From contig CALVJD010000004.1 of assembly GCA_944332005.1 (NCBI GenBank), positions 1-32,244 on the forward strand: 32,244 bases of DNA. Direction: 5' to 3'. Shown here one piece after another: positions 1-32,244 of this stretch. This DNA comes from an uncultured Bacilli bacterium. Lineage in GTDB: Bacteria; Bacillota_I; Bacilli_A; RF39; UBA660. The position numbers and the translations under genes are program-made. The notes beneath the pieces were generated by a model. The model worked only from the letters and a program-made list of their open reading frames with translations. It ran no database searches and was not told where the DNA came from. How positions within the stretch are numbered: the first letter of the stretch is position 1; each line of letters starts with the position of its first letter.

Positions 1-194
1 AATACCTCTGCTATTTGTTGAAGTGTATCAATGGATAATGTTTGAAAGGTAACCGATTCTAGCTTGGCAATAAAGCTTTCACTCAGTAAAAGTTTATCGG
101 CTAATTCTCGTTGTGTCCAGCCTTTAAGCTTGCGGTATTTACGAATATTTAAACCAATAATATTGTAGATATTTTCCTGTCCGCTATTAGCCAT
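1..194 (-). CDS. XRE-family helix-turn-helix regulator (partial, cut by window edge)
   Basis: On the minus strand an uninterrupted frame starts with ATG at 194 and runs off the window start. The 64 visible codons begin MANSGQENIYNIIGLNIRKY and contain a classic XRE/Cro-type helix-turn-helix (WTQRELADKLLLSESFIAKLE, about residues 29-49). A good SD (GGTGGGTGAT) precedes the ATG. It is divergent from a second small XRE gene at 284, with an 89-base shared control region. A DNA-binding transcriptional regulator role is well supported. The C-terminal part, which would show any effector domain, lies outside the window. Confidence 0.8.
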   Translation of the reverse strand, partial: MANSGQENIYNIIGLNIRKYRKLKGWTQRELADKLLLSESFIAKLESVTFQTLSIDTLQQIAEV

Positions 195-237
195 ATCATC
201 ACCCACCATCATTTTCTCATATAAATTTCAATATTTT

Positions 238-256
238 TATAGACTAATAGTCCATA
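238..256. promoter_or_regulatory. Inverted repeat, candidate XRE operator
   Basis: Two 9-base arms, TATAGACTA and TAGTCCATA, flank a single central A. They are complementary at all but one position, and the inner five (GACTA/TAGTC) pair perfectly. The repeat covers the -35 box of the rightward promoter and lies between two divergent XRE genes, as expected for autoregulation. Operator function is inferred. Confidence 0.5.
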
Positions 257-268
257 AGAAGATATAAT
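240..268 (+). promoter_or_regulatory. Sigma-A promoter of the small XRE gene
   Basis: TAGACT (240-245), a 17-base spacer and TATAAT (263-268). The start codon follows 15 bases after the -10, so the leader would be about as long as the SD itself. Confidence 0.55.
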
Positions 269-283
269 AAAGAAGGTGATTAG

Positions 284-490
284 ATGTATAGTATGGAAAA
301 ATTAAAAGAAGTAAGAAAAGAAAAAGGAATATCGATCTATGAAATGGCTGAAAAGTTAGGAATTACAGCCTCTTTTTATTCACAAATAGAGAATAAAAAA
401 AGAAGATTGTTTTATGATACCGCTATTAAAATTGCTGATATCTTTAATATGAAACCAGATGAGCTATTTTATACGGAGGAAGAAAAATAA
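284..490 (+). CDS. Small XRE/Cro-like transcriptional repressor
   Basis: This 68-residue protein is almost entirely one HTH-XRE domain: KLKEVRKEKGISIYEMAEKL, then a recognition helix with SFYSQIENKKR, then an AIKIADIFNMKPDELF tail. Length and composition match stand-alone Cro/SinR-like regulators with no sensing domain. SD AAGGTGAT lies just before the ATG at 284; an in-frame ATG at 293 is possible but less well placed. The gene is divergent from another XRE gene, and an inverted repeat overlaps its promoter, suggesting autoregulation. It ends 79 bases before the dehydrogenase gene, which seems to have its own promoter. Targets are unknown. Confidence 0.85.
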   Translation: MYSMEKLKEVRKEKGISIYEMAEKLGITASFYSQIENKKRRLFYDTAIKIADIFNMKPDELFYTEEEK

Positions 491-521
491 TTGTTATGAT
501 GTAAACCCGGATAAGTTTGTT

Positions 522-550
522 TTGTCATTTTATCGTTCTCATGATAAAAT
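522..550 (+). promoter_or_regulatory. Sigma-A promoter of the ucpA-like gene
   Basis: TTGTCA (522-527), a 17-base spacer and TAAAAT (545-550) with an upstream TG (extended -10). The start codon is at 570. Confidence 0.55.
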
Positions 551-569
551 AATAGGGGAGATGATAGAT

Positions 570-1358
570 ATGAAATTAAAAGATAAAGTTGCAGTTGTGA
601 CTGGTGGTGCCAAAGGAAACGGACTAGGAATTGTCGAAGTATTCTTGAAATATGGTGCTAAGGTAATTGTTTTAGATCGTGATCCAGAAGTTGAAAAAGT
701 AGCACTTTCCTTTCAAGGAAAAGGAATGCAAGTATCGGGAATGATCGTCGATATTACGGATCAAAAGAAAGTAGAAGAAGCCATTCGTTTTGTAGCTGAA
801 AAATATGGTCGAATCGATATTTTGGTCAATAATGCTGGAGTTGCCAAATTGCAAAAGTTTTTAGAGATGAGCAATGAAGTAAGAGATTTCCATTTTGATG
901 TCAATATCAAAGGTACTTGGAATGTGACAAGAGCAGTACTTCCTTATATGGAACGTCAAAAATATGGAAAAATTGTCAATTTATCGAGCGTTACAGGACC
1001 ACTTGTAGCCGATACAGGAGAAGTAGCTTATGCGACAACAAAAGCGGCTTTAATTGGCTTTACGAAAGCATTAGCCATTGAAACAGTCGATTATAATATC
1101 AATGTCAATGCGATTTGCCCAGGTTATATTATGACACCAATGGTCGATGGAATCGCAAAAGATACCAATGCTTCAGATCCACAAAGTGTGATTGACGGAA
1201 TCGCTGCAGGTATTCCCATGAAGCGTTTAGGAACCATTCAAGAATTAGGAGAGCTTGCCGCTTTTCTAGCAAGTAATGAGTCGAATTATTTGACTGGTAC
1301 TGCAATTGTAATCGATGGTGGATCTACATTACCAGAGACAAAAAGTGTTGGAGTTTAA
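570..1358 (+). CDS. ucpA: Short-chain dehydrogenase/reductase, UcpA-like
   Basis: A 262-residue classical SDR oxidoreductase. The cofactor loop TGGAKGNG is at residues 11-18, NNAG at 87-90, and the catalytic Ser140, Tyr154 and Lys158 (YATTK) are in place. Asp36 after the second strand suggests preference for NAD(H), which is inferred. The C-terminal half (VNAICPGYIMTPM, ELAAFLAS, YLTGT, and the GGSTLPETKSVGV end) closely resembles E. coli UcpA as I remember it, hence the symbol; the natural substrate of UcpA is not firmly known. I place the start at ATG 570 because AGGGGAG lies nine bases upstream. A longer reading from 459 would overlap the XRE gene and add a tail foreign to the family. A terminator follows at 1416. 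Confidence 0.85.
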   Translation: MKLKDKVAVVTGGAKGNGLGIVEVFLKYGAKVIVLDRDPEVEKVALSFQGKGMQVSGMIVDITDQKKVEEAIRFVAEKYGRIDILVNNAGVAKLQKFLEMSNEVRDFHFDVNIKGTWNVTRAVLPYMERQKYGKIVNLSSVTGPLVADTGEVAYATTKAALIGFTKALAIETVDYNINVNAICPGYIMTPMVDGIAKDTNASDPQSVIDGIAAGIPMKRLGTIQELGELAAFLASNESNYLTGTAIVIDGGSTLPETKSVGV

Positions 1359-1415
1359 ACAAATCATTTCTCAGTATCAATGAATCATAAGGTTAGTATG
1401 TAATAAGCATACAGC

Positions 1416-1444
1416 GAGGAGTAAATAGTTACCCCTCTTTTTTT
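1416..1444 (+). terminator. Intrinsic terminator after ucpA
   Basis: GAGGAGTAA (1416-1424) and TTACCCCTC (1429-1437) form a 9-bp stem with one mismatch and a 4-base loop, followed by seven T. Confidence 0.8.
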
Positions 1445-1621
1445 GTGAAAAGTGATGATAGGTACCGTTCGTGCCCTGATTGTGAAAAAAGGGATACAAA
1501 AGATGTAAAAAAAAACAGCGTGAACTTATTCCGTATTTGTGTTATCCATTGTTTTTTACTGCACATTTTGTATGCTATTTTGAATCATTAAAAAAATCAC
1601 TTTAAATTTCCTTATAAACTA

Positions 1622-1630
1622 TGATAAAAT
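1622..1630 (+). promoter_or_regulatory. Extended -10 promoter of the ABC-F gene
   Basis: TGaTAAAAT, with a weak TTAAAT at -35 (1602-1607, 17-base spacer). Between the ucpA terminator and this site I see only AT-rich sequence; no attenuator-type leader peptide of the kind known from some resistance ABC-F genes is evident. Confidence 0.45.
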
Positions 1631-1652
1631 GGTAATTACTGAGGTGATTATC

Positions 1653-3269
1653 ATGAAAGGTATGGATATGTGTTTGTCTTTTAACCTAGAAACGATTTAT
1701 GATCATGCCAATTTCCATATCGAAGATAAGGATAAAGTAGGAATTGTTGGTGTGAACGGAGCAGGTAAGACTACTTTATTGAAAGTGATTTTAGGTATGC
1801 AAGAATTAGATAGTGGTAAAGTGATAATCGCCCAAAATAAACGAATTGGTTATTTACCACAAGAAATTGTGATGGAAAATAAAGATATGACAGTTTTTGA
1901 ATATTTGATGACAGCTCGTCCCATTAAAGAATTAGAAGAAGAAATTGCAGATCTATATATACAAGTATCAAATGAAAGTGATGAACGATTACAAAAACGT
2001 TTGCTGAAAAAAATTGGAAAATTACAAGAGTTATTAGAGTATTATGACGTTTATCAAGCCGAAAATATTCTATTTGAATTGATTGCTGAAATGGATATCG
2101 ATATCGATTTATTAGATCGAAAATTGACCGATTTATCCGGTGGACAAAAGTCAAAAATTGCCTTTGCGCATCTACTTTATTCGAATCCGGAAATTCTTTT
2201 ATTAGATGAACCAACGAATCACTTAGATGCTAGTACAAGAACGTTTGTCATTGAATATTTAAAAAATTATCACGGAATGGTGTTAATTATTTCCCATGAT
2301 ATTGATTTTTTAGACCAAATCATCAATAAAACTCTTTTTATCGACAAAGTAGAACATCAAATTACCGTATATGATGGTAATTACACGACCTATTTAAAGA
2401 AAAGCAAAGCATTAAAAGAAGCAAAAGAACGTTTGATTGAAAAACAAGAAAAAGAACGTGAAAAATTACGCGATATTGTACTACTTTATTCAAATTCGAG
2501 TGGAAAACGTAAACGTATGGCTCAAAGTCGTGAAAAGACATTAGCGAAATTAGAGCGTCGAATGATCAGTCGTGACAAAGTATATAAAAAAGTAAAGTTG
2601 AATATTCGACCAATGCGCGAAGGTTCTAAAATACCAGTCAAAGTGAATAATATTTCTTTTCATTATCCAGAGAAAGAAGAACTGATCCACAATTTATCGT
2701 TTGTCATTAACAATCGTGAACGTTTCTTAATTGTAGGAGAAAATGGTGTGGGGAAATCGACGTTACTGAAATTATTGATGGGAATATTAATTCCTGATGA
2801 AGGTAATATTTGGTTTGGAAATAAAACGGATATTGCTTATTATGCTCAAGAACAAGAATTGTTAGACCTTGAAAAAACGATCCTAGAAAATGTGGAACAA
2901 CCAGGATATAGTGAAAAAGAATTACGAACTATTTTGGGATCTTTTTTATTTCATGGTGATGATGTGTTTAAGAAAGTGGCGGTATTATCGCCAGGCGAGA
3001 AGGCTCGTATTTCTCTATGTAAAGTGATGTTAGAAAAAGCGAATCTTCTCTTATTAGATGAACCTACCAACCATCTAGATCCTGACACACAGAAAATTAT
3101 CGGCGAAAATTTTCACGATTATGAGGGAACCATTATTTTAGTTAGTCATAATCCATCTTTTGTAAGAGAAATTGGTGTCGATCGTATGCTTATTTTACCA
3201 AGTGGGAAAATAACCAATTATTCCGAAGAAAAGTTAGAGTATTACTACCGATTAAGTCAACAAGATTAA
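1653..3269 (+). CDS. ABC-F family ATPase (ribosome-associated, no membrane domain)
   Basis: A 538-residue protein with two ABC ATPase domains and no membrane segments, the ABC-F layout. Domain 1: Walker A GVNGAGKT (33-40), signature LSGGQ (161-165), Walker B LLLDEPTNHLD (to 192). Domain 2: Walker A GENGVGKST (362-370), signature LSPGEK, Walker B LLLLDEPTNHLD. The linker (about 245-320) is highly charged and helical, with a basic stretch SGKRKRMAQSREK, as expected for the segment that reaches into the ribosomal E site. Family members act in translation or protect ribosomes from antibiotics; which of these applies cannot be told here. Start ATG 1653 is chosen for SD GAGGTGAT; the TG/ATG at 1629 lies inside the -10. 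The 3' end overlaps the convergent ddl by four bases. Confidence 0.9.
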   Translation: MKGMDMCLSFNLETIYDHANFHIEDKDKVGIVGVNGAGKTTLLKVILGMQELDSGKVIIAQNKRIGYLPQEIVMENKDMTVFEYLMTARPIKELEEEIADLYIQVSNESDERLQKRLLKKIGKLQELLEYYDVYQAENILFELIAEMDIDIDLLDRKLTDLSGGQKSKIAFAHLLYSNPEILLLDEPTNHLDASTRTFVIEYLKNYHGMVLIISHDIDFLDQIINKTLFIDKVEHQITVYDGNYTTYLKKSKALKEAKERLIEKQEKEREKLRDIVLLYSNSSGKRKRMAQSREKTLAKLERRMISRDKVYKKVKLNIRPMREGSKIPVKVNNISFHYPEKEELIHNLSFVINNRERFLIVGENGVGKSTLLKLLMGILIPDEGNIWFGNKTDIAYYAQEQELLDLEKTILENVEQPGYSEKELRTILGSFLFHGDDVFKKVAVLSPGEKARISLCKVMLEKANLLLLDEPTNHLDPDTQKIIGENFHDYEGTIILVSHNPSFVREIGVDRMLILPSGKITNYSEEKLEYYYRLSQQD

Positions 3270-4255
3270 ACATTTTCGATTAAAATAGTAAGTAGTTCAG
3301 AATAACTAATTCCTTCATGCATCCATAATTTTGGATACATACTGATGGTATTAAAACCGGGAAGCGTATTGATTTCATTTAGATAAATTTGCTTATTTTC
3401 TTCATCATAAAAAAAGTCGACGCGAGCAAGACCAGAGCCATGGATCGCTTGGAATGCATTTTTTGCGTATTCTCTTATTTGCTCGATTATTTCGTCTGGA
3501 AGAGAAGTGGGAATCACAGTTTGTGATTCTTTATTTTCGTATTTTGCTTCATAATCATAAAATTCATTGGCAGATAAAACTTCTCCAACGGTAGATACTT
3601 TGATCTCTCCATTCTCTTCTAAGATTGCACATTCTAACTCTCTTACATGCATAAATGATTCTACGATTGCCTCTTGATCATAATGAAAAGCAAGCTTTAA
3701 TGCTTTCTTTAAATCCTTTTTTGATTCTACTTTACTGATTCCAATCGATGATCCACCATTAGAAGGTTTTACGATCATAGGATAGTCGATTTGTTCTTCG
3801 ATTTTTAAAATATCGTAATCTTTGTTTACTGAGATATATGGTACTTGAGGAATTTTGTGATAAGTAAAAATTTGTTTGGCCATTGCTTTATCCATTCCAA
3901 GTGCACTACTTAACGTTTTACATCCCACGTAAGGAATATGAAATAAATCTAAAAAGCCTTGTAATTTACCATCTTCCCCATTCGTGCCATGAATGATAGG
4001 AAAGATGACATCATATTGATGAATGAAAAAGACAGGGTTTAGAATCGGCCTATTTTTTGACACACTTAACCATGTTCCATCTTCTAGATATTGAAGATCG
4101 TCAGAAAAGAGAAACCATTCATTCTCCTTGCTGATACCAACACTATCGATACGATATTTGCTTGTATCGATATTTTCTAAAATGCATTTGGCAGAACGAC
4201 AAGAAACAAGATGTTCACTTGAATTGCCACCAAATAATAATAATACACGTTTCAT
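3266..4255 (-). CDS. ddl: D-alanine--D-alanine ligase
   Basis: ATP-grasp ligase of 329 residues that joins two D-alanines for peptidoglycan precursors in the cytoplasm. Visible family marks: the N-terminal GGNSSEHLVSCRSA (9-22), IIHGTNGEDGKLQG (87-100), the ATP-binding loop KPSNGGSSIGISKV (163-176), the omega-loop FYDYEAKY (232-239) and the metal-binding NEINTLPGF (293-301). The tyrosines of the omega-loop fit a D-Ala-D-Ala enzyme rather than D-lactate (VanA) or D-serine (VanC) ligases. The EHLVSCRSA start resembles clostridial and VanG-like sequences, so D-Ser activity is an alternative I consider less likely. SD GAGGTGA precedes the ATG. It lies 61 bases downstream of the epimerase gene, behind that gene's terminator. 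Confidence 0.92.
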   Translation of the reverse strand: MKRVLLLFGGNSSEHLVSCRSAKCILENIDTSKYRIDSVGISKENEWFLFSDDLQYLEDGTWLSVSKNRPILNPVFFIHQYDVIFPIIHGTNGEDGKLQGFLDLFHIPYVGCKTLSSALGMDKAMAKQIFTYHKIPQVPYISVNKDYDILKIEEQIDYPMIVKPSNGGSSIGISKVESKKDLKKALKLAFHYDQEAIVESFMHVRELECAILEENGEIKVSTVGEVLSANEFYDYEAKYENKESQTVIPTSLPDEIIEQIREYAKNAFQAIHGSGLARVDFFYDEENKQIYLNEINTLPGFNTISMYPKLWMHEGISYSELLTILIENV

Positions 4256-4305
4256 AATTCACCTCAATTTATTATATGTCAATTTTAGGAATCGGTTTTT
4301 ACAAT

Positions 4306-4334
4306 AAAAAAATCGCCTATTTGAAAAAGCGATT
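4306..4334 (-). terminator. Terminator overlapping the end of the epimerase gene
   Basis: Read on the minus strand: AATCGC, a 12-base loop, GCGATT, then seven T. The first arm is the coding sequence of the final Asn-Arg codons region and the stop codon lies in the loop. Confidence 0.75.
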
Positions 4335-5318
4335 GATCATAGACCGATTTTTTTGTTTTTTAGCTTGTAATGGTTCTGATCGATTGGTTAGAAAGTATAA
4401 AACAGGGCGACTGAAGATTCTAGTGAAAAGATGCACCATTGGATTCGTATGTTGTTTAATATATTCGTAATATTGAGTCAGATCAGTAGTACGAAAGTGT
4501 AAAATTTCTTCTAGTTCATCACTGTCTTTAAAATAGCCACAATGAAAGTTTTTCTCTGCAAAAGCTTCTTTTTTTACGTATTTTGGATTCAGACCATATA
4601 AATCAAACATGCGAACTAAAAAGTCATAATAGGTAGTACGACAACCCTCACCACCACCTAAATTGAATGTTCTACCAACTAATTTTTTCTGGTGCTTTAA
4701 GGCATTTACTAACGCATTGGCAGTATCCCAAGTGGTTGCGATTTCCATTTTGGTTTGTAGTGGCATATGAAACATCAAAGGATCTGGCTTGGGATGTCCC
4801 ATGATTCCTGTCAAACGAAAAATCGTATAATGAATGTTACTTTCGCGAATGAAAAGTTCAGCCTCTATTTTGGTAAGAGCATAGTAATCTCCCTCGCTAG
4901 GAAGTAAAGGATCATGAACACTAATCCAAGGATTTTCTGTACGGTCACCATAGACACTGACCGATGAAGTATAAAGGAAAAACGCTTTTGGACAAACTTC
5001 TTTTAATGCTTTGACTAAAGTAACTGTTCCAAAATAATTTACTTTTCGGGTAAGTTCGGGATTTTGATCCGCCAGAGGAGGAATGATCGCAGCAGTGTGA
5101 ATAACTGCATCACATCCTTGTAACGCTTTTCGAACTAATGTTTCATCATTAATACTACCAAAATAGATAGTCACCTTATCTAGATAAGGCTTTAATCTTT
5201 TTCTTATCTTGGAAGTATCTAAATCCAGTATGACAATTTCATATTCCTTATGTTCTGTTAACCTTTTTAAAGTTTCAATTCCAATATTACCACCTGCTCC
5301 GGTAAGTAAAATTTTCAT
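4317..5318 (-). CDS. NAD-dependent epimerase/dehydratase (extended SDR)
   Basis: A 333-residue extended short-chain dehydrogenase. It starts MKILLTGAGGNIG with the GxxGxxG dinucleotide loop, has Asp after the second strand (ILDLD, NAD preference), an HTAAI segment, SSVSVYG before the active site, and the YYALTK catalytic Tyr/Lys. The domain fits nucleotide-sugar epimerases and related sugar dehydratases, but the substrate is not readable. The basic C-terminus (about the last 40 residues, with RPVLYFLTNRSEPLQAKKQK) may be membrane-associated. I choose ATG 5318; a GTG at 5327 in the same frame lies inside the SD-like GAAGTGA. Its promoter overlaps that of the divergent zinc-ribbon gene. Confidence 0.8.
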   Translation of the reverse strand: MKILLTGAGGNIGIETLKRLTEHKEYEIVILDLDTSKIRKRLKPYLDKVTIYFGSINDETLVRKALQGCDAVIHTAAIIPPLADQNPELTRKVNYFGTVTLVKALKEVCPKAFFLYTSSVSVYGDRTENPWISVHDPLLPSEGDYYALTKIEAELFIRESNIHYTIFRLTGIMGHPKPDPLMFHMPLQTKMEIATTWDTANALVNALKHQKKLVGRTFNLGGGEGCRTTYYDFLVRMFDLYGLNPKYVKKEAFAEKNFHCGYFKDSDELEEILHFRTTDLTQYYEYIKQHTNPMVHLFTRIFSRPVLYFLTNRSEPLQAKKQKNRSMINRFFK

Positions 5319-5371
5319 AATATTCACTTCTTTCTAATGTGAGTGTCATCGAATCATTACACTTTACATAT

Positions 5372-5400
5372 ATTATATAAAAGACTTGCTTAAAAAACAA
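5372..5400 (-). promoter_or_regulatory. Promoter of the epimerase gene
   Basis: On the minus strand TTGTTT (5400-5395), a 17-base spacer, TATAAT (5377-5372). It physically overlaps the rightward promoter at 5386-5414. Confidence 0.5.
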
Positions 5401-5414
5401 ATTTATGTTATATT
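5386..5414 (+). promoter_or_regulatory. Promoter of the zinc-ribbon gene
   Basis: TTGCTT (5386-5391), a 17-base spacer, TATATT (5409-5414) with TG one base upstream. The start codon is 92 bases downstream, an unusually long leader for this window; I see no riboswitch fold in it. Confidence 0.55.
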
Positions 5415-5506
5415 GTGAATGGTTTAAGTTTTCTTTAGTTACTTTCCTTTTTTGAAAGCTCTAATAAAAAATGTTAAATCAAATTCAAAAAGGAGGTTAG
5501 CAGTAA

Positions 5507-5698
5507 ATGGAAGAATTAAAAGATAAGACGATCGTTTGTAAAGACTGTGGTCAAGAATTTATTTTCTCAGTAAGAGATCAAAACTTCTATAAAGAAAAAG
5601 GTTTTGAACATGAGCCTGTCAGATGCAAAGAATGTCGTGCCAAGAGAAAAGCAGAAAGAAATAATTTTGTTCAAAATAATAACGAACAGTCAAAATAG
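5507..5698 (+). CDS. Small zinc-ribbon protein (zf-trcl type)
   Basis: This 63-residue protein carries one zinc ribbon formed by CKDC (about residues 11-14) and CKEC (about 40-43), with a basic, polar tail. Spacing and the phrase DQNFYKEKGFEHEPVRCKEC match the 'probable zinc-ribbon' family (PF13451), common in Firmicutes and of unknown function. A near-perfect SD (AAAGGAGGT) sits nine bases before ATG, predicting strong translation. It has its own promoter, a long leader, and a strong terminator immediately after. It is probably monocistronic. Nucleic-acid binding is a guess from the fold and charge. Confidence 0.85.
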   Translation: MEELKDKTIVCKDCGQEFIFSVRDQNFYKEKGFEHEPVRCKECRAKRKAERNNFVQNNNEQSK

Positions 5699-5705
5699 AT
5701 AAAAT

Positions 5706-5740
5706 AACTCTTAGAATTTCTAAGAGTTTTCTTTTTCTTT
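5706..5740. terminator. Bidirectional terminator between convergent genes
   Basis: AACTCTTAGA and TCTAAGAGTT form a perfect 10-bp stem around a 2-3 base loop, followed on the plus strand by T-rich sequence. The TAG stop of the minus-strand lipoprotein gene lies within the stem. Confidence 0.85.
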
Positions 5741-6442
5741 GAATTCTTTTTGAAAGGTTAATTCTCCACTTTCTTCATCATAAGTAGGAATAAGTGATAC
5801 TTCATAATGATATGGTGTTGTAAAAGTAATACGGATCATTGCCTTTCTTAAAGCTTCGTCGGAACGTATGATAATACGATGATTCTGTTCGATCAATTCG
5901 TTTTGATAAAGAAGATCAATATCACGATATTCATTGTCGATTTGTTCTATTTTGTGAATTCGAAAATCAGTTAAGGTTAATTCGCTGACAATGATAAGAT
6001 AATGGTCACTGGTATCCAGTTTAATAAGTACATCATTATTGCCAACTTGATATTCATTTGTTTCCGTTATGGTATAAAATTCCCGATCCAGATAAGTTTC
6101 TTTTATATTTTCTAAATAACCAACAAAATCTACGATCGATGGATCTTTTGAATAATAAGTTTTTCCTTCTTTTTCATAGTAAAGATGATGATCTTTGGTA
6201 ACATGTATCAAGTATCGATCTCTGTTAGTGACGATTGTTAGAATACCCATATTCTCTTCTTTCAAAGATCCTTGTTTAAAAGGAAGTTCTTGAAAATAGT
6301 CACTAATTGTTTCATGTTCTTTTTTTAATAACGTGACACTTCCATAACTTACTTCTTGTATTTCCTCTTGATTGATCGTAAGTGTTTTTTGACCACAGCC
6401 AACGAATAGAAAAGCAAGAAGTATTATCCACCATTTTTTCAT
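5720..6442 (-). CDS. Lipoprotein of unknown function
   Basis: A 240-residue protein with a short signal peptide MKKWWIILLAFLFVGC; the lipobox LFVGC puts the lipid-modified Cys at residue 16, so it should be anchored outside the membrane. The rest is rich in beta-strand-like alternation (LTIVTNRDRYLIHVTKDHHLYYEKEG and HYLIIVSELTLTDFRIH), without a domain I recognise. SD AGGTGATC precedes the ATG. It lies 60 bases downstream of cotJC, behind that gene's terminator. A weak SigmaE-like element (CATAATAA about 13 bases upstream of the SD) hints at sporulation expression, but I would not rely on it. Confidence 0.7.
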   Translation of the reverse strand: MKKWWIILLAFLFVGCGQKTLTINQEEIQEVSYGSVTLLKKEHETISDYFQELPFKQGSLKEENMGILTIVTNRDRYLIHVTKDHHLYYEKEGKTYYSKDPSIVDFVGYLENIKETYLDREFYTITETNEYQVGNNDVLIKLDTSDHYLIIVSELTLTDFRIHKIEQIDNEYRDIDLLYQNELIEQNHRIIIRSDEALRKAMIRITFTTPYHYEVSLIPTYDEESGELTFQKEFKEKENS

Positions 6443-6478
6443 ATGATCACCTAACGTTATTATGTGGAAAAAAATAGA

Positions 6479-6504
6479 AAAAATACTTGATTTCTCAAGT
6501 ATTT
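6479..6504 (-). terminator. Terminator of the cotJ operon
   Basis: AAATACTTGA (6481-6490) and TCAAGTATTT (6495-6504) form a perfect 10-bp stem with a TTTC loop; on the minus strand it is followed by a T tract. The TAA stop of cotJC is inside the stem. Confidence 0.85.
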
Positions 6505-7060
6505 ATCGATTTTGATTAAGATAATAGTCACGAAGTTCTTTAAAACGTTGGTAATGAACGATTTCTCTTTGACGTAGAAAAGCAAGTGGTGCTAGAATAT
6601 CAGGGTCATCCGTTAAATCCATTAAATGCTCATAAGTTGCCCGTGCTCTTTGTTCTGCTCCCATATCACTTTCGATATTGGCAATATAATCACCTGCAAC
6701 TTTGATGTAGGTCATATTAAAAGGATTACCGAATGAATCAGATGGAAATAAATCCCTTCCAAATTGCGCATATTGACTACCCAATCCTGCCTCTTCTAAT
6801 TCTTTTGGAGTTGCTCCCTCCATAAGTTGGAACAACATAGCCGAAATGATCTCAACATGTGCTAGTTCTTCCGTTCCAATATCCGTTAACAGTGCTTTCC
6901 CACGATCATCTGGCATATTATAACGTTGATCTAAATATTGCCAAGCAGCGGCAAGTTCACCAGCAGGACCACCATATTGCGTTAAAATATATTTTGCCAT
7001 TCTTAAATCTTTTCGCTTGATGTTGACCGGGTATTGTAATTTTTTCTCATATTTCCACAT
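6503..7060 (-). CDS. cotJC: Spore coat protein CotJC (manganese-catalase family)
   Basis: A 185-residue protein that matches Bacillus CotJC across its length: the start MWKYEKKLQYPVNI, TQYGGPAGELAAA, LTDIGTEELAHVE and FLRQREIVHYQRF. The fold is the ferritin-like manganese catalase; expected metal ligands are present at Glu35, Glu65, His68, Glu136 and His169, so catalatic activity is plausible though unproven. In Bacillus CotJC is an inner spore-coat protein made in the mother cell under SigmaE. Here it follows the fused cotJA-cotJB gene by 11 bases and shares its promoter. ATG at 7060 has SD AAGGAGAG. The gene indicates that the organism sporulates. Confidence 0.93.
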   Translation of the reverse strand: MWKYEKKLQYPVNIKRKDLRMAKYILTQYGGPAGELAAAWQYLDQRYNMPDDRGKALLTDIGTEELAHVEIISAMLFQLMEGATPKELEEAGLGSQYAQFGRDLFPSDSFGNPFNMTYIKVAGDYIANIESDMGAEQRARATYEHLMDLTDDPDILAPLAFLRQREIVHYQRFKELRDYYLNQNR

Positions 7061-7071
7061 ACAAACTCTCC

Positions 7072-7599
7072 TTATCTATTTTCCCATGGCCATGGTAGTT
7101 GATTCCAAGCCCAAGGTGTAGTATTCAAAGCATCGCTAGAAGTGAATAGAGGACCATATTTTTGCTCATATTCTTTAATAGCTCGATTTCCTTCTTCACG
7201 ATATTGATTAAATAATTGAATCATCTCACGATCATTAGGATGATTATCTAAGTAAAGATTTAAGTCATGAGCTGCGAATTGAAGGGCATCGACATAAGTC
7301 AATATTTGGGCCTGTTCATTCATAGGTTCTACTTCGTAAGGCTTTGTTACCTTATAAGTATTATATAAATCGGGAAACATATTTCCACGTATGAATCCTT
7401 GATATGGTTCATACAAACTAGCTGGTTTTATATTTTGTTGATCATAGTTACATTTATTGAAATTAGGATTACTGAATACACCTTGACTTGTTCCTTTCAT
7501 AGGAGAAGTCATTGGGGTTTGCTTCATTTGTCCTTGATTCATCATGTTGTTTTGACCGTTTAACATATAATAATTTCTGTAATCTGAATAGTTATTCAT
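7072..7599 (-). CDS. Fused CotJA-CotJB spore coat protein
   Basis: One 175-residue frame joins two proteins that are normally separate. Residues 1-55 are a low-complexity Asn/Gln/Met/Tyr-rich tail. Residues about 60-95 (LYEPYQGFIRGNMFPDLYNTY and following) match CotJA. Residues about 100-175 (VDALQFAAHDLNLYLDNHPN, FNQYREEGNRAIKEYEQKYG, PWAWNQLPWPWE) match CotJB, including its C-terminal tryptophan/proline signature. In Bacillus, cotJA, cotJB and cotJC form one SigmaE operon and the JA and JC products interact. Here the JA-JB fusion lies 11 bases upstream of cotJC. The ATG at 7599 has a strong SD (GAGGAGG). Stop codons or frameshifts between the two parts are absent, so the fusion is real in this sequence. 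Confidence 0.88.
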   Translation of the reverse strand: MNNYSDYRNYYMLNGQNNMMNQGQMKQTPMTSPMKGTSQGVFSNPNFNKCNYDQQNIKPASLYEPYQGFIRGNMFPDLYNTYKVTKPYEVEPMNEQAQILTYVDALQFAAHDLNLYLDNHPNDREMIQLFNQYREEGNRAIKEYEQKYGPLFTSSDALNTTPWAWNQLPWPWENR

Positions 7600-7618
7600 T
7601 ATTTTTCCTCCTCACTTC

Positions 7619-7648
7619 ATAGTATGAAATTAGGGTTATCGTGTATAG
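7619..7648 (-). promoter_or_regulatory. SigmaE-like promoter of the cotJ operon
   Basis: Minus strand: CATACTAT (7626-7619) matches the SigmaE -10 CATACAAT at seven of eight bases. Fifteen bases upstream is CTATACA (7648-7642), holding the conserved ATA core of the SigmaE -35. No comparable SigmaA site is seen. Known Bacillus cotJ is SigmaE-dependent. Confidence 0.65.
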
Positions 7649-7684
7649 GTAATTGACTAATTCCAAGAATCTTTTGAAAAAGGC

Positions 7685-7713
7685 TTGCCAAAAATATAAA
7701 TAATTGATAAAAT
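7685..7713 (+). promoter_or_regulatory. SigmaA promoter of tRNA-His
   Basis: TTGCCA (7685-7690), 17-base spacer, TAAAAT (7708-7713) with an extended TGa. The tRNA begins 17 bases after the -10. Confidence 0.7.
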
Positions 7714-7729
7714 ATAGTACGTATTACAT

Positions 7730-7806
7730 GGCGAGTATGGTGAAGGGGTTAACACGGTGGATTGTGGTTCCATTATGCTAGGGTTCGAATCCCTATACTC
7801 GCCCCA
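7730..7806 (+). tRNA. tRNA-His (anticodon GTG)
   Basis: A full cloverleaf folds by eye. Acceptor stem GCGAGTA pairs with TACTCGC (with G1-C72 shifted by the extra base), D arm GTG/CAC, anticodon arm GTGGA-TTGTGGT-TCCAT with anticodon GTG, and T arm TAGGG-TTCGAAT-CCCTA. CCA is encoded. The extra 5' G (7730) opposite C73 is the G-1 identity element specific to tRNA-His. It stands alone, with its own promoter and terminator. The accessory patch begins right after it; I found no repeat of its 3' end downstream that would mark an integrated element. Confidence 0.95.
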
Positions 7807-7817
7807 TAAAGAAAAGG

Positions 7818-7841
7818 AACCGTTGATTTTCAACGGTTTTT
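7818..7841 (+). terminator. Terminator of tRNA-His
   Basis: AACCGTTGA and TCAACGGTT (perfect 9-bp stem, TTT loop), followed by a T tract. Confidence 0.85.
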
Positions 7842-7895
7842 ATAATATGAATTAAATAAAACATGTTATGATAAATAAAAGGGTTGTGTGATAGT

Positions 7896-8732
7896 ATGAA
7901 TGAAAAAGACTTCGACTCTAGTATTAATGAATATGAAAACATATACCATTCAAAAGATTATGCGAAACAATTACAATGGGAAATGGCTATTGGCCTGCAA
8001 GAAGTAGATAATTTAAAACCATCAAAATATCTGGAGCAAATGTCTGCCAAAAATATTTCAGGGGAATTAACAATAGAAGAGGTAGAAGAAAATTTAAAGA
8101 ATTATTATGTGGAAAAAGAAAAACAAAATAGTATCGATTATAGAGAATTAGAATGTGATTTTGTATCTATGAGGATTGTTGAATTATTGGATCAAGATAA
8201 TTTTGAATTATCAGTAGATTATCTAAAATATATTCATCAGTATTTGTTTCAAGATATTTATGAATTTGCGGGAGAGTTTAGAAAAATTGATTTTTTGAAA
8301 CGTGAAAAAATATTAAATAATGATTCCGTTGCTTATGGAGACTTTAAAACACTAAAAGAATCATTAGAATATGATATTAGTCTAGAAAAAGAGAAAGACT
8401 ACAAAAATATGAATATTGTAGAAGGCATTAACAATATTACTGATTTTACATCTAATATTTGGCAAGTACATCCCTTTAGGGAAGACAACACTAGAACCAC
8501 AGCAGTATTTATAGAAAAGTATTTAATTCATTTAGGATATCATGTAGATAACTCCTTATTTAAAGATAAATCGATATATTTTAGAAATGCTTTAGTTAGA
8601 AGTAATTACTTTAATAATTATTTAAATGTTAAAGAAGATAAAATTTATCTAATTAAATTTTATGAGAATCTATTATTAGGGAAAAACAATAATTTGCATT
8701 CTGAAGATTTGATTGTAAAAGAATTGTTTTAG
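7896..8732 (+). CDS. Fic-domain protein (AMP-transferase-type) with antitoxin-like N-terminus
   Basis: A 278-residue Fic protein. Residues about 105-130 (YLKYIHQYLFQDIYEFAGEF) and the active-site loop HPFREDNTR (192-200) are typical. Fic enzymes move AMP or another nucleotide part onto target hydroxyls, with the loop His as base. The usual HPFx(D/E)GNxR has Asp in place of the first Gly here, and Thr at the next variable position. The N-terminus (WEMAIGLQEVDNLKPS then ISGELTIEEVEENLKNYY) resembles VbhA-type antitoxin segments fused to Fic proteins, so self-inhibition is likely (inference). ATG 7896 is chosen over an upstream TTG at 7884. An extended -10 (TGtTATGAT) lies at 7864-7872. Its stop is overlapped by the SD of a decayed hsdM, so it was once cotranscribed with a restriction system. 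Confidence 0.85.
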   Translation: MNEKDFDSSINEYENIYHSKDYAKQLQWEMAIGLQEVDNLKPSKYLEQMSAKNISGELTIEEVEENLKNYYVEKEKQNSIDYRELECDFVSMRIVELLDQDNFELSVDYLKYIHQYLFQDIYEFAGEFRKIDFLKREKILNNDSVAYGDFKTLKESLEYDISLEKEKDYKNMNIVEGINNITDFTSNIWQVHPFREDNTRTTAVFIEKYLIHLGYHVDNSLFKDKSIYFRNALVRSNYFNNYLNVKEDKIYLIKFYENLLLGKNNNLHSEDLIVKELF

Positions 8733-8742
8733 GAGGTATATT

Positions 8743-8833
8743 GTGGAAAAAGCAATTCAAAATAAACTAGAGCAGGTATGGAATAATTTCTTTGCTGAAG
8801 GAGGAGTTAAATTCATTAACTGCAATTAAACAA
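8743..8833 (+). pseudogene. Remnant of hsdM (type I DNA methyltransferase), 5' end only
   Basis: From GTG 8743, six bases after a good SD that overlaps the Fic stop, the first 22 codons read MEKAIQNKLEQVWNNFFAEG and GV. The match then jumps to the next frame at 8804, reading ELNSLTAIKQ. Joined, the two give the N-terminal signature of HsdM subunits (a helix, then FF-x-GG, then LTAI-x-Q). Stops at 8827 and 8840 end both frames. One single-base change plus a large deletion explains this. Identification rests on about 30 residues recalled from the family. Confidence 0.55.
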
Positions 8834-8848
8834 AAGTTCTGAGAGATA

Positions 8849-8983
8849 GTAGGGGATATATATCAAGTAAATGGATATCAAATATTACCAATCTATCATT
8901 CAAGTTTCATATCTCCAAGAAGTTATAAAGGAAATATTTCAATATTTGTAAAGCTATACAATCTGAGTTATAATAAAAATTAG
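8849..8983 (+). pseudogene. Remnant of a uracil-DNA-glycosylase-like gene, 3' end only
   Basis: An open stretch without a start reads VGDIYQVNGYQILPIYHSSF, then ISPRSYKGN and a short tail before TAG at 8981. The phrase LPIYHPSPISP-x-SYKGN is characteristic of the C-terminal part of uracil-DNA-glycosylase superfamily proteins; here the conserved HPSP has become HSSF. It lies in the same frame as the hsdM piece just upstream, so a deletion probably joined the two genes near 8834-8848. Confidence 0.5.
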
Positions 8984-9000
8984 TTCTAAAAGGAGAAAAA

Positions 9001-9672
9001 ATGAAAGTACAAAATATTGACGAAAGGGTACCAGATGTTTTTTATATTTTTATTGGTCTAGGGAACAGTTATTTTAGTCAAGTAAATTATCATAATTATA
9101 AGCTAACTCATAGACTGATTTCTAGTGGATTTAGTAGTTTACTTGCAGAATCGCAGAAAATAGATGATTTTATACAAGGAAATATTAAATATGCTCCATT
9201 TGATTTGACTGGAAACACATTAAATTCTCCGTCATCGCACATGATGAATATAATAAATAGTTATCAAGTTGAATATATTTTGGAGTATTATAGACCTAAA
9301 GAATTTCCCTCAAGATTTTCTTGTTTATATGCCTTTGGAGATTATAAAAGTTGTCTTAAAGCATGTGAATTATATCCCAAAATGTTTGATATATCAAAAC
9401 TTAAAAGATTTCGGTTAAAGCAACTTAACAATGATTTAGATAAATGTATAAAAGTTGTTAAATGTAATATGGAAATTGTAAGTAGAATGTGGAACTGTGA
9501 TATTTCATTATATGATGCTGATTCCGTAAGGAAAATTGCAAATGCATATTGGGGTTGTTATGGTAAAGTGGCAACAGAAATTCAAAATATAGAAACAGGT
9601 TTGATGGTACAACATGTCACAGACGTTTTGTATGAATATTTAGTAGAAGGAATATTAGAAGAAATACAATAA
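9001..9672 (+). CDS. Hypothetical protein, possibly DUF2441-like
   Basis: A 223-residue soluble protein with no signal peptide or membrane segment. The one recognisable region is about residues 96-130 (EYYRPKEFPSRFSCLYAFGD then a helical CLKACELYPKMF), which recalls the 'PSR-x-SC-x-F' core of DUF2441-type proteins; that family has been suggested to be ADP-ribosyltransferase-like, but I hold this match loosely. SD AAAGGAGAAAAA directly precedes ATG 9001. Codon use is rich in ATA and AAT, more AT-biased than the housekeeping genes here, consistent with acquired DNA. It lies between decayed genes and a NADAR gene with its own promoters. No terminator is visible after it. Confidence 0.6.
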   Translation: MKVQNIDERVPDVFYIFIGLGNSYFSQVNYHNYKLTHRLISSGFSSLLAESQKIDDFIQGNIKYAPFDLTGNTLNSPSSHMMNIINSYQVEYILEYYRPKEFPSRFSCLYAFGDYKSCLKACELYPKMFDISKLKRFRLKQLNNDLDKCIKVVKCNMEIVSRMWNCDISLYDADSVRKIANAYWGCYGKVATEIQNIETGLMVQHVTDVLYEYLVEGILEEIQ

Positions 9673-9835
9673 AAAATAACTTGCAATTTCTCTCATTCAG
9701 AGCTAACATACAACACAAGGAATCGATTTTTATCTAATTATTTTAAAAGATGACGTCAATCGCCCAATAATATAAGAGACGAAATAATGTAACATTGTAA
9801 TTGAATTTTTTATATAATCATATGCAGTAGTTTTT

Positions 9836-9864
9836 TTGACAATTTTTAAAAATGACAATATAAT
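9836..9864 (+). promoter_or_regulatory. Full-consensus SigmaA promoter P1 of the NADAR gene
   Basis: TTGACA (9836-9841), exactly 17 bases, TATAAT (9859-9864): an exact consensus match at both boxes. Confidence 0.75.
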
Positions 9865-9880
9865 GTAGTTAGGGTATAAT
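9852..9880 (+). promoter_or_regulatory. Overlapping SigmaA promoter P2 of the NADAR gene
   Basis: ATGACA (9852-9857), 17 bases, TATAAT (9875-9880). It is shifted 16 bases from P1; its -35 lies inside the P1 spacer. Confidence 0.6.
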
Positions 9881-9926
9881 CTATTATATAATTAATGGAT
9901 TATTAAACGATAAGGAGAAATCATAT

Positions 9927-10442
9927 ATGGTAGTATTAGAACAATATCGAGATTTATGGCTGAAAGAAAAAATGGATGAAGTGATAGGGTTTTATCCAAG
10001 AGAATTTTATTGCTTCGATAATTTTAGCTCGTTTAAAGTGAAATATGATGGATATTTATATTCATCGGTAGAGGAAGCTTATCAAGCATTAGGTTTTAAA
10101 GAATCTGCACCTGAAATCTATGAAGAGATTATTCATTGCTATTCTGCTCATGAAGCCCAAAAGATTGCTTACGCAAACAAAGACAAGCGAAGAAAAGATT
10201 GGGATAATATAAAAGTATCAGTAATGGAAGAATTGTTGAGATGTAAGATTGAACAAAACCCTTATGTAAAAAAGAAGTTATTAGAAACGAAAGACTATAT
10301 GATTGTAGAAGATTCTCCAAAGGATAGCTTTTGGGGTTGGGGCGAAGATCGAAAAGGGAATAATCAATTAGGAAAATTATGGATGAAACTAAGAGATGAG
10401 ATTCGAAAAACTCAATCATTTATGGAAGAACAAGCAAAGTAG
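9927..10442 (+). CDS. NADAR-family protein (YbiA/DUF1768-like N-glycosidase)
   Basis: A 171-residue protein with the NADAR/DUF1768 signature: FYCFDNFSSFKV with SSVEEAYQALGF (the tvEhxyQa motif), HEAQKIAY, KDWDNIKVSVMEELLRCKI, NPYVKKKLLETKDYMIVED and SPKDSFWGWG followed by GNNQLGKLWMKLRDEI. Characterised relatives either remove the ribose-phosphate from early riboflavin intermediates (YbiA) or take ADP-ribose off guanine in DNA or RNA; which applies is not decidable here. Expression should be strong, from two overlapping promoters and SD AAGGAGAA. The small gene at 10451 follows after eight bases and is probably cotranslated. It could be a housekeeping detoxifier or part of a toxin-antitoxin-like pair with a neighbour. 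Confidence 0.85.
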   Translation: MVVLEQYRDLWLKEKMDEVIGFYPREFYCFDNFSSFKVKYDGYLYSSVEEAYQALGFKESAPEIYEEIIHCYSAHEAQKIAYANKDKRRKDWDNIKVSVMEELLRCKIEQNPYVKKKLLETKDYMIVEDSPKDSFWGWGEDRKGNNQLGKLWMKLRDEIRKTQSFMEEQAK

Positions 10443-10450
10443 GTAGTGAT

Positions 10451-10735
10451 ATGAAAATCAACAACGAAGAAGTAAATATAGAAGATTTATATGATCGATT
10501 AGATTTAAAATCATCTTTTTTAAAACGAAGAGAAAATGGATTATTATTAAATGATCATCAGGTAAATGTTTTAAAAAATTATCACATTGATTATCACAAT
10601 CATGCTAATTTATCTTCTTTATTGTTTGCAATCGATCAATATTTAAATGATCATAACGATATTGATTCTTTTGCTTTAGAAGAAGTTTATGAGCAGTTGC
10701 AAGAAATTCATTATTATCAAGAAACGAACAAGTAA
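10451..10735 (+). CDS. Small hypothetical protein, partner of the NADAR gene
   Basis: A 94-residue, acidic, all-helical-looking protein I cannot assign. It reads as three parts: EDLYDRLDLKSSFLKRREN, GLLLNDHQVNVLKNYHIDYH, and a C-terminal helix IDSFALEEVYEQLQEIHYYQ. Ends in YY-type aromatic residues are common in small Firmicutes helical proteins of unknown role. It starts eight bases after the NADAR stop with SD AGGTAGTGAT spanning that stop, so the two form an operon. A terminator whose stem includes the last two codons and the stop codon closes the unit. Confidence 0.7.
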   Translation: MKINNEEVNIEDLYDRLDLKSSFLKRRENGLLLNDHQVNVLKNYHIDYHNHANLSSLLFAIDQYLNDHNDIDSFALEEVYEQLQEIHYYQETNK

Positions 10736-10749
10736 TGGTTACTTGTTTT
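10727..10749 (+). terminator. Terminator built from the last codons of the 94-residue gene
   Basis: AACAAGTAA (10727-10735, ending with the TAA stop) pairs perfectly with TTACTTGTT (10739-10747) across a TGG loop; T-rich sequence follows. Confidence 0.8.
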
Positions 10750-10772
10750 CTTTTGTCGAAAATGCTCTCAAT

Positions 10773-10801
10773 TTGACGAAACCTCAATATTATGGTAAGA
10801 T
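10773..10801 (+). promoter_or_regulatory. SigmaA promoter of the wall-hydrolase gene
   Basis: TTGACG (10773-10778), 17-base spacer, TAAGAT (10796-10801) with extended TGg. The leader is about 54 bases. Confidence 0.6.
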
Positions 10802-10861
10802 GGTAACGTTTTCCGCATAATTTCCATTTTAAATAAACACAATATTAAGAGGTGAAACAAA

Positions 10862-11476
10862 GTGAAAACAAAACGGCAAATCATTACTTCTATGGGATTG
10901 ATTATCCTATCTATGGTAGTGATATCACTCATCGTAATAGAAGTTCTCTATCGTGGTAAAACGATTTCTTTAGAAAGTACGAAAGTATTAAGCGCTAAAG
11001 TGGAATATCACGAAGAAATTCCTGAAGCAGAAGAAGAAGTAATGGTCATAGAAGATCCAATTGTATATGATAATATGACAATGGATGAATTAGCTGAAAA
11101 ATTAAATCGTTCCTTAAATTCTACTCTATCGGGATATGGTTATTTATTTGCATCTTATTCGCTTGAATTAGGGGTTGATCCTTATTTAGCGCTTGCGATT
11201 GTACTTCATGAAACAGGATGTAAATGGGAATGTAGCTATTTAACCCGTGTATGTAACAATGTCGGTGGTCAAAAAGGCTCACCATCATGTAATGGTGGCT
11301 CTTATAAGCGATATGATACATTAGAAGAGGGAATCAAGGGGTATTTGACGAATTTATACAATGGATATATTAGTAAAGGCTTGACCACTCCAGAACAAAT
11401 AGGTCCTAAATACGCAGGTAGTACTAGTTGGCCAAGTAAGATCAATTGGTATATCGAATATATAAAGGCAAACTAA
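10862..11476 (+). CDS. Membrane-anchored peptidoglycan hydrolase (glucosaminidase-like)
   Basis: A 204-residue protein with one N-terminal membrane anchor (about residues 9-28), an acidic stalk (47-65), and an extracellular lysozyme-fold-like domain (72-204). The domain shows DPYLALAIVLHETG with the likely catalytic Glu117, NNVGGQKG, and YKRYDTLEEGIKGYLTNL, the pattern of GH73/endo-beta-N-acetylglucosaminidase-like enzymes that cut glycan strands in the wall. Four cysteines (120, 124, 131, 143) surround the active-site region. GTG start at 10862, with SD GAGGTGA seven bases upstream. The gene has its own promoter and a terminator whose left arm lies in the final codons. Function by fold is fairly sure; exact bond specificity is not. 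Confidence 0.72.
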   Translation: MKTKRQIITSMGLIILSMVVISLIVIEVLYRGKTISLESTKVLSAKVEYHEEIPEAEEEVMVIEDPIVYDNMTMDELAEKLNRSLNSTLSGYGYLFASYSLELGVDPYLALAIVLHETGCKWECSYLTRVCNNVGGQKGSPSCNGGSYKRYDTLEEGIKGYLTNLYNGYISKGLTTPEQIGPKYAGSTSWPSKINWYIEYIKAN

Positions 11477-11495
11477 AAGTTTGTCTTTTATTTTT
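11464..11495 (+). terminator. Terminator overlapping the wall-hydrolase 3' end
   Basis: AAAGGCAAAC (coding for the last residues) pairs with GTTTGTCTTT (one G-U pair); the TAA stop is in the 5-base loop; a T tract follows. Confidence 0.75.
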
Positions 11496-11512
11496 CGATT
11501 TTATTACCTTTT
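11490..11512. repeat. 23-base repeat, copy A (before addB)
   Basis: Identical at 21 of 23 positions to 17111-17133, with the shared blocks ATTTTTCGATT and ATTACCTTTT. One copy lies upstream of addB, the other just after addA. Confidence 0.5.
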
Positions 11513-11577
11513 TGATCGTAAAATACGAAATGATCGAACAAAGGAGAAAAGTATGATATAATAATTTAGGTGGTATT

Positions 11578-13971
11578 ATGATTACGATAGACAAAATAAA
11601 AGAATATGATTTGATCATTCTGCCAAACGATCGTAAAGAAAAGCTATTGAAAGAGATTTCGAACATGACATCTTTCATTAAAACAAAGTGGATGAGCTTA
11701 GAAGAATTTAAAGCGAAGGTACTTTATACCTATGATCGAAAAGCAATTTGGTATGTAATGAATCGATATCAGGTTAAATATGAAATTGCCAATATCTATT
11801 TACAAAATACCTACTATGTGGAAGAAAAACATTATCAAAATCAGAATTTAAATTTTTTGGTCGCATTGAAAAAAGAATTACAGAAGCAGCAATTGTGGAT
11901 CGAAGATTCTTATTTTAAACATTATATTCGAAATAAAAAAATTGGTATGTTAGGATATTATTTCTTATCATCTTTTGAAGAGTCTCTATTATTGCGATAT
12001 CAGGTAGATGTTCTAGAAACATTGGATCTTGAAAGGAAGCAGAAGATACCACTTTATCATTTCTCGACCCTAGAAGAAGAAGTAGACTTTATTGCCAATC
12101 AAATGCTTCTTTTATTAGAACAAGAGATTCCCATTGAACGTCTTAAAATTGTCAACGTTACCAAAGAATATGAGCCTGTTTTAAAAAGAATTTTTTCTTT
12201 TTATCATATCCCGCTATCACTAAAAAAGAAAACTTCTCTTTTTAGTACGAATATTGGAACTTATTTCATCGAGCATTATCAAAGTGATGCCGATCAAATG
12301 TTGAATATGTTAAAACAAGCCTTTTCATTTCAAAAAGAAAAAGAGATCGAAATTCATCAATTATTGATATCGATTTTAAATGAATATACTTGGTGTCATG
12401 ATTTAGAAGAGGTAAAAGACTTGGTGTTGTATGATTTGAGGCATACGTATTTAAAAGAAAAGTCTTTGAAGTATGCAGTAGAAGTAAAATCTCTGGAAGA
12501 AGTAGAAAGTGACGATTATGTTTTTTTAGTTGGATGTAATCAAGGTGTTTTTCCACAGCTTTATAAAGATGAGGATTATATCAATGATCAAGGAAAACGG
12601 GAAGTTTTATTGGATGATACGAAAACGAGAAATATGAAAGAACATGATAAAGCTTGTGCGTTAATCAATCGTCTTGAACATGTTACGATTACATATAAAG
12701 ATAAAACACCGTTTAATACTTATTATCCCTCTAGTATATTAAATGAATTAGAGGTTGAAAATGGGCAGTGTGATGTTTCTTCTTTCCCTCATTATTCCAG
12801 ATTATATGATCAAATGAAATTGACAAAGAAGTTAGATTTATTCTATAAATATGGGGAAATCAGTCCGGATTTAGGAGATTATTATCATAATTTTCCACAG
12901 ATTCCATATAAAACGTATCAAAATCAATATCAAACGATCGATCAAGAGACACTTTTCCACAGGTTAAACAATCGTTTAATTCTATCTTATTCGACATTGG
13001 ATTCTTATAATCGCTGTGCATTTCGATATTATGTGAATCGTATCTTAAAATGTGATCCTTATGAAGAGACATTTTCACAATATATTGGAAATCTATGTCA
13101 TGCGGTATTAGCTGAAGCCTTTTATCCACCGTTTCATTTTCAAAAAAGTGTGGAAAACTTTCGCGCTAAAAGCAATTATCAATGCTCGAAAAAAGAGGAA
13201 TTTTTCTTACAAAAAGTGTTGTTAGAACTAAAAGATGTAATCGATATCATAAAAGAGCAAATGACGACATGTAAACTTTTAAATTGGAAGACAGAAGAAA
13301 AAGTAGAGATTCCCATGAATGATAAAATAGATGTTACTTTTATGGGAATTATCGATAAAATTCTATATCAAGAGATCGAAGATAAAACATATGCAGCTAT
13401 TGTGGATTACAAAACAGGATTTCCTCATATTGAACTGAAAAACTTACCATACGGAATCGATATGCAACTACCGATTTATCTTTATTTAGTGTATCACTTA
13501 AAAGACTTCAAAAATTTAAAACTAATTGGATTTTATTTACAAAAGATTTTAACTCCAGAAGGTTCTGCTTCTAAGACGAAGACATATATAGAACAAAAAA
13601 GAGAAGCGCTACGATTAACGGGATATACGACCAGTAATGAAGAAATGATTGCTTTACTAGATTGTGATTATCAGAATAGTAAAGTAATCAAAGGAATGAA
13701 GGTATCGAAAAATGGTTTTTATCCATATACAAAAGTGTTATCGGAGCAAGAACTAGAAAAGCTATATCGATTGATAGAACAAAAAATAAAAGAAACGATC
13801 CATCGCATATTATCGGGGGACTTTACGATCAATCCAAAAGTAATTGGAGATAAAAATGTAGGGTGTGAATTTTGTTCTTACCGAGATATTTGCTTCTATC
13901 AAGAAGATGATAAGATTCATTTGCCAGAATATAAAGATTTATCGTTTCTAGGGGGTGATAAAGATGCCTAG
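11578..13971 (+). CDS. addB: AddB, nuclease/inactive-helicase subunit (short form)
   Basis: Subunit of the AddAB helicase-nuclease that processes double-strand breaks for recombination. This 797-residue protein keeps the C-terminal RecB-type nuclease: IVDYKTG (about 617-623) with upstream His of GNLCHAVLAEAF, and the four iron-sulfur cysteines Cys480 (NRCAFRYYV) and Cys763, Cys766 and Cys772 (CEFCSYRDIC, spacing C-x2-C-x5-C). It is much shorter than Bacillus AddB (about 1166) and its N-terminus (MITIDKIKEYDLIILPNDRK) lacks the Walker A loop seen there. A QGVFPQLYKDEDYIND segment matches the helicase-like core. SD GGTGG and an extended -10 (TGaTATAAT, 11554-11562) lie only 15 bases before ATG. 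It overlaps addA by eight bases. Confidence 0.88.
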   Translation: MITIDKIKEYDLIILPNDRKEKLLKEISNMTSFIKTKWMSLEEFKAKVLYTYDRKAIWYVMNRYQVKYEIANIYLQNTYYVEEKHYQNQNLNFLVALKKELQKQQLWIEDSYFKHYIRNKKIGMLGYYFLSSFEESLLLRYQVDVLETLDLERKQKIPLYHFSTLEEEVDFIANQMLLLLEQEIPIERLKIVNVTKEYEPVLKRIFSFYHIPLSLKKKTSLFSTNIGTYFIEHYQSDADQMLNMLKQAFSFQKEKEIEIHQLLISILNEYTWCHDLEEVKDLVLYDLRHTYLKEKSLKYAVEVKSLEEVESDDYVFLVGCNQGVFPQLYKDEDYINDQGKREVLLDDTKTRNMKEHDKACALINRLEHVTITYKDKTPFNTYYPSSILNELEVENGQCDVSSFPHYSRLYDQMKLTKKLDLFYKYGEISPDLGDYYHNFPQIPYKTYQNQYQTIDQETLFHRLNNRLILSYSTLDSYNRCAFRYYVNRILKCDPYEETFSQYIGNLCHAVLAEAFYPPFHFQKSVENFRAKSNYQCSKKEEFFLQKVLLELKDVIDIIKEQMTTCKLLNWKTEEKVEIPMNDKIDVTFMGIIDKILYQEIEDKTYAAIVDYKTGFPHIELKNLPYGIDMQLPIYLYLVYHLKDFKNLKLIGFYLQKILTPEGSASKTKTYIEQKREALRLTGYTTSNEEMIALLDCDYQNSKVIKGMKVSKNGFYPYTKVLSEQELEKLYRLIEQKIKETIHRILSGDFTINPKVIGDKNVGCEFCSYRDICFYQEDDKIHLPEYKDLSFLGGDKDA

Positions 13972-16900
13972 ATGGACAGCTGAACAGTTAAAAGCAATCC
14001 ATGAGAGGGGAACGAATATGATCGTCAGCGCAGGAGCTGGAAGTGGGAAAACAGCAGTATTGACAGAACGTGTTTTAACATATCTCCGTAGTGGAGTCAT
14101 GATCGATCGCCTTTTAATTTTGACGTTTACAAAGGCCGCTGCAGCGGAAATGAAAGAACGTATTCGTAAGGGCATTCAAAAAGAACCGGATCTTCAAGAG
14201 CAGCTTTCTTATTTGGATCAAGCTTATATTACGACATTTGATAGTTATGCCTTATCCGTTGTCAAAAAGTATCATTATCTTCTCAATATTTCCAGTACAT
14301 TATCCATTATTGATGGAAGTACGATCAAAGTAGAAAAAAGAAAGATCATCGATGAATTATTTGAGGAAAAATACGAACAAGAAGATTCTTTGTTTCTGAA
14401 AATGATTGGTGATTTATGCAACAAAGATGATACTGACATTCGTGAATATGTATTAAAAATAGCTTCAAAAATGGAATTATTACCCGACAAAGAAATTTTT
14501 TTAGAAACGTATTTGCAGGTTTATTTTGATGATGTATTTTTGGATACGAACATTCAAAAGTATGTTCAACTGTTAAATCGTAAAAAAGAGAATATAAAAC
14601 ATATGCTCGAACGATTTCAATCACTTGTCGATGGCAGTTATTATGAAAAGTTAGAACAAGTGTTACAACCTTTATTTATGAGTGCACATTACCAAGATAT
14701 GAAATATAATAGTGTCGTAAAGTTACCACCATTGCCACGTGGTAGTGACGAAGAGGTGAAAAAAGAAAAGGATATTCTGAAACAAGCCATTTCAGATTTT
14801 CATGATTTATGCATGTATGAAGATGAGACGGATATAAAAGAAACATTGCTGTTAACAAAGGATTATGTTACTGTTTTTGTCGATTTATTAAAAGAATTTG
14901 AAGTTCGTATTAACCGTTATAAAGAAGAACGCGATGCTTATGAATTTCAGGATATTGCGCTTCTGGCGATTCGTCTCGTAAAAGAATTTCCTCATGTTCA
15001 AAAAGAATTACAAAATAGTTTTCATGAGATTATGATTGATGAGTATCAAGATACGAGCGACTTACAGGAAACGTTTATTTCTCTTATCAGCGATCATAAT
15101 GTTTACATGGTAGGAGATATCAAACAATCCATTTATCGTTTTCGTAACGCCAATCCGAATCTTTTTAAAACCAAGTATCGCCAATATAGCAAAGAAGAAA
15201 ATGGTAAGAAAATTGACTTGAACAAAAATTTTCGATCTAGAAAAGAAGTTTTGGAAAATATTAATCTCTTATTTGATTATTGGATGAATGAGGAGATTGG
15301 TGGGGCAGAGTATCGGGATAGTCACGAGATGGTCTTTGGTAATCAATCCTATTTAGAAGAAGGTTATACTGATCAAGATTACAACTTTGAAGTTTTGGAA
15401 TATCCATATCATAAAGAGATTCGTTACAGAAAGGAAGAAATAGAAGCCTTTATCATCGCTCATGATATCAAGAAGAAAGTAGCAGAACATGATCAAGTAT
15501 TCGACAAAGATCGTGGTGAACTGAGAGATATTACTTATCAAGATTTTGTGATCTTAATGGATCGTGCTACCGAATTTGACCTTTATAAGAAAATCTTCTT
15601 GTTTGAACAAATTCCTCTGACCCTTCTTCAAGATGAACAAATTACCAATGAGATGGATATGTATGTATTGAAAAATTTATTGTCGTTGATTTTAAAAATT
15701 AAAGAACACGATTTTAAAGAATCCTTTCAGTATTGTTTTACTAGTGTTGCCCGTAGTTTTCTCTTTTCTTATCCAGATCAAGAAATTTTAAAGTTTTTTA
15801 TGGATCATTCTTATAAAGAAACAGAATTATTCCAGAAAGCCAAAAGAATTGCTGATGATTTTGATGTTTTATCCAATGAACGGCTTTTAGAAAGGGTGGT
15901 GGAGGACTTTTCTTTCTATGAATCGTATATTCGAATCGGCAATATAGAAACTAGTATGGTACATATTGATTACTTATTCGATTTAGCGAATAATCTTAGC
16001 GGACTTGGAATGAGTCCCACTTCTTTTATTCAATATTTTGGAAAAATGATCGAAGAGGATTACGATATTCGCGTTTCACTCAATACCGACAACAATGATA
16101 GTGTAAAAATAATGACGATCCATAAATCGAAAGGATTAGAGTTTCCCGTTTGTTATTATGCAGGATTATATAAAACGTTCAATACTAGTGATTTGAAAGA
16201 ACGCTTCTTATTTGATCCAGAATTTGGAATCATTGCTCCTTATGTTCAAGATGGCGTAGCAAGTACGATTTATAAGGAACTGTTAAAAGATCGTTTTATG
16301 AAAGAAGAAATATCGGAAAAAATACGTCTATTCTATGTCGCCCTTACGAGAGCGAAAGAAAAAATGATTTTTGTCGTTCCTAATATCGAAGAACAAGCGA
16401 TGGAAAAGGAAAATGGTGTCATTCTCGATTCGATTCGTTTAAGTTACCGTTCTTTTTACGATATGTTGAAATCGCTTTCTCCTTTACTTTCCAAGCATAA
16501 AAAAAATGTCACGATCGAGGAAATTGGTATAACGAGTGATTATAAGCTACGCAAAAGCGATTCTCTTTTATCAAGAATACCAAATTCCGATAAAGAATTT
16601 TCTTATCGAACGTTAACGATTCCTGAAGAAATCAAAGAGGAGCGTCATTATTCAAAAGTACTGAATCATTTAACATCAAAAAAAGAGAAACAAAAATTAG
16701 AGTTTGGAACGAAAATTCATGCTTTATTAGAATATTTTGATTTTCACGATATAGAAGCATCACTGAATCGTTCTCATTTGGATCCTTTTTATCGCTCGTT
16801 GATACAAAAACTTTTACAAAGTGAACCATTCCAGAATTGTGAAAACGCTACGATCTATCAGGAATATGAATTCTACGATTTAGAAGAAAATAAACACGGC

Positions 16901-17086
16901 ATTATCGATTTAATGTTAGAATGGGATGATCATATTCATATCGTGGATTATAAATTGAAAAACATTGAGGATGAAGATTACCAAAAACAATTAGAGGGGT
17001 ATCAACAATATTTAAAAAAACATACGAATAAACCAATTCAAATTTATTTATATTCCTTGTTAGAAGGAACTTGGCGCTCATTTTAA
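13964..17086 (+). CDS. addA: AddA, helicase-nuclease subunit
   Basis: A 1040-residue UvrD/Rep-type helicase with a C-terminal nuclease. Motifs in order: Walker A SAGAGSGKT (22-30), TFTKAAAAEMKERI, the DEYQDTSDLQ Walker B, GDIKQSIYRFRNANP, NFRSRKEV, TIHKSKGLEFP and LFYVALTRAKEK, then GTKIHALLEYF and the nuclease core HIVDYKLKN. Bacillus AddA has about 1230 residues, so this is a compact version. ATG 13964 overlaps the addB stop (ATGCCTAG) and has SD AGGGGGTG. A longer reading from GTG 13955 would use that SD as codons and is less likely. With AddB it forms the whole RecBCD-equivalent enzyme. No clear terminator follows. Confidence 0.95.
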   Translation: MPRWTAEQLKAIHERGTNMIVSAGAGSGKTAVLTERVLTYLRSGVMIDRLLILTFTKAAAAEMKERIRKGIQKEPDLQEQLSYLDQAYITTFDSYALSVVKKYHYLLNISSTLSIIDGSTIKVEKRKIIDELFEEKYEQEDSLFLKMIGDLCNKDDTDIREYVLKIASKMELLPDKEIFLETYLQVYFDDVFLDTNIQKYVQLLNRKKENIKHMLERFQSLVDGSYYEKLEQVLQPLFMSAHYQDMKYNSVVKLPPLPRGSDEEVKKEKDILKQAISDFHDLCMYEDETDIKETLLLTKDYVTVFVDLLKEFEVRINRYKEERDAYEFQDIALLAIRLVKEFPHVQKELQNSFHEIMIDEYQDTSDLQETFISLISDHNVYMVGDIKQSIYRFRNANPNLFKTKYRQYSKEENGKKIDLNKNFRSRKEVLENINLLFDYWMNEEIGGAEYRDSHEMVFGNQSYLEEGYTDQDYNFEVLEYPYHKEIRYRKEEIEAFIIAHDIKKKVAEHDQVFDKDRGELRDITYQDFVILMDRATEFDLYKKIFLFEQIPLTLLQDEQITNEMDMYVLKNLLSLILKIKEHDFKESFQYCFTSVARSFLFSYPDQEILKFFMDHSYKETELFQKAKRIADDFDVLSNERLLERVVEDFSFYESYIRIGNIETSMVHIDYLFDLANNLSGLGMSPTSFIQYFGKMIEEDYDIRVSLNTDNNDSVKIMTIHKSKGLEFPVCYYAGLYKTFNTSDLKERFLFDPEFGIIAPYVQDGVASTIYKELLKDRFMKEEISEKIRLFYVALTRAKEKMIFVVPNIEEQAMEKENGVILDSIRLSYRSFYDMLKSLSPLLSKHKKNVTIEEIGITSDYKLRKSDSLLSRIPNSDKEFSYRTLTIPEEIKEERHYSKVLNHLTSKKEKQKLEFGTKIHALLEYFDFHDIEASLNRSHLDPFYRSLIQKLLQSEPFQNCENATIYQEYEFYDLEENKHGIIDLMLEWDDHIHIVDYKLKNIEDEDYQKQLEGYQQYLKKHTNKPIQIYLYSLLEGTWRSF

Positions 17087-17110
17087 CATTCGTTTGACAA
17101 CCATATCTAT

Positions 17111-17133
17111 ATTTTTCGATTAAATTACCTTTT
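17111..17133. repeat. 23-base repeat, copy B (after addA)
   Basis: Second copy of the element at 11490-11512, 25 bases after the addA stop and 33 bases before the desulfoferrodoxin -35 box. Confidence 0.5.
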
Positions 17134-17153
17134 ATGTCGAAATAAAAAGAATT

Positions 17154-17167
17154 AATAGAAATCTATT
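17154..17167. promoter_or_regulatory. Inverted repeat overlapping the desulfoferrodoxin -35
   Basis: AATAGA-AA-TCTATT, perfect 6-base arms, the right arm entering the -35 box. It could be an operator; it does not match the PerR consensus closely. Confidence 0.4.
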
Positions 17168-17194
17168 GACAATGGTGGAAGAATAAAATATACT
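17166..17194 (+). promoter_or_regulatory. Promoter of desulfoferrodoxin
   Basis: TTGACA (17166-17171), 17-base spacer, TATACT (17189-17194); near consensus, so likely strong. Confidence 0.7.
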
Positions 17195-17218
17195 AACTAA
17201 TAGAAAGTGAGGGATGTT

Positions 17219-17596
17219 ATGACAACTGTAAAATTTTATCGTTGTAAACATTGCGGCAACATCATTATCAAAATAGAAGATCATAAGGTACCGGTTATGT
17301 GTTGTGGTGAAGAGATGGAAGAATTAATTCCGAATACGATTGATGCTGCTACTGAGAAGCATGTTCCAGTTGTATCGATTCATGATGATGAAGTGACGGT
17401 TACAGTTGGCGAAGTCGCACATCCTATGGAGGAAGCTCATCATATCGCATGGATCTATGTAAAAACAAAGCACGGTGGTATGTATCAGTATTTAGAAGTA
17501 GGAAAAGAACCAAAGGCTATTTTTTATACAAAAGAAAAAGTAGAAGCAGTCTACGAGTATTGCAATCTTCATGGACTATGGAAGAAAGAAATATAA
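17219..17596 (+). CDS. Desulfoferrodoxin (two-iron superoxide reductase)
   Basis: Cytoplasmic enzyme that reduces superoxide to peroxide without making oxygen, typical of anaerobes. At 125 residues it has both metal sites: the rubredoxin-like centre I (Cys9, Cys12, Cys28, Cys29) and the catalytic centre II (His48, His68, His74, Cys115, His118), each one position short of the Desulfovibrio numbering. The EKHVPV loop with the Glu and Lys of the active site is present. I start at ATG 17219 (SD GTGAGGG) because this gives the family length; a GTG at 17207 lies within the SD. It is monocistronic, with a near-consensus promoter and a strong terminator. Rubredoxin or another donor must be elsewhere. 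Confidence 0.95.
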   Translation: MTTVKFYRCKHCGNIIIKIEDHKVPVMCCGEEMEELIPNTIDAATEKHVPVVSIHDDEVTVTVGEVAHPMEEAHHIAWIYVKTKHGGMYQYLEVGKEPKAIFYTKEKVEAVYEYCNLHGLWKKEI

Positions 17597-17603
17597 TCAT
17601 ATT

Positions 17604-17628
17604 AAGAAGTTCTTAGGAACTTCTTTTT
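17604..17628 (+). terminator. Terminator of desulfoferrodoxin
   Basis: AAGAAGTTC and GAACTTCTT form a perfect 9-bp stem (TTAG loop) followed by T. Confidence 0.85.
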
Positions 17629-17636
17629 CATAACGG

Positions 17637-17665
17637 TTGACGAACGAATGTTCGTGTAGTATAAT
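17637..17665 (+). promoter_or_regulatory. Promoter of the GNAT-like gene
   Basis: TTGACG (17637-17642), 17 bases, TATAAT (17660-17665). Confidence 0.75.
17641..17654. promoter_or_regulatory. LexA (SOS) box
   Basis: CGAACGAATGTTCG matches the Bacillus-type LexA/DinR operator CGAAC-N4-GTTCG at every fixed position and sits in the promoter spacer, overlapping the -35. A bound repressor would block RNA polymerase. I saw no other full match in the window. Confidence 0.8.
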
Positions 17666-17689
17666 AAATTTGAAAGATGAGGGGATAAG

Positions 17690-18577
17690 ATGATAGTAGT
17701 CAAAAGAGCAAGCGTCGCAATGTTAGATGAAGTTTATAAATGGTATCGAAAAGCGGAAAAGATCAATCAAAAAAATTACGAGGAAGATCATTTGAACATC
17801 TTTTTTTATCATGGTTTTGATGTTGATGAGGATAATTTAAGAAAAGCATTAGAAGATCGAGAAAATGCTTATTTTTATCTTGCTTATGAAGATCATGAAA
17901 TCGTGGGAATTATCTATGGTTATGTGTTATCTTTGCATAAACCCAATTTAACTATTCCTCTTATTTATGCAGTTCATAAAGATGGGTATCATGCTTTGCT
18001 TGATCATTTATTAGAAGAAATGAAAGATATCACACCTGGCATTATTAAGATACGACCAGTTTTTCCAAGAGAGAAAGAGCTTTTATCCGTTTTAAAAGAG
18101 GAACATTTTGTTCTTCGTAGAACGACATATACAATGGAAGATTTGACTATTGAAAAGCGACATAAAATGGTGAGCTACAGGATTTCTGGGTTGAATAAGC
18201 GTGAGGTAGAGGAAGTGCAACAATATTATAATGATTTACCAAATGAAGAAAAAGAATTTTCAACGTTACAAATTGGTGATTATCAAAAAGAAGATGCATC
18301 ACGTATCTTGATTGCTAAAAATAAAAAAAAGATTGTTGGTCTTTTAATGGGAACGATTTCAAGTCATCGTTATGTCGTTTCTTATCTTGATATTTGTGTG
18401 GGAGATAATGAGCAAATTCGTCATGATTTATTAAATGAATTTAAGAGAATGTGTTTAAAAGAAGAAAGTGATGACATTTTAGTAGAAACGACAAATGCAC
18501 ATTTAAGATCATTTTTAAACGATGAATCTTTTATCGAATCGCGTAGTACATATATCAGAAAGCTAACGGATGAATAA
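17690..18577 (+). CDS. Tandem GNAT-like protein under a LexA box
   Basis: A 295-residue soluble protein with two GNAT acetyltransferase-like halves. The first has YFYLAYEDHEIVGIIYGYVL (about 61-80), the second RILIAKNKKKIVGLLMGTIS (about 205-224) followed by SYLDICVGDNEQIRHDLLNE, the strand-turn-helix where GNAT enzymes bind acetyl-CoA. The usual Q/RxxGxG/A pyrophosphate loop is not clear in either half, so catalysis is unproven; a pseudo-enzyme is possible. Start ATG 17690 has SD GAGGGG. Its promoter carries a perfect LexA box, so it should be induced by DNA damage. It lies near addAB. It is not one of the SOS genes I know. Confidence 0.7.
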   Translation: MIVVKRASVAMLDEVYKWYRKAEKINQKNYEEDHLNIFFYHGFDVDEDNLRKALEDRENAYFYLAYEDHEIVGIIYGYVLSLHKPNLTIPLIYAVHKDGYHALLDHLLEEMKDITPGIIKIRPVFPREKELLSVLKEEHFVLRRTTYTMEDLTIEKRHKMVSYRISGLNKREVEEVQQYYNDLPNEEKEFSTLQIGDYQKEDASRILIAKNKKKIVGLLMGTISSHRYVVSYLDICVGDNEQIRHDLLNEFKRMCLKEESDDILVETTNAHLRSFLNDESFIESRSTYIRKLTDE

Positions 18578-18592
18578 TATAGGTTTATATAG

Positions 18593-18617
18593 AAAAAGCA
18601 TCACGTTTGTGATGCTT
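18593..18617 (-). terminator. Terminator of the DUF308 gene
   Basis: AAGCATCAC and GTGATGCTT form a perfect 9-bp stem with a 4-base loop; on the minus strand five T follow. It also lies 16 bases after the convergent GNAT-like gene and may serve both. Confidence 0.85.
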
Positions 18618-18620
18618 CTA

Positions 18621-19160
18621 TTATTCAAATTTTAGTAATTTATCAAAATGATAAACCGATAGTAGAATAGTGATGCCAATAACAATGAAGTAAATACCAA
18701 CTATTAGGATCCATGTTGAAATTCCTGCAAAAGGTTGGAAAATCAAAATAAAGCCGAAGATGATTTGAAGTAATCCTAGTATCAAATCCCACCCCCAAGA
18801 TAATTGCAAAGTTTTTTCTTGTAACGCGACATTTAATTTGATAGATCCTATGATGATTGCCCATACTCCTAAAATTAATCCGAGTACAATTAAGGAAAAA
18901 TCTTGTTTTATGATAAAAACAAGCCCTAATAATGTGCTAATTATCCCTTGGGTAAGATGAAATCCTGGAAGAAGCGTATATTCTCTTGTACCGATACTAT
19001 AGATAATTTGTTCAATTCCTACAAATAAGATGACGGTTCCGATTACAAATGGCAATATTTCCGTAATTTCTTTAGGATCGAGAATAAACCAGATACCAGC
19101 TAGGATGAATAAAATGGCTGAAAGTATGGGCATGAGTTTCCATCTTTTATTTACTTTCAT
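18621..19160 (-). CDS. HdeD/DUF308-family membrane protein
   Basis: A 179-residue protein made of six hydrophobic segments in three similar hairpin pairs, e.g. ILSAILFILAGIWFILDP, TVILFVGIEQIIYSI and GLLQIIFGFILIFQP. The repeated 'G-x-(W/Y)-FI-x-P' rhythm fits the HdeD/DUF308 family, whose E. coli member contributes to acid resistance; the role in Firmicutes is unknown. SD GGAGG lies before ATG 19160. A perfect palindrome at 19177-19192 covers the likely -10 TACAAT (19181-19176), suggesting repression by an unidentified regulator. The gene stands alone. Confidence 0.8.
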   Translation of the reverse strand: MKVNKRWKLMPILSAILFILAGIWFILDPKEITEILPFVIGTVILFVGIEQIIYSIGTREYTLLPGFHLTQGIISTLLGLVFIIKQDFSLIVLGLILGVWAIIIGSIKLNVALQEKTLQLSWGWDLILGLLQIIFGFILIFQPFAGISTWILIVGIYFIVIGITILLSVYHFDKLLKFE

Positions 19161-19176
19161 AATATGCCTCCTTTAA

Positions 19177-19192
19177 TTGTAGTGTACTACAA
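19177..19192. promoter_or_regulatory. Palindromic operator candidate upstream of the DUF308 gene
   Basis: TTGTAGTGTACTACAA: perfect 7-base arms around GT, about 17 bases before the start codon and over the likely -10. The cognate regulator is not evident in the window. Confidence 0.55.
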
Positions 19193-19320
19193 AATGAAGG
19201 AAAAGTCTCTAGACAAAATTCGACATTTGTTTAGGATAGAGTTGTGGAAAAATATGTGAAATCAAACAAATGCGGCCGAAACAAAACAAAAGATGTTATA
19301 ATCATAATGGGGTGGTGTAG

Positions 19321-20235
19321 ATGAGTATCATACGAAATTATAAGATGAAATCAGCACAAGATGGCTTAGAATTAGGTATAACTGTCATCGTTCCGGAAAC
19401 GGAATTAAAAGGTATTGTACAACTTTCGCATGGAATGTCAGAATATCGTTTGCGTTATATGGATTTTATGAAATACTTAGCGGATCGTGGTTACCTTACG
19501 ATTATTCACGATCATCGAGGACATGGTGAAAGTATTAAAGATAAAAAAGATTATGGTTACTTCTATGAAAATGGCTCTGAAGCCATCGTTTTCGATTTAC
19601 ATCAAATAGTCGAAGATGTGAAAAAGCGTTATCCAAATATTCCATATTATTTATTCGGTCATAGTATGGGAACGTTAGTTGCACGTAAATTTATTCAAAA
19701 GTATGACGATGAAATCGATGGCTTGATTTTATGTGGGCCACCAACCGAAAATAAACGTGTTTGGTTGGGAAAGTTTCTTGTCAAAGTGATGGAACCGATT
19801 TATGGAGATCATTATCGCAGTAAGTTTATTCAAAAAATGGCTTTTGGAAATTATGGAAAAAAATTTAAAGGAACGAAAAATCCAAGCTGGCTTTGTAGTA
19901 ATTTAGAAGAAGTCAAAAAATACGTGAAACATGAAGCTTGTGGTTTTATATTTACTTTGAATGGTTTTTACACATTATTTTCTATGATGCAAGAAGTGTA
20001 TCAGAAGAATTATCAATGTAAGAATCCTCATTTGCCTATTTTGATGATAGCAGGGAGCGACGATCCTGTCATTCAAGGAGAGGATTCATTAAAGAAGACG
20101 AAAACTTTTTTAGAGGAACAAGGGTATGATCATGTCGAAATAAAATTGTATGAAGGACGTCGTCACGAATTATTGAATGAAACGAACAAGTTAGAAGTTT
20201 ATGAAGATATTTTAAAATTTATCTGTAAAGATTGA
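19321..20235 (+). CDS. Alpha/beta hydrolase, lysophospholipase/monoacylglycerol-lipase-like
   Basis: A 304-residue cytoplasmic serine hydrolase of the S33/hydrolase_4 group. The nucleophile elbow GHSMG carries Ser115; Asp248 (GSDDPV) and His282 (GRRHELLNE) complete the triad. The oxyanion strand reads QLSHGMSEY, and HDHRGHGES (63-71) is the usual second motif. Relatives hydrolyse monoacylglycerols or lysophospholipids; the real substrate is unknown. ATG 19321 has SD GGGGTGG, and an extended -10 (TGtTATAAT, 19294-19302) ends only 18 bases before it. The gene appears monocistronic, with the next promoter starting 28 bases after its stop. Confidence 0.85.
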   Translation: MSIIRNYKMKSAQDGLELGITVIVPETELKGIVQLSHGMSEYRLRYMDFMKYLADRGYLTIIHDHRGHGESIKDKKDYGYFYENGSEAIVFDLHQIVEDVKKRYPNIPYYLFGHSMGTLVARKFIQKYDDEIDGLILCGPPTENKRVWLGKFLVKVMEPIYGDHYRSKFIQKMAFGNYGKKFKGTKNPSWLCSNLEEVKKYVKHEACGFIFTLNGFYTLFSMMQEVYQKNYQCKNPHLPILMIAGSDDPVIQGEDSLKKTKTFLEEQGYDHVEIKLYEGRRHELLNETNKLEVYEDILKFICKD

Positions 20236-20262
20236 TATTTTTTTACAGACGATTGGTTTATC

Positions 20263-20291
20263 TTGCTAAAATATTACTTTTATGATATTAT
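20263..20291 (+). promoter_or_regulatory. Promoter of the small HTH gene
   Basis: TTGCTA (20263-20268), 17 bases, TATTAT (20286-20291) with extended TGa. It argues against any start upstream of 20308. Confidence 0.6.
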
Positions 20292-20307
20292 TTTAGTGGT
20301 GGTTATT

Positions 20308-20640
20308 ATGAAATATAATAAAAAAGATGCCGAAGATTTAATCAAAAAAAAGTTGAAAGATGAAAGTTTTCTCACTTATAAAGAAATTGCGGATATTACT
20401 GGATATCACCCTAAATATATTTTAAAACTGAAAAAAGAGATTCTAAATGGAGAATTTCATTTGGAACATGGAAACAAAAATCGCATTCCTGCTAATCGGA
20501 TGAGTAGAGAAGAAGAGATGAAGATCGTAAGTCTTTATCGTCGTTCCAATTCCAGTATTCGTAAGTTTTGTAAATTCTATCATCGGAGAAGTTATTCTTG
20601 TATCTATAATGTATTAAAAAAACATGGCTTGATTGATTAG
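20308..20640 (+). CDS. Small HTH protein resembling a transposase N-terminus
   Basis: A 110-residue basic protein with two helix-turn-helix-like units: LTYKEIADITGYHPKYILKL and the later MSREEEMKIVSLYRRSNSS with CKFYHRRSYSCIYNVLKKHG. This double-HTH layout is seen at the N-terminus of IS30/IS481/ISNCY-like transposases, but no DDE catalytic domain or transposon ends follow. It may be a domesticated DNA-binding protein or a truncated transposase; its own good promoter, SD GGTGGT and tidy terminator favour a maintained gene. ATG 20308 is chosen because the promoter occupies 20263-20291. Its stop shares bases with the convergent gene. Confidence 0.65.
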   Translation: MKYNKKDAEDLIKKKLKDESFLTYKEIADITGYHPKYILKLKKEILNGEFHLEHGNKNRIPANRMSREEEMKIVSLYRRSNSSIRKFCKFYHRRSYSCIYNVLKKHGLID

Positions 20641-20650
20641 TCATGTTTTT
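20616..20650. terminator. Bidirectional terminator with both stop codons in the loop
   Basis: AAAAACATG (20618-20626) pairs with CATGTTTTT (20642-20650) across a 15-base loop holding the stops of both convergent genes; A and T tracts on each side serve both strands. Confidence 0.75.
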
Positions 20651-21281
20651 CTTTGTAAGTAAAAGGAATAGTGATTTTATAAGTTCCCTTTTTGTCTTGT
20701 CTAGTTAATATAATGTAGTAGAGTCCATTCTGATTGATATAAGTGGAAAAATTAGGTTTCTCTATACCAGAATAAAGGATTTCTCCGTGGTAGGAAATTT
20801 GATATTGGTATTGCTTTTTAGAAAGCGGAATCGTATGAATAGATGGGATTGTTAAGTTACATGCCATTTCTTTCCCACTTTCGTTTTCACAACGATATTC
20901 TTGTACTTCGATGTCATCCAGGTCAGAAAGGTTGATTGCTTCCTCTTCCTCGACTGAATAGTAATCTTCCCACTCAGAATGAATTTTTAAAAGAAAAGGA
21001 ATAATAGTATTCGTCTTTTCTTCTAAAATACTAAATTCTGTGTTTTTACCATTGATTTTGACTTCGTAATAATGATAGTAACGATATTTTGGAATGGTAA
21101 ATTCACCAATGACAGAACGAATCGTGAGTAGTGATAAAATAATCATCAAGAGAATGAAAAAGCAGGATTTTAGGAAAGAAGAAAGTGACGATTTTGAGAG
21201 TTCACCAGCTTCACTTCCCATTTCATATCGGAGATTAGTGAAATCTGTTTGAATTTCTTCTCGATTTTTATATAGTTTCAT
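20637..21281 (-). CDS. Single-pass membrane protein of unknown function
   Basis: A 214-residue protein with a cytoplasmic N-terminus of about 35 residues (MKLYKNREEIQTDFTNLRYE...), one membrane segment (about 37-58, SCFFILLMIILSLLTIRSVI) and an outside domain of about 155 residues rich in beta-strand patterns and Tyr. Two Cys lie in the outside domain (CENESGKEMAC). I recognise no family. ATG 21281 lies five bases after GAGG; a GTG two codons upstream is possible. A near-consensus promoter drives it. The 3' end overlaps the HTH gene by four bases. Confidence 0.65.
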   Translation of the reverse strand: MKLYKNREEIQTDFTNLRYEMGSEAGELSKSSLSSFLKSCFFILLMIILSLLTIRSVIGEFTIPKYRYYHYYEVKINGKNTEFSILEEKTNTIIPFLLKIHSEWEDYYSVEEEEAINLSDLDDIEVQEYRCENESGKEMACNLTIPSIHTIPLSKKQYQYQISYHGEILYSGIEKPNFSTYINQNGLYYIILTRQDKKGTYKITIPFTYKEKHD

Positions 21282-21303
21282 ATCCACCTCATATTTTAAT
21301 GAA

Positions 21304-21331
21304 ATTATATCATAGTGTCTTATTTTGTCAA
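21304..21331 (-). promoter_or_regulatory. Promoter of the single-pass membrane protein gene
   Basis: Minus strand TTGACA (21331-21326), 16-base spacer, TATAAT (21309-21304) with extended TGa: consensus boxes. Confidence 0.7.
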
Positions 21332-21390
21332 ATAATATCCATTCTAATTTTTCTATTTCTTAATATAGTTTAAGTATAGGAGGACAATCT

Positions 21391-24012
21391 ATGGAACGAT
21401 TAAAAATAGGACTTACGAATAAAGAAGTAGAAGAGAATCGTAAAAAATATGGATCAAATGCTATCACTGCTAAAAAGCAAGAAGGATTTTTTCATTTGCT
21501 CTTAGAATCACTTGGAGATCCTATTATCAAGATCTTATTGATTGCGCTTGCAATTAAAACGGTGTTTTTACTAAAAGATTTTGATTGGTTTGAAACGATT
21601 GGAATCGTAATTGCTATTTTCTTAGCATCCTTTATTTCGACCGTATCGGAATATGGTAGTGAAAAAGCATTCAAACGATTACAAGAAGAGACTTCTAAGA
21701 TCAAATGTCGTGTTTTACGTAATGGTAAGATTGTTGAAGTTTCAATCGATGAGATTGTTGTAGAGGATATTGTATTATTAGATTCGGGTGATAAAATACC
21801 AGCGGATGGTATGATTGTAGAGGGAGAATTAAATGTCGATGAATCATCTTTGAATGGAGAGACAAAAGAACAACACAAAGAGACATGGAGAGGAGGCACG
21901 ATTACCGAAAAAAATAGCGTATTTCGAGGGACCGTTGTCTATTCTGGGCGAGCGAAGATGAAGGTCACAAAGGTTGGTGATCAAACGTTCTATGGAAAAT
22001 TATCGAAAGAATTACAAGAAAAGCAGCCGGAAAGTCCCTTACGATTACGTTTACGTGGCCTTGCCAATGTCATCAGTAAGATTGGTTATGTAGGAGCTGT
22101 TTTAGTAAGTCTATCCTATTTATTTTATAGTGTTGTCATAATAAATCATTTTGATTTAGAGCTTATCATGGAAACACTTACCAATTTTCCTTTGATGTTA
22201 GGTTATATTTTATATGCGTTGACACTATCCGTTACCATTATTGTGGTAGCAGTTCCAGAAGGTCTTCCCATGATGATTACCTTAGTGTTATCCTCCAATA
22301 TGAAACGCATGTTAAAAGATCATGTATTAGTACGCAAGTTGATGGGAATTGAAACGGCAGGTAGTATCAATATTTTATTTACCGATAAAACAGGAACACT
22401 TACGAAGGGAAAATTGGAAGTGGTGTCAGTTATGGGTGGAGATAAGGAATCTTTTAAAAAGGAAAAAGAGCTAGAAAAATATCCGCGTTTTCACGAATTA
22501 GTGAAACTATCGATGCTTTATAACAATGGAAGTACTTTTAATGAACAAAGACATGCGATTGGAGGGAATATTACCGATCGAGCTATTTTAGAATTTATTA
22601 AAAGTGATCCGAAAATGAATTATCAGATTAAAAATAATCTTCCTTTCGATAGCAAAAACAAATATTCGAAAACGACTGTTGATGGTCCGAAAAAATTGAC
22701 TTTAATCAAAGGAGCGCCTGAGAAGATTTTGCCATTTTGTACGGAATATTATCGGAAAGATGGCACGAAGGCTAGTTTGATTGGTAAGCGTGAAATTGAA
22801 CGTCTCATCAAACAAGCGACGATGAAAGGAATTCGTGTTTTAGTACTAGCAACTAGTGAGCGTGATACTACTTATTTTCGTAATTTAACCTTAGTAGGAA
22901 TCGTTTATATCAAAGATGATGTTCGTAAAGAGGCCAAAGAAGGTGTCAAATTAGTAGAAAGCGCTCATATTCAAACCGTTATGATTACGGGAGATAATAA
23001 AGATACAGCCAGTGCGATTGCGAAAGAAGTTGGATTATTAAATATACCAGATGCTTTGATTTTAACCTCTGATGAGATGAATCAAAAAAATGATGAAGAA
23101 ATGAAGCAACTTTTACCACGTTTGCGAGTTGTCGCCAGATCTTTACCACAAGATAAAAGCAGGCTGATACGGCTTTCTCAAGAATGTGATTTAGTCGTAG
23201 GTATGACAGGAGATGGTGTAAACGATGCGCCAGCTCTAAAAAAGGCCGATGTTGGATTTGCGATGGGAAGTGGAACCGAAGTAGCGAAAGAAGCGAGTGA
23301 TGTCGTGATTCTGGATGACAATTTCTTATCGATTTCGAAAGCTATCTTATTTGGAAGAACTATTTTTAAAAGCATTCGTAAATTTATTATTCTTCAACTT
23401 ACCATCAATTGTTGCGCGATCGGTTTATCGATCATAGGTCCGTTCATAGGCATTGGAGCTCCTGTTACCGTAATTCAGATGTTATGGATCAATATGGTGA
23501 TGGATACTTTAGCCGGATTAGCGTTCGCCTTTGAGCCACCACTCAAAGAATATATGAAAGAAAAACCAAAGAAAAAAGAAGAACCAATCATGAATAAATA
23601 TATGATGCACGAAATTATTTTTACCGGTGCTTATTCCTGTCTATTATGTATTTTGTTTTTAAAACTTCCTATTATGAAAACGTTTTATCGTAGTTCTCCG
23701 AATGACGAATATTTGATGACTGCCTTTTTTGCCCTCTTCATCTTTATCGATATTTTCAATAGTTTGAATGCTAGGACCCATCGCTTGCATATTTTTGCCA
23801 ATATTTTTAAAAACAAAGTATTTATTTTGGTTATGATTTTTATTATCAGTGTTCAAATCTTACTCGTTTACTATGGTGGATCGTTGTTTAGAACTTCTGG
23901 TTTAACATTAAGAGAGTTACTTTTCACCATTTTATTAGCAGCTACTGTTATACCAGTGGACTGGCTTAGAAAAATTACTCTACGCCTACAAGGAGTAAAG
24001 GGAGGTGTTTAA
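21391..24012 (+). CDS. P-type calcium-transporting ATPase (P2-type)
   Basis: An 873-residue ion pump that exports cations at the cost of ATP, phosphorylated at Asp332 in DKTGTLT. Other marks: the DESSLNGE actuator-domain loop (150-157; TGES-like), the ion-binding VAVPEGLP (287-293), KGAPE in the nucleotide domain, MITGDN and TGDGVNDAPALKKADVGFAMG. The ten expected membrane helices can be placed: two near 35-85, two near 230-300 and six after 665. NxxxD in the last group (WINMVMDTLAGLAFAFEPP) fits calcium pumps of the SERCA/PMCA group; I favour calcium over sodium or manganese without proof. A strong SD (AGGAGG) precedes ATG 21391. The promoter is not clear, and no terminator lies between this gene and the next. 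Confidence 0.92.
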   Translation: MERLKIGLTNKEVEENRKKYGSNAITAKKQEGFFHLLLESLGDPIIKILLIALAIKTVFLLKDFDWFETIGIVIAIFLASFISTVSEYGSEKAFKRLQEETSKIKCRVLRNGKIVEVSIDEIVVEDIVLLDSGDKIPADGMIVEGELNVDESSLNGETKEQHKETWRGGTITEKNSVFRGTVVYSGRAKMKVTKVGDQTFYGKLSKELQEKQPESPLRLRLRGLANVISKIGYVGAVLVSLSYLFYSVVIINHFDLELIMETLTNFPLMLGYILYALTLSVTIIVVAVPEGLPMMITLVLSSNMKRMLKDHVLVRKLMGIETAGSINILFTDKTGTLTKGKLEVVSVMGGDKESFKKEKELEKYPRFHELVKLSMLYNNGSTFNEQRHAIGGNITDRAILEFIKSDPKMNYQIKNNLPFDSKNKYSKTTVDGPKKLTLIKGAPEKILPFCTEYYRKDGTKASLIGKREIERLIKQATMKGIRVLVLATSERDTTYFRNLTLVGIVYIKDDVRKEAKEGVKLVESAHIQTVMITGDNKDTASAIAKEVGLLNIPDALILTSDEMNQKNDEEMKQLLPRLRVVARSLPQDKSRLIRLSQECDLVVGMTGDGVNDAPALKKADVGFAMGSGTEVAKEASDVVILDDNFLSISKAILFGRTIFKSIRKFIILQLTINCCAIGLSIIGPFIGIGAPVTVIQMLWINMVMDTLAGLAFAFEPPLKEYMKEKPKKKEEPIMNKYMMHEIIFTGAYSCLLCILFLKLPIMKTFYRSSPNDEYLMTAFFALFIFIDIFNSLNARTHRLHIFANIFKNKVFILVMIFIISVQILLVYYGGSLFRTSGLTLRELLFTILLAATVIPVDWLRKITLRLQGVKGGV

Positions 24013-24060
24013 TTTTCTTTTAAAAAGGAATATGGTATAATCAATACAGGAAGTGAGAGT

Positions 24061-24792
24061 ATGAAATATCGCTTTTATCATATGAAAAAATGGATACCAA
24101 TCTTATTATCTGGCATGTTATTGACCAGTATGACTGGATGTAGTACGAAAGAACCAGAGGTAGAAATCGTAACATCACCAGCTTCTGAAGAGGTATCCGA
24201 AGAAGAAAAAGGAGAAATGATTTTGAATAAATTGGAAGAATTAGAAGAGCAAGTAGTAACCTTTTTGAACAGTGAAGACTTTGAAAAAGGAAAAGATAAA
24301 GCAGCGGAAATTTCATTTACGGTAATTGACTTTATTTTCTATGACAAAGAAATCAATGGTCTTCGTTTTCGCGATATACCAGAAAAAATAAAATATCAAG
24401 TTGTTAGAATAGGACAAAATATCGACCAGATGATCGAAGCAAAATATCCTGATTATAAAAATGAAATAAAAGAACAAGCGAAGGAGACGGGAACGACGAT
24501 TTCCGATCAGTATCACCATTTAACGGAATATTTAGAAGAAAAATTAGAAGAACAAATAGGCACTGAAAAAGTAGAAGAGTTAAAAACATATTGTGATAAC
24601 ACTTCTCAAAAAGCGCGAGATGGATTGAACTTTATCATCGAAAAAGGAAGCGATATATACGATTATTTGGAAGAACAATATGGCGATGATATAAGAGATA
24701 ATTATGCTAAAATAAAAGAATATGCGAAAGAAAAAGTAGGTGATTTATCGCATTGGTATCAAAACAAAAAAGAAGAATATGGAAAAGAATAG
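24061..24792 (+). CDS. Helical lipoprotein of unknown function
   Basis: A 243-residue protein with a signal peptide and lipobox (LLTSMTGC, lipidated Cys27), predicted to sit on the outer face of the membrane. The mature part is very acidic at first (EVEIVTSPASEEVSEEEKGE), then almost all helical with heptad-like charged runs ending in KIKEYAKEKVGDLSHWYQNK; coiled-coil structure is likely. I recognise no family. SD GGAAGTGAG supports ATG 24061 over the internal ATG at 24082. An extended -10 (TGgTATAAT, 24033-24041) ends 19 bases before the start, so it is probably transcribed separately from the calcium pump. Confidence 0.7.
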   Translation: MKYRFYHMKKWIPILLSGMLLTSMTGCSTKEPEVEIVTSPASEEVSEEEKGEMILNKLEELEEQVVTFLNSEDFEKGKDKAAEISFTVIDFIFYDKEINGLRFRDIPEKIKYQVVRIGQNIDQMIEAKYPDYKNEIKEQAKETGTTISDQYHHLTEYLEEKLEEQIGTEKVEELKTYCDNTSQKARDGLNFIIEKGSDIYDYLEEQYGDDIRDNYAKIKEYAKEKVGDLSHWYQNKKEEYGKE

Positions 24793-24795
24793 ACA

Positions 24796-24824
24796 TTGTA
24801 ATCATACAGTAAACATGGTATGAT
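24796..24824 (+). promoter_or_regulatory. Promoter of the TM2/DUF2752 pair
   Basis: TTGTAA (24796-24801), 17 bases, TATGAT (24819-24824) with extended TGg. Confidence 0.6.
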
Positions 24825-24843
24825 ATTATTATGAGGTGTAAAA

Positions 24844-25206
24844 ATGGCGAAGTTTTGTAAGAATTGTGGAAACAAATTAGAGGAAGGACAACAGGTGTGT
24901 TTAAATTGTGGTTTCTTAGTCGATGAAGAAAAGATCCAAAAAGAGACGAATTCACAAACGGTCAGTGGTAGAAAATCGAAGATTGCTGCTGGTATATTGG
25001 CTCTATTTATGGGAAGTCTTGGAATTCATAATTTCTATTTGGGATATACTGGTAAAGCAATTGCGCAATTGTTACTTACGACTGTTGGTTGGATTTTGTG
25101 TATGACAGGTCCTATCATATCAGGCATTTGGGCGTTTATCGAAGCAATTATGATTTTATCCGGGGGGATTTCGACGGATGCGAATGGTAACCCTTTGTCA
25201 GACTAA
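24844..25206 (+). CDS. Zinc-ribbon TM2-domain membrane protein
   Basis: A 120-residue protein with an N-terminal zinc ribbon (Cys5, Cys8, Cys19, Cys22: FCKNCGNKL ... VCLNCGF), a short linker, then a TM2 domain: KIAAGILALFMGSLGIHNFY, the conserved LGYTGKAIAQL, and a second membrane helix. TM2 proteins with a ribbon are widespread in Firmicutes; their function is unknown. GAGGTG SD lies before ATG 24844. The DUF2752 gene starts inside its last codons, so the two are translationally coupled and may work together in the membrane. Confidence 0.88.
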   Translation: MAKFCKNCGNKLEEGQQVCLNCGFLVDEEKIQKETNSQTVSGRKSKIAAGILALFMGSLGIHNFYLGYTGKAIAQLLLTTVGWILCMTGPIISGIWAFIEAIMILSGGISTDANGNPLSD

Positions 25207-25576
25207 TAAGAATCGCATAAAAAATAGTCTTCTTCTATTAGGATTTGGAATATCGTATTTGGTGATATTCCAATTTTCTTTACTTCCAAAATGCCCATTT
25301 AAAGTATTAACCGCTTATCCTTGCCCAGCTTGTGGAATGACGAGAGCATTTCAAACCCTTTTAAATGGTGATATTATTAGCTCTTTCTCTTCCCATATTT
25401 TGGCTTTTCCTCTTTTTGTCTCTTTTGCCGTACTGATTTTATGCTTAATTTATGGTATGATTACAAATCAAGATCTGGTTACTAAAAAAGTGATACCATT
25501 ATTGGAACGATATTATGGTGTTATCATAATATTGTTACTAATTAGTTGGGGAATCAATCTTTATCGTGGAATTTAA
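25178..25576 (+). CDS. DUF2752-family membrane protein
   Basis: A 132-residue membrane protein with the DUF2752 signature CPFKVLTAYPCPACGMTRAF (about residues 39-58), followed by two further hydrophobic segments and the NGDI turn. The conserved cysteines in C-PxCGMTR are of unknown role. Three or four membrane helices are likely. The start is ATG 25178 or ATG 25184; both lie inside the TM2 gene (29- or 23-base overlap) with a G-rich SD at about 25162. A strong terminator closes the two-gene unit. Confidence 0.8.
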   Translation: MRMVTLCQTNKNRIKNSLLLLGFGISYLVIFQFSLLPKCPFKVLTAYPCPACGMTRAFQTLLNGDIISSFSSHILAFPLFVSFAVLILCLIYGMITNQDLVTKKVIPLLERYYGVIIILLLISWGINLYRGI

Positions 25577-25592
25577 GGATAGAAAGATTTTT

Positions 25593-25627
25593 ACTGTGGA
25601 AAAAAAGTTTTCCACAGTTTTCTTTTT
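25593..25627 (+). terminator. Terminator of the TM2/DUF2752 pair
   Basis: ACTGTGGAAAA and TTTTCCACAGT form a perfect 11-bp stem with an AAAG loop and T-rich tail. The arms also read as relaxed DnaA boxes. Confidence 0.88.
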
Positions 25628-25660
25628 CAAAATTGGACAAAGATCGCCATTTTAATCTCG

Positions 25661-25669
25661 TTATCCACA
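25661..25669 (+). promoter_or_regulatory. DnaA box
   Basis: TTATCCACA, an exact match to the strong DnaA box, in the spacer before ptsH. Two TTTTCCACA-like sequences lie 45-66 bases upstream in the terminator arms. A single nine-base match is weak evidence. Confidence 0.35.
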
Positions 25670-25699
25670 ACTTTCTGTTGACGTTCTTGCAAATAAAAC

Positions 25700-25728
25700 T
25701 TTCCAATTGTAAAAAATTGTGGTATGAT
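25700..25728 (+). promoter_or_regulatory. Promoter of the ptsHI-EII operon
   Basis: TTTCCA (25700-25705), 17 bases, TATGAT (25723-25728) with extended TGg; an alternative pair TTGTAA/TATAGT (25707-25734) overlaps it. No CcpA cre site is seen. Confidence 0.5.
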
Positions 25729-25771
25729 TATAGTAAATAATAGGTATCATATGCCATAGGGAGGTTAGAGA

Positions 25772-26032
25772 ATGCAAAAAAAAGAAGTAATCGTAAAAAG
25801 TGTGACTGGATTACATGCGAGACCAGGATCTAATCTAGTAGAACTCGCTATGACTTTCTCGTCCGATATCAAATTATTAGTGAACGGTAAAGAAATCAAT
25901 GCCAAAGAAGTGCTAGAAGTGATCATGGGAAATATTAATTGTGGTGATCATGTGACGGTTGTTACCAATGGAACCGATGAAGTAGAAGCATTAAATAAAA
26001 TTGCCGAATATATAGAAACGACGGTGGAATAA
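25772..26032 (+). CDS. ptsH: HPr phosphocarrier protein with Glu at position 46
   Basis: An 86-residue HPr that carries phosphate from enzyme I to the EIIA domain. The active-site His15 is in GLHARPGSN, and the fold length fits without gaps. Aligned with Bacillus HPr (NGK at 38-40 in both), position 46 is Glu (NAKEVLEVIMG) where nearly all HPr proteins have Ser (LKSIMGV). In Firmicutes HPr kinase phosphorylates that Ser to switch on CcpA carbon control, so this HPr should be outside that control or permanently in a Ser-P-like state. It starts the operon with SD GGGAGG; its stop overlaps the EI start by one base (TAATG). Confidence 0.95.
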   Translation: MQKKEVIVKSVTGLHARPGSNLVELAMTFSSDIKLLVNGKEINAKEVLEVIMGNINCGDHVTVVTNGTDEVEALNKIAEYIETTVE

Positions 26033-27765
26033 TGCGATACTTAGGAAATAAAGTTGGAAATGGTTTAGCGATCGGTAAAGTTTTAGTGATTCGTAATCAA
26101 ATACCAGAGATAAAAGAATGGAATCTTGTCGATGTCAAGGAAAAAGAAAATGAAAAAAAACGCGTTTTAGATATTGTAAAGGCCGTTATTAGTGATTATG
26201 AACGTGTGATGAATGAAGCAGAAGAACCAGAAATCAAAGATTTATGTGGTTTTTATCGGACATTGTTAATGTCGGGATCATTGCAAAAGGCTATGACCGA
26301 TAAGATTGAATTAGAAGATTATAATGTTTTCGGTGCCATTAAAGTGGTAATGTCGGAAAAAGAAAAAGAATTATCATTGATCGACAATGAATATTTGCGT
26401 GAACGTAGTAAAGATATTGCCGATGTTACCAATAAATTACTTCGTAAAGGACTAGGTATAAAAGAACTTGATTTAGCGCATTTAACCGAAGATACCATTT
26501 TAGTATCAGAAGAAATTGCACCATCTGTATTGCTTTCCAAACATTTAGAACATGTGAAAGGAATCGTTTCTGAGTTAGGTGGCAAAACTTCTCATGTGGC
26601 GATTTTAGCAAGAACACTTGGTATTCCATCGGTTTTTGGTATTCAAGATATCAGCAATATTTTACAAGATGGCGAACTTATTTTTCTAAATGGAAATCAA
26701 GGTTATTTAGAAACAGAATTGACAGATCGAGATATTGCAGAAGCAAAAGAGAAAATTGTCAAAGCTGCACTTCTCGAACAGAATTTACAAGAGATGATTG
26801 ATAAACCTGCTATCACAAAAGACGGCAAACAGTTTGAAGTGGCCGCCAATGCTGGTGATTTGACCGAGTTAGATAAATTATTAGAAGTAAAAAGTGATGG
26901 AATTGGTTTGTTTCGTACGGAATTCTTATTTTTGAATCGTAGTACCGAACCAAGCGAAGAATATCTTTTTCAAGTTTATAAAACGTTTACCGAAAAGTTA
27001 GAAGGGAAACCACTTATTGTTCGAACGCTCGATATCGGTGGTGATAAAAAGTGTACCTATCTTCACATCCCGGAAGAACAAAATCCTTTTCTAGGATACC
27101 GTGCCATTCGATATTGTTTAGATCATAAAGACTTTTTTAAAGTATCACTGAGAGCTATTTTGAGAGCAAGTCATTATGGAAATGTCAAAATCATGTATCC
27201 GATGATTTCTTCCCTAGAGGAAATAAAAGAAGCAAATCAAATATTAGAAGAAGCAAAACAAGAACTGAGGGATCAAAATATTCTGTTTGATGACCATATT
27301 CAAACCGGAATCATGGTCGAAATTCCATCGGTTGCTTGTATGGCAGATTTACTGATTGATGAAGTTGATTTCTTTAGTATTGGAACCAATGATTTAATTC
27401 AGTATGGACTAGCGGTCGACCGTGTTAATCCGACTGTTAGTAAGCTTTATAATTTCTTTAATCCTGGAGTTGTTCGTCTTATTAAGCATACGATCGATGC
27501 CGGAAAGGGAAGGGAAGCAAAATTTGTTGGTATGTGTGGAGAAATGGCAGCAGACCCATTAGGAATTATTCTTTTAGTAGGATTAGGACTACATGAATTT
27601 AGTGTGAATGTTGCGTCTGTATTAAAAGTGAAAAAACTGATTTCTCTAATCGAAGCAGAAAAGGCAGAAGCTTTGATTGAACCAATTATGAAAATGAAGA
27701 CTGCAGAAGAAATCGAATCATGTTTGAACCAATATGCGAAAGAAGCATATGGAGAATATTATTAA
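26032..27765 (+). CDS. ptsI: PTS enzyme I (PEP-protein phosphotransferase)
   Basis: A 577-residue cytoplasmic enzyme that takes phosphate from PEP and passes it to HPr. The phospho-His188 is in GGKTSHVAILAR; the PEP-binding parts GIGLFRTEFLF (about 290-300), RTLDIGGDK (331-339), the EIPSVA segment and SIGTNDLIQY are all present; the catalytic Cys502 is in GMCGEMAADP. Length matches the family (about 570). Start ATG 26032 lies in the HPr stop codon, the usual coupled ptsHI arrangement. IIB follows after nine bases, so the general and sugar-specific PTS genes share one transcript. Confidence 0.97.
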   Translation: MRYLGNKVGNGLAIGKVLVIRNQIPEIKEWNLVDVKEKENEKKRVLDIVKAVISDYERVMNEAEEPEIKDLCGFYRTLLMSGSLQKAMTDKIELEDYNVFGAIKVVMSEKEKELSLIDNEYLRERSKDIADVTNKLLRKGLGIKELDLAHLTEDTILVSEEIAPSVLLSKHLEHVKGIVSELGGKTSHVAILARTLGIPSVFGIQDISNILQDGELIFLNGNQGYLETELTDRDIAEAKEKIVKAALLEQNLQEMIDKPAITKDGKQFEVAANAGDLTELDKLLEVKSDGIGLFRTEFLFLNRSTEPSEEYLFQVYKTFTEKLEGKPLIVRTLDIGGDKKCTYLHIPEEQNPFLGYRAIRYCLDHKDFFKVSLRAILRASHYGNVKIMYPMISSLEEIKEANQILEEAKQELRDQNILFDDHIQTGIMVEIPSVACMADLLIDEVDFFSIGTNDLIQYGLAVDRVNPTVSKLYNFFNPGVVRLIKHTIDAGKGREAKFVGMCGEMAADPLGIILLVGLGLHEFSVNVASVLKVKKLISLIEAEKAEALIEPIMKMKTAEEIESCLNQYAKEAYGEYY

Positions 27766-27774
27766 GGAGGAATT

Positions 27775-28248
27775 ATGGCAAAAGAAAATAATATTTTATT
27801 AGCTAGAATCGACAATCGTTTGATTCATGGTCAAGTAGTATGTTTGTGGGCAGGATCAGTGGGGGCGAACTTAATCGTGGTAGCTGACGATGATACTGCA
27901 AGCAGTGAAGTAGAACAAAGTATCATGAGGATGGCAGCGTCCTCACTTGGATACGATAGTCGTTTTTTCACAATCAAACATACGATTGATATTATTGATA
28001 AGGCTTCAAGTAGTCAGAAGATTTTACTCATTTGTAAAACTCCTGCGCAACTTAGAGAGATAATTGAAGGAGGTGTAGTGGTCCATAAAGTAAATATTGG
28101 TAATCTTCATTTCCAAGAAGGAAAGAAGAGTATTGCTGATAAGGTCTATGTCGATGATAAAGACTTAGATGATCTTAATTTTATCAAGGAACATGTCGAT
28201 GAAATCTTTATTCAAGACACTCCTGATACCAAAAAAGAGAGTTTTTAA
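27775..28248 (+). CDS. PTS mannose-family IIB component
   Basis: A 157-residue cytoplasmic protein that passes phosphate from IIA to the sugar. The phospho-His18 lies in ARIDNRLIHGQVV, the IIB-Man signature; VADDDTASSEVEQ and the C-terminal VNIGNLHFQEGKKSI fit the family. Sequence flavour is closest to AgaB/SorB-type members, but sugar specificity cannot be read. SD AAGGAGGAA precedes the ATG, nine bases after ptsI. Confidence 0.93.
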   Translation: MAKENNILLARIDNRLIHGQVVCLWAGSVGANLIVVADDDTASSEVEQSIMRMAASSLGYDSRFFTIKHTIDIIDKASSSQKILLICKTPAQLREIIEGGVVVHKVNIGNLHFQEGKKSIADKVYVDDKDLDDLNFIKEHVDEIFIQDTPDTKKESF

Positions 28249-28257
28249 GGAGGAAAT

Positions 28258-29028
28258 ATGGAAATTACTTTATTACAAGGAATTTTAATAACATTACTAG
28301 TTATGATATTAGTAGTTGACCGTCATCTAGAAGTATTTTTCTGGTTTAGACCAATTATTGTATGTCCATTAGTAGGGTTATTATTAAATGATTTAAATAC
28401 CGGCTTAGTTGCTGGTGGTATGGTAGAACTTGCGTTTGCGGGAATTACTGCCGTTGGAGGTGCATCGGTTCCAGAAGCATTGCTGACAAGTGTTATGACA
28501 GTTGTCTTTGCCCATATTACAGGACAATCAGTAGCTGCTTCACTTGCGCTTGCTTATCCATTCGGAGTATTATTACAATTCGTATGGACAATTCGTAACA
28601 CTGCTTTCTCATTCTTTAATGCACCTGCTGAAAAATATGCAGCCAAAGGTGATGTTAAGGGATTAACAAGATTATGTATCTATGGAATTTTAATTACGAT
28701 GGTAGGAGTAGGACTCTTAACATTCTTATCTGTTTACGCAGCTCAAGAACCACTTAAAAATTTAGTAGAATCAATGCCAGATTGGTTAATCCATGGATTC
28801 TCAGTAGCCGGTGGATTATTACCTGCTGTCGGATTTGCAATGTTATTACGTGTAACATTAAAAGCAAAATACATGCCTTACTTATTAGCAGGATTCTTAT
28901 TTGCTACTTATATTAAACCAGATAACGTATTACCAATTGCTATCATGGGACTTGCTTTTGCAATGATTACTTACTACCGTAGTGTAGAAGCACCAAGTAG
29001 TGAAGGAGGTAATGAGAATGGCATCTAA
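28258..29028 (+). CDS. PTS mannose-family IIC component
   Basis: A 256-residue membrane permease subunit with about six to seven hydrophobic segments. MVELAFAGITAVGGASVPE (about 55-73) is the conserved IIC-Man region that helps form the sugar path, and GGLLPAVGFAMLLR another. With IID it forms the transmembrane channel. SD AAGGAGGAAAT precedes the ATG, nine bases after IIB. The SD of IID lies in its last codons and the genes overlap by 11 bases. Confidence 0.93.
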   Translation: MEITLLQGILITLLVMILVVDRHLEVFFWFRPIIVCPLVGLLLNDLNTGLVAGGMVELAFAGITAVGGASVPEALLTSVMTVVFAHITGQSVAASLALAYPFGVLLQFVWTIRNTAFSFFNAPAEKYAAKGDVKGLTRLCIYGILITMVGVGLLTFLSVYAAQEPLKNLVESMPDWLIHGFSVAGGLLPAVGFAMLLRVTLKAKYMPYLLAGFLFATYIKPDNVLPIAIMGLAFAMITYYRSVEAPSSEGGNENGI

Positions 29029-29836
29029 GACTGACAATAAGAAAACACAAAAAAGAGTAATTACTAATCATGATTTAAATGTAGTAGCTTATCGCTCAGT
29101 ATTAAACCAAGCAACATTCAACTATGAAAGAATGCAAAGCCTTGGATTTACAGCATCTATGGGACCTGCATTAAAGAAAATTTATAAGAATGACCCAAAG
29201 ACGTTAAGTACTGTTTTACACGATAATCTAGAATTTATCAATACACATAATACATTATTACCTTATCTACAAGGATTAATGTTATCACTTTATGAAGGTG
29301 GAGAAGATCCTGAAACGGTTAAGAAAATTAAAATTTCTTTATTCGGACCTTTGGCAGGTATTGGTGATGCCTTATTCTGGTTCACATTATTACCAATTAT
29401 GGCTGGTATCTGTGCATCTTTATCAAGTGATGGAAATGTATTAGGACCTATCCTTTTTGCAGTTGTGTTTTTCGCAGCATTCTTGTTACGTTTTCCACTT
29501 GCAAAAATCGGATATAAAACTGGAACATCTGCATTAGATAAATTACAAGAAAATACAAAAAGAATTGGAAATGCCGCATCTATTTTAGGTGTTACGATCT
29601 TAGGTGGATTAATTGCTAGTTATGTATCATTAAATGTGTTGACTGTAATTGATATTGGACATGGTGCTGAAGTGTCACTACAAACTGATTTCTTCGATAA
29701 AATCATGCCAAACTTATTACCATTTGCTTTCACATTCTTAATTTATTTCTTACTTAAGAAGAAAGTAAATCCAACTCTATTAATTTGTATTATCATTGTA
29801 TTAGCAATTTTATGTTCATTCTTAGGAATTTTATAA
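29018..29836 (+). CDS. PTS mannose-family IID component
   Basis: A 272-residue membrane protein, partner of IIC. It has the family marks YERMQSLGFTASMGPALKKI near the N-terminus, ISLFGPLAGIGDALFWFTLLP (about 103-123), and the G-YKTGTSALD motif, then C-terminal hydrophobic segments. I place the start at ATG 29018 because GAAGGAGGT ends seven bases upstream; ATG 29012 or GTG 29000 would overlap the SD. The gene is followed directly by a terminator that begins in its stop codon, though IIA downstream has its own extended -10. Confidence 0.93.
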   Translation: MASKTDNKKTQKRVITNHDLNVVAYRSVLNQATFNYERMQSLGFTASMGPALKKIYKNDPKTLSTVLHDNLEFINTHNTLLPYLQGLMLSLYEGGEDPETVKKIKISLFGPLAGIGDALFWFTLLPIMAGICASLSSDGNVLGPILFAVVFFAAFLLRFPLAKIGYKTGTSALDKLQENTKRIGNAASILGVTILGGLIASYVSLNVLTVIDIGHGAEVSLQTDFFDKIMPNLLPFAFTFLIYFLLKKKVNPTLLICIIIVLAILCSFLGIL

Positions 29837-29860
29837 AAAGCCGTATGGCTTTTTTCTTTT
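29835..29860 (+). terminator. Terminator starting in the IID stop codon
   Basis: AAAAAGCC (beginning with the last two bases of TAA) pairs with GGCTTTTT, GTAT loop, T tract. It lies inside the PTS operon, before IIA, so it may lower IIA expression relative to IIBCD. Confidence 0.8.
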
Positions 29861-29863
29861 TCA

Positions 29864-29872
29864 TGATATACT
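29864..29872 (+). promoter_or_regulatory. Extended -10 promoter of IIA
   Basis: TGaTATACT right after the IID terminator; no convincing -35. Confidence 0.45.
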
Positions 29873-29914
29873 ATTAGTAATAAGATATGGAATCAAATAG
29901 AAAGAGGATGAAAT

Positions 29915-30340
29915 ATGGATCGAATCGTAATCATGAGTGGACATGCAATGTTCGCAAGTGGAATGTTAAGTTCTTTAGAGATGATTGTTGGTAAAAAAGA
30001 AAATTTTATAGCGATTGATTTTTTGAAAGATATGAGTGATGCCGAATTAGAAGAAAAGATGAGAAAAGAATTGGAACAATATCCCCATTCAGAAGTTTTA
30101 TTCGTATGTGATTTAATGGGAGGAACTCCTTTTAAAATATGTACGAAATTCGCGTTTTCTAATTCCAAGTATGAAGTAGTAACGGGTGTCAATATAGGAG
30201 GACTCATCGATTTATCGATGAAGTTTAATCAGTTTTCTATTTTGGAACTGGCAAATCATCTTGTAGAAGCATCAAAAAAAGCAGTTGTTCAAGTAGAAAA
30301 GGTAAAACCTTCAGAAAAAGTTAGTAATGATGGCATATAA
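29915..30340 (+). CDS. PTS mannose-family IIA component
   Basis: A 141-residue cytoplasmic protein that receives phosphate from HPr on His10 (VIMSGHAMFASG) and gives it to IIB. The C-DLMGGTPF motif (about 65-72) and VTGVNIGGLIDL (about 88-99) complete the EIIA-Man signature. SD AAAGAGGATGAA precedes ATG 29915. Unlike most mannose-type systems, where IIA leads the operon or is fused to IIB, here it is last and separated by a terminator and a likely promoter. Confidence 0.93.
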   Translation: MDRIVIMSGHAMFASGMLSSLEMIVGKKENFIAIDFLKDMSDAELEEKMRKELEQYPHSEVLFVCDLMGGTPFKICTKFAFSNSKYEVVTGVNIGGLIDLSMKFNQFSILELANHLVEASKKAVVQVEKVKPSEKVSNDGI

Positions 30341-30361
30341 AAGAGAGCAATCTCTTTTTTT
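30339..30361 (+). terminator. Terminator of the PTS operon
   Basis: AAAAGAGA (starting in the TAA stop) pairs with TCTCTTTT around a GCAA tetraloop; ten T in the run. An alternative pairing of AGAGAGCA with TGCTCTCT (30363-30370) excludes it. Confidence 0.82.
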
Positions 30362-30453
30362 GTGCTCTCTATTCGTTCAATTGTTCGTGTTACTAAGAAT
30401 GATCGTTTGTTCATTTATTAGTTTTATTTTATAAAGTAAATAATTTTGCAATC

Positions 30454-30475
30454 AAAAAGGAAACGATTGTTTCCT
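30454..30475 (-). terminator. Terminator overlapping the SIS gene stop codon
   Basis: Minus strand: AGGAAAC pairs with GTTTCCT (AATC loop) followed by five T; the TAG stop lends its last two bases to the stem. Confidence 0.8.
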
Positions 30476-31511
30476 AAAAAGTATTGGTTCTTCCCTTTAA
30501 TACCGGAACGTGATCTAAATAAGTTCCTTTTACAAAAGACATTTCAGAAGCAAGTAACTGCATAACGATTACGCCACTAAAGAAACCATATAAATCATTT
30601 TCTACATTTACAATAATGGCATGATCAGCTTCTTTAGCAAGATCAGAATCGTTGGTAATTAAATAACGAGGAGCTTTTGTATCTTTTAAATATTCCATTA
30701 CTTTCTTAATATCAGCGTTGGTTTTACGATCGAAAGCAAATAAGAAGGCTGGCGTTTCTTCACTCGTACAAGCAAGAGGACCATGACAGAATTCACTTGC
30801 AGGGAAAGAAATGACAGGGTATAGGCAAGTTTCCATCAATTTTAAAGAAAATTCTTTCGCAATGGAAAATCCCATTCCACGAGCAATTGTAACTGCTTTA
30901 CCAATTTTCGTTAAATCATGTGCCCATGGTTTTACTTCTTCATAGTGAAGAAGACCCTCTTCGATACTTGCTAAATATTGATCAGTATCTAAATATAGTT
31001 CTTCTTTTTTGCTTAAGTAATGTGCCAACATTGTTAAAATATACAAAGTAGAAGTAAATCCTTTCGTAGCAGCACCACTAAGCGTTTCACCAATTTCATT
31101 CAAAATAATGTGCTGTGCTGCTTCAGCTACAATAGAATCAGGATTGTTGGTAATCGCTAATGTATAAGCACCTTGCTCATTTGCCTTCTTTAAGACTGTA
31201 CTTACATCATATCCCTTTCCTGATTGTGAAATGGCAATTACTAACGAGTGTGATAAATCGATTGTCTCATCATATACCGTAAATACCGAAGGATTGGCAA
31301 GACTGACTGGTATATGACAATTTAGCTCCAATAAATACTGGGCATAAATACCTGCATGTAATGAGGTACCTCTAGCTACAATCATGATGTGCTGTGGTTG
31401 GAATGCTAAAATCTCATTCGCAATTTCGGGAATCACAACCTTGTTTTTTTCACAACAATGACGTAGTGCGTCGATTTCACGAATTTCTTTTAACATATTC
31501 GTTTCGTTCAT
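30474..31511 (-). CDS. Double-SIS sugar-phosphate isomerase/deaminase-like enzyme
   Basis: A 345-residue cytoplasmic protein with two SIS domains. Domain 1: MIVARGTSLHAG (43-53) and AISQSGKGYD (93-102), the phosphosugar-binding serines. Domain 2: IARGMGFSIAKEFSLKLMET (209-228) and PASEFCHGPLA (237-247), like the isomerase half of GlmS. No glutaminase domain, so it is in the NagB-II / FrlB / AgaS group: amino-sugar-phosphate deaminase or fructosamine-phosphate deglycase. Facing a mannose-type PTS, it probably handles the imported phosphorylated sugar. SD GGAGG precedes ATG 31511. Confidence 0.85.
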   Translation of the reverse strand: MNETNMLKEIREIDALRHCCEKNKVVIPEIANEILAFQPQHIMIVARGTSLHAGIYAQYLLELNCHIPVSLANPSVFTVYDETIDLSHSLVIAISQSGKGYDVSTVLKKANEQGAYTLAITNNPDSIVAEAAQHIILNEIGETLSGAATKGFTSTLYILTMLAHYLSKKEELYLDTDQYLASIEEGLLHYEEVKPWAHDLTKIGKAVTIARGMGFSIAKEFSLKLMETCLYPVISFPASEFCHGPLACTSEETPAFLFAFDRKTNADIKKVMEYLKDTKAPRYLITNDSDLAKEADHAIIVNVENDLYGFFSGVIVMQLLASEMSFVKGTYLDHVPVLKGRTNTF

Positions 31512-31536
31512 TTTTTATCCTCCATTCTTTATTATC

Positions 31537-31565
31537 ATTATAACATTTGAAAACAAGTTCTTCAA
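31537..31565 (-). promoter_or_regulatory. Promoter of the SIS gene
   Basis: Minus strand TTGAAG (31565-31560), 17 bases, TATAAT (31542-31537) with extended TGt. Confidence 0.65.
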
Positions 31566-31598
31566 GCTATAATAAGTTCGACAAACATAGACACATTA

Positions 31599-31627
31599 TT
31601 GCAATAATTTCCAAAATATGGTAATAT
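31599..31627 (+). promoter_or_regulatory. Promoter of the response-regulator gene
   Basis: TTGCAA (31599-31604), 17 bases, TAATAT (31622-31627) with extended TGg; divergent from the SIS promoter. Confidence 0.5.
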
Positions 31628-31686
31628 TATTAACATATAGGATTAACTTTTAGCAACCATAGAGGAATGATTGGGAGTGTGGAAAT

Positions 31687-32244
31687 ATGATTAATTTTAT
31701 CGTGTGTGACGATAATAGTGAGGTACGTCAGAATGTGGCTGACACAATTGGGAAATTGATGATGAAAAATCAACTAGCATATAAAGTTCATTTGTTTTCT
31801 GATTATGATAAGTCATTTAAAAAGGTATTGGATGAAAAGTTATCTTGTAAGATATATATATTGGATATAGAGGCACCTAGTGCATCTGGAATTGATATTG
31901 CAAGAAAGATAAGAGATACTGATATTGACAGTATCATTATTTTTTTAACAAGTCATAATGAATTAGGTTCTGTATTATTACAAGATGAGTTAATGTTCTT
32001 AACATTTATTTGTAAATTTAACGATCAAGAAAAACGTTTAGAATCAGCAATTACAAAAGCTTTGCAAATGGTGGGAGTCAAGCAAGCGATTCGTTTTGAT
32101 GATAGAGGATCAATCTATACGATTCCACTAAACGATATCTTATATGTTACTAGGGATAGTGTTGATCGAAAAAGTATGATTGTAACAGACTATACAGAAT
32201 ATAAAATAGGAAAACCATTAAATGAAATTATGGAATTATTAGAT
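31687..32244 (+). CDS. LytTR-type response regulator (AgrA/ComE-like), partial at window end
   Basis: An open frame of 186 codons from ATG 31687 to the window edge. It begins MINFIVCDDN with the acidic pair, and has the phospho-acceptor Asp60 (IYILDIEAPSASGIDIA), Thr88 and Lys110, a complete receiver domain (1-120). From about residue 135 (IRFDDRGSIYTIPLNDILYV) a LytTR DNA-binding domain begins and is cut off. Such regulators act with a membrane kinase, often in peptide quorum sensing or bacteriocin control; the partner is not visible. GGGAG lies upstream of ATG. Confidence 0.85.
   Translation, partial: MINFIVCDDNSEVRQNVADTIGKLMMKNQLAYKVHLFSDYDKSFKKVLDEKLSCKIYILDIEAPSASGIDIARKIRDTDIDSIIIFLTSHNELGSVLLQDELMFLTFICKFNDQEKRLESAITKALQMVGVKQAIRFDDRGSIYTIPLNDILYVTRDSVDRKSMIVTDYTEYKIGKPLNEIMELLD

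Follow-up and report, generated by a model that had tools for sequence, protein, structure and literature searches.

The HPr protein encoded at positions 25772 to 26032 of the window, a 32,244-nucleotide stretch of DNA from an uncultured Bacilli bacterium, carries a glutamate in place of Ser46, the target residue of the kinase HprK, and is encoded next to an enzyme I (EI) whose HPr-facing loop has lost its acidic residues. We consider it likely, judging from the sequences, that this protein is a working phosphocarrier dedicated to a single PTS operon of the mannose family, that it operates without HprK and CcpA, and that the change in the EI loop allows Glu46 to be tolerated. Phosphate would then follow the ordinary phosphotransfer route from PEP via EI to His15 of HPr, and further via EIIA and EIIB to the sugar.

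An HPr protein with glutamate at position 46

The gene and the codons of the two residues in question are located as follows:

25772 to 26032, plus strand: ptsH, HPr with His15 and Glu46 (profile matches, alignment, predicted structure)
25814 to 25816, plus strand: CAT codon of His15, the EI phosphorylation site (alignment with B. subtilis HPr)
25907 to 25909, plus strand: GAA codon of Glu46, which takes the place of the HprK target Ser46 and follows Lys45 (alignment)

The ptsH reading frame starts with ATG, is provided with the ribosome-binding site AGGGAGG on its 5' side and encodes a protein of 86 amino acids. Its membership in the HPr phosphocarrier family is documented by profile scores (TIGR01003 of NCBIfam: 75.4 bits, E-value 2.6e-21, cut-off 47.9; PF00381: 79.9 bits, cut-off 23), by its fold, and by the presence of His15 and Arg17 in the motif GLHARPGS; the protein also has Gly19 and, at positions 54 to 59, the NINCGD motif of its clade. 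The original prediction of a glutamate at position 46 next to an intact His15 is borne out by an alignment with the HPr of B. subtilis that is free of gaps up to residue 60, and by an AlphaFold2 model derived from the window sequence and its relatives (mean pLDDT of 94). In this model, Glu46 directly precedes residue 47 and caps helix 2, which comprises residues 47 to 52. The model superimposes onto solved HPr structures with an rmsd of 0.6 to 1.1 Å across about 80 residues, and these structures include the engineered Ser46Asp variants 1sph and 1opd. As the model is confident, fits the solved HPrs and positions Glu46 just before helix 2, we conclude that a serine is missing from the structural counterpart of position 46, contrary to what would have refuted the original prediction; nor does the predicted structure contain one anywhere in helix 2.

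With His15 present and Ser46 missing, the protein has neither of the two hallmarks of Crh (His15 absent, Ser46 present). Like all other members of its clade, which share its Glu46, it also lacks the Ser46 of an HprK-regulated HPr. The suggestion that the HPr encoded beside EI may be the main one in the cell stands, as no second HPr was found in the MAG to which the window belongs as one entire contig (1.135 Mb, 83 contigs, 90% complete); the gene at 25772 to 26032 is the sole HPr gene in this assembly.

HprK and CcpA in the genomes of the lineage

Searches for HprK in the window's genome gave no match to either PF07475 or TIGR00679, and none of the 193 genomes of the order contains a TIGR00679 match above the cut-off. 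In a side-by-side run of TIGR00679 within the class Bacilli, matches above the cut-off were obtained in 12 of 12 Ser46 genomes versus none of the five Glu46 genomes; the search is imperfect in that the B. subtilis positive control gave no match, and it does work for the class Bacilli since all 12 internal controls were recovered. Weak TIGR00679 matches in the order (17 to 29 bits versus a cut-off of 240) were rejected as HprK; they cover the model only partially, and most of them lie inside frames too long for this enzyme.

The CcpA model TIGR01481, which also catches LacI-type repressors of other kinds, found several genes in three Ser46 genomes, but had no match in any of the five PTS-bearing Glu46 genomes. 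For these five, the genome search proposed along with the original prediction has yielded no HprK match above the family cut-off and no CcpA match. The genomes behind these absences are draft MAGs, 90 to 96% complete, and the absences are repeated across the lineage; those in the window's own 90%-complete MAG lean on its relatives.

In a lineage without HPr kinase and CcpA, residue 46 would no longer serve as a phospho-switch. The view that this HPr transports sugars but escapes the Ser46 switch holds in its first part, since the protein most likely passes phosphate to a sugar transporter without control via Ser46. The term escape is wrong, because the switch itself is absent, with HprK in 0/193 genomes of the order and CcpA/LacI-type matches in 0/5 PTS-bearing genomes.

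Glu46 is fixed in an Onthousia-like clade

Scanning one genome per species (84,980 species) recovered 24 full-length relatives and one partial relative, all with Glu46; these and the other clade counts refer to sequences and not to independent species, because several records appear to be contigs already in the set. The records are those of uncultured Bacilli, uncultured Tenericutes, an uncultured bacterium, Candidatus Onthousia excrementipullorum and Candidatus Onthousia faecipullorum. Throughout the 25 clade HPr genes of this Candidatus Onthousia-like, RF39-type lineage (window included), position 46 is invariably glutamate, its codon is always GAA, and it is accompanied by Glu49 without exception. 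This invariance persists despite pS values of up to 0.72 and with pN/pS ratios of about 0.08 to 0.30 (eight pairs), which argues that Glu46 is maintained and did not arise through chance or error. Within the order, HPr was found in five of the 193 genomes, each time with Glu46, and this rarity agrees with the published loss of the PTS from most environmental Tenericutes (PMC7301438).

In a sample of 108 rows from the class Bacilli, which takes in reference sequences of E. coli and B. subtilis, the window and one partial row (L081), Ser46 occurs in 99 rows, among them HPr-like proteins without His15. Glu46 is confined to the Onthousia-like clade, with the exception of one row (L048, minus strand) that we rejected as spurious; Lys46 (L083) and Arg46 (L046) were each encountered once, in other families. 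Ser46 is likewise present in all 16 HPr domains that were added from five phyla (Bacillota, Fusobacteriota, Pseudomonadota, Mycoplasmatota and that of one archaeon), a set that includes NPr, FruB, DhaM, haloarchaeal HPr and HPr fused to EI.

These data bear on the idea that residue 46 simply drifted after the loss of HprK, so that its glutamate would be a neutral relic to which EI did not co-adapt. Such a scenario would be in keeping with the missing HprK and CcpA and with the general divergence of the clade HPr and EI proteins, but we regard it as unlikely in view of the strict retention of Glu46 and Glu49 in 25 genes that have diverged substantially at synonymous sites, the fixation of Ser46 in HPr relatives beyond kinase control (NPr, FruB, DhaM, haloarchaeal HPr), and the strong harm that a Ser46Asp exchange reportedly does to transfer from EI (PMC5320558).

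Several other HPr-like proteins came to our attention in this survey. The Arg46 HPr (L046, genome G324) adjoins an EI with Asp84 and is a possible second natural departure from Ser46, represented by a single case. In family f18 of the class Bacilli (L073-L080), HPr-like proteins possess Thr at position 15 and an intact Ser46; G220, the only f18 genome tested, contains HprK and yielded no further HPr match, so that a regulation-only, Crh-like protein is apparently the sole family member there. In G308 (L230) and G303 (L232), a second HPr with a HARPG motif and Ser46 adjoins a second, divergent EI that branches separately in the EI tree, possibly a further dedicated HPr/EI pair.

The HPr-docking loop of enzyme I has lost its acidic residues

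The ptsI gene and the loop in question are located as follows:

26032 to 27765, plus strand: ptsI, enzyme I of 577 amino acids, with GGKTSH (phosphorylated His) and MCGEMA intact and the HPr-binding loop neutralised
26272 to 26280, plus strand: EI Ser81-Gly82-Ser83, corresponding to Asp82-Glu83-Glu84 of E. coli EI, in the loop facing HPr residues 27, 45, 46 and 49 (alignment; contacts after PMC3724859)

In the EI-HPr complex of E. coli and a model based on it, Glu84 of EI bonds Lys45, Ser46 and Lys49 of HPr, and the same interface comprises the contacts Asp82-Lys27, Glu74-Lys24 and Glu67/68-Arg17 (PMC3724859). HPr phosphorylated at Ser46 is a poor substrate of EI (PMC12445079), and for the Ser46Asp variant of E. 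coli HPr, an approximately 2000-fold drop in phosphorylation by EI is cited in PMC5320558. Against this background, the EI partners of the Glu46 HPrs stand out: at least one acidic residue is present in loop 81-84 (E. coli numbering) of all 75 other EIs versus none of the 25 clade EIs, and position 82 is Asp in 74/75 of the former versus Ser in 25/25 of the latter. At position 84, the clade has Ser (Ala in one member). This position alone failed as a discriminator, since it is acidic in 46 of the 75 other EIs and is occupied by Ala, Val, Leu or Met in many partners of Ser46 HPrs; the whole 81-84 loop separates the two groups better. Position 76, which is His in 63/75 other EIs, is Tyr in the entire clade versus one of the 75. 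The clade EIs also lack an acid at position 74, their acids at 67/68 as well as Arg17 of HPr are largely retained, and the clade HPrs combine Glu46 and Glu49 with the lack of a basic residue at positions 24 and 27.

The EI surface predicted to dock onto HPr residues 45 to 49 has lost its acids, with Asp82 and Glu84 of the E. coli enzyme replaced by two serines (one Ala at 84). As this surface has shed its acidic residues, the charge repulsion that cripples Ser46Asp and Ser46-P pairs should disappear, and Glu46 would be tolerated. Given the reported cost of a Ser46Asp exchange for the interaction of E. coli HPr with EI (PMC5320558), our data are best explained by an EI that has co-adapted, which suggests that the HPr and EI proteins have been re-tuned together. 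The clade EIs are monophyletic (support 100/100) on a long stem branch of 2.09 changes per column, along with which other interface positions (74 and 76) were altered too. Because the paired change arose once on the tree, a single event that does not amount to statistically independent support for compensation, the compensation of Glu46 by EI is inferred. Phosphorylation of His15 presumably proceeds at a normal rate.

The lost charge of the EI loop also speaks to the proposal, put forward as an alternative in the original prediction, that the Glu46 HPr permanently mimics the Ser-P form and constitutively represses genes or inhibits sugar permeases. Glu or Asp at position 46 does resemble P-Ser, and a Ser46Asp exchange causes permanent repression in B. 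subtilis (PMC4574613). Mimicry acting via CcpA is unlikely, however, as this protein is missing from the five genomes searched with its model and as EI has shed negative charge precisely at the loop facing residue 46, which points to preserved phosphotransfer; we judge a permanent Ser-P mimic to be highly improbable. It is also very unlikely that, in this lineage without HprK and CcpA, the Glu46 HPr is a locked P-Ser-like effector, one that goes on inhibiting permeases for sugars or further targets and that retains its phosphocarrier role through the re-tuned EI, the two forming an insulated pair with altered interface charge.

A single PTS operon of the mannose family

The ptsH and ptsI genes are part of an operon with the order HPr-EI-IIB-IIC-IID-IIA that is kept in relatives. 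Its remaining elements and its convergent neighbour are:

25593 to 25618, plus strand: intrinsic-terminator-like hairpin that parts the operon from the upstream gene (sequence scan)
25700 to 25734, plus strand: promoter-like hexamers 5' of ptsH, candidate only (scan count not above that of shuffles)
27775 to 28248, plus strand: EIIB, mannose family, galactosamine type (NF007288), His18 in RLIHGQ (profile match, residue check)
28258 to 29028, plus strand: EIIC, mannose family, the sole PF03609 match in the genome (profile search)
29000 to 29836, plus strand: EIID, mannose family (the profile match begins at residue 11-21; the true start may be downstream)
29915 to 30340, plus strand: EIIA, mannose family, AgaF-like, His10 present (profile match, residue check)
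30474 to 31511, minus strand: protein with a SIS domain that resembles NagB-II and the GlmS isomerase; its gene is convergent to the operon and kept as a neighbour in relatives

All components of a mannose-family PTS (IIA, IIB, IIC and IID) are present, including the phosphorylatable His residues in IIA and IIB. Each of the five PTS-bearing genomes possesses exactly one mannose-family EIIC (PF03609) and no PF02378 EIIC, and no second transporter was found in these genomes with the two EIIC searches. This lineage-wide single-transporter operon, like the change in EI, had been missed by the original prediction. The SIS-domain protein probably functions in the processing of amino-sugar phosphates, and its conserved convergent gene suggests that the substrate of the PTS may be an amino sugar.

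A further terminator-like hairpin is found at positions 29835 to 29854 of the window, between the EIID and EIIA genes, and EIIA may therefore be partly or separately transcribed. Directly 5' of ptsH, most Onthousia-like loci (L121-L143) contain a strongly conserved stretch resembling TATGCTATnATTACTTTATAAGATAAA, a candidate promoter or operator; the window's own upstream region is different. In the relative G119, a 698-codon open frame (L116:10976-13069, minus strand) with no Pfam match is situated between the EI and EIIB genes of the operon.

The occurrence of a PTS in just five of 193 genomes of the order, together with the long stem branch of EI, could also reflect acquisition of the whole operon from an unsampled lineage in which Glu46 and the EI change had arisen earlier, for some other reason. 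No donor was found, as all NINCGD-type Glu46 HPrs retrieved by the scan of 84,980 species come from uncultured MAG records of the same sort, and we view such an acquisition as possible, if rather doubtful. It concerns the origin of the operon and is compatible with a present function of the Glu46 HPr as a phosphocarrier served by a co-adapted EI.

Significance and comparison with known systems

Even HPr relatives beyond kinase control retain Ser46, and an acid at this position is reported to nearly abolish transfer from EI in E. coli HPr (PMC5320558). A naturally fixed acid at position 46, combined with an EI without acids in its contact loop, consequently offers a direct test of whether Ser46 serves docking of EI and not just HprK. 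The Glu46 HPr/EI pair might also be a starting point for HPr/EI pairs free of cross-talk. Moreover, the PTS as a whole is reduced here to a single operon, lacks catabolite-control proteins and occurs in gut bacteria whose relatives mostly have no PTS. HPr, EI and the transporter belong to known families; the variant is the natural, fixed Glu46 together with a neutralised EI loop, for which a search of titles and abstracts, reaching few subscription journals, found no description.

The HPr of Bacillus and Enterococcus (ptsH) shares with the window HPr its fold, His15, Arg17, Lys45 and the gene order HPr-EI; it differs in that the window HPr has Glu46 for Ser46, Glu49 for Gly49 and GN for LG at positions 53 to 54, and has no HprK and CcpA at its side. 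Bacillus Crh, the closest solved sequence by profile (E-value of about 1e-18), is its reverse, as Crh lacks His15 and keeps Ser46. The HPr of E. coli works without HprK, yet it retains Ser46 and meets an EI with Glu84 and Asp82, whereas the clade possesses Glu46 and has lost the EI acids. The engineered Ser46Asp HPrs (PDB 1sph, 1opd) also present an acid at position 46 of the HPr fold; they are man-made and impaired with their EI, while the acid of the window HPr, Glu46, is natural as well as fixed, and its partner EI has lost the contact-loop acids. The mannose-family Aga PTS for GalNAc/galactosamine has the same IIB, IIC, IID and IIA components as the window operon, which, unlike the Aga system, joins the transporter with an HPr and an EI of its own.
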